A stretch of DNA of 64,000 nucleotides, taken from the NCBI GenBank assembly GCA_017458335.1, contig JAFTFT010000023.1, forward strand, positions 17,853-81,852. The letters run 5' to 3'. A program made the translations under genes and the position numbers. Origin of the DNA: Oscillospiraceae bacterium. GTDB lineage: Bacteria > Bacillota > Clostridia > Oscillospirales > Oscillospiraceae. Under the pieces are notes generated by a model. The model did not search any database. It saw only the letters and a program-made list of their open reading frames with translations, and was not told where the DNA came from. Positions within the stretch are counted from its first letter, which is position 1. Each line of letters opens with the position of its first letter. Positions 1-64,000 of the stretch are shown piece after piece.

Positions 1-1437
1 ATTGACTTCCGCCACCGGGGCAGCTATGCCAAACTGCAGGCGGCCCTGGGCTTTGAGCCGGAACACGTCTGGACCGATCAGGAGCGGCGCAGCTTCTCTG
101 CCGGGTTCAGCCACTTCCGCGACGCGCTGCAGAAGCAGCGGCCCGGGCAGGATCAGGTCACCCCGGCCGAAGCGCTTCTGACCTGGCTGCAGGTCTTTTC
201 CTTCTCCGACATCAAGGATCTGACGCTGCCGGAACTCTCAAAACGGATCGATACCCTGTGGCCGGACATGCTGGCCCAGACGGACGACACCGCCATCGAA
301 CTCAGCACCGAGCCCGCTGATAAAGGAAAGAACGTCATCTCCAAGATCATCAGCATCGCCCGCCCGGACCACCTGAACATCGCTTTCCTCTATGACGCTC
401 CTCCCGAGTACAGCACCTGGGTTCAGGCCCATGATGAGGGGCGGCAGTATCTCGAGGATCAGCTCGGTTCCAAGGTCTCCGTAAAGACCTATCTGCGGGA
501 CTTCCGGGACTACGAGGCCGTGCTCGAAGAGGCCATTGCCGACGGTGCGGAGCTCGTCTTCGCCACCGACGCCGCCATGGTCAGCGCCTGCCGCAAAGCC
601 GCCGCTCTTCACAAGAACGTCCGCTTCCTGACCTGCGCGGTGTTCCAGCCCTATACCGGCGTCCGCATGTACAACGGCCGGACCTATGAATGCAAGTTTA
701 TCACCGGCGCCATCGCCGGAATCATGTCCGAGAGCAATGAGATCGGCTATGTCGCCAACAATCCGATCTTCGGCACCCCCGCCAGCGTCAACGCCTTCGC
801 GCTCGGCGCCCGTATGACCAACCCAAAGGCCGTCATCCGCCTTGACTGGGCCTGCCTGCCAGGCGATCCGGTGAAGCGACTTCTGGACAGCGGTGTTTCC
901 GTCATCTCCAATCGCGAGATTGTTAGTTCCGGCACTGTCTGGAAGGACTTCGAACTCGGCACCTTCAAACTGCAGAAGGACGGCACCCTCATCCCCCTGG
1001 TCACGCCTTTCTGGGATTGGGGCAAGCTCTATGAAAAGATCGTCCAAAGCATCTTCAGCGGCGCCTGGAACGACATCTCCGACAGCAAAGCCATCAACTA
1101 CTGGTGGGGCATGGCCAGCGGCGTGCTCGATGTCCACCTGAGCAAGTATCTCCCCGACGGCGTTGCCGGTCTCGGCCGGATTCTCCGCACGGGGATCTGC
1201 AACGGCTCTCTTCAGCCCTTCCGCATGCGCATCTTCGACCAAAGCGGCACCCAGCGCAACGACGGGGAGCACTCCTTCAGTCCGGACGAAATCGTCTCCA
1301 TGGACTGGTTCTGCGATAATGTTGTCGGCAGAGTCCCAGATTATGAGGAGCTCCGCCCCGAATACGCCGAAACCATGCATATTCTCGGTCTGTACAGAAA
1401 AAAACTGCTCCCGGAGGCAGAAGGAGGACAGCTGTGA
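1..1437 (+). CDS. BMP-family substrate-binding protein, 5' end missing
   Basis: The reading frame is open from the first base, so the start lies upstream of the window and 478 residues are visible. The last ~370 residues resemble the BMP/Med family of periplasmic-binding proteins, which bind nucleosides in ABC uptake or act as regulators. The matching pattern is a domain opening with HLNIAFLYD, then ELVFATDAAMV, then a conserved GYVANNPIFG. About 110 residues precede that domain, and no membrane segment or lipobox is visible in them. A longer N-terminal domain is therefore likely, and the protein may be a cytoplasmic regulator rather than a transporter lipoprotein. No permease or ATPase partner is seen. 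The stop overlaps the next gene's GTG start (GTGA), so the two are co-translated. Family assignment is fairly sure; role is not. Confidence 0.7.
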   Translation: MDFRHRGSYAKLQAALGFEPEHVWTDQERRSFSAGFSHFRDALQKQRPGQDQVTPAEALLTWLQVFSFSDIKDLTLPELSKRIDTLWPDMLAQTDDTAIELSTEPADKGKNVISKIISIARPDHLNIAFLYDAPPEYSTWVQAHDEGRQYLEDQLGSKVSVKTYLRDFRDYEAVLEEAIADGAELVFATDAAMVSACRKAAALHKNVRFLTCAVFQPYTGVRMYNGRTYECKFITGAIAGIMSESNEIGYVANNPIFGTPASVNAFALGARMTNPKAVIRLDWACLPGDPVKRLLDSGVSVISNREIVSSGTVWKDFELGTFKLQKDGTLIPLVTPFWDWGKLYEKIVQSIFSGAWNDISDSKAINYWWGMASGVLDVHLSKYLPDGVAGLGRILRTGICNGSLQPFRMRIFDQSGTQRNDGEHSFSPDEIVSMDWFCDNVVGRVPDYEELRPEYAETMHILGLYRKKLLPEAEGGQL

Positions 1438-2024
1438 AGCTGCTGCTCATCTCAGATGAGGAAGACAAATATCTTTGGGAATATTACCGTCCGGGCAACC
1501 TGGACGGCGTGGATCTGATATTATCCGCCGGTGACCTCAAGGCGAGCTATCTCAGTTTCCTTGTGACAATGGCAAACCGCCCGCTGCTCTACGTCCATGG
1601 CAACCACGACTGGTCCTATGACCGCCAGCCTCCCGAAGGCTGTGACTGCATCGACGACCGGCTCGTGGTCGTAAACGGGCTCCGGATCCTGGGCCTGGGC
1701 GGCTGCCTGCGCTATAACGGCGGACCGTATCAGTACTCCGAGCGTCAGATGCGCATGCGCATCCTGAAGCTCCAATGGAAAATCATGCGGGCGGGCGGGG
1801 TCGACATTGTTCTCACCCACGCCCCGGCCGCAGGCTATGGAGACGAGGACAACATCACACACCGCGGCTTTGAGGCCTTTCTCCCTCTTCTGGACCGCTG
1901 GCAGCCCTCCTATCTCGTCCACGGGCATATCCACAAGCGCTATGACCCGCGGCAGCAGCGTGTCCTGCAGTACAAAAACACCACCATCATCAACGCGAAC
2001 GGAAAATACTATCTGGATCTGTAA
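1434..2024 (+). CDS. Calcineurin-like metallophosphoesterase
   Basis: This 196-residue protein carries the metal-binding blocks of the calcineurin-like fold: AGDLK near residue 32, GNHD near 57, THAP near 125 and GHIH near 154. These coordinate two divalent metals in phosphodiesterases and phosphatases. The usual first DxH block is changed to ISDEEDK, so one metal ligand may be substituted. There is no signal peptide, so it should be cytoplasmic. The GTG start overlaps the upstream stop by four bases and has an AAGGAGG ribosome site at 1421-1427. It sits in an operon with the BMP-type protein. Substrate is unknown; a small cyclic nucleotide or phosphoester would fit the family. Confidence 0.8.
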   Translation: MKLLLISDEEDKYLWEYYRPGNLDGVDLILSAGDLKASYLSFLVTMANRPLLYVHGNHDWSYDRQPPEGCDCIDDRLVVVNGLRILGLGGCLRYNGGPYQYSERQMRMRILKLQWKIMRAGGVDIVLTHAPAAGYGDEDNITHRGFEAFLPLLDRWQPSYLVHGHIHKRYDPRQQRVLQYKNTTIINANGKYYLDL

Positions 2025-2432
2025 ACAAAAAAGCGAGCTGAACGGCCGGCAATAATTAGTTCAATCTAACTGCTCCTTAAAACTTACGCCCTCGGAAGAG
2101 AGCGTATTTCTTTCCTTGATCGTTCCGTTGTTCGTATCCTTACGGTCACAGCTTTCCCGGTCTGCTGTTATTTTGCGTGATCCATGATTTAACCGCCTTA
2201 CATGTGCAGAAGCTTATGGGTACCTTCACTGTGCAATGCTTCTTCATGGTATTGTAGGGTACTTTCCGTCACAAAAGCATCACACATGCTGATTTTATCA
2301 TAACATTTGCATGTATTCAACAATAACAGGGATCATTCGCAGGAACGCAGGAACGACACAGCGGCGGCAAACCACAGCCTGCCGGGAGAATCGTCCCCTG
2401 ACACACGCCTCTCTTGCACTCTAAACTTATTG
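2025..2432. other. Non-coding stretch, nothing recognised
   Basis: About 410 bases without a supported gene. AT content is higher than in the flanking genes. A minus-strand reading of roughly 30-40 codons ends near 2200 with a stop, but it matches no family I know and has no ribosome site. It could be a decayed gene end. No riboswitch, tRNA or clear terminator was recognised. Confidence 0.4.
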
Positions 2433-2461
2433 TTGACAATTTTCCCTGTTCTACCTAAAAT
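2433..2461 (+). promoter_or_regulatory. Promoter of the toxin-antitoxin pair
   Basis: A TTGACA box at 2433-2438, a 17-base spacer and TAAAAT at 2456-2461. The -35 box lies inside the dyad ATTGT-TG-ACAAT (2430-2440 region), a plausible autoregulatory site for the antitoxin or the complex. That role is inferred. Confidence 0.65.
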
Positions 2462-2494
2462 AATAACAGATATCATTGGAGAAAGGGTGTGTAT

Positions 2495-2710
2495 TTGTTG
2501 AGCACAAGAGAACGCTGCAATCAACTTCTTGATGCTGTTCCGGATTTCAAGCTTTCTTTTGTTCTGGCTTATCTACAAGGCCTGATAGCAGGGGAAGAAG
2601 CTGAAGATGATCTTTATTGTGAAGCGCTTTACCAACAATACCTTCAAGATCCCGAGCGTGAGGTCGAATACTCCCTTGAAGAATGCAAGAAGGAGTGGGG
2701 TCTTGCCTGA
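2495..2710 (+). CDS. Putative antitoxin of a RelE-type pair
   Basis: A small acidic protein of about 71 residues directly upstream of a RelE-like toxin. Its start (TRERCNQLLDAV) and acidic, helical make-up fit the short antitoxins paired with RelE/ParE toxins. No DNA-binding motif is obvious. Start choice: a GTG at 2489 lies only one base after the GGAGAAAGGG ribosome site (2478-2487), whereas TTG at 2495 has a 7-base spacer and TTG at 2498 a 10-base spacer, so a TTG start is preferred. Its stop overlaps the toxin start by one base (TGATG), the usual coupling for such pairs. Expected role: neutralise the toxin and repress the shared promoter. Confidence 0.65.
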   Translation: MLSTRERCNQLLDAVPDFKLSFVLAYLQGLIAGEEAEDDLYCEALYQQYLQDPEREVEYSLEECKKEWGLA

Positions 2711-2970
2711 TGTACAGGATCATCATTCGAAAACCGGCAAAGAAGTTTATAGACCGTCTCCCTCTGAACGAGAAGCGCCGCATTGTCGAGGCGATTGAGC
2801 AATTACCCGATTCGGGAGACATCAAGCAAATGAAAGGACATCAAAATAAGGGCCTTTTTCGTCTGCGCGTCGGAGAATACAGGATCATCTATAGTCTGGA
2901 TGATGAGCAGTTGATTATCTATTTGCTTGATGCGGGAAATCGCGGCGAAATCTACAGAAGATATTCTTAA
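2710..2970 (+). CDS. RelE/ParE-family toxin
   Basis: An 86-residue basic protein with the RelE/ParE pattern: MYRIIIRKPAKKFIDRLP at the N-terminus, a middle MKGHQNKGLFRLRVGEYRIIY and a C-terminal block ending GEIYRRYS. Members are mRNA interferases acting at the ribosome, or gyrase poisons. The RLRVGEYRIIY strand and C-terminal Y/R residues fit the RelE-like branch. The ATG overlaps the antitoxin stop (TGATG), and a hairpin terminator follows at 3038-3076. The pair sits next to a type I restriction operon, as often seen in defence islands. The family call is strong; the molecular target is not determined. Confidence 0.85.
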   Translation: MYRIIIRKPAKKFIDRLPLNEKRRIVEAIEQLPDSGDIKQMKGHQNKGLFRLRVGEYRIIYSLDDEQLIIYLLDAGNRGEIYRRYS

Positions 2971-3037
2971 ATTGCAAAGCGATTCCCCCATGTCAACCCG
3001 GAGCGAAAACTCATGTCATAACGAAGAATTATAGATC

Positions 3038-3076
3038 AGGCTGGATCACCGGTAAAAGTGATTCAGCCTCGTTTTT
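3038..3076 (+). terminator. Terminator of the toxin-antitoxin operon
   Basis: Stem AGGCTGGATCAC (3038-3049) pairs with GTGATTCAGCCT (3058-3069), with one G-T wobble, followed by TTTTT at 3072-3076. Confidence 0.8.
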
Positions 3077-3208
3077 GGTTTTGTAGGATCGAGCACGGAG
3101 AAGCAGTCAAGCAAGACAAAAAACCGTCCCTGTGTCTTCACAAGAGAATATGTGCCGCCGTTATTATCTGCTGTAAAAACACCGTTAGGCACAGTCTTTC
3201 CCAAGTGT

Positions 3209-4666
3209 TTATTTCAGTTTCTCGCACAGGGGCAGGAGTTCCTCCAGCCGGGCGACGATGCGCTTCTGCTCCGCGAGGGGCGGAAGGGGAACAAGAACCT
3301 TTTCCAAAGCTTGCCCTGTGAGATGCTTAATCGTTGTTCCAGTGAACAATGGGGCCAATATGCCACCATTCGCATAAGCATAAAAAAGAAGCTGATAAAA
3401 TTGGGATAATAGGCCGTCATAGAATCGTATGCGGTGCAATGCTTTCTGGAAATGAATGCTGTAGGTCTCTTTCCAAACAGCACAACGTCCAGGCTCTCCA
3501 CCTTCGCACATTACTAAGTCGCCCGGTTGAATGAGGAATCTCTCATCCATTTCATCCTCGAACTTCATTTTCAAGAGATCAGATAATTCGAAACGCCCCC
3601 AACGAACATTTACATTTCGTAGATAGGGACAACTTGTTCCCTTGTTCTTCTGTTTGTCTAGCATTTTCCCCAGACACATTGAAGAAACATCGGGGAGTCT
3701 CGCCCACTTCCAGGTCTCGGGGATATCAAAGGGAATCTCATCCTCAGAGATTTCAGGCTGGGGCTTTTCTTTTTTGAGCTTTCCGGCTTTGATGAGGGCC
3801 TGTTTTTCCTTCTGGATCTGCTGATACAGTTCTTCGCCGGTGCCCTCTTCGGGGCGCTGTTCGACCAGTTTGCCCTGAATGGCCATCTGGAGGATGGACT
3901 TCTGCATATCGCTGGGGAAACGCTTGTTGAAGTCCTCCAGGCGGGTCCAGGCCTTTTCATAGCGGTCGATCAGAGGCAGGAGCTCTTCAATTTTGGCGAC
4001 GATGCGCTTCTGCTCGGCGAGGGGTGGGAGGGGAAGCCACATCGCATAAAGCGAATTCTGCACCAAATGCCTTATGGTCATTCCCTTGCTATATTCGTCT
4101 AATATGCCAATTCCCTTGTAGCATTCAATGACAAACCGAAAATAGGTAGATAGTATTTTTCCATAAAACCGAACCCTATGCAGGGCATTTTGGTAATACA
4201 TCTCCTCGTCGGAATCCCATATTGCGGATCTCCCTACATCACCGCCTTCACATATCAGTAAATCTCCGCGATTAAGGCGATACTTGACTTTATCGTCTTC
4301 CGTGAATTTTGCTGTCTTAACTGTTTCTAAGGAAATACCATCCCAATAAACATTGATACTACACAGGTATGGGCATAGCTCTCCCATATTCTTGGCTTTA
4401 TCCAATGTTTTCCCAAGGCTACTTTCTGCTATCTGGTTGAGGTGTACCCACTTCCAGCTTTCGGGGATGTCAAACGGCAGCTCCTCCTCGGTGATCTCCG
4501 GCAGGGGCTTTTCTTTTTTGATCTTCCCTGCTTTGATCAGGGCCTGCTTTTCCTTCTGGATCTCCCGAAACAGTTCCTCGGCGGTTCCCTCTTCCGGGCG
4601 CTGCTCAACGAGCTTCCCCTGGATGGCAAGCTGAAGAATGCTGTTTTTCAGTTCCTGGGGCGTCAT
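3209..4666 (-). CDS. hsdS: Type I restriction enzyme specificity subunit HsdS
   Basis: This 485-residue DNA-recognition subunit is built as two similar halves, each with a target-recognition domain (TRD) followed by a conserved helical spacer. The N-terminal block SILQLAIQGKLVEQ recurs mid-protein as SILQMAIQGKLVEQ, and both halves end with LPPLAEQKRIVA. The two TRDs resemble each other (GDLLICEGGDVGR versus GDLVMCEGGEPGR; NALHRVRFY versus KALHRIRFY), so the two half-sites read may be similar. The ATG overlaps the hsdM stop by four bases (ATGA), so translation is coupled. HsdS directs the HsdM2S methylase and the R2M2S nuclease. It looks intact. No second hsdS or recombinase is seen, so there is no evidence of a phase-variable locus. 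Confidence 0.95.
   Translation of the reverse strand: MTPQELKNSILQLAIQGKLVEQRPEEGTAEELFREIQKEKQALIKAGKIKKEKPLPEITEEELPFDIPESWKWVHLNQIAESSLGKTLDKAKNMGELCPYLCSINVYWDGISLETVKTAKFTEDDKVKYRLNRGDLLICEGGDVGRSAIWDSDEEMYYQNALHRVRFYGKILSTYFRFVIECYKGIGILDEYSKGMTIRHLVQNSLYAMWLPLPPLAEQKRIVAKIEELLPLIDRYEKAWTRLEDFNKRFPSDMQKSILQMAIQGKLVEQRPEEGTGEELYQQIQKEKQALIKAGKLKKEKPQPEISEDEIPFDIPETWKWARLPDVSSMCLGKMLDKQKNKGTSCPYLRNVNVRWGRFELSDLLKMKFEDEMDERFLIQPGDLVMCEGGEPGRCAVWKETYSIHFQKALHRIRFYDGLLSQFYQLLFYAYANGGILAPLFTGTTIKHLTGQALEKVLVPLPPLAEQKRIVARLEELLPLCEKLK
3706..3903 (-). repeat. hsdS internal repeat, central copy
   Basis: Codes the central conserved region of HsdS, from SILQMAIQGK to PFDIPETWKW. It is a diverged direct repeat of the segment at 4449-4646 and is a natural site for recombination that swaps TRDs. 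Confidence 0.7.
4449..4646 (-). repeat. hsdS internal repeat, N-terminal copy
   Basis: Codes NSILQLAIQGK to PFDIPESWKW. It is nearly the same protein sequence as the central copy at 3706-3903, with visible DNA identity. Confidence 0.7.
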
Positions 4667-6138
4667 AGGGACACGCCTCCCAGCTTTTCGGTGATCTCGG
4701 CCAGGACCCGGTCGATCTCGGCATTCAGGGAGGCACGCTCCTCCTGGTAGCGGTGGATCAGGTCCAGGGGATCGAGAATCTCTTCCTCCTCATGGGGGAA
4801 GCCGCACTGGTCCAGATTATAGCCAAGGTCCACGGAGAGCTCTTCGGCGGTATAGCAGCGGGCCTTGTCAAAGCCGTCCACATTCAGGGGCTTGCGTTCA
4901 TTCCACCATTCCGCCACGGGGTCAAAATGCTCGAGCTTCATGGGTTTGGTCTTGGAAAAGTGCTTGTAGCCCTCGGGCATGTCCAGACGGTAGAACCATG
5001 TTTCCTTCGTGGGGCCGGTGCGGTCGAAGAAGAGAATGTTCGTGGTGATGGAGGTATAGGGCGAGAAGACACTGCCTGGCATACGGACGACGGTATGGAG
5101 ATTGAACTCCGAGAGGAGCTTCTTCTTGATGTTGAGCTTGGCGTTGTCGGTGCCGAAGAGAAAGCCGTCCGGGAGGATCACCGCGGCGCGGCCGCCCTGC
5201 TTCAGGCGGTACATGATGACGGACATGAAGAGGTCGGCGGTCTCGGAGCTGGCCAGATCCGCCGGGAAGTGATTCTTGACCTCGGCCTTTTCGCTTCCGC
5301 CATAGGGGGGATTCATCAGAACGACGTCGAAGGCGTCGTCCTCGGTATAGTCCAGGACATCCTTCAGGAGGGAGTTGTCATGATAGACCCGTGGAACGTC
5401 CACGCCGTGGAGCAGCATGTTGGTGATGCAGAGCATGTAGGGAAACTGCTTCTTCTCGATGCCGTAGATGGAGCTGCCGAAGGCCTCGCGGTCGCCGGTG
5501 GTCTCGACGTTCTTCTCCAGCTCCTTGAGCCAGCTGGTGAGGAAGCCGCCGGTGCCGCAGGCAAAGTCGGCCATGGTCTCGCCGATGCGGGGACGGATCA
5601 TACGGGCCATGAAGTCGGTCACGGCACGGGGCGTATAGAACTCACCGGCGGAGCCGGCACTCTGCAGCTCCTTGAGAATGGTCTCGTAGATCTCGCCGAA
5701 GGCGTGGCTCTCCTCATAGTCGGAGAGGTCCAGCTCGTCGATGACGCTGACCACCTGGCGCAGCAGGACGCCGTCCTTCATGTAGTTGTTGGCATCGGAG
5801 AAGGTGGACTGGACAATCGCCTTGCGGATCGGCGTGGCGGCGTCCACCGGAAGGCGCTTCAGGGTCGGGAACAGGGTGTTGTTCACGAAGTCCAGGAGGG
5901 CATCACCGGTCAGGCCCTTCCCTGTCGGGTCATGGGCCCAGGTGCTCCAGCGGCAGGCCTCGGGGATGATGGAGACATAGTCGTCCTCCTCAAACTCCCA
6001 GTCCTGCTCCTTGGCGTCATAGACCTTCAGAAAGAGGAGCCAGGCGATCTGCTCCAGGCGCTGGGCATCGCCGTTGATGCCGGCGTCGTTGCGCATGATG
6101 TCGCGCAGCCGTTTTACAAATCCGGAAAGATTGGCCAT
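4663..6138 (-). CDS. hsdM: Type I restriction enzyme methylase subunit HsdM
   Basis: This 491-residue N6-adenine DNA methyltransferase has the N-terminal HsdM helical domain (KRLRDIMRNDAGINGDAQRLEQI), then the SAM-binding motif I DFACGTGGFL near residue 190, then the catalytic motif IV NPPYGG near 285. It methylates adenine in the bipartite site chosen by HsdS and is also part of the nuclease complex. It lies 5 bases downstream of the hsdR stop and overlaps hsdS by four bases, giving the operon order R-M-S. A GAGGCGG sequence precedes the ATG. All catalytic motifs are present and length is normal, so the enzyme is probably active. Confidence 0.96.
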   Translation of the reverse strand: MANLSGFVKRLRDIMRNDAGINGDAQRLEQIAWLLFLKVYDAKEQDWEFEEDDYVSIIPEACRWSTWAHDPTGKGLTGDALLDFVNNTLFPTLKRLPVDAATPIRKAIVQSTFSDANNYMKDGVLLRQVVSVIDELDLSDYEESHAFGEIYETILKELQSAGSAGEFYTPRAVTDFMARMIRPRIGETMADFACGTGGFLTSWLKELEKNVETTGDREAFGSSIYGIEKKQFPYMLCITNMLLHGVDVPRVYHDNSLLKDVLDYTEDDAFDVVLMNPPYGGSEKAEVKNHFPADLASSETADLFMSVIMYRLKQGGRAAVILPDGFLFGTDNAKLNIKKKLLSEFNLHTVVRMPGSVFSPYTSITTNILFFDRTGPTKETWFYRLDMPEGYKHFSKTKPMKLEHFDPVAEWWNERKPLNVDGFDKARCYTAEELSVDLGYNLDQCGFPHEEEEILDPLDLIHRYQEERASLNAEIDRVLAEITEKLGGVSL

Positions 6139-6143
6139 CGTTG

Positions 6144-8471
6144 TTATACCGCCTCATTCGAATATATTGCGTCTTCTAGTTCCTGCACGGCTTTCAGGTA
6201 GCCGTCACGCCCGCCGAAGTAGGACGCGATCTTCGCGGGCTTGCCCATTTTCAGGAAGGGATCGAGCTTGAGGATCTCGGTCTTTTCGACTTCATAGATG
6301 CCGTAGTTCATGTAGCGGTCCAGGAGGGCTTCCAGCACCTCGCGGGCCGCTTCGCCGTATTTCGAGAAGAAGTCCCGCTTCTTCACATTGGCGGCGCGCT
6401 CGCGGCGGGTCAGGGGCCTGCGGTCAAAGGCGACGTGGCAGATGAAGTCGAAATCGTCCACGTCCTCCATCCCCTGCTCCTTTTTCAGCGCGGCGAGGTC
6501 AATGCCGCGGTTCTGCAGCAGGCTGCGGATCTCTTCCTTTTTCTCGGTGGCGGACCAGCGGCGGATGAAGTTCTCAAGGGAAGCGTACTCGCCCACCACG
6601 TTCTCGCGGGTATAGTCGATGATGTTCTCCTTCTTCAGGAGCTTGCCGTCGGCGTCATAGATGGAGACCTCCTTCAGCAGCACCGTGACCGGGCAGCCCT
6701 CGGTGTTGACGTAGGGCTTCTTCTCCGGGTTCACCGGCGGGCCGGGAGGCGTGGGATCGTCATAGTAGACCACGTCATGGGGCTTGAAGTCCTCCTGCAT
6801 CTCGATGGGGCCGTCCCAGTCGGGATCGGCAAAGAGGCGCGTCACGCTGCGGAAGTCCATGACGGTGAAGCTGAGCTTGCCCTCCTTCTCCCGCAGGCGG
6901 GTGCCGCGGCCGATGATCTGCTTGAACTCGGTCATAGAGCCGATCATCTGGTCCAGGACGATGAGCTTTACCATCTTACAGTCGGTGCCGGTGGAGAGGA
7001 GCTTGGAGGTGGTGGCGATGACGGGGTACTTGGAAGAGACGGAGATGAAGTAATCCAGCTTGCTCTTGCCGTAGTCGTCGGAACCGGTGATGCGGACCAC
7101 ATAGTCCGGGTTCTTCTGAACCATGTCGGCGTTGAGGTTCACCAGGGCCTGACGCATGCGCTCGGCCGCGTCCTCGGTGGCGCAGAAGACGATGGTCTTG
7201 GCCATGCGGTCGGTGGCCTTCAGGTAGGCGGTAATCTCGGCGGCCACCTGGTTGATGCGGTCCTCGAGAATGATGGTATAGTCATAGTCGCTGTTGTTAT
7301 AGATCCGATCCGGGATCAGGCGGCCATAGATGTCGCACTGATCCTTGCGGGGCCGCCAGCCGTCGCCGATGTCCATCTTGATGCCGATGACCTTGAAGGG
7401 GGCGAGGAAGCCGTCTTCGATGCCCTCCTTGAGGCTGTAGGTGTAGATGGGGTCGCCGAAGTAATTGATGTTGGAGACGTACTTCGTCTCCTTTGGGGTG
7501 GCGGTCATGCCGATCTGGGTCGCGGAGGAAAAGTATTCCAGGATGCGGCGCCAGCGGCTGTCATCCTTGGCGGAGCCGCGGTGGCACTCGTCGACGATGA
7601 TGAGGTCAAAGAAGTCGGGGTCGAAGAGTTCGCTGTAATGCTCCTGATCGTCGTCGCCCACCAGCTGCTGATACAGGGCGAAGTAGACCTGGTGGGAGGT
7701 GATGGTGGTGCGGTTGTCCTTGGCGTAGTTGATTTTATGGATGACCTTCTCCAGCGGGGCGAAGTCCTGGGAGATGGACTGGTCCACCAGGTTGTTGCGG
7801 TCGGCGAGGTAGAGGATCTTCTGCTTCATGCCGCTCATGAGGAGGCGGTAGACAATCTGGAAGGCCGTGTAGGTCTTGCCGGTGCCGGTGGCCATGACGA
7901 GGAGGATACGCTGCTCCCCTTTCGCGATGCGGTCGAGGGTGCGGTTGACGGCGATGCGCTGGTAATAGCGCGGCGGGTAGCTCTTCTGGCTGGAGTAATA
8001 GGGCTGGGCCAGGACCGCCTCTTCCTCGGGGGTGAAGCCGGACTCCTGTTTATAGCGGGCAACGAGCTCGTCATAGGTCGGGAAGGCGTCAAGGGGGATC
8101 TCCCGCTCGAGCCCGGTGAGGAAGTCATGCTCGGCAAAGCCGTCGCCGTTGGAGCTGTAGGCGAAGGGCAGGTCCAGCATCACGGCATAGGTCATGGCCT
8201 GCTGCAGGCCGAAGGAGACGCTGTGGCTGTTGTCCTTGGCCTCCACAACGGCGATGGGATTGTTGGCGCAGAGATAGAGCAGGTAATCCGCCTTCTTCGG
8301 GCTGCCGCGGACGGCAATGTTCCCGCGGAGGTTCACCTTGCCGTCGGTGACCTTAACGGCGGTCTCCATGGTGATGCGGTCCTTCCAGCCTTGGGCCTGG
8401 ATGGCGGGGGTGATGTAATTGAGCTTGATGTCCTCTTCGGTCATGAGGGCTTTGTCGATGATCGGAGTCAT
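6144..8471 (-). CDS. hsdR: Type I restriction enzyme endonuclease/translocase HsdR
   Basis: This 775-residue motor and nuclease subunit opens with an N-terminal PD-(D/E)xK nuclease core (ADYLLYL then VVEAKD within the first ~100 residues). SF2 helicase motifs follow: MATGTGKTYT (Walker A), VDECHRGS (Walker B), MTATPKET (motif III) and IIGRGTRLRE (motif VI). A C-terminal HsdM-contact region ends the protein. An in-frame ATG 42 bases upstream (8513) exists, but GGAGG sits 8 bases before the ATG at 8471, so the shorter form is preferred. The length is typical of EcoAI-like R subunits. It is the first gene of the R-M-S operon and cuts unmethylated DNA after ATP-driven translocation. Confidence 0.95.
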   Translation of the reverse strand: MTPIIDKALMTEEDIKLNYITPAIQAQGWKDRITMETAVKVTDGKVNLRGNIAVRGSPKKADYLLYLCANNPIAVVEAKDNSHSVSFGLQQAMTYAVMLDLPFAYSSNGDGFAEHDFLTGLEREIPLDAFPTYDELVARYKQESGFTPEEEAVLAQPYYSSQKSYPPRYYQRIAVNRTLDRIAKGEQRILLVMATGTGKTYTAFQIVYRLLMSGMKQKILYLADRNNLVDQSISQDFAPLEKVIHKINYAKDNRTTITSHQVYFALYQQLVGDDDQEHYSELFDPDFFDLIIVDECHRGSAKDDSRWRRILEYFSSATQIGMTATPKETKYVSNINYFGDPIYTYSLKEGIEDGFLAPFKVIGIKMDIGDGWRPRKDQCDIYGRLIPDRIYNNSDYDYTIILEDRINQVAAEITAYLKATDRMAKTIVFCATEDAAERMRQALVNLNADMVQKNPDYVVRITGSDDYGKSKLDYFISVSSKYPVIATTSKLLSTGTDCKMVKLIVLDQMIGSMTEFKQIIGRGTRLREKEGKLSFTVMDFRSVTRLFADPDWDGPIEMQEDFKPHDVVYYDDPTPPGPPVNPEKKPYVNTEGCPVTVLLKEVSIYDADGKLLKKENIIDYTRENVVGEYASLENFIRRWSATEKKEEIRSLLQNRGIDLAALKKEQGMEDVDDFDFICHVAFDRRPLTRRERAANVKKRDFFSKYGEAAREVLEALLDRYMNYGIYEVEKTEILKLDPFLKMGKPAKIASYFGGRDGYLKAVQELEDAIYSNEAV

Positions 8472-8691
8472 GTGGGCAGCCTCCATGTTCAATGGGAAAT
8501 GTGAAATATTCATTTTATTCTAACACAGCGGGGAACCCAATACAAGGAAAAGCGACGGCAAGAAAAAGCGGCGGCCCGCAGCGGGATTCACTCCTCACCA
8601 CGGGCCGGCTATATGGGCTTAATCATGTTTTCTCCATTTTTGCTTATCTTTCCAATCTATATCAACTGACCTGAGTCAGATTATCCTTTTC

Positions 8692-8829
8692 TCAGTCGTC
8701 CCAGTCGAACATGTCGTCGAAATCGTACATGTCGTCATAGTCGAAGTCGTATGGATCGTCATCATAGTATCCATAGGCAGGGGCAGCGGGCTGAGTGTAA
8801 ACGGGCTGGGTGTAAACATGACAAGAGAC
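8692..8829 (-). pseudogene. Decayed 3' end of an acidic-tail protein
   Basis: A 45-codon open stretch without any start codon, closed upstream by a TGA at 8830-8832. It encodes a low-complexity tail: VYTQPVYTQPAAPAYGYY followed by Asp/Phe/Tyr-rich repeats (DYDDMYDFDDMFDWDD) and a stop. It reads like the intact C-terminus of a lost gene, but I cannot name the parent. It lies just upstream of hsdR and may mark an island boundary. Confidence 0.5.
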
Positions 8830-8875
8830 TCACACGGGCAGGATTTTGCATTATCCTTTTCCTGCGTGAGTCTCT
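8824..8875 (-). terminator. Hairpin downstream of the flavin reductase gene
   Basis: Imperfect inverted repeat with AGAGACTCAC...CAGGA on one side and TCCTG...GTGAGTCTCT on the other. It lies 18 bases past the flavin reductase stop on the minus strand. The T-tract after it is weak. Confidence 0.5.
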
Positions 8876-8892
8876 ATTGTTCTTTATTATGA

Positions 8893-9399
8893 TTATCTGC
8901 CGCGGACAGCTGTATTGGCTTCAGCGTAGCCCTTCCATGCGAAGAGCGGGGTCTCAGCTTCGTCACCGAAGACCTTTTTTACTTCCATGATGTAGAGATT
9001 GTGATCTCCGGTTTCCTCATACCGAACGAGCTTCCCGACAACCGCGGCAGTGCAGTGTACGGGAACCTGAATGTCTGTACCCTCAAGAGATTTGAGTTCA
9101 ATTCCAAACTTTTCAGCCTTGTCGACCTTGCCGCCGTTAGTGGAACCGCAGCCCAGGATATAGGATTCGCAGCCGACAGCGGGAATGGCGATTACAGCCT
9201 CACCTGTTTCACGAATCCTCTCTCCGCCATGTGAGGCATGGTTGATTGCAACGGCGAAAAGATTCGGATTAAAGGAAAGCGGCATCCACCACGAAATTGT
9301 AGAGAGGTTCGTTGTGCCATCGGCCTTTTTTGTGCAGACCAGTGTCAACGGATTGGGAGAAGTGAGTCCTGTCATCTGGCGAAAGCTGATTTCTTTCAT
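8893..9399 (-). CDS. Flavin reductase-like FMN-binding protein
   Basis: This 168-residue protein has the flavin reductase/FMN-binding split-barrel pattern: TSPNPLTLVCTKKADGTTNL, SWWMPLSFNPNLFAVAINHA and ETGEAVIAIP in the first 80 residues. Members hold FMN and reduce flavins or small ligands with NAD(P)H. Start choice: a GTG 15 bases upstream lies inside the GGAGG ribosome site, while the ATG at 9399 has an 8-base spacer, so the start is set at 9399. No signal peptide. Directly upstream is the remnant of an Fe-S aldo/keto reductase (9424-9603); the two may once have formed an operon. Substrate unknown. Confidence 0.85.
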   Translation of the reverse strand: MKEISFRQMTGLTSPNPLTLVCTKKADGTTNLSTISWWMPLSFNPNLFAVAINHASHGGERIRETGEAVIAIPAVGCESYILGCGSTNGGKVDKAEKFGIELKSLEGTDIQVPVHCTAAVVGKLVRYEETGDHNLYIMEVKKVFGDEAETPLFAWKGYAEANTAVRGR

Positions 9400-9423
9400 T
9401 GTGTTAACCTCCACTGTTTTAAT

Positions 9424-9603
9424 TTAATGATCAAAGCATTCAGAAACCTTTTTCATGTTTTCAATGATGGGCAGATGCTGGGGACAGATTCCTTCACACT
9501 GACCGCAGGCAATGCAGTCACCGGCACGGCCATGGCTTTGCGCTATGAGGGCTCTAAACAGTGTACTTAATGTTTTCGACTGATCCGTTCCGGGCAGCGG
9601 CAT
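9424..9603 (-). pseudogene. C-terminal remnant of a 4Fe-4S aldo/keto reductase
   Basis: A 59-codon frame running ATG to TAA. Its last ~32 codons give CIACGQCEGICPQHLPI plus a closing helix, which closely resembles the C-terminal ferredoxin-like end of Fe-S aldo/keto reductases. The TIM barrel that should precede it (about 280 residues) is absent, and upstream DNA is non-coding. It is therefore best read as a truncated gene. It could instead be a tiny single-cluster ferredoxin, but no ribosome site is clear and one cysteine cluster of this type normally belongs to the larger protein. Confidence 0.6.
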
Positions 9604-9720
9604 TCGTTTTTGCTCAGAAAAGTACGATTTTTTATACTATCACACAATGCACGCAACGATTATGCACCCAGCCGCAATTTTGAGACAACGCCTTTTCTGC
9701 CTGATGACGAATTTCATCGT

Positions 9721-10629
9721 TTAGATCCACCACTCCGGAGTCAATTCACCAAGAGTCATAATCCGTTCTGTCTTGTAATCCAGCATGATTTCGATGTGCT
9801 GACAGCTTTCCGGCATCAGCTGCACCATCAGTTCACGGCAGGCTCCACAGGGTGCGCCGGTTTTACCGTTCGGCATGATGGCCAGCACCTTCTGTATGTC
9901 CTGCTCTCCATTCGTGATCATATTGAAGATCGCATTTCGCTCGGCGCAGATCCCCAGCGTAGAGCATGTGTCAACGCAGACGCCGGTATAGATTCGACCG
10001 GAAACAGCCAGAATCGCCGCAGCCACACCGCCTGCTTCCACATATTCAGAAATCTTTCTGCCGTTCTGCACCGCTTTTGCCGCTGCATACAGCCGGTCCC
10101 ACTGCCACTGGTCTTTTGTCATACTGCTTACATGCCCGGTACGCTTCTCATGCATCAGAGGGGCATCCACGCCCTCGGATTTCCACTGATAACGGAATCC
10201 GCACTTTTCCTGCACGCGCCTTGATTTTGAATTGCCTTCATAATAGCCGACCCAGACCTTCGTCATGCCGATCTCCTCAAAAGCGTGACGGAGGATTTCT
10301 TTTACCGCCTCCGGCATAATACCCTGTCCCCAGAATGGCTTCCCGAGCCAGTAACCGAGCTCGCACTCATCGTCGCGGTCGGTCATATCGGTGTGGCCGT
10401 TCAGCTTCAGTTCAATCGCACCGATGGCTTTTTCATCTGTTTTCAGACAGATGGCATATGCTTCTTTGCCTTGAAAGACGTTCCTGATCACATTCCGGCT
10501 CTCATCAACGCTCTGATGCGGCGGCCATCCGGCAATCGGACCGACATCCGGGTCTTTGGCGTATTCATATAAGTTCTCCGCGTCGCTGTCCTCCCAGCGG
10601 CGCAGGAGCAATCGTTCCGTTTTTAGCAT
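9721..10629 (-). CDS. GNAT acetyltransferase / cytidine deaminase-like fusion
   Basis: A 302-residue two-domain protein. Residues 1-165 form a RimJ/RimL-type GNAT acetyltransferase (ERLLLRRWEDSD, then the acetyl-CoA loop WGQGIMPEAV near 100-109). Residues ~170-302 form a cytidine-deaminase fold with CAE at 228-230 and PCGAC at 260-264, giving zinc ligands C228, C261 and C264 and catalytic E230. The deaminase half resembles blasticidin-S deaminase in layout, including the late GELTPEWW block. Both halves look catalytically complete. The reading frame is continuous, so this is a true fusion, not a frameshift. An aminoglycoside/nucleoside-antibiotic inactivation or nucleoside-salvage role is possible but is inference. 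Transcription probably starts at the promoter 10739-10767. Confidence 0.85.
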   Translation of the reverse strand: MLKTERLLLRRWEDSDAENLYEYAKDPDVGPIAGWPPHQSVDESRNVIRNVFQGKEAYAICLKTDEKAIGAIELKLNGHTDMTDRDDECELGYWLGKPFWGQGIMPEAVKEILRHAFEEIGMTKVWVGYYEGNSKSRRVQEKCGFRYQWKSEGVDAPLMHEKRTGHVSSMTKDQWQWDRLYAAAKAVQNGRKISEYVEAGGVAAAILAVSGRIYTGVCVDTCSTLGICAERNAIFNMITNGEQDIQKVLAIMPNGKTGAPCGACRELMVQLMPESCQHIEIMLDYKTERIMTLGELTPEWWI

Positions 10630-10738
10630 CTCTTTTTAGCATCTCTTTATATGGTTGTATCAGATAGCCACCGCTTCAAAAGGGCGGATGGTATCGATCT
10701 CTTTTGCAGATCTTTTCCGTCTCTTTATCATGGTCAGC

Positions 10739-10767
10739 ATGATACCCGTTGTGCGTGTATATGTCAA
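10739..10767 (-). promoter_or_regulatory. Promoter of the GNAT/deaminase gene
   Basis: Minus strand: TTGACA (10762-10767), 17-base spacer, TATCAT (10739-10744). It leaves a leader of about 100 bases before the ATG at 10629. The sequence before the start contains a short imperfect repeat (AGAGATGCTAAAA twice). Confidence 0.7.
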
Positions 10768-10807
10768 GCAGGCATATTCCCATCCTTCATTTTAAAGTGG
10801 TAATTCC

Positions 10808-11590
10808 CTATCCCAGCGCCACATCCAAGGCCATCATCAGACTGAATCCGACGGCAAAGGCGATGACGCCGATATTGGAATGCTCTCCCGCTGACATCTC
10901 CGGAATCAGCTCCTCCACAACTACATAAAGCATGGCGCCGGCGGCGAAGGACAGCAGGTACGGCATGGCAGGCACGATCAGCCCTACCAGGGCTATCGTC
11001 ATGGCGCCGAACAGCGGTTCCACGGCGCCCGACAGGAGGCCCAGCCAGAAGGACCTGCTTCTGCTTTTTCCTTCCGCATACAGCGGCATGGAGATGATCG
11101 CGCCTTCCGGAAAGTTCTGGATCGCGATGCCGAGGGTCAGCGCCAGCGCCCCGCCCGCGCTGATCAGGCCGGAGCCGGAGAGAAGCCCTGCGTACACAAC
11201 GCCCACCGCCATCCCCTCCGGGATGTTGTGGAGGGTTACCGCCAGAACCATCATCGTGATCCGCGCCAGATGGTTTTTCGGGCCCTCTGTCTGGTTGGCC
11301 GCACGATGCAGATGCGGGATGATGTGGTCCAGCAGGAGCATGAAGGCAATTCCGGCCCAGAAGCCGAGAAACGCCGGGAGGAAAGCCAGCCGGCCTTTGG
11401 CGGCGGACTGATCAATGGCCGGAACGATCAGGCTCCAGATCGACGCCGCCACCATGACACCCGCTGCAAAGCCGTTCAGTGCCCGCTGAACGCCGCGCTT
11501 CAAATCCCTGCGAAGGAAAAAGACGCAGGCGGCCCCGGCTGTCGTGCCGATAAAAGGGATGAGTAGTCCCATCATGACTGTTTTGATCAT
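10808..11590 (-). CDS. ZIP-family metal transporter
   Basis: This 260-residue membrane protein has about eight hydrophobic segments. The ZIP metal-site helices IV and V are plain: HNIPEGMAVGVVYAG near residue 122 and NFPEGAIISMPL near 160. A histidine-containing loop (DHIIPHLHRAAN) lies before them. GufA/ZupT-like members import zinc, iron or manganese. The ATG has GAGAGG 8 bases upstream. It is a single-gene unit under a near-consensus promoter (11658-11686) with an 18-base perfect palindrome at the transcription start (11633-11650), which suggests control by a metalloregulator. Metal preference cannot be read from the sequence. Confidence 0.92.
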   Translation of the reverse strand: MIKTVMMGLLIPFIGTTAGAACVFFLRRDLKRGVQRALNGFAAGVMVAASIWSLIVPAIDQSAAKGRLAFLPAFLGFWAGIAFMLLLDHIIPHLHRAANQTEGPKNHLARITMMVLAVTLHNIPEGMAVGVVYAGLLSGSGLISAGGALALTLGIAIQNFPEGAIISMPLYAEGKSRSRSFWLGLLSGAVEPLFGAMTIALVGLIVPAMPYLLSFAAGAMLYVVVEELIPEMSAGEHSNIGVIAFAVGFSLMMALDVALG

Positions 11591-11632
11591 ACAGTTGTCC
11601 TCTCATTCATAAATTACAGGATGAGGCGAAGA

Positions 11633-11650
11633 AGTTAGATATATCTAACT
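11633..11650. promoter_or_regulatory. Palindromic operator of the ZIP transporter
   Basis: Perfect 18-base palindrome AGTTAGATATATCTAACT, starting 7 bases downstream of the -10 box and so covering the transcription start. The TTAG...CTAA arms resemble operators of DtxR/MntR-type metalloregulators; the regulator is not in the window. Confidence 0.7.
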
Positions 11651-11657
11651 GCCTGTC

Positions 11658-11686
11658 ATTATAGTCCTTTCCCGGAAGAAAAGCAA
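11658..11686 (-). promoter_or_regulatory. Promoter of the ZIP transporter
   Basis: Minus strand: TTGCTT (11681-11686), 17-base spacer, perfect TATAAT (11658-11663). Confidence 0.8.
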
Positions 11687-11735
11687 GAGGAAAATGTATC
11701 GCAGCCCTCGCAGATGCAGCCGGCGCCGGATGAAG

Positions 11736-11771
11736 CAGCCCGAAGTGAGCTTTCTTTCTCACTTCGGGCTG
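11736..11771 (-). terminator. Hairpin between OYE-type gene and ZIP promoter
   Basis: Perfect 14-base stem CAGCCCGAAGTGAG (11736-11749) with CTCACTTCGGGCTG (11758-11771). It follows the stop of the gene ending at 11808. The T-tract on the minus side is poor, so strength is uncertain. Confidence 0.6.
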
Positions 11772-11807
11772 TTTCGGTATTTTTATGATGGTTCCTTTGC
11801 CGCAGGT

Positions 11808-14027
11808 TTATACCGCACGGCCGGCATCATTGCCTCCGCGGATCGCCAGCGCGATGTTGAACGGTGCCGCGCAGTCGCCGATGGCATAGGTTTCCTCTAC
11901 GGAAATCCCGTCCAGCAGGCTGGTATCCGGAAGCATATCCGCCGCGTTCACGACAGCGTCGCAGGGGATCTGGGTCTCGAGCCCGGTTTCCAGTACAACC
12001 GTCGCGATGCCGTCCTTCACGCTCTTGATGGAAGACTCCGGATACGCATTGAAGCCGAGCGCATAGAGCGCCGTCGTCATCATACGCTTTGCGTGCTGAG
12101 ACTGCTGGATATCCAGTTCGTCCGCGGTATTGGGGGTAATCATGGTGACGTGCTTCTTGTGCACCGTGAGCCAGAGCGCCGTGTCAAAGGCCTGTGCATT
12201 GGAGCCGTAAACGATCACATTGTCGCCCGTTTCGTCAAACATGAAGCGCTCAATATCGATCACGGGAACGTCGCCGTCCACCTCAAGGGTGTCGCGGAGT
12301 CCGCCTGTGGCCAGGATGACGGCATCGGGTGCTTCCTCTTCAATGAGCTCTTTGGTCACCTCGGTTCCGGTCTTGACGGTGACGCCGGTGACTTCAAGCT
12401 GACGGATCAGATACTTCTTCAGATCCTGCAGGTTCTCATGCGGGCCCTTGACCATGGCGGCGAAGTCCAGCATGAAGCCAAGCGTTCCCCGCTTTTCGTA
12501 CAGCGTGACGTCATGTCCGCGCAGAGCCGCCACGCGGGCCGCTTCCATGCCGGCCGGGCCGCCGCCGATGACCATGACCTTCTTCTTGGTCTCCGCCTCG
12601 GGAATCTCATAGGTTGCCGGGCCGCCTTCACGCATGACTCTCTGGGTCAGCGCGTTGACACGGCAGTAGCAGAACATGGCGTTCATCTCATTGGAGCCGG
12701 AATGGCAGTGCAGACAGCGGGTGCAGGGGGCAATTTCGTCGATGCGGCCCTCGCGCAGCTTGTTGACGTATTCCATGTCGACCGTCAGCGGACGGTTCAT
12801 CAGGAAGAAGTCCAGTTTTCCATCCTCCAGTGCCTTTTCGAAGAAATCGGGTGCATGGGCCGGATCCATATAGGTCACCGCACCCACCGGGATCCCCAGT
12901 TCCTTCTTATAGCGCGCCGCAATGTCCAATGCGATACCGCAGCCGCTGGTGTTGCCGATGGCCGCGCCCTGGAAGTTGCGGCTGAAGTCATACTGGGTGC
13001 CGAAGCCTGTCGCGCCCTCGACTCCGTTGAGAATGAAGTACAGGTCTGCCGCAAACTGCGCCACGTGGTGGCCGAGGGGTCCGATGCGCAGATGCATGGA
13101 GTCGCAGCCCGCCTTCTCGAAGAGCTTGGCCGCCGCGATTCCTTCCTCGATCATGAACGCCTTGGTATGCGGGGTTGTGACATCGGTGTCCAGGGTCATG
13201 ATGGTCGGGTTGTTCGCGATGTTGTCGTTTTCCTCAATGCAGTCGATCAGGCACTGGACCGTCATATCCGGACAGTCTGCCTTCAGCTGGGTCAGAATCT
13301 CCGTGACAAAGCGGGCCCGATTTTCGATGCTCTTTCCGCCGTACTCGTCCTCACGGGTGTTGTGGAAGCGGGAGAGGAAATGCGCCGGCATATTGAATCC
13401 CGCACAGTTGAACTCGATGACCTTGAATCCGACACCGTAAAGGCCCTCGGCGACCTGAATCATCCGGGCCTGTCTGGCGTGGATCTCCTCCACCGTCATT
13501 TCGTTCTCTCCCATGCCGAAACCGGAAACCTGATAGCCGAGGACCGCGCCGTATTCCGCGCAGCCTTTGACGAGCTTGTCCAGATACTCCAGAGTTTCCG
13601 CGTCATACTCCCCGCTCTCCGGGATTTCGAGGAAGTCGATCGTTTCGACGAAAATCAGCTCCACACCGCCCTTGGCGAGATTGAAATAATACTGGAGCAG
13701 TTCGTCGGTCTTGCCGGCGAGGTAAGCCGCGGAGCCGGCCGCGGATTTCACCATGCGGTGATTCAGGCTGACATTCCCGATCTTGAAGGGTGAGAACAGG
13801 GTTTTGAGTTCCATGTCGGCGGTGCGGAATTCCGCCTCATCCAGCTGCGGATTGAGATAGGCCTGGGGGATCTTATCCAATGTCTTCAGGGTTTCCGCCG
13901 GTGTCAGGGCTTCCCCTTCTGCCGCGGCCGGCGCCGTAAAGCCCGGAATCACGCTCATCGCGCCGACGCTGACCGCGCCGGCCGTGATTCCTTTCAAAAA
14001 GTCTCTGCGTGAAATATTGTTTGCCAT
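11808..14027 (-). CDS. Tat-exported OYE-type flavin/Fe-S oxidoreductase
   Basis: A 739-residue enzyme of the 2,4-dienoyl-CoA reductase/BaiCD-like family. Order: Tat signal with SRRDFLK at residues 6-12 and an AAA-rich cleavage region by ~36; an OYE TIM barrel (FMN) at ~65-420; a 4Fe-4S cysteine cluster (CTRCLHCHSG, then CYCRVNA) near 425-455; and a C-terminal FAD/NAD(P) module starting KKVMVIGGGPAGMEAARVAA. In this family electrons run NAD(P)H to FAD to Fe-S to FMN and reduce activated C=C bonds. Export in a folded, cofactor-loaded form is implied by the Tat motif; soluble relatives lack it. Two paralogues lie at 25404-30263. It is transcribed alone from 14077-14105. Substrate unknown; electrons outside the cell would need a donor other than NADH. 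Confidence 0.9.
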   Translation of the reverse strand: MANNISRRDFLKGITAGAVSVGAMSVIPGFTAPAAAEGEALTPAETLKTLDKIPQAYLNPQLDEAEFRTADMELKTLFSPFKIGNVSLNHRMVKSAAGSAAYLAGKTDELLQYYFNLAKGGVELIFVETIDFLEIPESGEYDAETLEYLDKLVKGCAEYGAVLGYQVSGFGMGENEMTVEEIHARQARMIQVAEGLYGVGFKVIEFNCAGFNMPAHFLSRFHNTREDEYGGKSIENRARFVTEILTQLKADCPDMTVQCLIDCIEENDNIANNPTIMTLDTDVTTPHTKAFMIEEGIAAAKLFEKAGCDSMHLRIGPLGHHVAQFAADLYFILNGVEGATGFGTQYDFSRNFQGAAIGNTSGCGIALDIAARYKKELGIPVGAVTYMDPAHAPDFFEKALEDGKLDFFLMNRPLTVDMEYVNKLREGRIDEIAPCTRCLHCHSGSNEMNAMFCYCRVNALTQRVMREGGPATYEIPEAETKKKVMVIGGGPAGMEAARVAALRGHDVTLYEKRGTLGFMLDFAAMVKGPHENLQDLKKYLIRQLEVTGVTVKTGTEVTKELIEEEAPDAVILATGGLRDTLEVDGDVPVIDIERFMFDETGDNVIVYGSNAQAFDTALWLTVHKKHVTMITPNTADELDIQQSQHAKRMMTTALYALGFNAYPESSIKSVKDGIATVVLETGLETQIPCDAVVNAADMLPDTSLLDGISVEETYAIGDCAAPFNIALAIRGGNDAGRAV

Positions 14028-14076
14028 AGCATTCTTCCTTTCTTCGTTTGTTTTTATGCATACAGGTGATGTTTAT

Positions 14077-14105
14077 ATTGTAACATGACAATCCTATGAT
14101 GGCAA
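14077..14105 (-). promoter_or_regulatory. Promoter of the OYE-type gene at 11808-14027
   Basis: Minus strand: TTGCCA (14100-14105), 17-base spacer, TACAAT (14077-14082), about 50 bases before the ATG, which has an AAAGGAAG ribosome site. Confidence 0.65.
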
Positions 14106-14207
14106 TAAAATGCGGCTGAAAACAATGGTGCTGAAGCCACGGCCCCTCGCTTGCAGACATTCCGACAGCTCGAGGTGATCTTTCCCCTTCCGCGTTTTCC
14201 GCTTCTG

Positions 14208-14216
14208 TGGTATACT
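14208..14216 (+). promoter_or_regulatory. Extended -10 promoter of the lipoprotein gene
   Basis: TGG-TATACT forms an extended -10 element at 14208-14216. The -35 match is weak. It lies about 60 bases before the ATG at 14276. Confidence 0.5.
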
Positions 14217-14275
14217 TGAAGCAGCATGAGAAACCTCACGTTAAACCGGTCGAGAAAGTAAGGACGGTATAATGA

Positions 14276-14728
14276 ATGAAACGACTGTTTATCCTTTTTC
14301 TGGTATTATCCCTTCTCACTGCCTGTGGGAAAGCGGCTGTCTCCTCTGACCAGATCCGTGACAACATCATCAATGAGGTAGTCTCCTACCATCCCGGTAC
14401 AGCCGGAAGCTCTCTTAAGCAGGCGCTCGCCGCTGCCAATGTGCTGCGCTTTGCCACGGAGCAGAAGCTCAGCAGGAATGACTGCAAAACTGCCTTTGAA
14501 AAGGCCTGGAGTGAGACGGATGAAGAATCACAGAAATACTTTCGGGAAAACTATGAGGGCTTATCCTGGCTGATTACAAGTGCTTTCTCCGATTATGATT
14601 CCGTCAGCGGCGTATTCGAAGACGCCGGAGCTGCGGAGATCATGAGGACGGCATTGGGCCAGGCCGACGCGGAAAAGGACTGGGACGAGCTGAATACTGT
14701 GATCGAAGATGTTCTGAGCAGGTCATAA
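14276..14728 (+). CDS. Small lipoprotein of unknown function
   Basis: A 150-residue predicted lipoprotein: a short basic start (MKR), hydrophobic stretch and lipobox LLTAC with the lipidated cysteine at residue 17. The mature part is helical and acidic, with no motif I recognise. An ATG 4 bases upstream is in another frame. The ribosome site is weak (AAGTAAGG). It is a single-gene unit with a strong terminator whose loop contains the stop codon. It faces away from the OYE-type gene. Function unknown. Confidence 0.75.
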   Translation: MKRLFILFLVLSLLTACGKAAVSSDQIRDNIINEVVSYHPGTAGSSLKQALAAANVLRFATEQKLSRNDCKTAFEKAWSETDEESQKYFRENYEGLSWLITSAFSDYDSVSGVFEDAGAAEIMRTALGQADAEKDWDELNTVIEDVLSRS

Positions 14729-14744
14729 GACCTGCTCCTTTTTT
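14716..14744 (+). terminator. Terminator of the small lipoprotein gene
   Basis: Stem GAGCAGGTC (14716-14724) pairs with GACCTGCTC (14729-14737), then CTTTTTT. The TAA stop codon lies in the loop. Confidence 0.9.
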
Positions 14745-14757
14745 CTGCTTTCTCGGT

Positions 14758-16137
14758 TCAGACATACAGGTCATCCAAAGGGATGAAAATCATGCTCTCC
14801 GTCGGGTCACATTGAAATCCCGAGCGAGAGAAAAACCCATACTTGTAACAATTCAGCCCCGTAGCCTGTACCTGCTTCATCTCTTCATGAATCATTGCGA
14901 GCGTCAGCGGATCCTTCCGGAACTTCGATTCATAAAAGATATAGCCCTGCGGATCTTCCGTTACCGTGTCAAATTCTCCGTTGGTTCGGGTTTTGGGATC
15001 GTCATAATAATACTTCCCTATCCTGTCAAACGGCGGTTCAATCTTCCCTGCCCGATTCTGACGGATCAGGTACTGTTTGCAGACGGTCTCAAAGATCCTC
15101 GGAACATACTGGGTCTCAAAGTCTTCATGGATATAGCGGTCGTAGAACACGTCTTCATCCAGTACATTCCGCTGAGAGAGGAATCGAAAGATATAACGGT
15201 AATAAAACAGGGACAGATTATCCACAATGAAATATCCTGACTTCCGTCGATTATCCGCTTCATTGATCGGGGCCTGTTTTTCTACGACCTGCATGCTGAT
15301 GAGCTTTTCCAGCACATCGATCAGTGTTGGGCCGCTTGTGACATGAGACTGTGACAGCAGGTCGCTGTACTTTGAAAACCCCTTCGACAGGGCCTCGAAG
15401 ACTTCATTCGCATTGGAGATTTTGGAGATTTCAGATCTCAGATACATCGATACTTCGTTTTCCAGCCGTGAACCGGGAGATGAGATCAATTCCTGAATAT
15501 TCTCCCTGACGGTGAGAGACGAGTCGATCTGTCGATTGTAATACGGGATGCCTCCGAACACACTGTACAGCCGCACCCTGTCCTCCGATGAGTAGCCGGG
15601 GTAAAACAGTGCAGATTCATAATAATCCATTGGCTCCAGATCGATGATGAGGTCCATACGGCCGTAGAGGGGATTCTCCCTGGCCAGCAGAGACTTCATT
15701 GTATCCACATAGGATCCGCAGATCACCAGCTTCAATCTGCTTGTGTCTTTATACCGGTCAATCAGGGACTGCAGAACACTGTCCATTCCTTTGACCGTTT
15801 CCCGGAGATACGGGTATTCATCCAGCACAAGGACCAGTTCTTCCTGCTCTCCACGACGGAAGAGATAATCCAGGAGCATCTCCATACCGGAAAAGCCCAG
15901 TGCGGGAAGCCGGAGCTGTTCCGAGATCAGCGCAGACAGACTCTCCACATTGTTCATCTCTGTCGTTTGCTTGCACTCATAATAGAGCTGCAATGTTTCC
16001 GTCTTTTTCAGGCATTGCTTGATCAGTTCACTCTTTCCGACTCTGCGCCGCCCATAAATCAATGCAGCCTGTAAGCTGTTTTTCGCCAGCATACGATTCA
16101 GTTTCTTCTGCTGCTGTTCCCGTCCATAGAATTTCAT
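14758..16137 (-). CDS. Archaeal-type AAA ATPase with DUF234-like C-terminus
   Basis: A 459-residue P-loop protein: MKFYGREQQQKKLNRML opening, Walker A YGRRRVGKSELI near residue 30-40, Walker B LVLVLDEYPYL near 110, and a C-terminal nuclease-like or DUF234 region after ~residue 330. Members are common in archaea and anaerobes and often lack a known role; some belong to mobile or defence loci. An upstream in-frame ATG (16203) is rejected because GGAGGTGA lies 8 bases before the ATG at 16137. The promoter 16175-16203 and two 36-base operator repeats flank this start, one covering the ribosome site. Single-gene unit. Biochemical role unknown. Confidence 0.85.
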   Translation of the reverse strand: MKFYGREQQQKKLNRMLAKNSLQAALIYGRRRVGKSELIKQCLKKTETLQLYYECKQTTEMNNVESLSALISEQLRLPALGFSGMEMLLDYLFRRGEQEELVLVLDEYPYLRETVKGMDSVLQSLIDRYKDTSRLKLVICGSYVDTMKSLLARENPLYGRMDLIIDLEPMDYYESALFYPGYSSEDRVRLYSVFGGIPYYNRQIDSSLTVRENIQELISSPGSRLENEVSMYLRSEISKISNANEVFEALSKGFSKYSDLLSQSHVTSGPTLIDVLEKLISMQVVEKQAPINEADNRRKSGYFIVDNLSLFYYRYIFRFLSQRNVLDEDVFYDRYIHEDFETQYVPRIFETVCKQYLIRQNRAGKIEPPFDRIGKYYYDDPKTRTNGEFDTVTEDPQGYIFYESKFRKDPLTLAMIHEEMKQVQATGLNCYKYGFFSRSGFQCDPTESMIFIPLDDLYV

Positions 16138-16140
16138 TTG

Positions 16141-16176
16141 TTCGGTCACCTCCGACTCGGTTTGATCCGAATTAAA
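16141..16176. promoter_or_regulatory. Operator repeat 1 of the ATPase gene
   Basis: A 36-base unit with four TCGG/CCGA half-sites: TTCGG at its left end, CCGACTCGGT in the middle and CCGAATTAA at the right end. It covers the ribosome binding site and the transcription start and touches the -10 box. Confidence 0.65.
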
Positions 16177-16203
16177 TATAACATGCGCACCCGAAAAGTG
16201 CAA
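16175..16203 (-). promoter_or_regulatory. Promoter of the ATPase gene
   Basis: Minus strand: TTGCAC (16198-16203), 17-base spacer, TATATT (16175-16180). It is bracketed by the two operator repeats. Confidence 0.7.
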
Positions 16204-16210
16204 GAATTAA

Positions 16211-16246
16211 TTCGGCTGCAACCGACTCGGTCGCAACCGAATTAAT
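16211..16246. promoter_or_regulatory. Operator repeat 2 of the ATPase gene
   Basis: Second copy of the 36-base unit: TTCGG, central CCGACTCGGT and terminal CCGAATTAA are identical to repeat 1 while the linkers differ. Starts are 70 bases apart. Its arms AATTAATTCGG and CCGAATTAATT also form a large dyad. Confidence 0.65.
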
Positions 16247-16294
16247 TTGCCAGTAATCTTAATTTCATTTTTTCGCAAAGGCATGCAAGCAAAG

Positions 16295-16336
16295 AGCAGG
16301 ATGTTTTCAAGGTTCTTCACTTGAACGCATCCTGCT
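16295..16336 (-). terminator. Hairpin after the histidine kinase gene
   Basis: Inverted repeat AGCAGGATG (16295-16303) with CATCCTGCT (16328-16336); the inner TTCAAG/CTTGAA also pairs. It lies 20 bases past the kinase stop; the T-tract is weak. Confidence 0.5.
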
Positions 16337-16355
16337 TTTGTTGTCCATTGATTAT

Positions 16356-17897
16356 TTACGCTTCGCTCTTCCCGTCCAGCACTTCCATGATGGTGCGGCG
16401 CATGGCCTCTACGTCAATGGGCTTTGCGATATGTCCCTGCATCCCCGCTTCTCTTGCCGCTTCTTCGTCCTCCTTGAAGGCATTGGCCGTCATGGCGATG
16501 ATCGGAATCTTCGAGAGGCGTGCGTCCGGCAGTTCCCGGATCGCTCTCGCCGCTTCATAGCCGTCCATCACGGGCATCTGAATATCCATGAGGACCGCGC
16601 TGTAATAACCCGGTGTGGATTCCATCACCATCCGGACGGCGCACTCCCCGTTCTCGGCGTTCTCCACCTGGAAGCCCATTCCCGTAAGCAGCTCATTTGC
16701 AATCTCGCGGTTGATCATGTTGTCCTCGGCCAGGAGCAGACGTGCTGATTTCGCCCGATTGGCGCAGGCGCAGGGTTTCGGATCTGTCGATACCGGATCG
16801 CGCCCGATGATCAGTGGCAGGTTCAGCGTAACGATAAATTCGCTTCCCTTCTCCTGCTCGGTAAGGACTTCGATTTCTCCGCCCATCAGGTCGACAATCT
16901 TCTTCGTGATCGCCATGCCGAGGCCGGTTCCCTGGGTTCTGCTGACCGTAGAGGTTCTTTCCCTTTCAAACGGCTGAAAGATATTCTCTGCAAACTCCGG
17001 ACTCATCCCGATCCCATTGTCCTTGATGCGGATCTCATATGTGCCGGTCTCTTCGTCCCCTTGGGTCTGCCGCAGAGACAGCTGTACTTCTCCGCCATTC
17101 GGCGTGAATTTGCAGGCATTTCCGAGAATGTTCACCAGGATTCGGTCCAGCTGGTTTCCGTCACACATTACACAGCGGTCTTTCACATCACAGAGGACCG
17201 TGAAGCGGATGTCCTTTTCTTCCATCTGCCCGCTGATCAGGTCTCCGGCTGCCCGCACGGTGTCTTCAATGTCGATCGGTTCCGGCTGCAGTTCCATCTT
17301 TCCGCTCTCGATGCGGCTCATCTCCAGCACGTCGTTGACGATAGCCAGCAGCTGATGTCCCGCGATGTCAATCTTGTTCAGATACTCTCCGATCTCTTCC
17401 CGGGAACGTCCGTCCTTTCTGGCCAGGGTCGTGTAGCCCAGAATGGCGTTGAGCGGGGTACGGATGTCATGAGACATGTTGGAGAGAAAAAAGGTCTTCG
17501 CCCGGCTGGCATCTTCCGCCGCGATCAGGCGCGCTTCCAGCTTTTCATTCTCCTGAATTCTGTCTGCAACCCTCCGGATCAGCAGCTGCATCGCCATGAC
17601 GAAGATGCTCCCGCCGAACAGGATCGCCGACACCAGAAGATCCGGCTTTCCGAAGAAGCCGACCGCGAGATACCCGCACAGGAACAGTACCAGCAGCAGA
17701 ATCGGAAGCCGCAGGATGCGCTCTTCCTGCTTCCAGTCGCCCCGCTCCCGGATATGTCTTGCAAATAGGACATACTGCCGGATATTGCAGACCATCAGGG
17801 CGCTGCCCAAATAGATCATGCCGTAAATCAACAGATTTCTGATTGTTCCGCGCCCCCTTTCTTTCTGCTCTTTGCAGATGATTTGTGAAGCACTCAT
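16356..17897 (-). CDS. Hybrid sensor histidine kinase / response regulator
   Basis: A 513-residue membrane kinase. Three hydrophobic segments occupy residues ~20-107 with almost no extracellular loop, so sensing is probably within the membrane or by partners. A coiled linker follows. The HisKA domain has the phospho-accepting H143 in SHDIRTPLN. The HATPase has the N box (NILGNACKF, ~256-264), G1 box DNGIGM and TGLGMAI. A C-terminal receiver has the phospho-acceptor D438 in LMDIQMPVMDG and K492 in HIAKPID. No Hpt domain or output regulator is adjacent. The start is uncertain because the ATG at 17897 has no clear ribosome site. Signal unknown. Confidence 0.88.
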   Translation of the reverse strand: MSASQIICKEQKERGRGTIRNLLIYGMIYLGSALMVCNIRQYVLFARHIRERGDWKQEERILRLPILLLVLFLCGYLAVGFFGKPDLLVSAILFGGSIFVMAMQLLIRRVADRIQENEKLEARLIAAEDASRAKTFFLSNMSHDIRTPLNAILGYTTLARKDGRSREEIGEYLNKIDIAGHQLLAIVNDVLEMSRIESGKMELQPEPIDIEDTVRAAGDLISGQMEEKDIRFTVLCDVKDRCVMCDGNQLDRILVNILGNACKFTPNGGEVQLSLRQTQGDEETGTYEIRIKDNGIGMSPEFAENIFQPFERERTSTVSRTQGTGLGMAITKKIVDLMGGEIEVLTEQEKGSEFIVTLNLPLIIGRDPVSTDPKPCACANRAKSARLLLAEDNMINREIANELLTGMGFQVENAENGECAVRMVMESTPGYYSAVLMDIQMPVMDGYEAARAIRELPDARLSKIPIIAMTANAFKEDEEAAREAGMQGHIAKPIDVEAMRRTIMEVLDGKSEA

Positions 17898-17995
17898 TAT
17901 TTATAATTTTACTCGGATTCCATCAAAATAGCAATCCTTTTTCAAGTCGTTTTCACCGTCGTGGGAAATGCTATCACGCATGCAGCCGCCCGGGC

Positions 17996-18044
17996 AAAAA
18001 AGCGGGAAGCGCGTTTCGATTTCTGAAACGGCCTCCCGCTTTTC
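17996..18044 (-). terminator. Terminator of the MacB-like export operon
   Basis: Minus strand: AAAGCGGGAGGC...GTTTC pairs with GAAAC...GCTTCCCGCTTT and ends in TTTTTT (17996-18001). It follows the adaptor stop at 18059. Confidence 0.85.
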
Positions 18045-18058
18045 ATGTCTTTTCAGTT

Positions 18059-18889
18059 TTATCTGTTTCCCGGAAATCCGGGCGGCTGCCCGAACGGCAC
18101 GCTCTCTTCTTCCTGCGGCAGATAATATTCATAGAACACCGTCTGCCCCTCGGCGAGTCCGTTCAGGATCTCCACGTTTTCTCCATCGGAAATGCCGGTC
18201 TCGACCTGCACTTCCCCTGTCGGTTTTCCGGTCTTGTTATCCAGTGCGGTATACACATAGCTTCTGCTTCCCCTGTCATGCACGGCTGCCGACGGGATCA
18301 GAAGGGCGGAGCGGCTGCCCCGGTGCACCACGACGGATGCGTTCATTCCGTCCAGCATATCCGGTGCCCGGTCCAGGCGCAGTTCCACGTCGTACTTGCT
18401 GTTGCCTCCGGAGTTTTCGCCCATGGCGCCGATCTCGGTCACGTGCGCGGTGAAGCTCCGATCCGGCAGCGCGTCCACGGTCACGTCCGCGCTCATCCCG
18501 AGTTCATACTGCAGCACATCCAGTTCGTCCACCTTGATGTGAATGGTCATGCTGTCGTCCGGTATGATGGAGAGAATGGTCTGCTCCTCCAGGTCATAGA
18601 GGCCGTCGTCCTCTTCCTCTGTCTGGGTTCCGCTCATCATCGAAGAGGGGATGCTGATGTTGAAACTGAAACCGCCAAGCAGACTGCCGATATCGAAGCC
18701 TGAGAAGTCTGGCATCTGAGGGATTTGGGGAGCCTTGGAGACTATTTCAACATTTTGAACGCCGCCAACTATTGTTACACTGACGACGTCCCCGACCCCA
18801 ATACTGCTTTCACCAACAGAAACCGGAATCGATTTTTCGTCACCGGTGAGGACATTTTTCCCGTTCACGGTTGCTATTCCACCCTCCAC
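18059..18889 (-). CDS. Split efflux adaptor, C-terminal part
   Basis: A 276-residue frame holding the C-terminal half of a MacA/HlyD-type membrane fusion protein: a glycine/serine-rich insert, then a beta-barrel region (SMTIHIKVDELDVLQ, MSADVTVDALPDRSF) and a membrane-proximal region ending in a permuted HlyD block (EVQVETGISDGENVEIL). It is in the same frame as the N-terminal part (18908-19969) and separated only by a TGA and six codons. The nominal GTG start has only a weak GGAACC upstream, so independent translation is doubtful. It is best read as one gene broken by a nonsense codon. The intact paralogue is at 21859-23583. Confidence 0.7.
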   Translation of the reverse strand: MEGGIATVNGKNVLTGDEKSIPVSVGESSIGVGDVVSVTIVGGVQNVEIVSKAPQIPQMPDFSGFDIGSLLGGFSFNISIPSSMMSGTQTEEEDDGLYDLEEQTILSIIPDDSMTIHIKVDELDVLQYELGMSADVTVDALPDRSFTAHVTEIGAMGENSGGNSKYDVELRLDRAPDMLDGMNASVVVHRGSRSALLIPSAAVHDRGSRSYVYTALDNKTGKPTGEVQVETGISDGENVEILNGLAEGQTVFYEYYLPQEEESVPFGQPPGFPGNR

Positions 18890-18907
18890 ACTGATGACGG
18901 TTCCGAC

Positions 18908-19969
18908 TCACACTCCATCCTCGGTAGTTTCTTCCTCCGCAACTTCACTCCCCAGCAGCTTGATCGTATACTCCTTGTCCCGGGAAGCAGTGTTCTTGAT
19001 CTTGTTTTCGTCGATATCACTGACGAATCCGGCATTGGGCGCTTTCACCGTATCGTCCTCATACAGGGCGAAGAGTTCCTGCATCAGTTCTTCATACTGG
19101 CGGTGTTTTGCCGCCAGTGCCTGATACTCCGCGTTTCCGGTAAGCTTTTCGACCTCTACAATCCCGTTGCCAACCCAGATCTGCTGGTTTTCCTTCACAT
19201 AGACATGGTTTACAATCCCGTCGGTGGCGAGCAGTGTCCAGGGATTATGAACGGCCAGGAAGCCGCTGCCGATCTCTGTCCCGTCTGTCGCATACACCGT
19301 TACCGGATTGCCGATGCACGGTCCGTCGTCCGAAAGCGTGACCCGGATCATGTGTTCCATCGCCGTCTCTACCCGTCCGGGCACTTCGGTCCCGTCCGGG
19401 AGCTTCACGTTCACGCGGGTCCCCGCCTCAACGGGACGGTCGGTCCGGATCTCCGAGACCATCAGGCCGTCTACCGACACCACCGCCACGGCGCCGCGGT
19501 CCACCGTGACCTGACGGACATCGTCTCCGATCCCCGCATAGACCGCCTTCACCCGCCCGTTCACCTGTGCGGTCAGCTTTGCCACTGAATAGGTGTTGGC
19601 ATTGGTAAGCATTTGAAACGCCACGTCCTCCAGACTCTTCTGGACATCCGATATCGCGCCCAGCAGAGTCACGCGGTCAACACGGGCCAGCGCCTGCCCC
19701 TCCTCAACCCGGTCTCCGTTTTTGACCAGAAACTCGGTGATCTCGATGGAGGATGGCACGGTAACCTCCACCGGATTCTCCGCGGTCAGCGTCCCGCCGC
19801 CTGCCAGCGTGTTTTCGATCTCTCCCGTCTCCGCCCGGGCTGTGAGCACGCTCGCCTCTGTCCCCGCTGTCGCTTTTCGCGCAAGCTGTGGCAGCATGCC
19901 GAGGACCAGAGCGATCAGTGCCAGTACGATCCAGGGAATAAAACGCCGGATCCCTTTCTTTCTCTTCAT
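18908..19969 (-). CDS. Split efflux adaptor, N-terminal part
   Basis: A 353-residue N-terminal half of a membrane fusion protein: signal anchor (residues ~10-30), the first lipoyl/barrel strands (GEIENTLAGGGTLTAENPVEV), a short hairpin and a returning lipoyl half (EDDTVKAPNAGFVSDID) near the end. It ends at a TGA (18908-18910), beyond which the same frame continues sensibly (VGTVISVEGGIATVNGK). The ATG has GAGGAGGG upstream and lies 12 bases after the permease stop, the last part of the export operon. If truncated here it would lack the beta-barrel and membrane-proximal domains and should not work as a full adaptor. Confidence 0.75.
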   Translation of the reverse strand: MKRKKGIRRFIPWIVLALIALVLGMLPQLARKATAGTEASVLTARAETGEIENTLAGGGTLTAENPVEVTVPSSIEITEFLVKNGDRVEEGQALARVDRVTLLGAISDVQKSLEDVAFQMLTNANTYSVAKLTAQVNGRVKAVYAGIGDDVRQVTVDRGAVAVVSVDGLMVSEIRTDRPVEAGTRVNVKLPDGTEVPGRVETAMEHMIRVTLSDDGPCIGNPVTVYATDGTEIGSGFLAVHNPWTLLATDGIVNHVYVKENQQIWVGNGIVEVEKLTGNAEYQALAAKHRQYEELMQELFALYEDDTVKAPNAGFVSDIDENKIKNTASRDKEYTIKLLGSEVAEEETTEDGV

Positions 19970-19981
19970 GCCGTTCCCTCC

Positions 19982-21172
19982 TCAGCCGCCGTAGTGCAGC
20001 GCGTCGATGGGCTTCATCTTTGCAGCCTTGTTTGCGGGATAAAGGCCGAAGATCACCCCGATCAGGAAGCAGAACAGAACCGACAGCACAACAACCCTTC
20101 CGTTCAGACGGAAGGAGATGGAGGCGCTCACCGTGATGGCCGAGATGATCTGGAGGATGCCCCAGGAGACAAAGATTCCCAGCGCGCAGCCCAGCATACA
20201 CAGAACCACCGCTTCGATCAGGAACTGCACCAGGATGGTCCGGCGGCTCGCGCCGATGGCTTTCCGGATGCCGATTTCGCGGGTGCGTTCGGTCACCGTG
20301 ACCAGCATAATGTTCATGATCCCGATGCCGCCGACGATCAGCGAGATAGCCGCAATCCCGCCCAGCAGGATGTTCAGGAAGTTGCTGATACGTCCCATCG
20401 CTTCCTCGATCATGTTCTGGGAAGAGATCGAGAAGGCATCGTCGTCTTCATTGAAGCGCTCCAGCAGAAGATTTTTCATAACCTCCTCGGCCTGATCGAG
20501 GGTGTAGCCCTCGGCCGCGCCGATGTAGAAGGTCGAAATCGTCGATCCGTTGTCTGTGGAGAGACGCATGAGTGAGGTATAGGGGATATACGCTGTCTTC
20601 ATACCGCCGGAGAGAATCGTCGCAAGTGACTCTTCCTCATCCTCCAGCACACCGACGACGGTATACTTGATGCCGTTGAGGGAGATTTCCTTCCCCAGGC
20701 AGTCTTTATAACCGATCAGGTCCTCCGCGGTTCCTTCCGGAATCACGCAGACCCGGTTGCTGTTTTTCACATCGCTTGCGGCGATGAACCGCCCCATAAT
20801 AAGCTGCATGCTCTGAATCTTATACTCATCCTGGGTGACGCCGTAAACGTTGAAGTCCGCGCTCTCCGTGCCGAACTTTCCGGTTGCCGTGCTGGTGGCG
20901 TAGGGCGCCATGGCCGCGATGCTTGGCTCGGTGTCCACCCAGTTCTCCAGATCCTGCAGCTTGACGGGAATCCCCTTGTCGTCCGAGACCCGCACCGTAA
21001 GCAGGCTGCTGCCGAGGCTGGAAACCTCACTGGTGATGGAACTGGTCGCACTGTCCACCAGGCTCACCAGCACCACCAGTGCCATCACGCCGATGATGAT
21101 GCCGAGCATCGTAAGGGCTGCGCGCATCTTGTTCGCTCCGATGCTGCGGAGCGCCATTTTCACTGCCATCAT
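19982..21172 (-). CDS. MacB/YknZ-type ABC transporter permease
   Basis: A 396-residue permease of the MacB/FtsX type: one membrane helix near residue 20 (MLGIIIGVMALVVLVSL), a large extracellular domain at ~45-270, then three C-terminal helices from GGIAAISLIVGGIGIMNIMLV on. The TERTREIGIRKAIGA coupling motif sits between the last helices. Such permeases work with a separate ATPase and an adaptor to export peptides, antibiotics or toxins by a mechanotransmission cycle. The ATG overlaps the ATPase stop by one base (TGATG). Substrate unknown. Confidence 0.93.
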   Translation of the reverse strand: MMAVKMALRSIGANKMRAALTMLGIIIGVMALVVLVSLVDSATSSITSEVSSLGSSLLTVRVSDDKGIPVKLQDLENWVDTEPSIAAMAPYATSTATGKFGTESADFNVYGVTQDEYKIQSMQLIMGRFIAASDVKNSNRVCVIPEGTAEDLIGYKDCLGKEISLNGIKYTVVGVLEDEEESLATILSGGMKTAYIPYTSLMRLSTDNGSTISTFYIGAAEGYTLDQAEEVMKNLLLERFNEDDDAFSISSQNMIEEAMGRISNFLNILLGGIAAISLIVGGIGIMNIMLVTVTERTREIGIRKAIGASRRTILVQFLIEAVVLCMLGCALGIFVSWGILQIISAITVSASISFRLNGRVVVLSVLFCFLIGVIFGLYPANKAAKMKPIDALHYGG

Positions 21173-21843
21173 CAGAGCGACACCTCCGTGAGTCTGCCGT
21201 CCAGGATATGCACGATCCGCTTCGCCTGCCTGGCGATATCGTTGTCGTGGGTAATCAGCACAATGGTGTTGCCCTGTTCGTGCAGCTCCTGAAACATCTG
21301 CATGATCTCCCGGCTGGTTTTGGAATCCAGGTTTCCCGTCGGTTCGTCCGCCAGGATCAGAGAGGGCTTCGTAACCAGGGCGCGCGCCACGGCGACGCGC
21401 TGCTGCTGTCCGCCGGAGAGCTCTGTCGGCAGGTGTTTGGCCCGTTTTGACAGGCCGACACGCTCCAGGGCCTCGTGGACCCGCTGCTGCCGCTCTGCCC
21501 GTTTTACCCCCTGATAGATCAGAGGCAGCTCCACGTTTTCTTCCGCGGAGAGCTTCGCAATCAGGTTGAAACTCTGAAACACAAAGCCGATCTTCCGGTT
21601 TCGCACATTGGCCAGCTCGTTTTCCGAATAGGCCTCGATGGGCATGCCGTCCAGGAGATACTGTCCGCCGTCCGCCACATCCAGACAGCCGATGATGTTC
21701 ATAAGCGTCGATTTTCCGGAGCCTGACGGCCCGATGATGCTGACAAACTCCTTCGGATAGACATGCAGATTGGCATGGTCCAGAGCGTGGACGCGTTCAT
21801 CACCGATCTGATAAATCTTTGAAACATCTCTCAGTTCGATCAC
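21172..21843 (-). CDS. MacB/LolD-type ABC transporter ATPase
   Basis: A 223-residue ATPase of the LolD/MacB branch: Walker [10 protein letters not shown] near residue 40, Q-loop VFQSFNLI, signature [10 protein letters not shown] near 140, Walker [13 protein letters not shown] near 160 and the switch histidine in VLITHD. It powers the permease encoded immediately downstream. The start is GTG, with GGAGG 8 bases upstream. It follows the intact adaptor by 15 bases. Confidence 0.95.
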
Positions 21844-21858
21844 GATTCTGTCCTCCGC

Positions 21859-23583
21859 TCAGCGCCCGTAGCTTCCCGGACGGCCGTTCATGCCGGGGCC
21901 GCCCATCATCATATAGAAGTTGTCCTCTTCCTTCTCTGTGTAATAGACGGTGGTTCCCTCTTCGATTCCGCTGCGGATCTCGGCAAAATCATCGTTCGAG
22001 ATTCCGACCTCTACCGGCATGTTGCCGCCGAAGGTCTTTGTCTCCTCGTCGTAGGAGGTATAAACAAAGGCGCCGGCGCTGGTGCGGTGGATGGCGTCCG
22101 CAGGGACGATGAGCACGTTCTCATCTCCCTGGATATTCACGATGACATCCGCCGACATTCCGCTGAGCATTCCTTTTTCTTTGGCAAAGGTAATCTCAGC
22201 CGAATAGGTGGTCACGCCGCCGCTGCTGTTGGCCGTCCGGTCCACCTCGGTCACAGTCCCGTTAAAGTGGTTCTCCCCCACCGACTCGATCGTGACTTCT
22301 GCCGCCTGTCCGACTTCCAGCGACAGAATGTCTGCTTCGTCGACGCTGATCTTGACCAGCATGCTGACATCCGGCGCCATCGTCACGATCACGATCCCGT
22401 CCTCGTCTCCCTGCGTGGTCACCGACGTCGCCGCGGCAGAAGACGCGGCCGTCACGGTGCTCCCCATGGTGGCATACATGCCGTATGAGGGCATTCCGGA
22501 CTGAGCTGCGGAAGCGGAGGACGCATCGGCAGCTGCAGCTGTCTTGTCATTTTCGTCATAGTCAATTCGCAGGATTGAGCCGTCAAACGGTGCCCGGAGC
22601 GCGCCGCCCTGGTACAGGTCCAGCAGCTCCAGCAGGGTTTTTTCCTTTTCCTTGCGCTGTTTGAGCACGCTGTTGTAATGTGAGCTGTAGCCGGTATCCG
22701 TCAGATTGAAGAGAATGCTCGCCGCATTGACCTGCATGTTCTCGCCGAAAGTAACCTGGGAGACCGTTCCGGTAAAACCGGTCACCCGGAACACGCTGTG
22801 AATGCTGAGTGTTCCGCTGCCGAGCTCATCGCCGTTTTCGTCCAGGATACGGACTTTTTCGTCGACTTCGGGACCGTTGTCCGTCACGAGCACCGTCACC
22901 CGCTCTCCGACCCGCTTTTCCACGCTGCCGTCGATGACGCTGCCGTTTGCCCGTTCCACGCGCACCTTGTCCCCGGCGGCCAGGCTGTCGTTTTCAATCT
23001 CCGCCGCCATCTTTCCGTCCAGCGAGATCAGGGCAAGGGCGCCGTTTTCCACCATGCAGGCCGCCACATCTGTTTTCGGGCCGGCATAGATCTTCTTCAC
23101 CCGGCCGGAGACCCCCGCCGTCACATTTGTGTTGACCCGGTCTCCGCTGGAGGAGGCCAGCTCCTTGTCCAGTTCATCCAGCTCTTCCTGAACGGATGCC
23201 AGCGTGCTCAGGACCGAAGTCAGATCCAGCGTAGCGATCAGATCGCCTTTCTTCAGCTTGTCGTTCGACTTGACCATCACCTCGTCGATCTCGACCCCCT
23301 CCGGAACCGTGACCTTCTCCGTGTCGACATCTTCGATGGTGCCCGAACCGCTCACCCGCGTGCTGATGCTTCCGATGGACGCGTCGTACGTGCGGACCTC
23401 ATCGGCCTCTGTCGCCATGCTGGCTTCCACGCGCCTGCGCAGAACATTGACCGCGTACAGAATTCCGCCTGCCACAATCGCAAGAATCACCAGCACGGTG
23501 ATCCATCTGCGCCTGCGTTTTCTTCTCTTCGCCTTGTTAAGCGCCTCAAACAGCGCATCGTCATTTTTTCTTACTTCGTCCAC
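21859..23583 (-). CDS. Efflux adaptor (membrane fusion protein), intact
   Basis: A 574-residue HlyD/MacA-family adaptor: a basic N-terminus, one membrane helix (WITVLVILAIVAGGILYAV), lipoyl halves (SGTIEDVDTEKVTVPEG and the later LRAPFDGSILRIDYD) around a short hairpin, a Ser/Ala-rich linker, beta-barrel (VSMLVKISVDEADILSL) and a membrane-proximal domain, ending in a Gly/Met/Pro-rich tail. An ATG 39 bases upstream is rejected: GGAGGG sits 7 bases before the GTG at 23583. It is the first gene of the export operon: adaptor, ATPase, permease, then a second adaptor that is split. It links the permease to the outside. Confidence 0.88.
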   Translation of the reverse strand: MDEVRKNDDALFEALNKAKRRKRRRRWITVLVILAIVAGGILYAVNVLRRRVEASMATEADEVRTYDASIGSISTRVSGSGTIEDVDTEKVTVPEGVEIDEVMVKSNDKLKKGDLIATLDLTSVLSTLASVQEELDELDKELASSSGDRVNTNVTAGVSGRVKKIYAGPKTDVAACMVENGALALISLDGKMAAEIENDSLAAGDKVRVERANGSVIDGSVEKRVGERVTVLVTDNGPEVDEKVRILDENGDELGSGTLSIHSVFRVTGFTGTVSQVTFGENMQVNAASILFNLTDTGYSSHYNSVLKQRKEKEKTLLELLDLYQGGALRAPFDGSILRIDYDENDKTAAAADASSASAAQSGMPSYGMYATMGSTVTAASSAAATSVTTQGDEDGIVIVTMAPDVSMLVKISVDEADILSLEVGQAAEVTIESVGENHFNGTVTEVDRTANSSGGVTTYSAEITFAKEKGMLSGMSADVIVNIQGDENVLIVPADAIHRTSAGAFVYTSYDEETKTFGGNMPVEVGISNDDFAEIRSGIEEGTTVYYTEKEEDNFYMMMGGPGMNGRPGSYGR

Positions 23584-23695
23584 GGGGCATCCCTCCGACA
23601 AAAAACGTCCGGCCGTTATCATACTCCGGGGCCGGCAGGTGTTGGTGAACGTGCGGCACCCGTATTATGAATATTCTGTGAATCTTTATTCTGCT

Positions 23696-25222
23696 TTATT
23701 CCGTCATTCTGATCGAAATTGCTGCATGAATCACATCCCCTGCGTCCTCCATATCCAGATTGGTCAGTTCGTGGATCCGCCGCATTCGATAGATCAGTGT
23801 CGTCCGGTGGATTTTCAGCGCTCTGGCTGCATCCGTCTGACGCAGCCCGTTCTCCAGCAGGCAGCGCAGTGTCTTCACATATTCCGTCCCGGTCTCACGG
23901 TCCAGCCTCTGGAGCTGCAGCACGGCCGGATGTATCAGATCTTCCGGGTATTCAGCCGCTTTCAGATGGCGGATCATCCGGCTGAACCGCACTTTTTCGT
24001 AGGGAACGATATCCCCCTCCCCCAGCTCAAGCGCCGCCTCGGCCTGCATATCATGGCGCGGCGTTTCGAGGAGCTCCCTGTAGGCGCTGCTGATCCCGCA
24101 GCGCATGTGATGAGCCGCGCAGTAACGCCGGAGCAGTTCTTCCGTTCCCTGCTTCAGTTCTTCCTCTCCTGATGTACAGAGAAAGCATATGGCGGTCTGT
24201 TCTCTGTGGATCACACTGCCGATTCCGTTCAGTCCGCCCCGGTACAGATCTTCCAGGTTCTGCGTCCATTGCATCTCGTTGAGAAATGACAGCCGGGATG
24301 TAAAGCGCAGGAGCCGGAAGAAGCTTCCCGGTTTCCAGCCGGATGCGATCATCCGGGTGTTCAGCCGTTCCTGGGATTTTACCCGCCCCGCGATCAGGTC
24401 GTGCAGCAGCCGGTCATTCAGCGCCACCCGGGTCATCCGCTGCTCTTCGCTGTCCTGAAAACGAACCGCGATCGTGTCGGCAAAAATCTGAAGCAGCTCC
24501 AGCTGTCCCTGCGTCAGCGGCGCGTGATACTCGATGACTGTGACCATACCACAGCGTTTTCCGCGTACCATCACATTGCAGCTGTAGAACGGATCGCTCA
24601 TTCCTTCCCCGATATGGCGGAAAGGCTTTGCGCTTCTGTCCAGTCTGGAGACATACTTCAGCAGTTCATCCGCTTCGGACGACGTCTCTACCCTTGCGGT
24701 GCCGGAGCTGACGGTATCCTTCCACACATTGTCGTCTGTTCCGTCGTCTTTGGTAAAAGCCAGCACCTTCATGCTGCGGTCATACAGAATGATCGGATTG
24801 CGAAGCTGTTTGTGCCCCTCCCGCACCACGGCAAACCAGGACGATCCTTCTCGGATCGCTTGCAACAGATTGTCGTACCATTCGTTGTAGGAGGCAAAGC
24901 AGTCCTGAATCAGTTCCAGGACTTCCGTTTTGCTTTTCCCCGTGCGAAAGACTGCTGCCGCGCTCCCGTCCGGAATGTCAGGGATCCGATCCGCCGCAGC
25001 CTCATCCTTCTCTGCGAGCAGGATCATTCTGGACAGAGGCGTCCCTGTCCAGGAGGCAAGATCCTCCGTACTCAGGACATAAATCCAGTCCTTCCTGGTC
25101 TGTCCCGGCAGCCGGTCAGAAACGCCCTTTACTTCCGTACCCTCCGGGATCCGGCAGAGTACCGGCGGCGTCTGAAGCGTCTCGGAAAGCCACTCTTCTA
25201 CGAGAGAAAATGTATATTTCAT
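23696..25222 (-). CDS. PucR/CdaR-family transcriptional regulator
   Basis: A 508-residue regulator with an N-terminal PucR-type ligand region, a central GGDEF-like/CdaR segment and a C-terminal PucR helix-turn-helix: NGLRQTDAARALKIHRTTL then YRMRRIHELT near residues 455-485. The family activates catabolic or stress genes in response to small molecules such as purines or sugar acids. The ATG at 25222 has GAGGAGAGGG just upstream; an ATG 60 bases earlier does not. It is divergent from the OYE-type operon starting at 25404 and so is its likely regulator, which is inference from position. No effector can be named. Confidence 0.88.
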   Translation of the reverse strand: MKYTFSLVEEWLSETLQTPPVLCRIPEGTEVKGVSDRLPGQTRKDWIYVLSTEDLASWTGTPLSRMILLAEKDEAAADRIPDIPDGSAAAVFRTGKSKTEVLELIQDCFASYNEWYDNLLQAIREGSSWFAVVREGHKQLRNPIILYDRSMKVLAFTKDDGTDDNVWKDTVSSGTARVETSSEADELLKYVSRLDRSAKPFRHIGEGMSDPFYSCNVMVRGKRCGMVTVIEYHAPLTQGQLELLQIFADTIAVRFQDSEEQRMTRVALNDRLLHDLIAGRVKSQERLNTRMIASGWKPGSFFRLLRFTSRLSFLNEMQWTQNLEDLYRGGLNGIGSVIHREQTAICFLCTSGEEELKQGTEELLRRYCAAHHMRCGISSAYRELLETPRHDMQAEAALELGEGDIVPYEKVRFSRMIRHLKAAEYPEDLIHPAVLQLQRLDRETGTEYVKTLRCLLENGLRQTDAARALKIHRTTLIYRMRRIHELTNLDMEDAGDVIHAAISIRMTE

Positions 25223-25308
25223 GCGCCCTCTCCTCTTCCGGAATTCATGTGTTCTTATTGTACTACAAATTGCAGTAATCACAAGTCAAAATTTCTACTC
25301 TGTGACGC

Positions 25309-25336
25309 TTGAAAAGGCCGGGCATTCTGTTAAAAT
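25309..25336 (+). promoter_or_regulatory. Promoter of the OYE pair operon
   Basis: TTGAAA (25309-25314), 16-base spacer, TAAAAT (25331-25336). The leader to the ATG is ~60 bases and has AAGGAG at 25391-25396. It is the divergent region shared with the PucR regulator gene. Confidence 0.6.
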
Positions 25337-25403
25337 ATTATTAAGTGCTATTCTGCCGTGTACAGCACAAATCCGGATATCACCATTTGAAAGGAGCACT
25401 CCC

Positions 25404-27902
25404 ATGAAACCTGTAACCCGCAGAGATTTCCTCAAGGGCCTGGCCGCCGGCGCGGTCAGCGTCGGAGCCTTCGGTCTGGCCGGTACCGCGAATACCGCCG
25501 CCTTTGCCGACGACGCTTCCGCCGTCCTGTATCAGCCCGGCACCTACTCAAGCACCCAGGCAACCGAATTTGCCAAAGTGGAAGTATCCTGCACCTTCTC
25601 CGAGAAGGAGCTCACCGATGTGAGCTACAAGCTGCTGGAAACCTCGACCGACGACTACTTTGCCAAGATGGACGGCGCCGTACAGGCATACTGTCAGCGC
25701 ATCCGGGACGCCGGCAGCACCGCCGGCGTGGACGGCATCTCCGGAGCCAGTCTATGTACCGCTGCCATTCGGGACGGCGTCAACGCCTGCCGTGCCCAGG
25801 CCCTCGGGGTAGTGCTTCCCACCGCTCCGGCCGGAGGCGCGAAGGTCATCAATCCCCAGAGCACCGATTTCCATTCCAATTCCAGCCCGGATCTCTCCAA
25901 GACGGCGCTCTTCTCCGACTGGCAGCTCGGCGGCCGCACCTTCAACCACCGCATGGTAAAGTCCGCCGCCTTCCAGCTGGCCTTCCTCCGTCATAACCCG
26001 GATGAATACATCAACTATTACAAGCGCATGGCCGACGGCGGTGTCCAGATGATCTGGATCGAAGACTTCGCCGACATCTGGGAAGTCACCAGCGGCGGCC
26101 CGTTCAAGGCACCTCTGGACGCCTATGACGTCAAGGGCCTTGTCGACACCCTCCATGCCGCTGGCTGCACCATCGGGTATCAGTTTGACACCATGGGCGC
26201 TCCCATCGGCCCGCTGGATTTCACGGAGCCCTTCCTCGGCAACTATGACACCGACACCATCAAGCAGTGGGTTCAGGACATCATCGGCATCGGCAAGACC
26301 CTTCAGGACTATGGCTTTGACGCCTTCGAGCTGAACTTTGCCGCCAACAACCTCGGCCAGTCCTTCTTCTCCCGCGCCCGCAACAACCGAACCGATGAAT
26401 ATGGTCCCCAGACACTGGACAGCCGCTGCAAGTTTGCCACCGAGGTTGTGACCGGTCTGAAAGAAGCCTGCGGCAAGGACTTTATTGTTCAGGTTCTCAT
26501 CAACGGCGTGGAAGAGAACGACAAGGATCTGGGCAACAACGACGATTACAACACCATCGAAGAAACCATCGCCATCGCAAAGAAGATGGAAGAGGCCGGC
26601 GCGGACAGCCTGCATGTCCGGATCGGACCCTGCGGCCAGCATATCGCCCAGTTCGCCGGTGATCTCTACTTCGCCTGCCGCGGCTTTGAGGGCTTCAACG
26701 GCTATGGAAAGCGCCTCGACTTTGACCGGCACTTCCAGGGTCTGGTCCGCGGGAACAACTCCGGCGTCGGTCTGAACCTCGACATCGCCGCGAAGGTCAA
26801 GGCCGCTGTCAGCATCCCCGTCGGCTGCGCCACCTATAACGATCCCGCACAGGCCCCCGACCTGTTTAATGCCGCCATCGAAGAGGGCAAGGTCGACTTC
26901 CTGGTAATGAACCGTCCGTTCTGCGTGGATCCGGACTATGTCAACAAGATGCGTGAGAACCGTCTTGACGAGATCGCGCCCTGCACCCGCTGCCTGCACT
27001 GCTTCTATGACACGCCGGCAGACGGCTGCAACCTGGAGCACTGCCGGGTGAACGCAGCCAACTTCCGCGCCTACAGCGAAGTGATGCCGGAAGGCTTTGA
27101 TCCCCTGCCAGCGGAGACGAAGGAAAAAGTCATGGTTATCGGCGCCGGCCCTGCCGGTCTGGAAGCCGCCAGAATCGCCGCACAACGCGGTCATGATGTC
27201 ACGCTCTATGACAAGGCGGACAGTGTCGGCGGTCTGCTCGGCTTTGCCGAAGCGGTCAAAGGCCCCCACGAGAATCTCGGCCGTCTGCGCAGTTATCTGG
27301 CGCGTCAGGTGGAGCTCGCCGGGGTGAAGGTCGTCCTCAACACCGAAGTGGACAAGGCTCTGATCGAAAGCGAGGCTCCCGACGCCGTGATTCTGGCGGT
27401 CGGCGGGCAGCGCGACACTCTTGGCTTTGCCTCCACGGGCGCCACGAAAGTGATCTCCGTCGATGATGTTCTCGGCGGCGGAATCGGGGAAAACGTCGTG
27501 ATCCTCGGCAGCAATGCCCAGGCCGTCGACACCGCGATCTATCTGCTGAGTCTCGGCAAACAGGTCACCATCGTCACACCTTCTGCCAAGGAAGACTTTG
27601 AGAAGGGCCACTCCGTCAACATGAAGGAATTTGTCCAGCCCACTTTCTTTGCCAACGGCGGACGCCTCTTCCCGAACGCGACCGTGACCGGCGTCGGCGA
27701 CGGATTCGTATCCTTCACCGCGGAGTCCGGTCTCCCGTATGAATATGCCTGCGACACGGTCATTGAGGCCCTCGACATGCTGCCGAACACCGCCCTCATC
27801 GACGGGCTCGATGTGGAGGCCATTGCCGTTGGCGACTGCAGCATGCCGCTCAACATCGCAAACGCCATCGCCACCGGCAACGTCGCCGCCCGCAGTCTCT
27901 GA
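25404..27902 (+). CDS. Tat-exported FMN-bind/OYE/Fe-S flavoprotein
   Basis: An 832-residue multi-cofactor protein: Tat signal with TRRDFLK at 5-11, then an FMN-binding domain (~45-130, opening YQPGTYSSTQATEF and carrying DGISGAS, a flavinylation-type motif with Ser where Thr is usual), an OYE TIM barrel, Fe-S cluster cysteines (CTRCLHC then HCRVNA), and an FAD/NAD(P) module (KVMVIGAGPAGLEAARIAA). In known exported FMN-bind proteins ApbE attaches FMN covalently to this motif, giving an electron relay. The upstream in-frame ATG at 25221 would place 61 extra residues ahead of the twin arginines; 25404 has AAGGAG 7 bases upstream. It is followed by a paralogue at 28017 in an operon. Electron donor and acceptor are unknown; no apbE is in the window. 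Confidence 0.9.
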   Translation: MKPVTRRDFLKGLAAGAVSVGAFGLAGTANTAAFADDASAVLYQPGTYSSTQATEFAKVEVSCTFSEKELTDVSYKLLETSTDDYFAKMDGAVQAYCQRIRDAGSTAGVDGISGASLCTAAIRDGVNACRAQALGVVLPTAPAGGAKVINPQSTDFHSNSSPDLSKTALFSDWQLGGRTFNHRMVKSAAFQLAFLRHNPDEYINYYKRMADGGVQMIWIEDFADIWEVTSGGPFKAPLDAYDVKGLVDTLHAAGCTIGYQFDTMGAPIGPLDFTEPFLGNYDTDTIKQWVQDIIGIGKTLQDYGFDAFELNFAANNLGQSFFSRARNNRTDEYGPQTLDSRCKFATEVVTGLKEACGKDFIVQVLINGVEENDKDLGNNDDYNTIEETIAIAKKMEEAGADSLHVRIGPCGQHIAQFAGDLYFACRGFEGFNGYGKRLDFDRHFQGLVRGNNSGVGLNLDIAAKVKAAVSIPVGCATYNDPAQAPDLFNAAIEEGKVDFLVMNRPFCVDPDYVNKMRENRLDEIAPCTRCLHCFYDTPADGCNLEHCRVNAANFRAYSEVMPEGFDPLPAETKEKVMVIGAGPAGLEAARIAAQRGHDVTLYDKADSVGGLLGFAEAVKGPHENLGRLRSYLARQVELAGVKVVLNTEVDKALIESEAPDAVILAVGGQRDTLGFASTGATKVISVDDVLGGGIGENVVILGSNAQAVDTAIYLLSLGKQVTIVTPSAKEDFEKGHSVNMKEFVQPTFFANGGRLFPNATVTGVGDGFVSFTAESGLPYEYACDTVIEALDMLPNTALIDGLDVEAIAVGDCSMPLNIANAIATGNVAARSL

Positions 27903-27944
27903 GCGGGCCGCTCAAAGGGCGGTTTGATCTCAAGAGCCATCCGA

Positions 27945-27978
27945 AGCGGCAGGTTCCCCGCGTAAAGAACCTGCCGCT
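27945..27978 (+). other. Intercistronic hairpin between the OYE genes
   Basis: Perfect 12-base stem AGCGGCAGGTTC (27945-27956) with GAACCTGCCGCT (27967-27978) and a 10-base loop. No T-tract follows, so it is probably an mRNA processing or stability element, not a full terminator. Confidence 0.6.
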
Positions 27979-28016
27979 CCATGGACAATAATATTTGATT
28001 TCAGGAGGATAACAGC

Positions 28017-30263
28017 ATGGCAACAACTCTGTCCAGACGCAACTTTCTGAAAGGCGTCGCCGCCGGTGCGGCAAGCATCGCCGCCATGGGCGTCGTCGGC
28101 TCCGCTCCCAAGGCCTCGGCCGAAGCTGCCGAAAGTGCCCAGATCCCGTTCGCCTCTCCTCAGCAGGCCGCAACCACGCTGCTCAACCCGCAGAAGTGCG
28201 AGATCTTCCGCTGGGACGATGCCCCCGACATGGCTTCCAGCATTCTCTTCAAGCCCTGGCAGTTCGGCGGTCTGACCATCGAAAACCGTCTCGTCAAATC
28301 CGCTGCCGGTTCCGCTTACCTCCCCACCGAGACCAAGGAGAACATCATCGCCGAGTACTCCAACTGGGCCCGCGGCGGTGTGAAACTGGTCTGGATCGAA
28401 GACTTCATTAACCTCTATCCCGCCTTCCCCGCACATTACAAGGTCTATGACCGTGAAACCGGATACCTGTCCGAGCTCACCGAAGCCATTCATGCCGAGG
28501 GCAGCTACTGCGGCTATCAGCTCTCTCTCATGGGCGCGTCCTTCTCCGGCTTTGACGCCTCCACTGCCGCGGAGTTCGAGTGCGCCAGAGCCGACCAGAT
28601 GAACCTTGACGAGGTCAAGCTTCTGGAGGAGTCCTTCATCGACGCTGCGAAGTACCTCAAGAGCCAGGGCGTCGACTGTGTGGAGATCAATGCCGCCGGC
28701 AACAACATCGGTCAGGCCTTTCTTTCCCGCAACCGCAACGCCCGTACCGACGAGTACGGTCCCCAGTCCTTTGAAAACCGCACCCGCTTCCTCTGCGAGA
28801 TCATCCAGGGGATCAAGAAGGAATGCGGAGAGGACTTCCCTGTTCAGATTCTGATCAATGCCGTTGAGGAAAACGATAAGGAAATCGGCCAGAACAACAA
28901 GCTGACCACGGTGGAAGAGAACTGTCAGATCGCCAAGATGCTGGAAGCGGCCGGTGCCGATTCGCTGCACCTGCGCTGCGGTCCATTCGGCCAGCACGTC
29001 GCGGAATTTGCCCAGGATCTGTACTTCACCGGTTTCGGCATCGCCGGTACCACCGGCTTCGGCACCCAGTTTGATTTCAGCCATCATTTCCAAGGTAAGC
29101 TGATCAGCGAGAACTCCGGTGCCGGTATCCTGCTCAATGTCGTGAACGAAATCAAATCCGCCGTCAGCATCCCCTGCGGCTGCGTGGGCTTTATCGCGCC
29201 GGACCGCGCCCCCAAGTATTTCGTGGATGCACTGGAGCAGGGCAAGGCGGACTTCTTCCTGATGACCCGTCCTCTGATTGCAGACCCCGGCTATGTCAAC
29301 AAACTGAAGGAAAACCGCTTCGACGAAATCCGTCCCTGTAACCGCTGCATGCACTGTCACTTCGATTTTGACGAACAGGGCAACTTCTATGAGCACTGCC
29401 GTGTGAATGCGGCACATATGCGCGCCTATCACGGCGACGTGATGCCCGAAGGCTTTGAGCCCGCTCCGGCTGAGACGCAGAAGAAGGTCCTCGTCATCGG
29501 CGGCGGCCCCGCCGGTATGGAAGCGGCTGCCGTGGCTGCCAAACGCGGTCATCAGGTCACCCTGGTGGAGAAGAACGGCTATCTGGGTGGGCTGCTGCTC
29601 TTTGCCAACGCCATCAAGGGTCCCCACGAGAACCTCGCCAATCTGAACACCTATCTGAAGAAGCAGCTGGAGCTCAACGGCGTCGAGATCGTCACCGGCC
29701 AGACTGCCGACGCGGACTATGTGAAGTCCGCCGCGCCGGATGTCGTCATTCTGGCTGCCGGCGGTGTCCGCGACACCCTGGGACTCACCGCAACGGCCGG
29801 CACCGCCGTCGTCCCCATTGAGGACGTGATCCGCGGCGTGGAGGGCACCGAGATGGTCGTGGTCGGCGGCAACGCACAGGCTGTGGACATCACGCTTTAC
29901 CTGCAGGCGCAGGGCAAGCACGTGACCATTCTCTCTCCCGAACCAGCCGAACTGCTCGGAAAGGGTCAGTCCAGCTGGGTCCGGACCTTTACCAATCCCA
30001 TGATCTACGCCCGCGGCACCCGCGTCTGGCAGAACTCCAAAGTCGTTTCCGTTGGCGACGGTGAGATCACCTTCAGCTGCGAGACAGGCGTCGACATGAC
30101 CATCAAGTGTGATGCCGTCATCGAGGCCATGGACATGCTGCCCAACACCGGTCTGCTTGACGAGCTTGACGGGATCGAGGTCTATGCGGTCGGTGACTGC
30201 GCCAAGCCTTTCAACATTGCAGAGGCCATCGGCGCCGGCAACATGACGGCAAGAAAAATCTGA
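28017..30263 (+). CDS. Tat-exported OYE-type flavin/Fe-S oxidoreductase
   Basis: A 748-residue paralogue of the enzymes at 11808-14027 and 25404-27902. Tat signal SRRNFLK at residues 6-12, OYE barrel from ~80 (the WQFGGLTIENRLVKSAAGS block), Fe-S cysteines (CNRCMHCHFD and HCRVNA), and an FAD/NAD(P) module (KKVLVIGGGPAGMEAAAVAA). It lacks the FMN-bind domain of its operon partner, which suggests the partner could pass electrons to it; that is inference. The ATG has AGGAGG upstream. A strong terminator follows. No active-site residue looks lost. Probably reduces an unsaturated small molecule at the cell surface; substrate unknown. Confidence 0.9.
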   Translation: MATTLSRRNFLKGVAAGAASIAAMGVVGSAPKASAEAAESAQIPFASPQQAATTLLNPQKCEIFRWDDAPDMASSILFKPWQFGGLTIENRLVKSAAGSAYLPTETKENIIAEYSNWARGGVKLVWIEDFINLYPAFPAHYKVYDRETGYLSELTEAIHAEGSYCGYQLSLMGASFSGFDASTAAEFECARADQMNLDEVKLLEESFIDAAKYLKSQGVDCVEINAAGNNIGQAFLSRNRNARTDEYGPQSFENRTRFLCEIIQGIKKECGEDFPVQILINAVEENDKEIGQNNKLTTVEENCQIAKMLEAAGADSLHLRCGPFGQHVAEFAQDLYFTGFGIAGTTGFGTQFDFSHHFQGKLISENSGAGILLNVVNEIKSAVSIPCGCVGFIAPDRAPKYFVDALEQGKADFFLMTRPLIADPGYVNKLKENRFDEIRPCNRCMHCHFDFDEQGNFYEHCRVNAAHMRAYHGDVMPEGFEPAPAETQKKVLVIGGGPAGMEAAAVAAKRGHQVTLVEKNGYLGGLLLFANAIKGPHENLANLNTYLKKQLELNGVEIVTGQTADADYVKSAAPDVVILAAGGVRDTLGLTATAGTAVVPIEDVIRGVEGTEMVVVGGNAQAVDITLYLQAQGKHVTILSPEPAELLGKGQSSWVRTFTNPMIYARGTRVWQNSKVVSVGDGEITFSCETGVDMTIKCDAVIEAMDMLPNTGLLDELDGIEVYAVGDCAKPFNIAEAIGAGNMTARKI

Positions 30264-30283
30264 TCCTGGCTTCCCGGTATATG

Positions 30284-30315
30284 AAGGGGCTGCAGCAATC
30301 GCTGCAGCCCCTTTT
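30284..30315 (+). terminator. Terminator of the OYE pair operon
   Basis: Stem AAGGGGCTGCAGC pairs with GCTGCAGCCCCTT across an AATC loop, ending in TTTT. Confidence 0.9.
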
Positions 30316-30387
30316 GGATTATTTCACTTCATGTATGTTCATGCCATGTCGGCTGTCACCGCAACAGTCTTTCCTTATGATTCTCTC

Positions 30388-31224
30388 TCAGCCTTTCACT
30401 GAGCCAGCGGTCATACCCTTAACCAGTGATTTCTGCGCAATGAAGATAAACAGGGCTGTCGGGATGGTGGAAAGTGTTATCGCCGCGGCCATGTTGCCCC
30501 ACTCCACTGCATAACTGGTGATAAAGAAAGATGTTCCGACGGTTGCCGTGATTGATTTTTTGAAAGCCAGTATTCCACTGAAGAGATACTCATTCCAGCT
30601 GGTGATGAATCCCAGAATGGCGGTAGAGCCGATCCCCGGGAGCAGCACCGGAATCAGAACACGGCTCAAAATCTGAAGCGTGTTTGCCCCGTCGATGGCA
30701 GCGGCTTCTTCGATTTCCAGCGGCAGATCCTGGATATAACCGATGAACAGCAGCAACGAGGTCGGGGTGATAAAAAGCGTATGCATAAAGATAATTGCTA
30801 TCTTCGTGTCCAATAGTTTGAATCTGTTGAAAATCAGAAAAACAGGAATCGCAAATGCCAGCGCAGGTGCCAGGCGCAGAAGCATGGTCGACCCGAGGAT
30901 CAGGTCCCCAAGGCCGTGATAGCGTACAATAGAATACGCTGCCGGAATCGTCAGAGCAATCGCAATGGCCGAAGAAATCACCGCAATCACAAATGAATTC
31001 CAAAGATACAGGCGGAAATCAAAGCTTCCCTTTCCGAGCACATTGCGGAAATTATCCAAGGTCGGTTTAAATATCCATTTTGGCGGACTGGAAGAGATGG
31101 TGAACGGACTTTTGAAAGCGGTCAGGAGATTGGTAATCAGGCCGATATCCAGGACGAGAATGAGAATAATGACGGCAACAACAGTAAGGATCGTGCCAAG
31201 GCGTTTTTTCTGTTTTCTGCTCAT
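30388..31224 (-). CDS. Carbohydrate ABC transporter permease, MalG type
   Basis: A 278-residue permease with about six membrane segments and the EAA coupling loop EEAAAIDGANTLQILSRV near residue 170, as in MalG/UgpE. It is the last gene of the importer operon and begins one base after the MalF-type stop. It would pair with the MalF-type subunit to import an oligosaccharide or a related polar solute. No ATPase is in the operon; such systems often share one MsmK/UgpC-type ATPase encoded elsewhere. Confidence 0.93.
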   Translation of the reverse strand: MSRKQKKRLGTILTVVAVIILILVLDIGLITNLLTAFKSPFTISSSPPKWIFKPTLDNFRNVLGKGSFDFRLYLWNSFVIAVISSAIAIALTIPAAYSIVRYHGLGDLILGSTMLLRLAPALAFAIPVFLIFNRFKLLDTKIAIIFMHTLFITPTSLLLFIGYIQDLPLEIEEAAAIDGANTLQILSRVLIPVLLPGIGSTAILGFITSWNEYLFSGILAFKKSITATVGTSFFITSYAVEWGNMAAAITLSTIPTALFIFIAQKSLVKGMTAGSVKG

Positions 31225-31225
31225 C

Positions 31226-32095
31226 TTACTTATCCCCTTTTGTATTTCGTCTTACCAGATAGAGAGACGGAACCAGCAGAATCAGCGCCAGAGCGAAGGA
31301 CGCCGCACAGGCCATGCCATAATCCGAGCGCTGGAAAGCCCTGCGATAGATGAAAATAGAGACGGATTGTGTAAATGTTCCCGGGCCGCCGGCGGTCATT
31401 GCAAAGATCAGTTCGAAGATCAGGAAAGACTGCAGCAGTTTTTCCAGAAACGTAATGCCGAAAATGGAAGAGATCGTCGGGATTGTTACATGGATCAACT
31501 TCTGAAAAGCATTCGCGCCATCCATGGTTGCCGCTTCCAGCAATTCCTGCGGAACACCCTGCATGGCGGAATACATATTGATAAACACAAACGGCATACG
31601 GTTTATTGTATCCGCTCCTATAATTGTCGGATTCACCCATGCCATTCCCAGCAGCGCTGTCGTTCCGGTCAGTCCCGAAAGCAGATATGCGATCGGGCCT
31701 ACAGACTCGTTGAAAAGCAGGCGAAACATGGTGCCCATCAGGAATGGGGCAACCACCATCGGCATGAGAATCAGCGTTGTAGCCAGTCCTTTACCGGGAA
31801 AACTGCGCTGAAACAGCCAGGCGATTAAAATTCCGAGGACCATCTGGATCAGGGTGCATATGACCGCAAACTTCAGGCTCCACAATAATGACTGACCAAA
31901 TTCGGAATTGCTGAAGAGTTTGACATAGTTTTGCAGCCCGATAAAAGTCGGATTGTCAATATTGTTAATCCGGGCATTAAACAGGCTCAAGCGAAGCCCG
32001 TAAAGAATCGGATAAAGCGCAAATGCCACAAGCCAGATCGTCAGCGGCAGGAGAAGCAGTATACCGACTATTTTTTTCTTTTTCATAGAATTCAC
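31226..32095 (-). CDS. Carbohydrate ABC transporter permease, MalF type
   Basis: A 289-residue permease with six to seven membrane segments and the EAA loop LEAATMDGANAFQKLIHV near residue 190. It starts 71 bases after the binding-protein stop, with a stem-loop in between. N-terminal ILLLLPLTIWLVAFALYPILY is typical of UgpA/MalF. It forms the membrane channel with the MalG-type subunit. Substrate is not predictable from the sequence. Confidence 0.93.
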   Translation of the reverse strand: MNSMKKKKIVGILLLLPLTIWLVAFALYPILYGLRLSLFNARINNIDNPTFIGLQNYVKLFSNSEFGQSLLWSLKFAVICTLIQMVLGILIAWLFQRSFPGKGLATTLILMPMVVAPFLMGTMFRLLFNESVGPIAYLLSGLTGTTALLGMAWVNPTIIGADTINRMPFVFINMYSAMQGVPQELLEAATMDGANAFQKLIHVTIPTISSIFGITFLEKLLQSFLIFELIFAMTAGGPGTFTQSVSIFIYRRAFQRSDYGMACAASFALALILLVPSLYLVRRNTKGDK

Positions 32096-32116
32096 AAAAC
32101 CTTTGGTCTTTTAAAT

Positions 32117-32150
32117 AGAATAGGACGGAACTGTTGCTCCGTCCTATTCT
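32117..32150 (-). terminator. Intercistronic hairpin after the binding-protein gene
   Basis: Stem AGAATAGGACGGA (32117-32129) with TCCGTCCTATTCT (32138-32150), between the binding-protein gene and its permeases. Placed to allow more binding protein than permease, as in other ABC operons. A short ATTT follows. Confidence 0.7.
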
Positions 32151-32166
32151 GAAAATGAATCAAGTC

Positions 32167-33516
32167 TTACTGCCAGTAAGACATTTCTTCGGTGGCTTCC
32201 GCCTGCAACTGGGACAGAGCAGTATCAAAATCGATCACGCCATTCCAGGCATCCGCAAGCAGACCGCAGGCCATATCCTCGATAATGCCTGCTGTTGGCG
32301 GCAGGTTCTTGCCGCAGTCGTTCAGCACATCAACCATGTAGCCATAGACCGGGAACTGGTCGGACATTTCTTCCAGGACAGCCTTGGACGGGGCAATGCC
32401 GCCGGCCTCGGCGTAAAGCTTCGCAGCTTCATCGGTGTACAGCCAGGCAGCCCAGCGGGCAGCTTCTTCCTTATGCTCGGAATACTTGCTGATGCCGACA
32501 CCCAGGGTGTGGTTATAGGCGAAGTGGCCTTCCGGGCCGGCAGGAGGCGCACAGACCTTAATCTTGCCGTGAACCGGAGAATCTTCCGCATCAATGGTAG
32601 CATAACCTGCATTCCAGTGGACGGTCATGGCGCACTGTCCTGCGATCATCGCTTCATTGTCCTCAGCAAATTCACCATTCACAGAGGATTCCGGAGTCAG
32701 ACCCTTTTCAAAAGAGGTCTTCCAGACTGCCAGTGCCTGACGGGCTGCATCGTTATCGAAAGCAACATTGCCGTCAGCATCGAACCAGTCGCCGCCGAAG
32801 GACCAGTAGCAGTTGGTCCACAGGAAAGCGGTCGGGCCCATGACCTTACCATGAGTGAAGTTGCCGTATTCCGTCGGAGAATCCGGATTGTAGGCCTTGG
32901 TAAAGAAGAAGGACGCGGCAAGATAATCATCCCAGGTCCAGTCCGCAGGATCTTTCGGTTCGAGTTCTTTTCCGAGTTGTTCCATGGCGATCTTCTTGTA
33001 AGTGGCCTGCCACTCCTCATTGCTCAGCAGTTCATCAATCAGGTCGCTGCGATAGTACAGGAAATGGTTGGACAGATCCATCGGCACACCATAGAGCGTT
33101 CCATCCAGCCAGCGGAAACCGTCAACCGTGGCAGGAATGCGGCCTTCCGTGTCAGCCCCGTAAATATTGATTTCCGGGTTGTCCAGATACGGCTGCAGCG
33201 GTTCCATATGCATCCAGTATTTTCCGAGCCAGCGGGAAGCCGTGAAGAAGAGGTCCACATCCGAGGACTTCGCCGCCATCAGGGCTTCTTCCTTCAGCAT
33301 GATATTGTCACGGCCGAACAGTTCCTGTTCCACATAGAAGCCGGCTTCCTCAGCCTTGTTTTCATTCCAGTAGTTCAGAACGACGTCCATTGCATCAGAT
33401 TCCGGGCCGGGCCAGTAGACCATACGGACGGTATACATATCGTCCGCGGCAAAGGCTGACGGGGCGATGCAGAGCATCATGGCTACGATAATGAGTGCTA
33501 CTAGTACTTTTTTCAT
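32167..33516 (-). CDS. Extracellular solute-binding protein, family 1 type
   Basis: A 449-residue binding protein: a Sec signal with AFA-AD cleavage near residue 23, and mature sequence with the family-1 solute-binding fold (mid-protein WTWDDYLAASFFFTK; ADGNVAFDNDAARQALAVWK; ANAG-type hinge strand CAMTVHWNAGYA). It should capture a sugar or related solute for the two permeases downstream. There is no lipobox: the single cysteine in the signal peptide is preceded by MML, so it would be released rather than membrane-anchored, which is unusual for a Gram-positive importer. The ATG has GAGGAGG upstream, with promoter 33659-33686. Confidence 0.9.
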   Translation of the reverse strand: MKKVLVALIIVAMMLCIAPSAFAADDMYTVRMVYWPGPESDAMDVVLNYWNENKAEEAGFYVEQELFGRDNIMLKEEALMAAKSSDVDLFFTASRWLGKYWMHMEPLQPYLDNPEINIYGADTEGRIPATVDGFRWLDGTLYGVPMDLSNHFLYYRSDLIDELLSNEEWQATYKKIAMEQLGKELEPKDPADWTWDDYLAASFFFTKAYNPDSPTEYGNFTHGKVMGPTAFLWTNCYWSFGGDWFDADGNVAFDNDAARQALAVWKTSFEKGLTPESSVNGEFAEDNEAMIAGQCAMTVHWNAGYATIDAEDSPVHGKIKVCAPPAGPEGHFAYNHTLGVGISKYSEHKEEAARWAAWLYTDEAAKLYAEAGGIAPSKAVLEEMSDQFPVYGYMVDVLNDCGKNLPPTAGIIEDMACGLLADAWNGVIDFDTALSQLQAEATEEMSYWQ

Positions 33517-33953
33517 TTTTACCTCCTCTATTTTCCCGATCTGATCATTGACCGGGCATTCTGTGAAATGATTGAATGGTGGACTTTTCTTTCAATTTTA
33601 ACTCATTCAGGTTCCCCCTTTTGTCGAGGATAAAGATTTCGTTTAAAGAACTGAAGCAATTATACCATCTTTGTGCGAATTGTCAATATGATCTCATTAT
33701 TTCGCGGATTAATTAAAGCCGCATTAGCTATTATTCACAATTTCTGAACTGAGTTTCTAATGAACTCATCATCTTGCACAGAAATTACATCCTCTTCTTT
33801 CAGGCTTTTTCAACGATCAAAAAGGAGTTGCTGCCTGCCGCCTGTCTTCGAACCCCGAAAATCTGAGTTCCTATTTTCACGGCACATCGAATCCATTGAC
33901 TCTCTTTCCTCAGGCAGTCCCCTTCGCAGTCAATGAAGATTCTGATTCTTTCC
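33517..33953. other. Divergent intergenic region with no gene
   Basis: About 440 bases, AT-rich at 33600-33760, that hold the leftward importer promoter (33659-33686). A minus-strand frame at 33800-34051 (83 codons) has no ribosome site, overlaps the surE start and looks spurious. Beyond the promoters nothing was recognised. Confidence 0.4.
33659..33686 (-). promoter_or_regulatory. Promoter of the sugar importer operon
   Basis: Minus strand: perfect TTGACA (33681-33686), 16-base spacer, perfect TATAAT (33659-33664). It gives a ~135-base leader before the binding-protein ATG; no operator was recognised in it. Confidence 0.8.
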
Positions 33954-33982
33954 TTTACTTTTCCCCGGCTTTTCTTTATACT
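33954..33982 (+). promoter_or_regulatory. Promoter of surE
   Basis: TTTACT (33954-33959), 17-base spacer, TATACT (33977-33982), 31 bases before the ATG. Confidence 0.7.
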
Positions 33983-34013
33983 GGCTTCAGTCTGAAAGAA
34001 TGAGGAATCAATC

Positions 34014-34739
34014 ATGAGTAAGAACATTCTCATCGTCAACGACGACGGCATTCACTCAGAAGGAATTGTCCGCCTTGCACAGGCCGCCTCCCGCTTCGGT
34101 CATGTCTGGGTCGCCGCGCCGGACGAACAGTGCAGCGGCATGAGCCAGAAGATCTCGATCTTCGATCCGATCCTTGTCCGGCCGTATGAGTTTCCTGTCC
34201 CGGTGGAAGCGGCCTGGAGCATCGGCGGAACGCCGGCCGACTGTGTGAAGGTCGCCGTCGGTTATCTGCTGGAGGGGGCTCCGGATCTGGTTCTCTCTGG
34301 CATCAACAACGGCTACAACGCCGGTTTCGACAACGCCTATTCCGGCACCATCGGCGCCGCGGCAGAGGCCCTGATGAAGGAGATCCCGGCGATTGCGTTT
34401 TCCAGAGGGCTGAATGCCGATTTCGAAGTGGCGGAGCACTATCTTCCGCTGCTGCTGGAGGAACTGATGGCCGCTCCGCCGGTACCCTGGGAACTCTGGA
34501 ATGTGAACTTCCCGGCGGTTCCGCTCCGCGACTGCAGGGGTGTTCTCTACGGCCGCAGGCTTGCTCCGGTTCAGCTCTATCAGGAGCTGTATCACCGTGA
34601 AGACCGCCCCGACGGAAGTTTCACCCTTCTGAACACCAGCACGCCCATTGATGCTTCCGCTGCTCCGGAGGACAGCGACATCCATGCCATTCTCAGCGGC
34701 TATGTCTCTGTCGGTCCCATCCGCTGTGCCGTCCTCTGA
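34014..34739 (+). CDS. surE: 5'/3'-nucleotidase SurE
   Basis: A 241-residue cytoplasmic metal-dependent nucleotidase: NDDG at residues 9-12 (metal-binding D10, D11), the early serine block (CSGMSQ), and SGINNGYNAGFD with metal-binding Asn near 95. It dephosphorylates nucleoside 5'- and 3'-monophosphates and short polyphosphates in characterised homologues. GAGG lies 8 bases before the ATG. Single-gene unit between its own promoter and a strong bidirectional terminator. Length is slightly short of many SurE proteins because the C-terminus is compact. Confidence 0.93.
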   Translation: MSKNILIVNDDGIHSEGIVRLAQAASRFGHVWVAAPDEQCSGMSQKISIFDPILVRPYEFPVPVEAAWSIGGTPADCVKVAVGYLLEGAPDLVLSGINNGYNAGFDNAYSGTIGAAAEALMKEIPAIAFSRGLNADFEVAEHYLPLLLEELMAAPPVPWELWNVNFPAVPLRDCRGVLYGRRLAPVQLYQELYHREDRPDGSFTLLNTSTPIDASAAPEDSDIHAILSGYVSVGPIRCAVL

Positions 34740-34769
34740 GCGCAGCTGTACTGCTTCATCGGATCCGTC

Positions 34770-34821
34770 AAAACAGAACGGGGAGAGCGATCACCATCGG
34801 TCGCTCTCCCCGTTCTGTTTT
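34770..34821. terminator. Bidirectional terminator between surE and redox operon
   Basis: A long stem (ACAGAACGGGGAGAGCGA with TCGCTCTCCCCGTTCTGT) flanked by AAAA on the left and TTTT on the right; it serves surE and the leftward operon ending at 34885. Confidence 0.92.
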
Positions 34822-34884
34822 CGCTTGTTTTCTCTTGTTTTTTCCTTCAGCCCTGTGCGATGTTGTTTTTCTGAAGCCAGCTTC

Positions 34885-35775
34885 TCACGTTATCCGGAAT
34901 TCCTTATTTTCCGGAGACATATTCTGCGTCTGCTCCGGCACCGCTGCGGGCGCTTCCGTCTGTACGCTCTGTGCTTTCTGTGCCTCCGGAACCGCCGCCC
35001 AGCCGGCGGTGTCGAAGTCCGCCGCATTTTCTCCCGGAAACGCCGTGTTCAGAACAAAGCCCAGGATGGCCGCCGCGGCGATGCTGCCGGCGATGAGAGC
35101 CGTTTTTTTCGTTCCCTGACGGTTCCGCTTCAGGCACAGCGTGGCAATCTGCGCTCCGGCAAACACCCAGGCGCTCAGCATCAGGGCATTCTCCAGGAAA
35201 ACAAGCCAGAAGGATTTCTCATAGTCCAGGAAGGCAAACGGGACACGGAAAAAGAGATAATTGGGCATTCCGTTTCTCAGAAACAGCCAGAGGCCGACGC
35301 CGGCGACTCCCGTACAGAGGAGTGTCGCCACCGTTCCGCGGCTGCCTGCCCGCTTCCTCTTTCCCGCCATGAGCGGAACGTGAAGCCCGAGGTGCAGGCC
35401 CATCAGGACAAAGGCCCAGTGGCTCATGGCCAGATGGGTCGGGCGCACGTACATAACGCCTCCCGTCCAGTAGAGAAAGGGAACGGCGTACTCACTCATG
35501 GACATGCCGCAGAACGCCGTCACCAGCATTGCCCCGAGCAGGAGCAGATTGACGGCGGTCGTCACGCTTCGATAGGCGTTGTACCTGCCCTTGAAGAGCG
35601 ACGCATACCAGCGGCGGTTCAGGATCTGGTGGAGGATCACGGTCAGGGTCATGGTGATCCCGGTCCATTCGTGCTTTTCTTCTCCCGTGACCTGATAGGA
35701 CATCAGGCAGAGCAGGAGAACGACCATGCACACATCCACGATTCTCCGGAAATCATACCGTTTTGTTTTCTGCAT
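34885..35775 (-). CDS. DUF4405-type membrane protein
   Basis: A 296-residue membrane protein with about six hydrophobic segments. Histidines sit in or near helices (HEWTG ~35, HQILNRRWY ~49, HLAMSHW ~115, HLGLHVP ~130), an arrangement that fits b-type heme ligation seen in DUF4405/cytochrome-like proteins. The C-terminal ~50 residues are an Ala/Pro/Glu-rich tail. It is the last gene of the leftward redox operon; the ATG is 23 bases after the flavodoxin stop. Together with the secreted flavodoxin it could carry electrons through the membrane. Heme binding is inferred. Confidence 0.75.
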   Translation of the reverse strand: MQKTKRYDFRRIVDVCMVVLLLCLMSYQVTGEEKHEWTGITMTLTVILHQILNRRWYASLFKGRYNAYRSVTTAVNLLLLGAMLVTAFCGMSMSEYAVPFLYWTGGVMYVRPTHLAMSHWAFVLMGLHLGLHVPLMAGKRKRAGSRGTVATLLCTGVAGVGLWLFLRNGMPNYLFFRVPFAFLDYEKSFWLVFLENALMLSAWVFAGAQIATLCLKRNRQGTKKTALIAGSIAAAAILGFVLNTAFPGENAADFDTAGWAAVPEAQKAQSVQTEAPAAVPEQTQNMSPENKEFRIT

Positions 35776-35798
35776 GAATTCGTCCTCCTGTTGTCAGT

Positions 35799-36506
35799 TC
35801 AGCTTCTGCTGTCGATCCACTGCTGAAGGTCTGCTTCGGATACGCCGCCGCTGAATCGGGTCGAGGAGAGGAAGGTCCCTGTCCCGGCCTGCTCGCCCAG
35901 CGTTTCTCCGGTCCGCCCGGCTCCGCTGCCGCCGGAAGTGCAGAACGGGATTACCGTGATGCCGGTGAAGTCATGGCTTTCCACGAAGGTGCTCATGATG
36001 CGCGGCGCCTGTCCCCACCAGATGGGATAACCGAGATAGAGCGTGGTGCAGCCGTCCAGCGAAATCTCATTGGCGATCTCCGGGCGGGCGTCCGGCGTGT
36101 TTTGCTCCACCGTCGCGCGGGTGGTCCGATCGTTGTAATTCAGGTCCTCCGTCGTATAGGGCTGGGCCGGAACCAGATCAATCAGCTCCGCGCCGGTGAG
36201 TGCCGCGATTTTCTCCGCCACGCCGCGGGTGGTGCCGGTGCAGGAGAAGACAACCACGAGGCTCTTGTTTTCCTGTGCCGGGGCCGGCTCCGCTGCGGTC
36301 TCTTCCGCCTCGGCAGGCGCCGCATCTGCTGCTTCCTGTACCGGAGCCGGAGTCTCTTCCGGTGCCTGCCCGGGAGTTTGTTCGGGTGCCTGTTCGGGCG
36401 CTGCCGCGGGTGTCGAAGCGGGCTGTGCCTGTGTCGCGGTATTTCCGCATCCCACAGAGAATACTGCCAGCGCGAGCAACAGGCAGACGATCATCGCTTT
36501 TTTCAT
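35799..36506 (-). CDS. Flavodoxin-domain lipoprotein
   Basis: A 235-residue surface-anchored flavodoxin. Lipobox FSVGC with lipidated C20, then a ~60-residue Pro/Ala/Glu/Gln linker, then a flavodoxin fold with the FMN phosphate loop SCTGTTRGVAEKIA near residue 88 and the isoalloxazine loop YPIWWGQAP near 160. Flavodoxins are usually cytoplasmic electron carriers, so the lipid anchor and spacer show it works outside the membrane. Twelve bases downstream of the DUF362 gene. Likely partners are the DUF4405 membrane protein and the DUF362 lipoprotein of the same operon. Confidence 0.88.
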   Translation of the reverse strand: MKKAMIVCLLLALAVFSVGCGNTATQAQPASTPAAAPEQAPEQTPGQAPEETPAPVQEAADAAPAEAEETAAEPAPAQENKSLVVVFSCTGTTRGVAEKIAALTGAELIDLVPAQPYTTEDLNYNDRTTRATVEQNTPDARPEIANEISLDGCTTLYLGYPIWWGQAPRIMSTFVESHDFTGITVIPFCTSGGSGAGRTGETLGEQAGTGTFLSSTRFSGGVSEADLQQWIDSRS

Positions 36507-36517
36507 CTCTTTGCTCC

Positions 36518-37558
36518 TTATCTATGCCTGTTGCGACCCCAGAAGGTGTTGTAGCGGTCGGGCTGCCAGCCGGGTTTTACGTCCTTCACGGCCTCTGCCG
36601 CCGTGATGACGGCATCGCCGTTGTCGATGTCGATCAGGGTATACCGGTCATGTCCCATGCCGAGTTCTTTCATATAGCTGAGCTGGCGGAGTCCGTGACG
36701 GGATTCCACACGTTCAATCAGATCTTTTCCCGCTCCCTCCGGCAGATTGTAGATCAAATCCATGCAGGCATTGTCCACGGCCAGGATATCCAGCGAAGCC
36801 AGAATGCCGACGTCCGGCGTGACCACGGGTTCGGCATAGGCGCCCGCGCAGTCGCAGTCAATGGACATGTTGCGCATGGTATTGATGTAGCAGACATGAG
36901 GCGCGAAGTGATCAATGGTCGCCTTGGTGCTCTCGGAGATCCGCTCCATCAGCTCTTCCTCGGAAATGCTCCACATGTCACCGGCCGGCCGGGTATGGAT
37001 CTCCTTTTTGCCGACCCGTCCGTCCGCGCAGCCGATCCCGATGTTCTTGTTGGAGCCTCCGAAACCGCCCATCATGTGCCCCTTAAAATGGGTCAGCACC
37101 AGCAGGGAGTCATAGTTCAGCATGTTCTTTCCGACATGCATCTCCGTAAACCATTTGCCGCCCTTGACCGGCAGCGCGGCCACGCCGTCCGCGTCGGTGA
37201 TGTCCACCGGGCAGAAGGTCCAGCCGTTGATCGCCAGTGTTTTCCGGTGAGCCTCGGTGGTATAGCGGCTTCCCTCGTAATAGGTGTTGGTCTCGATGAT
37301 CGTCGCGTCAGGAAGACGCGTGTCGATCAGTTCCTTTACCCAGGGGCGCGGGATGATATTGGGGCCTTCGGCCTCTCCGGTGTGCAGCTTGATGGCCACC
37401 CTGCCGGTCAGGACGGAGGACACTCTGTCATAGACCTTCTTCAGTCCTTCCTCGGACAGATCACGGGTAAAAAATACCACGGAGTTCTCGCCCGTGCGCT
37501 CTTCAAAGGGAACATATCTGTTGCCGTCTTTTCCGGGAACCGGTTTGCTGTTGCTCAT
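36518..37558 (-). CDS. DUF362 protein, cytoplasmic
   Basis: A 346-residue DUF362 protein: VAIKLHTGEAEGPN near residue 55, the core LTHFKGHMMGGFGGSNKNIG near 155, CADGRVGKKE, and DCDC (Asp-Cys-Asp-Cys) near 240. It lacks both a signal peptide and a ferredoxin domain. Start: an upstream in-frame ATG (37660) gives a basic stretch lacking family similarity, while AAGGAG lies 9 bases before the ATG at 37558. Paralogue of the lipoprotein at 38932-40017 in the same operon. The biochemical role of this family is not established. Confidence 0.85.
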   Translation of the reverse strand: MSNSKPVPGKDGNRYVPFEERTGENSVVFFTRDLSEEGLKKVYDRVSSVLTGRVAIKLHTGEAEGPNIIPRPWVKELIDTRLPDATIIETNTYYEGSRYTTEAHRKTLAINGWTFCPVDITDADGVAALPVKGGKWFTEMHVGKNMLNYDSLLVLTHFKGHMMGGFGGSNKNIGIGCADGRVGKKEIHTRPAGDMWSISEEELMERISESTKATIDHFAPHVCYINTMRNMSIDCDCAGAYAEPVVTPDVGILASLDILAVDNACMDLIYNLPEGAGKDLIERVESRHGLRQLSYMKELGMGHDRYTLIDIDNGDAVITAAEAVKDVKPGWQPDRYNTFWGRNRHR

Positions 37559-37583
37559 TGTTTCTTCTCCTTTTCCTGTTTGC

Positions 37584-37913
37584 TCAGTCTTCGTTCCAGA
37601 TCTCCTTGGCCTGGCGGAAGACCGCCCAGCCCTTGGGCCAGCCGACGTACATGGTGGCATGGGTGATGATGGCGGCGATCTCTTCCCTGGTCACGCCGTT
37701 GTTCTTCGCGTTCTGCAGGTGATAGGCGAGGGACGAGTCCGTGATCCCCGAGGCCATCAGGGACACGACGGTGATGATGCACTTGGTCTTGACATCGATG
37801 GCTTCCTCGTTCCAGACTTCGCCGAACAGCACGTCGTCATTGAGGTGCGCGAACATCGGCGCAAACTCGCCGAGCTGATTCCGGCCGGCTGTCTGTGTGA
37901 TTTTCTTGCTCAT
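37584..37913 (-). CDS. Carboxymuconolactone decarboxylase-family protein
   Basis: A 109-residue CMD/AhpD-like protein: the helix VKTKCIITVVSLMASG with a cysteine at residue 45, and ITHATMYVGWPKGWAVF near the end. No second CxxC cysteine is present, so AhpD-type peroxidase activity is unlikely. Found in operon with the ABM monooxygenase; CMD proteins of this size often accompany redox or quinone-modifying enzymes. A ribosome-binding GGAG precedes the ATG. Exact reaction unknown. Confidence 0.85.
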   Translation of the reverse strand: MSKKITQTAGRNQLGEFAPMFAHLNDDVLFGEVWNEEAIDVKTKCIITVVSLMASGITDSSLAYHLQNAKNNGVTREEIAAIITHATMYVGWPKGWAVFRQAKEIWNED

Positions 37914-37925
37914 GTTGTTTCTCCT

Positions 37926-38255
37926 TCAGCGTTTGATAAACTTCAGATCTTTCTCCGGCAGACCGGCGTCGTCGGAGACAAAGCGTTCCACCTTCATATG
38001 CAGATCATACTTCTCCCGCAGCGCCGCGATCTGCCCCATCATGGGGGAAGCGTGGTGCGCGTCGATCGCCTTCTGATCCCGCCACTGGTCGATCAGCAGC
38101 ACGGTCTCGGGATCCTCCATCGGGAAGAAGTATTCATAGCGCAGATTGCCGTCCTCTGCGCGGATCGCCGAGACAACGCCGCTCCGGACCATCTCTTCCG
38201 CAAAAGCGCGGGCGCGGCCGTCTGTTCCGGTATAATAAAGATTCACGGTGATCAT
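37926..38255 (-). CDS. Antibiotic-biosynthesis (ABM) monooxygenase-like protein
   Basis: A 109-residue ferredoxin-like ABM fold: ITVNLYYTGTDGRARAFAEE, a mid-strand LRYEYFFPMEDPETVLLIDQW and HHASPMMGQI near residue 70. Relatives such as YgiN oxidise quinols; others bind heme or are only structural. The ATG overlaps the TetR stop by four bases. Presence with a flavodoxin and flavin reductase supports a quinone/redox role, by inference. Confidence 0.8.
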   Translation of the reverse strand: MITVNLYYTGTDGRARAFAEEMVRSGVVSAIRAEDGNLRYEYFFPMEDPETVLLIDQWRDQKAIDAHHASPMMGQIAALREKYDLHMKVERFVSDDAGLPEKDLKFIKR

Positions 38256-38881
38256 TGCAGTCCTCCCAGTAAGGTCCGGATAAAGTCACAGGCCATTTCA
38301 TAGGTACTCATGTAAACATAGGAAATTCCGGCCTCCTGCATGGCCTGCCGCTGCTTCTCCGTCACAACGGTGTAAGGATACAGGCCGTAGACGAAGGGCA
38401 GGAAAGCATAGAGAAAGGTCTGCCTGCTCTTTTCCCCCAGGGCAGGGACGAATTTCTGCAGGCAGCGGTCCAGCGCTTCCTTCGATTCGCCGTAGGCCGC
38501 CTTGAATTCCACCAGGCGCTCCATGCGGGAATTGGCTTCCATATCATAGAGATTCATGCTCAGAAGCTTGAGCATCAGGGGCCGCCGCTCCAGTGCACGG
38601 GCAAGCTCCGAAGAGAGTTCGTCAATTGACAGCGTCTCCCTGTGTTCGCACAGTCCGTCCAGATCTTTGGCAAACAGTTCATATTCCTGTGTAAACAGGG
38701 CAAGAAAGATTTCTTCCTTCGTCTCAAAATAATTGTAAATGGAAGTACGGGTGAAGGAGGTCTGCTGTCCGATCTCCTTGAGTGTGATGTCCTTGAAGCT
38801 CATGGTCTCATAGAGCTTCCGGCATGCGGAAATAATTTCCTCCTTCCGCGCTAAGGTCAGTTCCGGTGATCCTTTCGGCAT
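38252..38881 (-). CDS. TetR/AcrR-family repressor
   Basis: A 209-residue TetR-type regulator with an N-terminal helix-turn-helix (LKEIGQQTSFTRTSIYNYFETKEE, residues ~35-58) and a helical C-terminal ligand domain. It sits inside the redox operon. The operon promoter is covered by two TGACA-N3-TGTCA sites of the type such proteins bind, so autoregulation is likely. The stop overlaps the ABM start by four bases. Its inducer is unknown; quinones, flavin ligands or bile compounds would fit. Confidence 0.9.
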   Translation of the reverse strand: MPKGSPELTLARKEEIISACRKLYETMSFKDITLKEIGQQTSFTRTSIYNYFETKEEIFLALFTQEYELFAKDLDGLCEHRETLSIDELSSELARALERRPLMLKLLSMNLYDMEANSRMERLVEFKAAYGESKEALDRCLQKFVPALGEKSRQTFLYAFLPFVYGLYPYTVVTEKQRQAMQEAGISYVYMSTYEMACDFIRTLLGGLQ

Positions 38882-38931
38882 AAGGGATACTCCTCTCCAA
38901 CAAAATGGGCGGCGGTTTCCTCTGCGTTTTC

Positions 38932-40017
38932 TCAGCTGTCGAGGTTCTGCAGGGTATAGGTTCTGCTGCCGAGGCCGATCTGTTCGGCATACTGCAGCGT
39001 GTGCAGTCCGTCGCGGGATTCGATCCTGCGCACCAGGGATTCATTTCCTTCCGCCTGCCAGACAAGGTCAACGCAGGCCTGATCCAGCGCCACCGGGTCT
39101 GTGGACGCCAGGATGCCGATGTCATGGATATCCGGCTCAGCTGGATTTCCGTCACAGTCACAGTCCACGCTCAGACGGTTCATCACGTTGATATACACGA
39201 TATGCTCCGGCCCCACGTGATCACGTACGGCGGTGACCATCTCTGCCATGGCCTCCAGCCAGGCGTCCTGATCGCTGTGCATGATGCTGCCGCTCGTTCT
39301 GGTTCCGGCAGAATGGACATATACCTTGCCGCTGGGCGAGGACATGCCGATCCCCACATTCTTGATGGCCCCGCCGAAGCCGGCCATGGCGTGTTCCTTG
39401 AAATGCGAGAGAATCAGCCAGTCGCTGTAGTTCTCCGCATGGCTGCCGACGATGGCGTGTTCCAGGCGCGTCCCGCCGGTCACCGGCCACTGTACTTCCC
39501 CTTCCTCGTCCATCAGATCAAAGTCCGCAAAGGAGGTAAATCCGTGATCCGCCGCCACCTGCAGGTGCATGGCCGAGCTGCTGCGTGATCCGCCATAGGC
39601 GGTGTTGCACTCCACAATGGTACCGTTCAGGGACTGAACCAGGGGTCCGATGAGGTCGGCGCGGAGATAGTTGCTGGCGGGCGGCTCACCGGTGGAGACC
39701 TTGACGGCCAGCTTTCCCGAGGGGGTCCAGTTCAGGGCGCTGTATACCGCCTGCAGGCCCTCCGGCGAAATGTCCGAGGTGAAATAGACAAGCGGCGCGG
39801 CTTCCTCCGCCGGCGTGGCATCGGTTTTCGGTGCGGTAGTTTCCGCTGCCGCTGCTGCCGTGTCCGAATTCACAGGATCCTGTGTCACGGCGCTTTCCTG
39901 CGGTGCGGCACTTTCCGGGGCCGCACTTGCGGTCACGGGGTCCGCGCTCTTCCGCCCGCAGGCGGAAAGCGTAAGCACCAGAGCCGCGAGGAGGATCAGG
40001 GCTGTTATTTTTTTCAT
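38932..40017 (-). CDS. DUF362-domain lipoprotein
   Basis: A 361-residue lipoprotein: lipobox LSAC near residue 20, an Ala/Pro/Thr linker to ~75, then a DUF362 domain (LAVKVSTGEPPASNYLR; LSHFKEHAMAGFGGAIKNVG; SVDCDCDGN with DCDC). It is the surface counterpart of the cytoplasmic DUF362 protein at 36518-37558. No ferredoxin domain. Second gene of the TetR-controlled operon. The role of DUF362 is not established; the placement suggests an extracellular redox or ligand-binding task. Confidence 0.85.
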   Translation of the reverse strand: MKKITALILLAALVLTLSACGRKSADPVTASAAPESAAPQESAVTQDPVNSDTAAAAAETTAPKTDATPAEEAAPLVYFTSDISPEGLQAVYSALNWTPSGKLAVKVSTGEPPASNYLRADLIGPLVQSLNGTIVECNTAYGGSRSSSAMHLQVAADHGFTSFADFDLMDEEGEVQWPVTGGTRLEHAIVGSHAENYSDWLILSHFKEHAMAGFGGAIKNVGIGMSSPSGKVYVHSAGTRTSGSIMHSDQDAWLEAMAEMVTAVRDHVGPEHIVYINVMNRLSVDCDCDGNPAEPDIHDIGILASTDPVALDQACVDLVWQAEGNESLVRRIESRDGLHTLQYAEQIGLGSRTYTLQNLDS

Positions 40018-40043
40018 TTCTTCTCTCCGACACTTGCGTCCGT

Positions 40044-40583
40044 TCAGTTCATCTTCATGCAGGCGCCCAGGATGTCCCCGGTTTCCAGATATTCATAGGT
40101 CGGGAACTGGAACAGAGCAGGCTTGAACCTGCGATAATCGATCTTCCCTTTTTCCGTCAGAATGCTCTCGTCCACATAGGTTCCGGTAATCCGGCAGATG
40201 AAATTGTCAAAACCCTGGAGATCATAGATGTCCTCTACTTCGCATTCCATGGTCACTTTGGCCTCGTCGATCATCGGGGCGCCCTTCTCACCCAGCGTAT
40301 AGGCAAAGGCCTCAGATTTGTCCGTTTTGTTTCCGCTGATACAGCCCATGCGATCCGCGTCCTTCAGCCAGGAGGCATCCACCACATTGACCGAAACAAC
40401 CTTGTTCTCACGAATCCCCTTGTTGGTATAGTGAGCCTTTACCATGGAGAGCATCACATGGCTGTGTGCCATGACACCCGCATGCGCAACCAGCGTCCAG
40501 TTCGGCTTTCCTTCCACCATCGCACCGACCACGAGCACCGGTGCGGGATACAGCGCCAGCTGCGCTCCTGTATTCTTCTTCAT
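40044..40583 (-). CDS. Flavin reductase-like FMN-binding protein
   Basis: A 179-residue split-barrel flavoprotein: YPAPVLVVGAMVEGKPNWTL, HVMLSMVKAHYTNKGIRENK and a strand VTMECEVEDIYDLQGFDNF. Members bind FMN and reduce flavins or substrates. First gene of the redox operon. An ATG 18 bases upstream would begin inside the ribosome site (AGGAG); the ATG at 40583 has an 8-base spacer and is preferred. It may supply reduced flavin to the operon's other proteins. Confidence 0.85.
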   Translation of the reverse strand: MKKNTGAQLALYPAPVLVVGAMVEGKPNWTLVAHAGVMAHSHVMLSMVKAHYTNKGIRENKVVSVNVVDASWLKDADRMGCISGNKTDKSEAFAYTLGEKGAPMIDEAKVTMECEVEDIYDLQGFDNFICRITGTYVDESILTEKGKIDYRRFKPALFQFPTYEYLETGDILGACMKMN

Positions 40584-40615
40584 TTTGATGACTCCTTTCA
40601 CTCATGAATATATTA

Positions 40616-40628
40616 TGACACGATGTCA
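40616..40628. promoter_or_regulatory. TetR operator O1
   Basis: Palindrome TGACACGATGTCA, 7 bases past the -10 box and so over the transcription start. Confidence 0.75.
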
Positions 40629-40634
40629 GAACGT

Positions 40635-40663
40635 AGTATAACGGTGTTCTGACATCGTGTCAA
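40635..40663 (-). promoter_or_regulatory. Promoter of the eight-gene redox operon
   Basis: Minus strand: perfect TTGACA (40658-40663), 17-base spacer, TATACT (40635-40640). Operator O2 overlaps the -35 box. Confidence 0.85.
40650..40662. promoter_or_regulatory. TetR operator O2
   Basis: Palindrome TGACATCGTGTCA, the reverse complement of O1. With O1 it forms an inverted repeat with 17-base arms, blocking both the -35 box and the start site. Confidence 0.75.
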
Positions 40664-40815
40664 CTATTTTCTTCTTCTGTTTTTCTCCGGTCCTGTCATG
40701 AACCTTGTATCCCGCTCCTGCGTAAAAAGAGGGAATCGGACGGTTCTTCCGGTCCTGGGCGTTGATCGCCTCGGAAATCGCTCGACCGTCTTATGGTCCC
40801 CGTTGCGCCGGGTTC

Positions 40816-41529
40816 TCACTCATACCGCAGTGTCATCCGGAATACCGGCTTGCTGCTCTCGCCGGAGAGGAAGACCTCTCCGTCATCTCCGTTCCAGCGC
40901 AGGGTAAGTTCTTCTCCGAAGCGCGCCTCGTTGACATACTCCGTCCTGATCTCCTTCAGGAGCTTTCCCCCGGCCGCCGCACCGACGCAGTCCTCCGCCA
41001 GATCGAAGTACCGGGTGTTGTTCATATGCCCGTTCAGATCGACAAAACTGTAGGGAACCTCAAAGCGCTTTTCCCGATCACAGGCCAGCTTCCGGATCGG
41101 TCCGGGCAGGTCGATCTCCTTCCCGGTTTCCGTTCCTGCGATCTCGATGCCGTAGCGCTCCGGGAACACCGCCTTCCGGGATTTTTCATCCACCAGGCCC
41201 CAGTGGGCGCTTGCCTTCACAAGCGCTTCTCCCGCCTCCGTCTCCAGGCTGTAGAAGCGCGGGAACAGCAGGTGCATCGTCTTTCCCGGCCAGCTCCGAA
41301 GGACAATCTTCTCATCATATTCCGGCATGCGGACAATCTCCGCCCGCTGCATCAGCAGCACCCAGAGGATCCCCCTGTCCAGCGTCCTGTCGCGCCCCAT
41401 GCCGAGCTGTTCGGTGTGCCGGATGGAAGCTTCCTGCAGGAGCTTGAACAGCTCCGACGTACGCAGACGGCGGAACATGTCCACATCCCTGCTGCGCAGG
41501 GTCAGGCGCTCGGTGTAGATTTCGCTCAT
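40816..41529 (-). CDS. Acyl-ACP thioesterase-like protein
   Basis: A 237-residue double hot-dog protein of the FatA/acyl-ACP thioesterase type: RDVDMFRRLRTSELFKLLQE near residue 15, and VDLNGHMNNTRYFDLAED near 165, with catalytic-type N and H. Such enzymes release free fatty acid from acyl carrier protein. The ATG at 41529 overlaps the ACP stop by four bases (ATGA); an in-frame ATG at 41595 would lie inside the ACP gene and is rejected. It belongs to the ligase-ACP-thioesterase operon. Chain-length preference is not predictable. Confidence 0.85.
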   Translation of the reverse strand: MSEIYTERLTLRSRDVDMFRRLRTSELFKLLQEASIRHTEQLGMGRDRTLDRGILWVLLMQRAEIVRMPEYDEKIVLRSWPGKTMHLLFPRFYSLETEAGEALVKASAHWGLVDEKSRKAVFPERYGIEIAGTETGKEIDLPGPIRKLACDREKRFEVPYSFVDLNGHMNNTRYFDLAEDCVGAAAGGKLLKEIRTEYVNEARFGEELTLRWNGDDGEVFLSGESSKPVFRMTLRYE

Positions 41530-41780
41530 GCCTTGTTCGGCAGACGCTTGTAGATGGCATCCACCACATCGCCCAGCGTCTGCAGCTTTTTCCACTGCCG
41601 TTCCGGGATCTTCACGTCAAACAGCGCTTCCAGCTTGCAGATCACCAGCACAAATCCCATCGAGTCGATGGCGGTTTCCGTGTTGATGACGCTGTCCTCC
41701 TGAAGGCCTGCCTCCTCCATATCCGGAAAGCAGTCGAAAATGATTCTTTTGGTTTTCTCAAGTACGTCCTGTCTTGTCAT
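41526..41780 (-). CDS. Dedicated acyl carrier protein
   Basis: An 84-residue acidic carrier protein with the phosphopantetheine attachment motif AIDSMGF (Ser near residue 40) and a four-helix pattern. It is not in a fatty-acid synthesis operon but lies between an acyl-AMP ligase and a thioesterase, overlapping both by four bases. It therefore probably receives activated acyl groups from the ligase and gives them up to the thioesterase or a modifying enzyme. It needs a phosphopantetheinyl transferase, not seen here. Confidence 0.9.
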   Translation of the reverse strand: MTRQDVLEKTKRIIFDCFPDMEEAGLQEDSVINTETAIDSMGFVLVICKLEALFDVKIPERQWKKLQTLGDVVDAIYKRLPNKA

Positions 41781-43132
41781 GTCCTTGTTCCCACTTTCTG
41801 CTGGAGCTCCCAGCGCTTGATTTTGCCGCTGGCCGTTCTGGGCAGCGGATCCTCAGTAATTAGAATGTCGGTAAGCTGCTGACCGCGCGGCAGTTGTTCC
41901 ATCATCGGCCGCAGCTTCTGCCACAGCGTATTTCTGTCGCTGCTTTCTGTTTTTCCATTCTCCAGGACGAGAACCGGCCGGTCGTCACGAAGGACGACCG
42001 CAAGCTCTGTCGTCCCCAGGATTCTCATGAGTCCCGCTTCGTACTCCGGCAGGAAAATCTTTGTTCCGTCGCCCATGACGAGAATGTCCTTTTTCCGTCC
42101 CGTGATGTGCAGGCGGCCGTCCGCGTCAAAGTATCCCAGATCTCCCGTGGAGAGGATGCCGTGGCGCAGCACCTCTTCGGTATACTGCGGCCATTTGTAA
42201 TAGCCCTGCATCATGCAGGTGGGTGCCGCGATCAGGATCTCCCCGTCGTCGGCGATGGTGATCGTGTCGTCGGGGCAGACCTCCATAGCATAGGGGTCGC
42301 CGCCCACCGAGATCGCGACGCCCGAACTGGTCTCCGTCAGGCCGTAGCCGAAGCTCAGCCGGATTCCCCTCGCCTGGACTGCCTGCAGCAGCTGCGGCGG
42401 GCAGTCTCCCGCCCCCACCAGGATCAGGCGCAGCTCCTCGTTGAGGCAGTTCTGCTGCAGGAGAAAGCCCAGCAGCCGCGGCACCAGCGAGACCGCCGTC
42501 GGCCGGTAGAACTTCAGATCGTCGAGATAGTGCCTGGCCCCGCGGCCCAGCGCCACGGTCGCTCCGCAGCTCAGTCCCCACAGCAGCCCGCAGACAAATC
42601 CGAACACATGCCCCAGCGGCAGCATGCACATCAGGCAGTCCTCCGGCTGCAGCGGGAGCTTTTCCGAGCCGTTGAACGCGCTCTGGCAGAGGCTGGTATC
42701 CGTCAGGACCACCGCCTTGGCCCGTTCTGTTGTTCCGGAGGTGAAAAACAGGATCTTTCTGGCGCCGTCGGTGACGCCCTGGGTCAGATTCCCTTTCAGT
42801 TCCTCGCAGAGCTCCGGATCCCCCCACAGCAGATCGATATCGGTATAGGCGATCAGCCCGCGCAGCACCGCCTCCGGCGCCCCTTCATCCAGCAGCACCA
42901 GCTGGAGCCCCGCCATATTTGCCGCGAACAGTTCCACCACGCACTTGGGGCTGCCGTCCGAGAGCAGTCCCAGGCAGGTTTTCCCCGAGTTCTGAAGCTG
43001 TTTTGTCCGTTCCAGCACCCGGCGCTGAAGCTCCGCATAGCTGTAGCTCTCCCGCTCTCCGCGGAGCGCGATCCGGTCCGGGCTCTGTGTCGCCCAGTAG
43101 CCGAGCAAATCCGCAAAGCCGTAGAAGCGCAT
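41777..43132 (-). CDS. Acyl/aryl-AMP ligase loading the carrier protein
   Basis: A 451-residue ANL-family adenylating enzyme: phosphate loop FFTSGTTERAKAVVLTD near residue 128, YGLTETSSG near 260, GDLGYFDADGRLHITGRKKD near 320 and the catalytic lysine region PRTASGKIKRWEL at the C-terminus. All core motifs are present. It should activate a carboxylic acid as AMP ester and load it on the ACP encoded next. The gene is somewhat short for a full ligase, mostly in the N-terminal region. GGAGG 8 bases before ATG. First gene of the leftward operon, divergent from the isomerase operon. Confidence 0.88.
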   Translation of the reverse strand: MRFYGFADLLGYWATQSPDRIALRGERESYSYAELQRRVLERTKQLQNSGKTCLGLLSDGSPKCVVELFAANMAGLQLVLLDEGAPEAVLRGLIAYTDIDLLWGDPELCEELKGNLTQGVTDGARKILFFTSGTTERAKAVVLTDTSLCQSAFNGSEKLPLQPEDCLMCMLPLGHVFGFVCGLLWGLSCGATVALGRGARHYLDDLKFYRPTAVSLVPRLLGFLLQQNCLNEELRLILVGAGDCPPQLLQAVQARGIRLSFGYGLTETSSGVAISVGGDPYAMEVCPDDTITIADDGEILIAAPTCMMQGYYKWPQYTEEVLRHGILSTGDLGYFDADGRLHITGRKKDILVMGDGTKIFLPEYEAGLMRILGTTELAVVLRDDRPVLVLENGKTESSDRNTLWQKLRPMMEQLPRGQQLTDILITEDPLPRTASGKIKRWELQQKVGTRT

Positions 43133-43256
43133 GGAAAAAGCCTCCTTTCAGCTTTCTTCTGTCTTTTTCTGATTTTTATCATACCATAAGAAGCCAAAAT
43201 AAAAAAGAGATTTTGCAAATTTTACAAGAATTTTGACACAAGTTAAAAAGTATATA

Positions 43257-43285
43257 GTGAAATTGCCCTGAATCTGTTGTATAAT
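43257..43285 (+). promoter_or_regulatory. Promoter of the fatty-acid isomerase operon
   Basis: GTGAAA (43257-43262; 4 of 6 matches), 17-base spacer, perfect TATAAT (43280-43285), ~60 bases before the ATG. Confidence 0.6.
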
Positions 43286-43309
43286 TAACACATCTGAGCA
43301 AAAACGCGC

Positions 43310-43329
43310 ATTTGACCAAATTATCAAAT
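43310..43329. promoter_or_regulatory. Candidate operator upstream of the isomerase
   Basis: Inverted repeat ATTTGA (43310-43315) and TCAAAT (43324-43329), 8 bases apart, between the transcription start and the ribosome site. The arms recall fatty-acid regulator FabT sites, but the spacing differs; assignment is tentative. Confidence 0.35.
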
Positions 43330-43346
43330 TCATACGGAGGAAAACT

Positions 43347-44735
43347 ATGGACAAAAACATTCGCATCGCCATCATCGGCGGCGGCCCTGCCGGCCTGAGC
43401 GCGGGTATGTACCTGGAAAAGAAGGGTTATGAGAACTACACCATCTATGAGCGTCTCGACCGCGTCGGCGGCAAGTGCTGGTCTCCGCATTACAACGGAC
43501 GCCGCTATGAGATGGGCGCCATCATGGGTGTTCCGTCCTACTATGCAGTGCATGATGTGGAAGAGTTCTGCGGCATCACCCATGACGGCCCGCAGCTCAA
43601 CCGCAACTACAAGGACGGCTCCGGCAAGGTGATCGAGCCTTTCGCCCGCACCGTCGGAAACATCATCAAGAACCCCTGGCTTCTCAAGATGAAGAAGCAG
43701 CTCAAGACCTTCGGCGAATTGCTGGAGACCAAGTACAAGGGCTATGATCTCAACGGCCACCGCGGCGTCGCCGAGGGCCGCTACGACGGTTATGCCGTGA
43801 CGCCCGGCCGTGAAAAGGTCGAGGGCGTCAACCCGAATCTGAAAGACCTGGCCCTGCCCTTCAAGGAATTCTGTGAAAAGAACGGTGTTCCCCTGGTGCA
43901 GAAGATCTGGATCGGACCCTTCACTTCCTTTGGCTACGGCTACTTTGACGAGATCCCCGCCGCTTACGTTCTGAAGTATCTGGACTATCAGACCTGCATG
44001 AACTTCGTCAAGGTCAACCTCTGGACCTGGAAGAACGGCACCCAGTACATCTGGGAGCAGCTGAACGACCATCTGAAGCACCCCGCCGTGCTGAACAGCA
44101 TCATCGACAAGGTCGAGCGCAAAGACGGCAAGGTCTTCATCACCGTAAACGGCAAGGTTGAGGAGTTCGACAAGGTCATCGTTACCGCCCCGCTCTATAT
44201 CCCGAACAAGCGCGCCGACGGTCAGAAGGGCATGGTCGAGTACTTCGACGCCCGTGAAGACGAGAAGTCCCTCTTCTCCAAGATCGACTATGAGCGCTAT
44301 GACGTGCAGGCCTTCCTGACCAAGCCCGAAGATCACCCCGAGATCTCCTACTATGTCTTTGACAACATGGTTCCCGAGAAGCTCGGCCACCTGATGGTCT
44401 ATTATCGCCGCTGGAGAGACCAGATCGACCAGGTCATCACCACCTACGCACTGCGCAAGCATAAGAACTCCGCGGAGATCCCCTATGACACTTGCCGCCA
44501 GATGGTACAGGACGACCTCAAGATCATGGGCAACCCCGCCAAGGAAATCATCAACGAGTGGTCCGTGTACTACTTCCCCCATGTCTTTACCAAGGACTAT
44601 GCCGACGGCTGGTATGACAAGGTTGAGGCCATGCAGGGCAAGTACGACACCTTCTATGCCGGCGAGGTCATGAGCTTCGGCGACATGGACGAGACGGCCG
44701 AGTATTCCCGTGAGCTGGTGGATCGCTTCTTCTGA
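43347..44735 (+). CDS. Polyunsaturated fatty acid isomerase-like flavoprotein
   Basis: A 462-residue FAD protein closely resembling the linoleate (polyunsaturated fatty acid) isomerase of Cutibacterium acnes. Recognised blocks: FAD motif IGGGPAGLSAGMYLE at 10-24, GRRYEMGAIMGVPSY near 51-65, FGYGYFDEIPAAYVLKYLD near 195, GHLMVYYRRW near 350 and MQGKYDTFYAGEVMSFGD near 430. The characterised enzyme shifts double bonds of linoleic acid to conjugated products without net redox, using bound FAD. I recall these blocks from the known protein; no search was run. GGAGG lies 6 bases before the ATG. First gene of a three-gene operon. Substrate could be another polyunsaturated acid. Confidence 0.85.
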   Translation: MDKNIRIAIIGGGPAGLSAGMYLEKKGYENYTIYERLDRVGGKCWSPHYNGRRYEMGAIMGVPSYYAVHDVEEFCGITHDGPQLNRNYKDGSGKVIEPFARTVGNIIKNPWLLKMKKQLKTFGELLETKYKGYDLNGHRGVAEGRYDGYAVTPGREKVEGVNPNLKDLALPFKEFCEKNGVPLVQKIWIGPFTSFGYGYFDEIPAAYVLKYLDYQTCMNFVKVNLWTWKNGTQYIWEQLNDHLKHPAVLNSIIDKVERKDGKVFITVNGKVEEFDKVIVTAPLYIPNKRADGQKGMVEYFDAREDEKSLFSKIDYERYDVQAFLTKPEDHPEISYYVFDNMVPEKLGHLMVYYRRWRDQIDQVITTYALRKHKNSAEIPYDTCRQMVQDDLKIMGNPAKEIINEWSVYYFPHVFTKDYADGWYDKVEAMQGKYDTFYAGEVMSFGDMDETAEYSRELVDRFF

Positions 44736-44745
44736 TCCAACAATG

Positions 44746-44771
44746 CAGGGGCGGTCAGCTGACCGCCCCTG
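44746..44771 (+). other. Perfect intercistronic palindrome
   Basis: A 26-base perfect palindrome with arms CAGGGGCGGTCAG / CTGACCGCCCCTG directly after the isomerase stop, followed by TTTGATG. It could be a partial terminator or an RNA-stability hairpin that sets the isomerase level above that of downstream genes. Confidence 0.6.
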
Positions 44772-44807
44772 TTTGATGAAGTACCTGTAAGACGAAAGGA
44801 ACCGTAT

Positions 44808-46364
44808 ATGAAATTCTATAAAGACCATTACGACGTCGTGATCATCGGCGGCGCACTGGCCGGCATGTCCGCCTGTCTTCAGCTGCAGGCCTGGGGCATC
44901 AAGGACATCCTGATCCTTGAAAAGCACAACATGCCCGGCGGCCTCGCCACCGATTTTGTCCGCAACGGCTTTGAGATCGAAGCCACCCTGCATGAGATGA
45001 TGTCCATCGGCCGCCCGGGCAAGCGCCTGAAGGTCGGCCAGTTCTTTGAAGACATGGGGGTGGATGTGGACTGGCTCCCGGTCAACGAGTGCTATCGCGT
45101 CGCCCTGCCGAATTCGGGCATTGACAAGATTCTTCACCACGATTATGACGACAGTTACACCACCGTCGCCAGAGAGATCGACGAGGTCTGCCCCGGCACC
45201 TATGACAAGGTTCATGAGCTCATGCTCCTCTGCCGCCGGGTCTATGACAGCATGAACATCCTCTCCGTCACCCCGATGAGCAAGGTCCAGATGCTTCTCA
45301 AGCACCCCGACTTTGTCAAGACCGTGGGCTACACCGCCACGGAAGTCATCAACACCTTCGATCTGCCGAAAAAGGCCGTCGAGATGCTGACCCCGTACTG
45401 GATCTACGTCGGCAACCGCATGGACGATCTGCCCTTTACCATCTATGCCTTCCTCATGGCCGACTACTTCACCGGCAGCTATGTCTGCCGCGGCTTCAGC
45501 CATGAGATGAGCATGAAGCTCCAGGCCAAGTGCGAGGAGCAGGGCGCGCAGTATGAGTTCAACCAGGAAGTCGAGAAGATTCTGGTCCGTGACGGCAAGG
45601 TCTACGGCGTCCGCACCGCCCGCGGCGACGAGATCCACTGCGACTATGTCATCTCCGGCCCCTATCCCAACCGGGTCTACTCCCAGATGATCGAGCCGCT
45701 CACCGAGGTTCCGGCCGGCGCCATCCGGATGATCAACAACCGCAAGCTCTCCGTGACCCCGGTCTCCGTCATCATGGTGATCGAGGGCACCCCGGAGGAG
45801 AACGGCATCATCAACTACTCCACCTTCTCCGGCACCACCATGGACACCAACAAGATCTGGGAGAACTATTCCAACATCACCGAGCCCTACAACTACATCA
45901 CTACCATCTGCCTCAACTACGCCAATCCCACACTTCCCGAGGGCTATACCCAGCTCTCCATCACCGCGCTGGTCCCCTCCAAGCCCTTTGAAAACATCAA
46001 GGAAGAGGACTACTTCGACCTCAAGCGCCGTCTGGCCAGCGAGATGATCGACGAGTGCATCAAGATCACCAAGGTCGATTTCCGGAAGCGCATCACCGAG
46101 ATCGAGGTCACCACACCGATGACCGTCGCCCATTATGTGGGCGCCTGGAAGGGCAACATCTACGGCTATCTCCATTCCATGGAAGACCACGCCGTGGCCC
46201 GTCTCCAGATGAAGGAGAAGGATCACTTCATCGAGGGTCTGGAATTTGCCGGTGCGCATGGCATGAGCGGCGACGGCATGGGTCCGCAGATCACCAACGG
46301 ACGCGCCGCGGCCAAGGCCGTACGCGAGGATCTTGAGAAAAAGAAGGAGGCCGCGAAGAAATGA
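44808..46364 (+). CDS. Phytoene-desaturase/saturase-like FAD oxidoreductase
   Basis: A 518-residue flavoprotein of the CrtI/retinol-saturase type: FAD motif VVIIGGALAGMSACLQLQ near residue 10, ADR-loop GGLATDFVRNGFEIEA near 42 and a C-terminal FAD contact region (GDGMGPQITNGRAAAKAV). The family moves hydrogen across C=C bonds of lipids in either direction. Downstream it overlaps the reductase gene by four bases, so the two probably form an electron-transfer pair. In this setting it is a good candidate for a fatty-acid double-bond reductase or desaturase; that is inference. AAAGGAA precedes the ATG. Confidence 0.85.
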   Translation: MKFYKDHYDVVIIGGALAGMSACLQLQAWGIKDILILEKHNMPGGLATDFVRNGFEIEATLHEMMSIGRPGKRLKVGQFFEDMGVDVDWLPVNECYRVALPNSGIDKILHHDYDDSYTTVAREIDEVCPGTYDKVHELMLLCRRVYDSMNILSVTPMSKVQMLLKHPDFVKTVGYTATEVINTFDLPKKAVEMLTPYWIYVGNRMDDLPFTIYAFLMADYFTGSYVCRGFSHEMSMKLQAKCEEQGAQYEFNQEVEKILVRDGKVYGVRTARGDEIHCDYVISGPYPNRVYSQMIEPLTEVPAGAIRMINNRKLSVTPVSVIMVIEGTPEENGIINYSTFSGTTMDTNKIWENYSNITEPYNYITTICLNYANPTLPEGYTQLSITALVPSKPFENIKEEDYFDLKRRLASEMIDECIKITKVDFRKRITEIEVTTPMTVAHYVGAWKGNIYGYLHSMEDHAVARLQMKEKDHFIEGLEFAGAHGMSGDGMGPQITNGRAAAKAVREDLEKKKEAAKK

Positions 46365-47551
46365 GCATCAAGGTAAAAGGATTTCTGCAGGACGTCGGCG
46401 GGGCCTCCCGCGTCACCAGGCTGAGAGAAGAGAATTTTGCCAAAGGTTCCACGATCATCGACCCGCGGGATCCGATTCGTGAGCTGGCGGACAAACTGCA
46501 TCCCGAGCATATGACCTTCAAGGTCGTCGACATCCGCGAGGCCTCCCCCACTTCCCGCGTGTTCCGCTTCGAGTCGGCGGACGGACATATCCCCGTGTTC
46601 CAGAGCGGCCAGTATGTCAACTTCCGCCTGAAGATCGGCGAGAGCGTTCTCTCCCGTCCCTATACCATTTCCTCCGCTCCCTATGAGGCACGGGGCGAGC
46701 ATCCCTTCTTCGAGATCACGGTTCGCCGCAACGTCCCCTATCTCGTTCCGGACTACCTCTTCGAGAACGTCAAGGTCGGCGATGAGCTTCAGGGCGCCCT
46801 GCCCTTCGGTTTCTTCTACTGGGAGCCTCTGCGTGACAGCAGAGAGATCGTCGCGCTGGCCGGCGGCAGCGGCATCACCCCCTTCCACTCCATGGCCAAG
46901 GAGATCCTGAACGGCAAGATGAAGGGCTGCAAGCTCACCATCCTCTATGGTTCCGTCAAGGCCAACGACATTGTCCTGAAGGACGAGCTCGATGCCATCG
47001 AGAAGGCCTGCCCGGACGTGAAGGTCGTCCACGTGCTCTCCGATGAGCCTGACTGGCAGGGCGAGAAGGGCTTCATCACCCGCGAGATCATTGAGAAGTA
47101 TTCCACCCCCGACTGCACCTATATGTTCTGCGGGCCGCTGCCCATGTTCCGCTTTGTGAAGAAGGCGCTGGATGAGATGGGTGTCGGTCCCCGCCGCTTC
47201 CGCCACGATGTGGTGAATAACCCCGCCGACGTCTCCACCCTGCCCGGTTATCCGAAGGGCACCGAGACCAAAACCTTCAAGATCACGGTTCTGCGCGGCA
47301 TCCACGAGGATGTCATCGACGCCGCGGCCTCCGAGCCGGTCGCCGTCGCGCTGGAGCGTGCCGGAATCGCCATCGACACCCACTGCCGCAACGGCGAATG
47401 CGGCTTCTGCCGCAGCCACCTGCTGGAGGGTGAGATCTTTGTCTCCCCCATCGGCGACGGACGCCGCCGCATGGATAAGGAGATGGGCTGGTTCCATGCC
47501 TGCTCCTCCTGGCCGCTGACCGATCTGAAGATCAAGATCCCCATCATGTGA
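46361..47551 (+). CDS. NAD(P)H oxidoreductase with FAD and 2Fe-2S domains
   Basis: A 396-residue electron-transfer reductase: a short lead region, FAD domain (RPYTISSAPYEARG near residue 105), NAD domain (ALAGGSGITPFHSMAKE near 165; YMFCGPLPM near 260) and a C-terminal plant-type 2Fe-2S ferredoxin (HCRNGECGFCRSHL and FHACSSWP near 345-390). It is built to take electrons from NAD(P)H and deliver them by the 2Fe-2S centre, very probably to the flavoprotein encoded just upstream (four-base overlap). A strong terminator follows. All cofactor motifs look intact. Confidence 0.92.
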   Translation: MSIKVKGFLQDVGGASRVTRLREENFAKGSTIIDPRDPIRELADKLHPEHMTFKVVDIREASPTSRVFRFESADGHIPVFQSGQYVNFRLKIGESVLSRPYTISSAPYEARGEHPFFEITVRRNVPYLVPDYLFENVKVGDELQGALPFGFFYWEPLRDSREIVALAGGSGITPFHSMAKEILNGKMKGCKLTILYGSVKANDIVLKDELDAIEKACPDVKVVHVLSDEPDWQGEKGFITREIIEKYSTPDCTYMFCGPLPMFRFVKKALDEMGVGPRRFRHDVVNNPADVSTLPGYPKGTETKTFKITVLRGIHEDVIDAAASEPVAVALERAGIAIDTHCRNGECGFCRSHLLEGEIFVSPIGDGRRRMDKEMGWFHACSSWPLTDLKIKIPIM

Positions 47552-47570
47552 TTTCCGCAGATCCCCTGAT

Positions 47571-47614
47571 ACAGGAACATCCGCCCCGATTTGGGGCGGA
47601 TGTTCCTGTTTTTT
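47571..47614 (+). terminator. Terminator of the isomerase operon
   Basis: Stem ACAGGAACATCCGCCCC pairs with GGGGCGGATGTTCCTGT across GATTT, ending in a T-run (47609-47614). Confidence 0.95.
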
Positions 47615-47621
47615 CTGCTGT

Positions 47622-48368
47622 TCATTTGTTGGAGTCTCTGGTCCAGAGCAGATCTCCCATATGGCTTCTGTAATCAATATGGATATTGTCGACCGTCGTT
47701 CCGGCATATGCCGCGTACATCCGGCCGAACTCATAGATCTTTTCCGTAGCGCCGCGCTCTGCCGCGCTCTCGTTGAGCGACGTGCAGACCGCCGTGAACA
47801 CGGTGCAGTCCTCGTTGACGGTGTATTCGTCCACGTTCGGATAGTTCACATCCGAAGCCATGGCGTTCAGCTGGTCCTGAATATAAGCGCGGACCGCATC
47901 GAGATCGCCCGGATCGATCCCCGGAATTACATACTGCTCCGGAATGGGCTTCGGCGTCGGGGCAGGTGTCGGCGTCAGGACAGGTGTCGGAGGTGTCGTG
48001 ATCACCGTTTCAGTCGTATCGCCGTCTGACGCGGCCTCTCCGGGCTGAGTCTGGTCTGCGTTGGAAGTGTCTGCTCCTGCCGAACCGTTCGTCCCGGCTG
48101 AGGATCCGGAGGATGTTCCCATCGTCGGCTCCGGCGTCACCGTCGAGGTGGTCTCGATCTTCGGAGACTGCTGTCCCAGCACATAGCGTACAACAAAGAA
48201 GCCCGCCGCCAGAAGCGCAGCAACGATGAGAATAATGAGCAGCACTTTCAGAACCGTGCCGGCCTTCCTTGACCTTCCGTCTTCTTCCTCGTCATCGAAC
48301 TCGATCTCAACCAGAGGCAAGTCCTCATCGTCCAGATCAAGATCGTCAAAATCGCTGTATCTACTCAT
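47622..48368 (-). CDS. Single-pass membrane protein, extracellular domain unknown
   Basis: A 248-residue protein: a strongly acidic cytoplasmic N-terminus (DDLDLDDEDLPLVEIEFDDEE), one membrane helix (~40-65), a Ser/Thr/Pro linker (~70-140; TPPTPVLTPTPAPTPKPIP), and a small extracellular C-terminal domain of about 100 residues with two cysteines. The domain is not recognised. GGAG lies 9 bases before the ATG at 48368; an upstream ATG at 48428 lacks one. Single gene facing the VanW operon. Function unknown. Confidence 0.65.
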   Translation of the reverse strand: MSRYSDFDDLDLDDEDLPLVEIEFDDEEEDGRSRKAGTVLKVLLIILIVAALLAAGFFVVRYVLGQQSPKIETTSTVTPEPTMGTSSGSSAGTNGSAGADTSNADQTQPGEAASDGDTTETVITTPPTPVLTPTPAPTPKPIPEQYVIPGIDPGDLDAVRAYIQDQLNAMASDVNYPNVDEYTVNEDCTVFTAVCTSLNESAAERGATEKIYEFGRMYAAYAGTTVDNIHIDYRSHMGDLLWTRDSNK

Positions 48369-48588
48369 GGCTTTTCTCTCCTCTCTTTCATCTGTCCTCC
48401 CCGCTGTCTTGGGCACCTTCCGGAACATAACCGTCCAAGGCGCGGTCCCTCAACTCTTTTCATCATACCGTCAAGGCCCCTCTTTGTCAAGAAGCGATGT
48501 GCAGAAATCGCCCCTTTTCTCCCCTCTTGCACCTTTCCGGGAAACATGGTAAAATGATTTATTCTGATTTCCTCTGCGGGTGATAGTT

Positions 48589-50202
48589 ATGAAAAAATTC
48601 ATGGTCGTTCTGACCATCATCCTGATTATCCTGATCCTGGTTCTGGGCGGCGGACTGGCGGGCTCCATTTACGTTGCCCAGCTGGATACCAATTACCCCG
48701 GTCTCACCGTCGGGAGCATCCCGGTAGGCGGACTGACCCGGGAGCAGACCGCCGCGGCGCTGGATGCCGCCGGATGGACGGAGCATCTCACCACACCTCT
48801 GGAGGTGACGACCGTCGGCGGACTGCACTTTACCGTCGACCCCGCCCGGGCAGGCCTGGCCTCCACGTCTCAGCAGGTTGCCGAGCTGGCCTATGCCTAC
48901 GGACGTGACGGAAACATATTTGAAAACTTCGGCGCCTGGCTGAACACGAAACTTCACCCCACCCCGCTGCCGATGAACGCACAGGACGCCGACCGCGAGT
49001 ATATCCGCTCCTGCATCGCGCAGAACCGCGCGGAGATTGATGTCCTGCTGGGCGATGCGGAGTATATCCCGGCCTATGAAGAGGAGCAGCTCATCCTGCG
49101 CAAGGGTTGGGGCCAGCTCAAGCTGGACGAAGATGCCCTGGAGGCAGCCATCGTCACCGCTCTGCAGAACGGTGAAACCTCTCTGAGTTTCTCCCAGCTG
49201 ATCGGCGGACTGCTGTGCCCCGACTTCCAGGCGATCCACACCGCGCTCCTGCAGGAGCCGCGGGATGCCGCTTTCACGGATGACGGACGCTTTGAAGTCA
49301 TTGACGAGGTTGTCGGCTGCAACTTTGACGTTGACCAGGCTCAGCAGCTCTGGGCCGCTGCGGAACCGGCAGGCGAGGTGCGCATTCCCATGACGGTTAC
49401 CTGGCCTGCCGTTACCGGAGAGAAGCTGAGAAGTTCTCTCTTCCATGATCTGCTCGGCGCCTGCACCACAAGTTACTGGAACTCCACTTCCAACCGCATC
49501 AGCAACGTGGAACTGGCCAGCTCCAAGATTGACGGGACCATCCTGTATCCGGGAGACCTGTTCTCCTACAACGAGGTGGTAGGCGAGCGCACACTGGAAG
49601 GCGGTTTCCTGCCGGCTCCCGCGTATGTGGACGGCGATGTGAAGGACGAGGTCGGCGGCGGCGCCTGCCAGGTCTCCAGCACGCTCTATGCCGCGACGCT
49701 CTTCGCTTTCCTCGAAACCGTCGAACGGACGAATCACTATTTCCCGGTCCACTACATGCAGCTCGGCACCGACGCCACGGTCACCATCCCTGACGGCGGG
49801 AACGTCATGGACCTCAAGTTCCGGAACAACCGTTCCTATCCCATCAAGATCGTCGCCTACTCCGAGGTGGACGAAGACAACTATGTCCGTGACCTTACCT
49901 TCGAAATCTGGGGGACGCTGGAAGAAGACGACTACATGCCCGTCGAATTTGACAACTCCTGGGGCTGGGAGTATCCTTATGACCGCGTGATTGAGCCGGC
50001 CGATCCGGACCGTCCGGGCTACAAGATCAAGCTGGAACATGAAAAATACTATTTCGTCGACGATCAGGGCGAGGGCATGCGCACGCTGACTTATCGCCGG
50101 ATCTATGACATGGCCGGCACCATGGTGTCGGAGGAAATGCTGAACCCGCTGCTGCCGAACGGCGGTCCCGCGATGGATACCTATTATGACCACAACGGCT
50201 AA
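48589..50202 (+). CDS. VanW-family membrane protein
   Basis: A 537-residue protein: N-terminal membrane anchor (VVLTIILIILILVLGG), a peptidoglycan-binding-like repeat region with LTVGSIPVGGLTREQ, a second such region at ~210-280, then a VanW domain (LGACTTSYWNSTSNRISNVE and GGGACQVSSTLYAATLFA). VanW proteins occur with vancomycin-type resistance but also widely elsewhere, and the function is unproven. The ATG 9 bases inside the longer frame (48580 GTG) has GGGTGAT upstream. First gene of a four-gene run with a thioesterase, a lipoprotein and a glycosidase-family protein. Confidence 0.9.
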   Translation: MKKFMVVLTIILIILILVLGGGLAGSIYVAQLDTNYPGLTVGSIPVGGLTREQTAAALDAAGWTEHLTTPLEVTTVGGLHFTVDPARAGLASTSQQVAELAYAYGRDGNIFENFGAWLNTKLHPTPLPMNAQDADREYIRSCIAQNRAEIDVLLGDAEYIPAYEEEQLILRKGWGQLKLDEDALEAAIVTALQNGETSLSFSQLIGGLLCPDFQAIHTALLQEPRDAAFTDDGRFEVIDEVVGCNFDVDQAQQLWAAAEPAGEVRIPMTVTWPAVTGEKLRSSLFHDLLGACTTSYWNSTSNRISNVELASSKIDGTILYPGDLFSYNEVVGERTLEGGFLPAPAYVDGDVKDEVGGGACQVSSTLYAATLFAFLETVERTNHYFPVHYMQLGTDATVTIPDGGNVMDLKFRNNRSYPIKIVAYSEVDEDNYVRDLTFEIWGTLEEDDYMPVEFDNSWGWEYPYDRVIEPADPDRPGYKIKLEHEKYYFVDDQGEGMRTLTYRRIYDMAGTMVSEEMLNPLLPNGGPAMDTYYDHNG

Positions 50203-50212
50203 GGAGGAACGA

Positions 50213-50623
50213 ATGGAAGAGAAGCAGTTCTCTGATGTCATTAACAGCCGGCTGAAAGGCTTTACCAGTTACTGCGGCATTGAGTTCACGGAGATCGCCG
50301 ATGAAAAGTGCGTCATCAGCTGTCGTCTCCGTCCGGAGCTCCTGAATCCGTCCGGCATCGCCCACGGTGGTCTGATCGCCACTCTCACCGACGTGGCAGC
50401 CGGGATGATGGCTCTGCAGGCGGACCGCTGGCGCCGGTACATCGTCACCCAGAACTGCAATCTCCACTATCTGCGTCCCGGCATCGGAGAGGTGCTCCGC
50501 GCCGAATCCCGCGTGATCCGCAAGGGGAACCGGGTCTGTGTTCTGCAGGTGGAGTGCTATACCGACGCAGATCAGCTCTGCACCACCGCGATCTACGAGA
50601 TCGCGTATCTGAACGAGCGCTGA
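50213..50623 (+). CDS. PaaI-type hot-dog thioesterase
   Basis: A 136-residue hot-dog protein: the active-site block IAHGGLIATLTDVAAGMMA (~45-63) fits PaaI-like thioesterases that hydrolyse acyl- or aryl-CoA. AGGAGG lies 5 bases before the ATG at 50213; an ATG at 50186 overlaps the VanW gene and has no site. It follows VanW by ten bases. Cytoplasmic; native substrate unknown. Confidence 0.88.
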   Translation: MEEKQFSDVINSRLKGFTSYCGIEFTEIADEKCVISCRLRPELLNPSGIAHGGLIATLTDVAAGMMALQADRWRRYIVTQNCNLHYLRPGIGEVLRAESRVIRKGNRVCVLQVECYTDADQLCTTAIYEIAYLNER

Positions 50624-50627
50624 GTTC

Positions 50628-50654
50628 ACAGGCTGTCTCCCTGAGGCAGCCTGT
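50628..50654 (+). terminator. Weak intercistronic terminator-like hairpin
   Basis: Stem ACAGGCTG...CTC with GAG...CAGCCTGT and tail TTTCTTCC, between the thioesterase and lipoprotein genes. Probably attenuates rather than stops transcription. Confidence 0.5.
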
Positions 50655-50677
50655 TTCTTCCATGGAGGATCATGATC

Positions 50678-51937
50678 ATGAAGAGAATTTCCCTCTTCTT
50701 TTCTCTTTGTCTGAGTACGCTTCTGCTGTGCGGCTGTGTCTTCCCGCTGCAGCATGTCTCCCCGGATCCCGATCCTGCTCTCAGCCTACGGGTCTCCGGA
50801 TCCCCGTCCGATTCCTCGGACTTCGCCATTCCTTCCCCCGGTTCCGCTTCCAGCTCCGATGCGGCCGGCGCTTTGGCCCGGCAGCAGGCTCCCGCCGGAT
50901 TGCCCGTCATCGATGATCCGAAGCTCGCCGTCTTCTGGTACGCCATGGCGGATGCCGAAGTTTTCGCCTTCCGTGAGCAGTTCGGGCCCCTTCTGGAGGA
51001 CTCCGGCCTTCCCTTCCGGGAATTTGACGCGGAAAACGACCGTTACCGCCAGCTGGATCAGATCCGGGACGCCCTCTCCGACGGCTGGAATCTGCTGGCC
51101 GTGCAGCTGGTGGACAACCGGACCGCGGACGAAGTCAAAGAGATCCTGGCGCTTGCAGCCGGAACGCCGGTTCTCTTCTTTGACCGCGTGCCGGACAGCG
51201 CACTGTTTGCAGACCTGCTCCCCGCGGGGCGTTCTGATGTCGGCTTCATCTGCACCAGTCCGGCAGAGCTGGGCTCCGTGCAGGGGCAGATGATCGGAGA
51301 CTACCTCATTTCCCATTTCAGCAGCGCCGATCTGGACCAGAACGGGGAGATCCGTTATACCTTTCTCGTCGGAGACCGGTACGATCCTGACACCCTGACC
51401 CTCACGCAGCTCGCCCTGAACGCGGCCAATACGGTCCTTGCCGGAGAGGGATACCGTTTGCTTGCGTTTCTCGATGAGGAGGACAGCTTCGGCTTTCAGG
51501 CGGCTCCGGACGGCGTCGGCTCTTCCGAGGCCGCGAATGCCCTGATTCGATCCGACATCGAATCCTATAACTACGCCAACGGGAACATGATTGAGCTTGT
51601 TGCGGCGGGCAGCGACGACATGGCCCTCGGCGCTCTTACCGCGCTGCAGGCCGCCCGGTGTAATCTCGGTGACGGTCTCTGTGCAACCATTCCGCTCTTC
51701 GGCATCGGCGCGTCCGTTGCCGCCCGCACCGCTGTCAGTCTCGGTCAGATGACGGGAACCGTCGATCGAAATGCGTCCGGATACGCCGAAGCCGTTCTCA
51801 CCTCTGTCCGCGCCCTCGCGGCCGGGCAGACCGCGTCGGAGGCTTTTTCAGCGCTCGCCGGCTCTTCCGAAGACTTTTCATACGCCGAGGGGCTCCTCCC
51901 TGTGCTCCGGGTTCTCCCTCGTCCGTTTTCCGCCTGA
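50678..51937 (+). CDS. Periplasmic-binding-protein-like lipoprotein
   Basis: A 419-residue lipoprotein: signal with lipobox LLLCGC (cysteine near 19), a Ser/Pro/Asp linker to ~70, then a type-1 periplasmic-binding fold related to MglB/RbsB (KLAVFWYAMADAEVFAFREQF; ALSDGWNLLAVQLVDNR; IGDYLISHF; AAGSDDMALGALTALQ). No ABC permease is adjacent, so it may be a sensor or orphan receptor. Start: ATG at 50672 leaves only 3 bases after GGAGG, while 50678 leaves 9, so 50678 is preferred. Ligand unknown. Confidence 0.8.
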   Translation: MKRISLFFSLCLSTLLLCGCVFPLQHVSPDPDPALSLRVSGSPSDSSDFAIPSPGSASSSDAAGALARQQAPAGLPVIDDPKLAVFWYAMADAEVFAFREQFGPLLEDSGLPFREFDAENDRYRQLDQIRDALSDGWNLLAVQLVDNRTADEVKEILALAAGTPVLFFDRVPDSALFADLLPAGRSDVGFICTSPAELGSVQGQMIGDYLISHFSSADLDQNGEIRYTFLVGDRYDPDTLTLTQLALNAANTVLAGEGYRLLAFLDEEDSFGFQAAPDGVGSSEAANALIRSDIESYNYANGNMIELVAAGSDDMALGALTALQAARCNLGDGLCATIPLFGIGASVAARTAVSLGQMTGTVDRNASGYAEAVLTSVRALAAGQTASEAFSALAGSSEDFSYAEGLLPVLRVLPRPFSA

Positions 51938-51950
51938 AAGGAGGTAACCG

Positions 51951-53030
51951 ATGAACAACACCCCGCTTTTTCGCTTCCGTCGCTGCGGCATCGTGCTCTG
52001 TCTGCTGCTCATCTTGACCCTTTTGCCATATGTGCAGCCATCCGCTTCCGCCAACGGCCAGATCGAAGAATCCACGCAGATGCTTTCGACCCTCGGTCTG
52101 CCGCCGGATCCCTCCTGTTACGGCAAGGTCAGTATGGACGATGCCTCGCAGGTCCTCAAGGTCATCCAGCGAGCCAGGGATTCCGGTCTTCTGGGACCGG
52201 ATGAAGAGGTTGCCTTTAATCCGAAGGCAACCTTCTATCGCGGTCTCTATGCGCGGAACATTGAGTATTATCTTGATGATTCGATCATGGTCATCCTCTG
52301 GAAGGAGCAGATCGACGGGAAGTCCTGCAGCTTCGCCGAAATCAAGGTCTCCGACCCCTCCCAGTTCCGGCGGAAGCTTGCCGATGACCGGTACGGCTCC
52401 GGGAAGGAGTACTTTGCGACCGAGCTGGCTTCGCAGACCAATGCCGTCGTCGCGATGAACGCGGATTTCTACAGGCACCGGGATTTCGGCATCCTGGTCT
52501 ATGACGGCGAGCTGTGCCGCTTCAACACGTCACACTATGCCAAAGACAATTCCCTGTATAACTGTGTCGACACCCTGTTTGTCAATTCCTCCGGCGATTT
52601 TCTGTACAAGCGCCTGGGCGAGAAAAACACCGCGGATTCTGTCCGGCAGTTCATACAGGATAACGATATTCTCTTCTCCGTGGCCTTCGGTCCCGTTCTG
52701 GTGGAAAACGGCCGGGCCATTCCCTGCGGCTGGTACCCTGTCGGCGAGGTGGGTCAGGGCTATTCCCGTGCCGGCATCGGCCAGATAGGGCCGCTGCACT
52801 ACCTCTACATGTCCCTGAACCACGGCAGTCATGAGGCGCGCTGGACCGTTACCCAGTTTGCCGAGCATTTTGCGGAAAAGCCCGTCCGGACCGCCTACTG
52901 CCTCGATGGCGGTCAGACCGGCGAAGTCGTCTTCCGCGGCGAGCCCTATAACTATATTGACTTCGGTGTGGAGCGCACCGTCAGCGACATCCTGTGGTTT
53001 GCAACCAACGGACCTGCTGCAAGCAAGTAA
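51951..53030 (+). CDS. Phosphodiester glycosidase (NAGPA) family protein
   Basis: A 359-residue exported protein: a Sec signal (VLCLLLILTLLPYVQPSASA), then a NAGPA-type domain with VVAMNADFYRH near residue 165 and TAYCLDGGQTGEVVF near 315. The family removes GlcNAc from phosphodiester-linked glycans, and bacterial members are thought to act on cell-envelope polymers. The usual DGGGSS motif is changed to DGGQTG. AAAGGAGG is 8 bases before the ATG. Last gene of the VanW run; a terminator follows. Confidence 0.82.
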   Translation: MNNTPLFRFRRCGIVLCLLLILTLLPYVQPSASANGQIEESTQMLSTLGLPPDPSCYGKVSMDDASQVLKVIQRARDSGLLGPDEEVAFNPKATFYRGLYARNIEYYLDDSIMVILWKEQIDGKSCSFAEIKVSDPSQFRRKLADDRYGSGKEYFATELASQTNAVVAMNADFYRHRDFGILVYDGELCRFNTSHYAKDNSLYNCVDTLFVNSSGDFLYKRLGEKNTADSVRQFIQDNDILFSVAFGPVLVENGRAIPCGWYPVGEVGQGYSRAGIGQIGPLHYLYMSLNHGSHEARWTVTQFAEHFAEKPVRTAYCLDGGQTGEVVFRGEPYNYIDFGVERTVSDILWFATNGPAASK

Positions 53031-53101
53031 GCTCTTCCGGGAACAGAAACTCCCTCCCCTCTTTTCCGCTCGGATCCCGGCAGACGAAACCGACGAAACC
53101 G

Positions 53102-53141
53102 CAATCTCCCCCGCCGCAGGCGAGGGAGATTGTTGTTGTTT
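53102..53141 (+). terminator. Terminator of the VanW run
   Basis: Stem CAATCTCCC (53102-53110) pairs with GGGAGATTG (53124-53132), followed by TTGTTGTTT. It lies between convergent genes and may also slow leftward transcripts. Confidence 0.75.
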
Positions 53142-53151
53142 AGATGGTTGT

Positions 53152-54537
53152 CTATGAATTCGCCGCCACGAGGTTGACTACCCAGTGCCGCTGCTTCACC
53201 ATCACATAGCCGATCACGCACTTGATGAGGTTCAGCGCTTCCACAATGGGGAAGAAGGGGATGATCGGGATCGCCGTATAATGGGCGATCACAAAGGCCG
53301 CCGGGACACTGATCACCCAGAGCGAACCGCTGTCGAAAATGAAGGTGATAAGCGTCTTGCCGCCGGAGCGCAGGGTGAAGTAGCAGGAGTTTGCAAAGGC
53401 ATGCAGCGGCATCATCAGCGACGAGATCAGCAGGATCTTTGTGGCGAGCTCCCGGACATAGGGAATGGTGTTGTAGATCAGCGGGAAGAAGGGGGCCGTC
53501 GCCGCCATCATGGCGCTCAGAGCGATGCTCAGCGCCGAGGCGAAGGCGATGAGCTTCCGGTCCTCGTCCACCGCCCGTTCCAGTTCTCCCGCGCCCAGCA
53601 GCTGACCCACCATGATGGCGGTGGCGTTTCCGGTGGAGATGAAGGCGCTGAAGAAGAGATTGGAAATGGTCGTATAGATGTTCATTGCGGAGACAACCTC
53701 GAGTCCGCGCATGGAGTAGCACTGGTTCAGCACCGTCATGCCTCCGGACCAGAGCAGTTCGTTAATCATCAGCGGCAGTCCCAGTCGAATCACCTGCCGC
53801 AGCACCTGCTTCGGGACCTTCAGACTCCGGTACAGACCGACGATATAGGGATTGCGCTCCGTATGGCGATGGGTCCAGATCACCACGATGCTCATCTCCA
53901 CAACCCGGGCCAGCACCGTCGCCGCGGCGGCTCCCACCACGCCCAGGGCCGGCGCGCCGAACTTGCCGAAGATAAGGATATAGTTGAACACCAGGTTGAC
54001 ACCTACTGCGGCCAGGCCGGCCTTCATCGGCAGGACGGTCTCTCCGGTCTCACGCAGGGTGCTGGCATAGATCGTTGTGATCACAAAGGGCAGCAGCTGA
54101 AGCAGCATGACATCCAGATAGTCCCGCGCATGCCGCATCGTCGCCTCCAGGTCCAGACCGTTTTCGCCTTCATGGAGGAACAGCCGGATGAAGGTTTCGC
54201 CGGAAAGACTCAGCACCACGCCGAATACCGCCAGAATGACAAGTCCGATGAGGAGTTTGACCCGGACGGACTGCCGTATCCCCTCCCGGTCTCCCTTGCC
54301 GTAGAACTGCGCCGTCAGGATCCCGGCTCCGGACACCCCGCCCAGTGCGCAGAGGTTGAAGACAAAGATGAGCTGGTTCACAATGGCGACGCCGCTCATG
54401 GGCTCCGTCCCGATCTGGCCGACCATGATGTTGTCCAGCATCGAGACAAAGTTCGTAATAACATTCTGGATCAGGATCGGCACTAGGATGGCAAATACCC
54501 GCCGATAGAAATTCCGATCTCCGATATACCTTTGCAT
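53152..54537 (-). CDS. MATE-family efflux transporter
   Basis: A 461-residue transporter with about 12 membrane helices arranged as two repeats (LVPILIQNVITNFVSMLDNIMVGQIGTE in the first, LGLPLMINELLWSGGMTVLNQC in the second). The family exports cationic drugs and flavin-like or dye molecules using Na+ or H+ gradients. No ribosome site stands out, since the region upstream of the ATG is T-rich (AGAGGAAT). Single gene. It is next to the ABCG-like exporter, though in a separate unit. Substrate unknown. Confidence 0.93.
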   Translation of the reverse strand: MQRYIGDRNFYRRVFAILVPILIQNVITNFVSMLDNIMVGQIGTEPMSGVAIVNQLIFVFNLCALGGVSGAGILTAQFYGKGDREGIRQSVRVKLLIGLVILAVFGVVLSLSGETFIRLFLHEGENGLDLEATMRHARDYLDVMLLQLLPFVITTIYASTLRETGETVLPMKAGLAAVGVNLVFNYILIFGKFGAPALGVVGAAAATVLARVVEMSIVVIWTHRHTERNPYIVGLYRSLKVPKQVLRQVIRLGLPLMINELLWSGGMTVLNQCYSMRGLEVVSAMNIYTTISNLFFSAFISTGNATAIMVGQLLGAGELERAVDEDRKLIAFASALSIALSAMMAATAPFFPLIYNTIPYVRELATKILLISSLMMPLHAFANSCYFTLRSGGKTLITFIFDSGSLWVISVPAAFVIAHYTAIPIIPFFPIVEALNLIKCVIGYVMVKQRHWVVNLVAANS

Positions 54538-54589
54538 TTCCTCAGATTCCTCTCAAACTTATCTGTTTCAAACGCCGTCGGAATTGCGT

Positions 54590-55747
54590 TCAGCGCCTGT
54601 CCCTGTCGATCATCTCCAGAGTGATCGTCGACAGTCCGGCAAACACCAGCGCAAAGAAAGCAAGGCTCAGCCAGTAGACTGCGACATTCAGCTTGCTATA
54701 GTCATAGTCGCTCACCTGGGCGCTCTCTGTCGCCTTGGTTTCAACATACTCCCGGACTTCCTTCTCACCCAGCATGCCGATTACCTCTCCCACCGTGGTG
54801 TCGATCGGGATCGTCTGAGCGCGCAGCTGCTCGGAATCTTCGCCGGCATTGACCGTGTCCACCACGGTTCCGACCGTGATGGCTCCCAGCAGGCTGCTGT
54901 CATCCGTCAGTTTGACGGAGCGGATCTGTTCCGCCTGCGGGTTTTCCGGATCGCCCAGATAGTCCAGAATCCGGCCCATGGTGAGCGTCGTTTTGATCTC
55001 ATTGCCTTTCATCCGCTCCACGGTGCCCCAGGCGGATCCCAGCGGCTGTGCATTGTAGTTGGCCTGGGTGGCGATCAGCTTCAGGCCATAATTGGAGATG
55101 ATCACTCTGGTGACCGGTTCCGCCCGAGCAGGCAGGCTCATCATTCCTCCGGAGAATACCAGCTGCACGATCAGAACCACCGGCATGATGGTCATGGCCG
55201 CGGTGGTCGTGCGGCTGAGGGCGGAGATCCAGAGTGACATCATGTCCGCCGCGAAGGTGATCAGAAAGAGAGAAATACTGAATTCAGTGATAAAGAACCT
55301 TGTGACCAGACCTTCTGTCGGGTAGCGGACTCCGACTGCCCTCATCACATACAGCGTGATGCCGGTCTGCAGCATGCAGAGCATGGCCTGATAGATCATA
55401 TGCGCCGCGATATAGGAGCTGATATGCATCCCGGAGCGGTGCTCCCGCTTGATCACGTCCCGTTCCCGGCAGATCACCTGAATGGAATTGAAGCAGCCGT
55501 TCCAGAGGCAGAGGCAGGTGACCGCCAGAGCGCTCATCAGCGTTCCCTCCATGGTCTCGAAGAAGCGTTTTCGAATTACCAGGCCCACCAGGCCCGCCAC
55601 CATGGCCGACATCGGCAGTACTTTCCAGTCGCTCTGGTACAGGAACATCCTCAGCAGCTTCCCGAGGTAGATCTGGATCTGGCTGAATCTGCCGCGATAG
55701 CGCATTCTGATCCGCCGAAACGGATTCTGTCTTTTCTCCTCAGGCAT
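54590..55747 (-). CDS. ABC-2/ABCG-type transporter permease
   Basis: A 385-residue permease with about six membrane segments (AMVAGLVGLVIRK; LAVTCLCLWNGCFNSIQVICRERD; FFITEFSISLFLITFAADMM; TIMPVVLIVQLVFSGGMMSL) and an acidic extracellular stretch before the last helix. AGGAGG is 6 bases before the ATG at 55747, inside the end of the ATPase gene (8-base overlap). With the ATPase it forms an exporter half resembling ABCG half-transporters split in two genes. Cargo unknown. Confidence 0.88.
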   Translation of the reverse strand: MPEEKRQNPFRRIRMRYRGRFSQIQIYLGKLLRMFLYQSDWKVLPMSAMVAGLVGLVIRKRFFETMEGTLMSALAVTCLCLWNGCFNSIQVICRERDVIKREHRSGMHISSYIAAHMIYQAMLCMLQTGITLYVMRAVGVRYPTEGLVTRFFITEFSISLFLITFAADMMSLWISALSRTTTAAMTIMPVVLIVQLVFSGGMMSLPARAEPVTRVIISNYGLKLIATQANYNAQPLGSAWGTVERMKGNEIKTTLTMGRILDYLGDPENPQAEQIRSVKLTDDSSLLGAITVGTVVDTVNAGEDSEQLRAQTIPIDTTVGEVIGMLGEKEVREYVETKATESAQVSDYDYSKLNVAVYWLSLAFFALVFAGLSTITLEMIDRDRR

Positions 55748-57098
55748 GCTGCACCTCCTTGTACTTTGCGATGAATGCATCCGCCATTCCGGCGCCGCCT
55801 TCCTCCGGACGGTTCACCAGCTTGACGATCTCCTCCATCTTTTCACAGCCGAAAAATTCCCGCGCCTCCCGGATACTGCCGTAGAAGGCCAGCCGCCCTG
55901 TCCGGGCCGAATCCTTTGCCAGCACGATCACGTCGTCAAAGAACTCGATCACGCGGTCCGGCGTGTGAGTGATGACGATGACGATCTTGCCCGTATCCGC
56001 CGTTTTGCGCAGCTGCTGCATAAGCTCCCGGGCCATCACGCCGTCCAGGCCCGAATCCGGCTCATCCAGGATGAAGAGTGAGGGATTGGAGATCAGCTCC
56101 ATGGCGATGGAGAGACGCTTTTTCTGTCCTCCGGAGAGCTTCTGTACCAGTCTGTTCCGGACCGCCGTCAGGCCGAAAATCTCCATGACTTCCTCTACCC
56201 GCTTCCTGCGGGCGTCGCCCGGTACGTCCTTGGGCAGGCGCAGCTTTGCCGCGTCCATCAGAGTATAATAGACCGTATCTTTGTTCCGCACCAGCTCCTG
56301 CTGCGGGACAAAACCGGTTTCATACTGCATATGTTTGTACTGGGTGTACATGTTGCTGCCGTTGAGCATGATCTCGGCATTTGCCTTCTCATACCCGTTG
56401 ATGGCGTTTACCAACGTGGTCTTGCCCGCTCCGGAGCCGCCCAGCAGCAGCACCATGTGTCCCTGCGGGATGACCATATGAATATCCCAGAGCAGAATCT
56501 TCTTCTGGAAAAAATCTCTGGTGCTGCGTTCCTTCAGATTCACCGTAAGCCCCTGGTCCAGCACGGTCGTGCTGCCGCTGGACGCGCGGACCAGCATCTC
56601 TCTGCGCAGATCCTCCACCTGCCACTCCGGCAGGTACTTCTTTTTCCAGCCCCAGATCAGCGCCGGGATCCATCTTGTGATATGAAGGACCCAAAGCCAC
56701 ATCCACCTTCTCCCGGTGCCGTAGCCCTCAATCAGCCCGCTGAACACCTGGATGCGGTAGAGAAACACCACGATTTCCAGCGTGATCTCTGCCACCAGGA
56801 AAACAGAAGCGACGATTCCGCCTTGATTTCTGGCAATATACATCGCTCCGTTGGTCAGAATCCTTCCAAACTCCGCCATACTGAGGATGCGGCCTTCCGG
56901 CTCACGCCCTGCGCATCGCGCCAGCTGGTATTCTCTTGCAGAGGGAATCAGCGCCCACCAGCCCTTCAGTCCCGATTTTTGCAGAAGGCCCCATTCCCCG
57001 ATTATGAACAGCAGTCCTGCCACGTTTCCCCAGGGCCAGGTTCCGCCGGAGAAGCAGTTTGCAAGGTATTCAAGCAGTTCTCGTGATGTGAAACCCAT
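55740..57098 (-). CDS. ABC ATPase with N-terminal membrane region
   Basis: A 452-residue fusion. Residues ~1-155 form a membrane region (GLLFIIGEWGLLQKSGLKGW then ALIPSAREYQLARCAGR) like small membrane proteins of unknown function. Residues ~180-452 are an ABCG-like ATPase: Walker A LGGSGAGKTTL, signature LSGGQKKRLSIAMEL, Walker B FILDEPDSGLD. The start is an ATG with AAAGGAG 6 bases upstream (57098); ATG 57101 is possible. Co-translated with the permease by an 8-base overlap. The attached membrane region is unusual for an ATPase and may help sense or anchor. Confidence 0.85.
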   Translation of the reverse strand: MGFTSRELLEYLANCFSGGTWPWGNVAGLLFIIGEWGLLQKSGLKGWWALIPSAREYQLARCAGREPEGRILSMAEFGRILTNGAMYIARNQGGIVASVFLVAEITLEIVVFLYRIQVFSGLIEGYGTGRRWMWLWVLHITRWIPALIWGWKKKYLPEWQVEDLRREMLVRASSGSTTVLDQGLTVNLKERSTRDFFQKKILLWDIHMVIPQGHMVLLLGGSGAGKTTLVNAINGYEKANAEIMLNGSNMYTQYKHMQYETGFVPQQELVRNKDTVYYTLMDAAKLRLPKDVPGDARRKRVEEVMEIFGLTAVRNRLVQKLSGGQKKRLSIAMELISNPSLFILDEPDSGLDGVMARELMQQLRKTADTGKIVIVITHTPDRVIEFFDDVIVLAKDSARTGRLAFYGSIREAREFFGCEKMEEIVKLVNRPEEGGAGMADAFIAKYKEVQHA

Positions 57099-57259
57099 CA
57101 TTTTCTCCTTTCTGCCCCGTACCGGGGGCTTCAGGCTGAACATAGATTACCATAAAAAGGCGGAATCGTCCACACTCTGATCCGGAGCCCCTTGGCTTCC
57201 GCTTTCTCTGTATCCTGTCCGGTGACCTTCGGTATCTCCGGGGCCTGCCGGCACAATAA

Positions 57260-57291
57260 TACCGCCAGCGGGATCTCTCCCGCAGGCGGCA
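57260..57291 (-). terminator. Terminator of the alcohol dehydrogenase gene
   Basis: Minus strand: stem TGCCGCCTGCGGGA with TCCCGCTGGCGGTA (one mismatched position), then TTATTG. Lies ~40 bases past the stop at 57332. Confidence 0.65.
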
Positions 57292-57331
57292 GTCATTTGT
57301 ATCTTTTCAGGAATAAGAACCTGCTTTTCGA

Positions 57332-58480
57332 TCACATGAGGCTGTGGTACAGACCCACAATCTCCTCGACGCTGGTGTCGCGGGGATTGCCCGGGCAGCA
57401 GGCATCGGCGAAAGCGCTCTCCGCCAGGAACTGTACATCCTCTTCCTTCACGATCTCCTTGAGATCCGCGGGGATGCCGACATCGGCGCCCAGCTTCTTG
57501 ACCGCGGCGATGGTGGCCAGGGCCGCTTCCTCATCGTTCATGCTGTCGATGTAGGGAACCTCCATGGCCTTGCCGATGGCGCGATAGCGCTCACCGGCGA
57601 CCGGCATGTTGTACTCCAGGCCCAGCGGCAGCAGGATCGCACAGGCGACGCCGTGCGGGGTGTCATACAGGGCGCTCAGGCCGTGTGCCATGCTGTGGAC
57701 AATACCAAGGCCCACATTGGAAAAGCCCATGCCGGCGATGTACTGTCCGAGAGCCATTCCTTCGCGGCCGTCAGCGTCGTTCTCAACAGCGGCGCGCAGG
57801 TTCTTCGCGATCAGGCGGATGGCTTCCAGATGGAACATGTCGGAGATAGCGCAGTGGCCCTTGGTGATGTAGCCTTCGATGGCGTGGGTCAGAGCGTCCA
57901 TTCCGGTGGCGGCGGTCAGGGGCTTTGGCATGGAATACATCATCTCGGGGTCGACCACGGCGACCTCGGGAATGTCGTTGACGTCCACGCAGACGAACTT
58001 GCGCTTCTTCTCTACGTCAGTGATGACGTAGTTGATGGTAACCTCGGCTGCTGTTCCTGCGGTCGTCGGAACCGCGATGGTGAAGACAGCGTGCTTCTTG
58101 GTAGGGGCAACGCCCTCAAGGGAGCGGACATCCGCAAATTCAGGGTTATTGACGATGACGCCGATGGCCTTGGAGGTGTCCATGACGGAACCGCCGCCGA
58201 CAGCGATGATGCAGTCCGCGCCGAAGTCCTGGAACGCCTTGACGCCGTTCTGGACGTTCTCGATGGTGGGATTGGGCTTGATGTCCGTATAGAAGGTATG
58301 GGCGACACCGATCTCGTCCAGCACGTCGGTAATCTTGTTGATCTCGCCGGACTTGACGACATGGCGGCCGCAGGCGATGAACGCTCTCTTATAGCCGCGG
58401 CGGCTCAGCTCTCCGCCGATTTCTTTGACGGCGCCGGCGCCGTGATAGGAAACAGGATTCAGAACAATGCGATTTGCCAT
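57332..58480 (-). CDS. fucO: Lactaldehyde reductase-like iron-containing alcohol dehydrogenase
   Basis: A 382-residue group III alcohol dehydrogenase very like FucO (lactaldehyde/1,2-propanediol oxidoreductase): the start MANRIVLN, NAD motif AVGGGSVMDTSKAIG near 95, TTAGTAAEVTINYVI near 140, and the metal ligands in DALTHAIEGY near 200, HSMAHGLSA near 265 and DTPHGVA near 280. It converts lactaldehyde and similar aldehydes to diols with NADH in fucose or rhamnose use. No fucose genes are nearby, so it may act on other aldehydes. AAGGAG lies 10 bases before the ATG at 58480; an ATG at 58525 lacks one. Single gene. Confidence 0.9.
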   Translation of the reverse strand: MANRIVLNPVSYHGAGAVKEIGGELSRRGYKRAFIACGRHVVKSGEINKITDVLDEIGVAHTFYTDIKPNPTIENVQNGVKAFQDFGADCIIAVGGGSVMDTSKAIGVIVNNPEFADVRSLEGVAPTKKHAVFTIAVPTTAGTAAEVTINYVITDVEKKRKFVCVDVNDIPEVAVVDPEMMYSMPKPLTAATGMDALTHAIEGYITKGHCAISDMFHLEAIRLIAKNLRAAVENDADGREGMALGQYIAGMGFSNVGLGIVHSMAHGLSALYDTPHGVACAILLPLGLEYNMPVAGERYRAIGKAMEVPYIDSMNDEEAALATIAAVKKLGADVGIPADLKEIVKEEDVQFLAESAFADACCPGNPRDTSVEEIVGLYHSLM

Positions 58481-58676
58481 AAATAGTTTTCTCCTTTTCG
58501 TTAATGGTTTGTCAACCTCCGGCATTATATACTTTTAACATTCATTCTGCAAGACGAAAACCAAAAACCGTCAGATATCACAGTCCGGAGAGCCTGGCCG
58601 GAGGGTTTCGATCGTGTTTTTGTACGGTTTGCCATCCGCCGTCCGTTCTCCGCGCTTTCCCGTCCCGAATCGGCAG

Positions 58677-58725
58677 AAAAAGCCGTTCGCACTTCCTCTC
58701 TGCGAGAAATTGCGAACGGTTTTTT
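58677..58725 (-). terminator. Terminator of the ROK kinase gene
   Basis: Stem CCGTTCGCA with TGCGAACGG; minus side ends in a T-run (58677-58681), plus side in TTTTTT. The preceding 180 bases back to fucO hold no gene. Confidence 0.85.
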
Positions 58726-58735
58726 GTTCTTTGTC

Positions 58736-59698
58736 TTACAGATGCTCCTCGATCAGGGCGAGGTCGCCGTAGAGGATCGAATCGTCGCCCAGTTCGGCAA
58801 TCTTCAGATCCACCGTCGGGCGGATGGCGGTCATGCAGTAACGGTCCACCTCCGAGAGGATCTTTTCCCGGAAGAGGTCGCCGAGCGCTTCGATCACGCC
58901 GCCCCCGTAGAGGATCAGATCCGGGCTGAAGGTGTTGATCATGTTGCCGGTGGCTATCGCGAGATAGTGGCAGGCACGGTCCACCGCCTCCTGCGCAACC
59001 TTATCCCCCGCAGCAAGGGCTTTCTTCAGTTTCTTGCTGCGGAAAACGCCGTCTGCAACCGCCTCGGCCATCATGGTTTCTCTGCCGCGGGAGACCTGCT
59101 GCCGGATATAGGCGCTCATGCCCTGCTTGCTGGAGAAGGCTTCCAGGCAGCCGCGCTGTCCGCAGTTGCACAGGGGTCCCTCCGGATCCAGAATCATGTG
59201 TCCGTACTCCGCCGCCTTGAACTGGTGTCCGGTGTAGAGCTCCCCGTTCAGGATCAGTCCGCCGCCCATGCCGGTCCCCACGAAGAAGCCGACAATGTTG
59301 CGGTAGCCCTGTCCCGCGCCGTACTTATACTCCCCCAGCACGCCGAGGTTCACATCGTTGCCGACAAAGAACGGAATGCCGAACTGCTTTTCCATCGCGC
59401 CCTTCATGTCGTAGTTTCGCATCGGGAGATTCGGTGTGAAGAGCACGATGCCGGTGTCCTGGTCGATGACCCCCGGTGCGCAGGAGGCGATGGCGCGGAT
59501 CGCTTTCCGGTCGATGCCGGACTCCTTGATCATTTCCTCGACCACGCTGATGATGACCTGCTCGATGTCGCCGGTCTGATTGTCGCCGGCTTTGGAACGT
59601 TTTTTCAGACGGTAGATGATCTCTTTGTTCTCATTGAAGATGGCGCCGAGGACTTTTGTCCCGCCGACATCCAGACAGATGTCATAGCTCTTTTTCAT
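58736..59698 (-). CDS. ROK-family sugar kinase
   Basis: A 320-residue ROK protein: the ATP phosphate motif LDVGGTKVLGAIFNE at residues 9-23, a sugar-binding region GNDVNLGVLGEYKYGAGQG near 112, the zinc motif CNCGQRGCLEAF near 172 and the second ATP motif GGGVI near 275. No helix-turn-helix, so it is an enzyme, not a repressor. Glucokinase is the likeliest activity, but fructose, allose or N-acetyl sugar kinases share the fold. Starts 39 bases after the upstream ppk1 stop; the two could be co-transcribed. Confidence 0.9.
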   Translation of the reverse strand: MKKSYDICLDVGGTKVLGAIFNENKEIIYRLKKRSKAGDNQTGDIEQVIISVVEEMIKESGIDRKAIRAIASCAPGVIDQDTGIVLFTPNLPMRNYDMKGAMEKQFGIPFFVGNDVNLGVLGEYKYGAGQGYRNIVGFFVGTGMGGGLILNGELYTGHQFKAAEYGHMILDPEGPLCNCGQRGCLEAFSSKQGMSAYIRQQVSRGRETMMAEAVADGVFRSKKLKKALAAGDKVAQEAVDRACHYLAIATGNMINTFSPDLILYGGGVIEALGDLFREKILSEVDRYCMTAIRPTVDLKIAELGDDSILYGDLALIEEHL

Positions 59699-59737
59699 AT
59701 CTGTTCCCCTTGTAACGTTTCGTTCCGGATGAACTTC

Positions 59738-61939
59738 TCATCCGAAGAGTTTTTTGATTCTGTCCCATGCGGATGCAGGTTTCTGCGGTGGATCCGCTTC
59801 GTTCGTCCGCTGTCTGAGCACGGGCTTTACCGGGATGGAAGTCGCCGGCGCGGATCCCGGCGGTTCCGGTTTTTCCGCTTCATCCAGCGAGACACGCCGT
59901 TTGCTGAAGTACTGGTACAGCCGCTCCTGGGAAGAGGTCCCCGCGCCGTCCGGCTCCCGGATATAGCTGCCGTCCGGCTGCATGGTTCTCGACTTCTCCC
60001 GGTCTTCCCGCAGCGCGTTCAGAATTTCATGGATCTGTTCTCTCGTCTCCGGCGTACGGATCTCGACAAAGGCCTCGACGCGACGCTCCAGATTCCGGTT
60101 CAGCAGGTCGCCGGAGCCGATAAAGAGCCGCTCATCCTCTCCCTCGCCGAAACAGTAGACTCTGGAGTGCTCCAGCCAGCGTCCCACAACGCTCTTCACC
60201 GTGATGTTCTCGGTCTTTCCGGGGATTCCCGGCCGCAGGCAGCAGATCCCGCGAATAAAGAGCTCCACCTGAACCCCCGCCTGGGAGCATTCGATCAGCT
60301 TTTCCATGATCTCGGGATTGTTCATGGCGTTGCACTTGATGGCAACGTGTCCTCGCGCTCCCTTGGCGATTTCACGGTCGAGATACTCCAGAACCCTGCT
60401 CTTGAAGCTCAGCGGGGCAACCCAGAGCGTGTGGGCTTCGGGCGGAAGCTCTCCTCTCAGCAGTGCCTGGAAGGTCGCCTCCGCGTCCTTCCCCGCCTCC
60501 GGATCCGCCGTGATCAGGGAGAGGTCGGTGTACTGCTCGCCGGTAATCTCGTTGTAGTTTCCGGTCCCGACCTGGGTGATCGTCTCGATGTTCCCGCCGT
60601 GCTGGCGGGTGATCAGGCAGAGCTTGGAGTGCACCTTATGCTCCGGCAGCCCGTAGATGATCCGGCAGCCTGCATCCTCCAGCATCTCAGAGTAGTCGAT
60701 GTTGTTCTGTTCGTCAAAGCGGGCCCGCAGCTCCAGCAGGCAGAGAACGTCCTTCCCCTTGTCCGCCGCATAGGCCAGAGCCGCGGCGATCTTGCTGCTG
60801 GCGGACATGCGGTAGAGGGTGATCTTGATGGAGAGCACCTCCGGGTCGTCCGCCGCCTCATAGATCAGATCCACAAAGGGCATCATGCTCTGGAAGGGGA
60901 AGCTCATCAGCAGGTCGTGCTTTTCGATATAGCGGAAATACTCGCCCTTCTTCAGGCCGATCTCCCTCGCCGGCTTCCGCTCTTCATAGCGGAAGTGTTC
61001 ATGCGGCCCGATGCAGGAGCGGAAGGAAAGATCAAACGGCACCGTCGCCTGAAACACGCGCTGCTCCGGCACATGGAGCTTCTTGATCAGCAGCGCTCTC
61101 CCCGGATCCGTCAGTTTTCCGTAGATCTTCGCCCGTACCGGGGTCTCCCTCTTGCGCTTGGAGAGCATGGTGGAGGTCTTTTCTCTCAAATCCTCCTTCC
61201 CCGCCAGTTCCGAGAGAAACACATCGGCGTTCCGGGTCACCTTCACCACAGCCGACTGGAGAATGTTCTCCTTCTTCAGCAGCAGCGGCAGGAAGCGCCG
61301 CACCAGCTGATCCGTGAGGACGATCTTCTGCACGCCGTCAATCTCGAAGCTGAGATACGGCGGGACACGGTGCATCGGGATGATCGCAAGCTTCTGGATC
61401 GTGCTCCGCCCGAGGAAGGCCACCACATAGCTCTCCTCTCCCCAGAAAAACGGCAGCGCCTGATTCGGATCGATGATTTTCGGAAAGAGCAGGTTCTTGA
61501 TGTCGCCGAAAAGCTTCTTGCTCATGAGCTCATCGACCTTGTTGATCTTGTTGAAGTTCAGGACCTCGACGCCGTTGCGTTTCAGCTCGCTGCGGATCGC
61601 CTTCCAGATGCTCTCCATCAGGCTCAGCTGCTCTCTGGTGATGCGCAGCACTTCCTGGATGGTTTCCTCGGCGATCATCCCGGAAACCGGATCTCTCTTG
61701 TCCGGCGTCAGGATGGCCCGGTGCGTCAGAATGCCGATGCGTACCCGGTAGAACTCCTCCAGGTTCGACTGATAGATCATCAGGAACTTCAGCCGTTCCA
61801 GCAGCGGCACCGTCGTGTCCGCCGCTTCCAGCAGCACCCGTTCATTGAAGCTCAGCCAGCTGAGCTCGCGGTTGATATACAGGCTCTCTTCCTTTTTCGC
61901 CGGCTCCTGGGCTGCGGTGCCTTTCTCTTTTGCAGGCAA
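59738..61939 (-). CDS. ppk1: Polyphosphate kinase 1
   Basis: A 733-residue PPK1: N-terminal domain opening YINRELSWLSFNERVL near residue 21, a head domain (HRVPPYLSFEI), and two PLD-like catalytic domains containing HEHFRYEE and HKVHSKLCLITR near residue 430, the latter holding the phosphorylated histidine. It makes polyphosphate from ATP and can run in reverse. A Pro/Ala-rich tail at the C-terminus is extra. It is encoded next to a PPK2-type phosphotransferase, so the pair can both build and use polyphosphate. The 61940-62001 gap has a short repeat of ACATTGA. Confidence 0.95.
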   Translation of the reverse strand: MPAKEKGTAAQEPAKKEESLYINRELSWLSFNERVLLEAADTTVPLLERLKFLMIYQSNLEEFYRVRIGILTHRAILTPDKRDPVSGMIAEETIQEVLRITREQLSLMESIWKAIRSELKRNGVEVLNFNKINKVDELMSKKLFGDIKNLLFPKIIDPNQALPFFWGEESYVVAFLGRSTIQKLAIIPMHRVPPYLSFEIDGVQKIVLTDQLVRRFLPLLLKKENILQSAVVKVTRNADVFLSELAGKEDLREKTSTMLSKRKRETPVRAKIYGKLTDPGRALLIKKLHVPEQRVFQATVPFDLSFRSCIGPHEHFRYEERKPAREIGLKKGEYFRYIEKHDLLMSFPFQSMMPFVDLIYEAADDPEVLSIKITLYRMSASSKIAAALAYAADKGKDVLCLLELRARFDEQNNIDYSEMLEDAGCRIIYGLPEHKVHSKLCLITRQHGGNIETITQVGTGNYNEITGEQYTDLSLITADPEAGKDAEATFQALLRGELPPEAHTLWVAPLSFKSRVLEYLDREIAKGARGHVAIKCNAMNNPEIMEKLIECSQAGVQVELFIRGICCLRPGIPGKTENITVKSVVGRWLEHSRVYCFGEGEDERLFIGSGDLLNRNLERRVEAFVEIRTPETREQIHEILNALREDREKSRTMQPDGSYIREPDGAGTSSQERLYQYFSKRRVSLDEAEKPEPPGSAPATSIPVKPVLRQRTNEADPPQKPASAWDRIKKLFG

Positions 61940-62001
61940 ATTGATTCACCCCACTCTGCTCATCGATAATTTCTCATTTCACATTGAACATTGAACATTC
62001 C

Positions 62002-63477
62002 TTACAACTGTCCCTCGCAGGCCTTCTCCAGGGCCTTGATGACAATCTTCAGGGTCTTGATGCGGGCATATTTCTTGTCGTTGGATTCGATGATATACCA
62101 GGGGGCGTTCTCCGTGCTGGTTTTCTGCAGCATCTCGTCGATGGCCTCTTCATACTGCGGCCACTTTTCACGGTTGCGCCAGTCCTCTTCCGTAAGCTTC
62201 CACTGCTTCTCCGGCGTGTTCTGTCGGTCGGTGAAGCGGGCGAGCTGCGTGTCCTGATCGATGTGGATCCAGAACTTGATGACCACCGCGCCCCAGTCGG
62301 TGAGCTGGCGCTCAAATTCGTTCATCTCGTTGTAGGCGCGCTTCCAGTCGTCCTCGCTGCAGAAGCCTTCCAGCCGCTCCACCATCACGCGGCCGTACCA
62401 GGTCCGGTCAAAGATGCAGACGTGCCCGCTTCTAGGCAGTCTCGTCCAGAAGCGCCAGAGATACTGGCGGTTCAGTTCATGGGGCTCCGGAGAAGCGATG
62501 GGCATCACGTCGAATCCGCGCGGATCCAGCGGGCGTGCGATGCGTCGGATGTTGCCGCCCTTGCCTGCCGCGTCCCAGCCTTCGTAGCAGAGGATCACGG
62601 GGATCTTCTTGCGGTAGATCGTGTTGTGCAGCTCTCCCAGGCGCTTCTGCAGCTTTTTGAGCTCCCTGCGGTACTCTTCGTCGTCCAGGGACGGAGAGAG
62701 GTCCACCTCGGAAAGCTTCTGCATCTTCAGAAGCGGGAACTTCTCACTGAAGGGCTTGCCGACGTATCTGCCGTTCTCCAGGCCCTTGTCGATCATCTCC
62801 ACCAGCAGCCTCAGCGCGTCGCGGGCGGCCTGACGCTTCTTGTCTCCGTCCAGGATATGCCATTTGACGGTCTTTCCGGTCTGCTCCATGAATTCATCAT
62901 AAGTCTCGCGGAAGACCTTGTATTCGCGGTGCTGCCAGAGGTCGTCCTCGGTAACCCGCCATTCGGTTTCATAATTCTCCCGCAGGGCGTTCAGCCGCTT
63001 GCGCTGCTCGTCCTGGTCGATGTGCAGGAAGAGCTTCAGGATCAGGTAGCCGCCGTCGCGCAGCTGGCGCTCAAACTCATTGACCGAGCGGACACGTTCC
63101 TTATACTGCTTTTTGGTGATGTCGCGGCGGAGGAACTTCCGTACCGCCCCCTCCATCCAGCCGGAATCATAGAACATGATCTTCCCGTTCTCCGGGATCG
63201 CCCTGGCATATTGATAGAGGAAGGGGTAGCGCTCTTCTTTCTCCGGCAGCACCACCGGGGAGACGACATTGTAAAAGCGGGGATCGATCTCGCTGATCAG
63301 CTCGTTGATGAGGCTGCCCTTGCCGGCGGCGGCCCAGCCCTCTACCAGCACAATAACCGGGAGCTTCTGGTCGCGGACCAGCTGCTGCTGTGCCAGCAGT
63401 CTCTCGCGCAGCGCCCTGATCTCTGCCTTCAGTGCTGAACTGTCCTCATCTTTGGAGCCTTTGAAGTCTTTTAACAT
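62002..63477 (-). CDS. pap: Polyphosphate:AMP phosphotransferase (tandem PPK2)
   Basis: A 491-residue protein with two PPK2 domains: Walker A VEGWAAAGKGSLI near residue 47 and YEGWDAAGKGGNI near 290, and each has a lid-type helix rich in basic residues. Walker B-like motifs are MFYDSGW and CIFDRTW. Tandem (class II) PPK2 enzymes phosphorylate AMP to ADP with polyphosphate. It lies 62 bases upstream of ppk1, supporting a polyphosphate-based ADP/ATP regeneration route. The ATG has AGGAGG upstream (GGCAGGAGGTT). Confidence 0.92.
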   Translation of the reverse strand: MLKDFKGSKDEDSSALKAEIRALRERLLAQQQLVRDQKLPVIVLVEGWAAAGKGSLINELISEIDPRFYNVVSPVVLPEKEERYPFLYQYARAIPENGKIMFYDSGWMEGAVRKFLRRDITKKQYKERVRSVNEFERQLRDGGYLILKLFLHIDQDEQRKRLNALRENYETEWRVTEDDLWQHREYKVFRETYDEFMEQTGKTVKWHILDGDKKRQAARDALRLLVEMIDKGLENGRYVGKPFSEKFPLLKMQKLSEVDLSPSLDDEEYRRELKKLQKRLGELHNTIYRKKIPVILCYEGWDAAGKGGNIRRIARPLDPRGFDVMPIASPEPHELNRQYLWRFWTRLPRSGHVCIFDRTWYGRVMVERLEGFCSEDDWKRAYNEMNEFERQLTDWGAVVIKFWIHIDQDTQLARFTDRQNTPEKQWKLTEEDWRNREKWPQYEEAIDEMLQKTSTENAPWYIIESNDKKYARIKTLKIVIKALEKACEGQL

Positions 63478-63564
63478 GTTTACTCAACCTCCTGCCATTC
63501 GATTTTCGACAAAATGCTGATTTTATTTTACGGCAGGAAGAAGGCGAAGTCAATGCCGATTGTT

Positions 63565-63619
63565 CAAAAAACGGAACCGTTCCGTCCCGGTTTTTGAGGA
63601 CGAAGCGGTTCCGCTTTTT
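63565..63619 (-). terminator. Terminator of metK
   Basis: Minus strand: stem CGGAACCG with CGGTTCCG, then TTTTTT. A T-run on the plus side makes it symmetrical. It follows the metK stop at 63641. Confidence 0.8.
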
Positions 63620-63640
63620 CTTTTCTGTTCAGGCGCCTGC

Positions 63641-64000
63641 TCAGGCAGCTGATACGGCCTTTTTCAGTTCGTCGACCTTGTCGCAGTCCTCCCAGCGGAC
63701 CCCCAGATCCTCGCGGCCCATATGGCCGTAGGCGGCAAGATTCCGGTAGATCGGCTTGCGCAGATCCAGCTCTCGGATGATGGCCGCGGGACGGAAGTCA
63801 AAGACCTGTTCCACCGCCCTGCTCAGTACATCATCAGAGACGACGCCCGTGCCGAAAGTCTCCACCAGGATGCTGACCGGCTGTGCCACGCCGATGGCAT
63901 AGGCCAGCTGAATCTGGCAGCGCTTTGCAAGGCCTGCCGCCACCACGTTCTTGGCGGCCCAGCGCGCCGCATAGGCCGCGCTGCGGTCCACCTTGGTCGG
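63641..64000 (-). CDS. metK: S-adenosylmethionine synthase, C-terminal part
   Basis: The last 119 residues of MetK; the rest lies beyond the window edge. Visible: [21 protein letters not shown], the C-terminal domain [14 protein letters not shown] and [15 protein letters not shown]. It makes S-adenosylmethionine from methionine and ATP as a homo-oligomer in the cytosol. A strong terminator follows. Nothing looks broken in the visible part; the operon context upstream cannot be seen. Confidence 0.95.

Follow-up and report, generated by a model that had tools for sequence, protein, structure and literature searches.

A conserved set of six genes in uncultured gut bacteria, mostly from ruminants, probably acts on dietary fatty acids, first rearranging and then reducing their double bonds. 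We favor, with moderate confidence, the reading that these genes form a horizontally spread module with which anaerobic, mainly ruminant-gut bacteria biohydrogenate dietary C18 polyunsaturated fatty acids (PUFAs). The set was identified in a window of 64,000 nt (the whole stretch of DNA analyzed) from Oscillospiraceae bacterium (assembly GCA_017458335.1, contig JAFTFT010000023.1, positions 17,853–81,852 of the forward strand). Three genes on the reverse strand encode an acyl-ACP thioesterase of the FatA/FatB type (TE; 40816–41529, its ATG at 41529 defining the upper coordinate), a dedicated acyl carrier protein (ACP; 41526–41780), and an acyl-adenylate-forming ligase (AAL; 41777–43132), both junctions being 4-base ATGA overlaps. 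A divergent intergenic region of 214 bases, read directly from the sequence (43133–43346), separates them from three genes on the forward strand, which encode an FAD-dependent homologue of the PAI-type PUFA isomerase (43347–44735), a CrtI/CrtISO-like flavoprotein (CRT; 44808–46364), which is a candidate conjugated-diene reductase, and an NAD(P)H reductase with an FAD domain and a C-terminal 2Fe-2S domain (FDR; 46361–47551). The isomerase and CRT genes are spaced by 72 bases, whereas CRT and FDR overlap by 4 bases. The six genes, their overlaps, and the divergent gap all lie where the original prediction placed them, and the enzyme classes that it named are backed by sequence.

The six-gene set is strongly conserved among close relatives of the window isomerase. 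Of the best 80 of 319 relatives, ranked by similarity to this protein, 56 lie at loci with sufficient sequence on either side, and 55 of these loci hold all six genes; 62 of the 80 loci carry all six on strands alike. The other 18 comprise 17 loci that are short of sequence beside the isomerase and a single locus (L098) with the ligase elsewhere in its genome. Among 300 genomes of the same family, the ligase (E ≤ 1e-60) was detected in all 15 genomes with a close PAI vs. 1 of the 285 others (Fisher p 2e-24). A second set of 35 PAI genomes, two of them distant-PAI genomes of the family, contained the ligase (E ≤ 1e-40) in 9 of 10 genomes with a PAI of at least 66% identity vs. 1 of 25 with a PAI of 45–60%. 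Some of the ligase matches in the two sets are partial (G302, G972, and G951) or contain a stop (G290, G1080, and G885). The set also survives rearrangement, as single-strand runs or divided between contigs. A search of ten carrier genomes for the ligase yielded no match in two, those of L081 and L090, in which the isomerase lies 118 and 167 bases from the contig end, respectively. The flanking genes of the window that were compared occur in at most 2 of the 80 loci and do not travel with the cluster. The recurrence of the six genes across related loci rules out a chance neighborhood; failure of the two operons to co-occur had been set beforehand as the refuting outcome, and the counts clearly go the other way (55/56 loci; 15/15 genomes). 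Sequence and inheritance support functional coupling of the two operons.

A promoter-like element, TATAGTG-N20-TATAAT, was located upstream of the isomerase gene (43253–43285, forward strand) by a pattern scan of the homologous divergent regions. The pattern T[AT]TAGTG-N13-23-TATAAT, picked after inspection of the regions, is present in 20 of 73 of them and in none of 50 single-base shuffles of the set. It was the only element found when these regions were searched for a shared operator.

The isomerase homologue matches the Cutibacterium acnes enzyme PAI (2b9w), which forms trans-10,cis-12-conjugated linoleic acid (CLA), with an E-value of 5e-132 (444 bits). The two proteins have the FAD amine-oxidase fold in common and are 48% identical in the structural alignment; Pfam Amino_oxidase matches both this homologue and CRT. 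The AlphaFold model of the window protein (pLDDT 88.0) yields TM-scores of 0.88/0.96 to 2b9w, so that sequence and fold alike identify it as PAI-type, and the predicted homology with the Cutibacterium isomerase holds. In all 83 close sequences (including the window and one duplicate record, L159, from the same contig as L104 and omitted from the tree) and in 8 of 9 distant ones, Arg and Phe occupy the positions of R88 and F193 of 2b9w, presumably the pair that holds the carboxylate in the C. acnes enzyme. Free linoleic acid is the reported substrate of C. acnes PAI (PMC2885616). Loading on the ACP before isomerization, the order originally proposed, is therefore not favored over the reverse: since the Arg/Phe pair is invariant in close sequences and the C. 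acnes enzyme works on the unbound acid, it is at least as likely that the free acid would be isomerized, with loading later or in parallel. A requirement for an ACP beside a free-acid isomerase is an unexplained point against the biohydrogenation reading.

CRT scores 99.2 bits against the CrtI/phytoene desaturase family TIGR02734, below the curated cut-off of 238.1, so that family membership fixes neither its substrate nor the direction of its reaction. Its model (pLDDT 89.4) resembles the carotenoid desaturase 4rep (TM-scores 0.78/0.82), and CRT may share with CrtI and CrtISO a long hydrophobic substrate of the polyene type. CRT differs from these flavoproteins in having its own 2Fe-2S reductase partner. 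FDR comprises the domains FAD_binding_6, NAD_binding_1, and Fer2 (PF00970, PF00175, and PF00111), and at least 97% of the 79 sequences compared retain its 2Fe-2S cysteines. The closest solved structure is benzoate dioxygenase reductase 1krh (E 5e-26), and the score against the BenC-type family NF040810 is 132 bits, below the cut-off of 430; the Fer2 domain of FDR is C-terminal (residues 319–383), yet it aligns with residues 21–94 of the BenC structure. Identities of CRT and FDR to the window proteins co-vary across loci (r = 0.99), which backs the proposal that the NAD(P)H:2Fe-2S protein is dedicated to CRT. Both saturation and desaturation had been envisaged; we prefer reduction, and desaturation by CRT appears less likely because its fixed partner would bring electrons in.

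Alternatively, the module might only isomerize or detoxify PUFAs, with CRT and FDR acting as a redox-cycled cis-trans isomerase and the ligase, ACP, and TE merely holding the acid, so that the products would be trans or conjugated dienes and no saturation would occur. The second-best NCBIfam match of CRT is indeed a carotenoid isomerase (TIGR02730, 81 bits, far below the cut-off of 587), and CrtISO needs reduced FAD without net reduction. We nonetheless regard this alternative as quite unlikely, given that PAI already supplies isomerization and that a dedicated NAD(P)H:2Fe-2S partner, inherited together with CRT, suits a stoichiometric supply of electrons. Of the 285 family genomes without a close PAI, six carry CRT orthologues (68–74%), accompanied by FDR in all five where the pair was readable, and hence the CRT-FDR pair has uses without PAI, which counts against the biohydrogenation reading. 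One such pair adjoins CoA-transferase III and SDR-looking genes; another PAI-less pair, at L123, adjoins a GntR regulator with a FadR_C domain, which we count in favor of the biohydrogenation reading.

The ligase is of the AMP-binding type (PF00501, 139 bits), scoring 72.4 bits against the fatty acyl-AMP ligase family NF006624, below the cut-off of 600. Its motifs LFFTSGTT, GYGLTETSSG, GRKK, and LPRT..GK, the Asp-Ser attachment site of the ACP, and the D.NGH.NN motif of the TE are each present in at least 97% of the 75 sequences aligned, the window among them. Gene linkage suggests that the ligase loads the ACP rather than CoA, although it could be CoA-forming, since CoA ligases are its closest relatives of solved structure. 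The ACP scores 20.3 bits against PF00550 (cut-off 20.8) and 45 against NF002150 (cut-off 66), and a separate ACP match of 63 bits lies on another contig (C26) of the same genome. The TE is assigned by both Pfam (PF01643, 65.8 bits against a cut-off of 23.7; PF20791, 35 bits) and its motif; the closest solved structure is the putative oleoyl-ACP thioesterase 2own (E 5e-12).

These three proteins might instead constitute a shunt for salvage of exogenous fatty acids or membrane tuning, co-regulated with a separate free-acid path of PAI, CRT, and FDR, in which case no enzyme of the cluster would use acyl-ACP. The halves are separable: three genomes (G109, G264, and G972) have the ligase on one contig and the isomerase on another, and about 7 kb lies between the halves at L061. 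The invariance of the Arg/Phe pair, presumed to hold the carboxylate, also fits a free-acid path. On the other hand, the halves co-occur almost perfectly and form one single-strand run at three loci, in the order AAL-ACP-TE-PAI-CRT-FDR at L179 and L181 and PAI-CRT-FDR-AAL-ACP-TE at L173 (the latter order taken from tblastn, the neighborhood gene calls being poor at L125, L129, L155, and L173); moreover, the thioesterase would undo salvage. On balance, we consider the shunt unlikely. Loading by a ligase and ACP is common in secondary metabolism, and a small biosynthetic cluster that builds a conjugated acyl group on the ACP, destined for a larger lipid or signal molecule, was also considered. 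This is highly improbable: by Pfam, none of the six conserved genes encodes a condensing or transfer enzyme, the flanking genes compared recur in at most 2 of the 80 loci, and the thioesterase would end the path as a free acid.

For the favored biohydrogenation module, the gene set, its homologies, the conservation of catalytic residues, and the co-inheritance are observed, and we infer the activities, the substrate form at each step, the isomer, and the order of steps as follows. Using FAD chemistry, the PAI homologue would move a double bond in free linoleic or linolenic acid to give a conjugated acid, for which the C. acnes enzyme suggests trans-10,cis-12 as a first guess. The ligase would then activate the acid with ATP and load it on the dedicated ACP; CRT, taking its electrons from the NAD(P)H:FAD:2Fe-2S protein, would reduce one conjugated double bond to yield a trans-monoene; and the acyl-ACP thioesterase would release the product as a free acid. 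The host bacterium would benefit from removal of toxic PUFAs and from a sink for NAD(P)H.

Most carriers are metagenome-assembled genomes judging by their titles, and the window genome has a completeness of 83.7% with contamination of 4.06%. Ruminants are indicated for 70 of the 80 records: the titles of 28 name a ruminant host or one of its organs, and another 42 bear RUG or RUI codes, which denote rumen projects, a distribution that may carry collection bias. A phylum-wide sample yielded the window genome only (1/398). Carriage on known plasmids was rejected, as the top hits among 72,556 plasmid records reach just 28% (PAI) and 26% (CRT). Within the family of the coriobacterial carrier, its right flank gene has matches of 41–50% in 7 of 15 genomes and of 31–36% in the other 8; five clostridial genomes have matches of 32–35%. 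The left flank gene was uninformative. A more specific possibility, which we advance tentatively, is that these are carrier-protein-dependent rumen biohydrogenation genes (isomerase, CrtI-class reductase candidate, and acyl-ACP loading and release) passed between Clostridia and Coriobacteriia and belonging to the trans-10 route that is associated with milk fat depression. In a study of the trans-10 shift, Oscillospiraceae tended to fall (from 4.56 to 1.69, P 0.074; PMC9853040), which argues against this family driving the shift.

Rumen biohydrogenation sets the amounts of PUFA, CLA, and trans fat that reach milk and meat. The bacteria making trans-10 intermediates and the main biohydrogenating species are called unclear (PMC7339423) and still unknown (PMC6037716), respectively, in two reports. 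A compact conserved module in uncultured rumen lineages offers named genes to express, assay, and track in metatranscriptomes. In agreement with the original prediction, no characterized system with all six parts is described in the literature searched, most subscription journals lying outside it. C. acnes PAI is treated as a single enzyme in the literature consulted, whereas the window homologue is accompanied by a reductase pair and by the ligase, ACP, and thioesterase. The overall chemistry proposed here, isomerization and then reduction of the conjugated diene with NAD(P)H, is like that which citing papers give for the linoleate isomerase and CLA reductase of Butyrivibrio fibrisolvens (Hughes 1982; Fukuda 2007). 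For Butyrivibrio, a 2015 study gives a 1:1 ratio of NADH oxidation to rumenate reduction and describes the reductase as absent from KEGG, COG, and Pfam (PMC4478896). The Lactiplantibacillus plantarum system (CLA-HY, CLA-DH, CLA-DC, and CLA-ER), which turns linoleic acid into CLA, is likewise multi-enzyme, but it uses an oleate hydratase, a short-chain dehydrogenase, and an acetoacetate decarboxylase rather than PAI- or CrtI-type flavoproteins (PMC9241672; PMC13365329). No Pfam names of the CLA-HY, CLA-DH, CLA-DC, or CLA-ER type occur among the six cluster genes.

The set does not accompany every PAI relative: of the 25 genomes with a distant PAI (45–60%), 24 lack the ligase and only G441 has it. 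Among 14 distant-PAI neighborhoods, a protein of 927–966 aa fell outside the stretch taken at six (L152, L153, L156, L158, L174, where the contig ends, and L177) and lies near or beside the PAI gene at the other eight (L132, L133, L154, L157, L160, L175, L176, and L178). This protein looks like an Fe-S/FAD protein of the GltD type (Pfam names checked in L133 only), and HypA-like genes were observed in five of these eight loci, with HypB-like genes in some.

The six genes lie where the original prediction had placed them. The leftward operon comprises the ligase AAL (41777-43132), ACP (41526-41780) and the thioesterase TE (40816-41529), with an ATGA overlap at each of its two junctions (AAL/ACP and ACP/TE). 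The rightward operon, separated from it by the predicted divergent gap of 214 bases, comprises the isomerase PAI (43347-44735), the CrtI-like flavoprotein CRT (44808-46364) and the reductase FDR (46361-47551), the latter two overlapping by 4 bases. A promoter-like element (TATAGTG-spacer-TATAAT, 43253-43285) was observed upstream of PAI and is present in 20 of 73 homologous intergenic regions. The class-level identity of each gene is backed by Pfam and NCBIfam, except that TE is backed by Pfam, without an NCBIfam match. No NCBIfam model listed for these genes scored at or above its curated cut-off (the ligase listing covered 25 of its 93 matching families), and the cluster ACP scored slightly below the Pfam cut-off; thus, the six proteins are divergent family members. 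The enzymes are of known kinds, and their combination is a new variation on these. No description of the six-gene set was found in a full-text literature search, most subscription journals being outside its reach.

The six-gene set is a real, conserved module. A scan of genome contigs identified 319 relatives of PAI, and among the best 80 of these, tblastn found all six genes in 62 loci, where the three left-hand genes share one strand and the three right-hand genes the other. The set is present in 55 of the 56 loci having at least 2.9 kb to the left and 3.3 kb to the right of the isomerase; the sole exception (L098) carries the ligase elsewhere in its genome. The gap between isomerase and ligase, estimated from alignments, is about 94-338 bases in 73 of the 76 loci showing a ligase match. 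Eight of ten carrier genomes checked possess the ligase, and it was not found in the genomes of the other two (L081 and L090), where the isomerase lies 118 and 167 bases from the contig end.

Isomerases were divided by similarity to the window PAI into close and distant (45-60% identity) classes. Among 300 genomes of the same family, 17 contain a full PAI relative, with 79-100% identity in 15 of them and 52-55% in the other two; the raw tally of 254 also counts short matches of the nucleotide-binding type. All 15 close-PAI genomes have the ligase (E at most 1e-60), as does one other, G276, whose copy sits close to the end of a contig of 4.7 kb (Fisher p 2e-24, the PAI and ligase samples being taken as the same genomes on the basis of matching handles; the G290 match is interrupted by a stop). 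The two operons thus co-occur, contrary to the refuting condition set with the original prediction. A wider ligase check (E at most 1e-40) covered 33 PAI genomes (22 of 140 and 11 of 250) plus the two genomes of the window's family that carry distant PAI. The ligase was found in 9 of 10 genomes with PAI of at least 66% identity and in 1 of 25 (G441) with PAI of 45-60%, matches being partial in G302, G972 and G951 and interrupted by a stop in G1080 and G885; in the single close-PAI genome without a match (G355), the isomerase lies on a 3.4-kb contig. This tracking of close PAI by the ligase among the 35 PAI genomes gives the strongest support for all six genes serving one pathway. A phylum-wide sample turned up the window genome alone (1/398).

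The set is kept while gene order varies (REARRANGEMENT). Single-strand arrangements include AAL-ACP-TE-PAI-CRT-FDR (L179 and L181) and PAI-CRT-FDR-AAL-ACP-TE (L173), and L172 retains the divergent six despite identities of 67% for PAI and 40% for the ligase. The two halves of the set are on separate contigs in G109, as are the isomerase and ligase matches in G264 and G972. A seventh gene, encoding a 939-aa protein, follows the collinear six in L179 (1198-4017) and L181 (10946-13765), the L181 copy being confirmed by Pfam as Fe-S/FAD GltD-like.

We consider it fairly probable that the module works like a biohydrogenation pathway, with the predicted chemistry being conjugation of free polyunsaturated acids by PAI, reduction by CRT and FDR, and loading and release by AAL, ACP and TE. 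Among solved structures, the C. acnes PUFA isomerase 2b9w comes nearest to the window PAI (E 5e-132, 444 bits). Two distant-PAI proteins from other loci scored 382 and 400 bits against it; thus, the window PAI class is nearer to the C. acnes enzyme. An AlphaFold model (27 input sequences from the window and loci, pLDDT 88.0) matched 2b9w with TM 0.88/0.96 and 48% identity. R86 and F220 of the window PAI align with R88 and F193 of 2b9w, which we take to be the pair gripping the substrate carboxylate, and are identical in 83/83 close sequences (including the window and one duplicate record) and 8/9 distant ones. Because these presumed carboxylate residues are conserved, isomerisation of the free acid would be the simpler reading, with ACP serving reduction, release or both. 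Loading on ACP may come before reduction, come after isomerisation or run in parallel. The C. acnes enzyme acts on free linoleic acid (PMC2885616).

Each of AAL, ACP and TE retains its catalytic motifs in at least 97% of 75 sequences. A genome search for PP-binding domains yielded a match in an 88-aa frame that, at 63 bits, far outscores the cluster ACP, as well as two matches of 32-34 bits within frames of about 1000 aa. Since the cluster ACP was absent from the matches listed in this search, it looks divergent and dedicated.

The CRT model has a carotenoid desaturase fold (TM 0.78/0.82 to 4rep), and at least 97% of 79 sequences keep the FDR 2Fe-2S motif CR.G.CG.CR. That an anaerobe supplies CRT with a fixed NAD(P)H donor suggests reduction rather than desaturation. 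Identities of CRT and FDR to the window proteins co-vary (r 0.99) and agree at the 75% cut-off in 66 of 67 loci. CRT orthologues also occur in six family genomes without close PAI, with FDR following CRT at all five readable loci (L123, L124, L126, L127, and L128). The stand-alone pair in L123 adjoins a GntR regulator with FCD/FadR_C domains (11066-11743), which hints at fatty-acid control, and that in L124 is near CoA-transferase III and SDR-like genes (SDRs judged by eye). In L128 (6776-8596, genome G298), the CRT frame is broken by stops, reflecting either decay of the gene or a fault in the assembly. Contig C39 of the window's own genome carries two further, more divergent CRT-FDR pairs (L114, 4397-13024; CRT 31-32%, FDR 39-41% identity), between which lie a gene judged by eye to be HypA-like and one for an 888-aa protein that Pfam identifies as Fe-S/FAD GltD-like.

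The best 80 records belong to Oscillospiraceae (42), Lachnospiraceae (3), Anaerovoracaceae (1), other Clostridia (29), other Bacillota (2), and Coriobacteriia (3). Their titles name a ruminant host or organ (28), carry RUG/RUI codes (42), presumably of rumen projects, or neither (10), which may reflect collection bias. The three coriobacterial records (PAI 87, 83, and 83%) form one group beside clostridial ones in a quick tree (SH-aLRT 90). In coriobacterial L159, which shares its contig with L104, the gene on the left flank gave no information and the one on the right shows only a coriobacterial leaning. Transfer of the set between phyla is likely, as judged from MAG contigs. CRT type (at least 75% versus below 75% identity to the window CRT) changes at least five times over 71 rows of the PAI tree, many forks of which are weak; therefore, the isomerase and reductase pair were probably exchanged. 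The flanking genes of the window cluster that were tested (flavin reductase, TetR, DUF362-like, the protein at 47622, VanW-like, and hot-dog) turned up in no more than 2 of 80 loci, many having less than 10 kb of flanking sequence. The left neighbours (35799-40586, minus strand) constitute another redox cluster, with a TetR and a flavin reductase (Pfam) and with a flavodoxin-like and two related DUF362-like proteins; the three genes tested were found in no more than 1 of the 80 loci.

Distant PAI stands with a 927-966-aa, apparently Fe-S/FAD GltD-like protein in eight loci (L132, L133, L154, L157, L160, L175, L176, and L178; Pfam naming covers L133), five of which also contain HypA-like genes, and the ligase was not found in any of these eight genomes. 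This pairing is perhaps a second PAI system. In one report on the trans-10 shift, Olsenella/Atopobiaceae and Lachnospiraceae increase and Oscillospiraceae tend to fall (PMC9853040); therefore, the association with trans-10 may lie with the distant PAI class and not with the six-gene module. Finally, plasmid pDA100 of the marine gammaproteobacterium Photobacterium sp. DA100 contains overlapping CRT-like (22%) and PAI-like (29%) genes on one strand (L171, 5319-8167), a region unannotated in its record.
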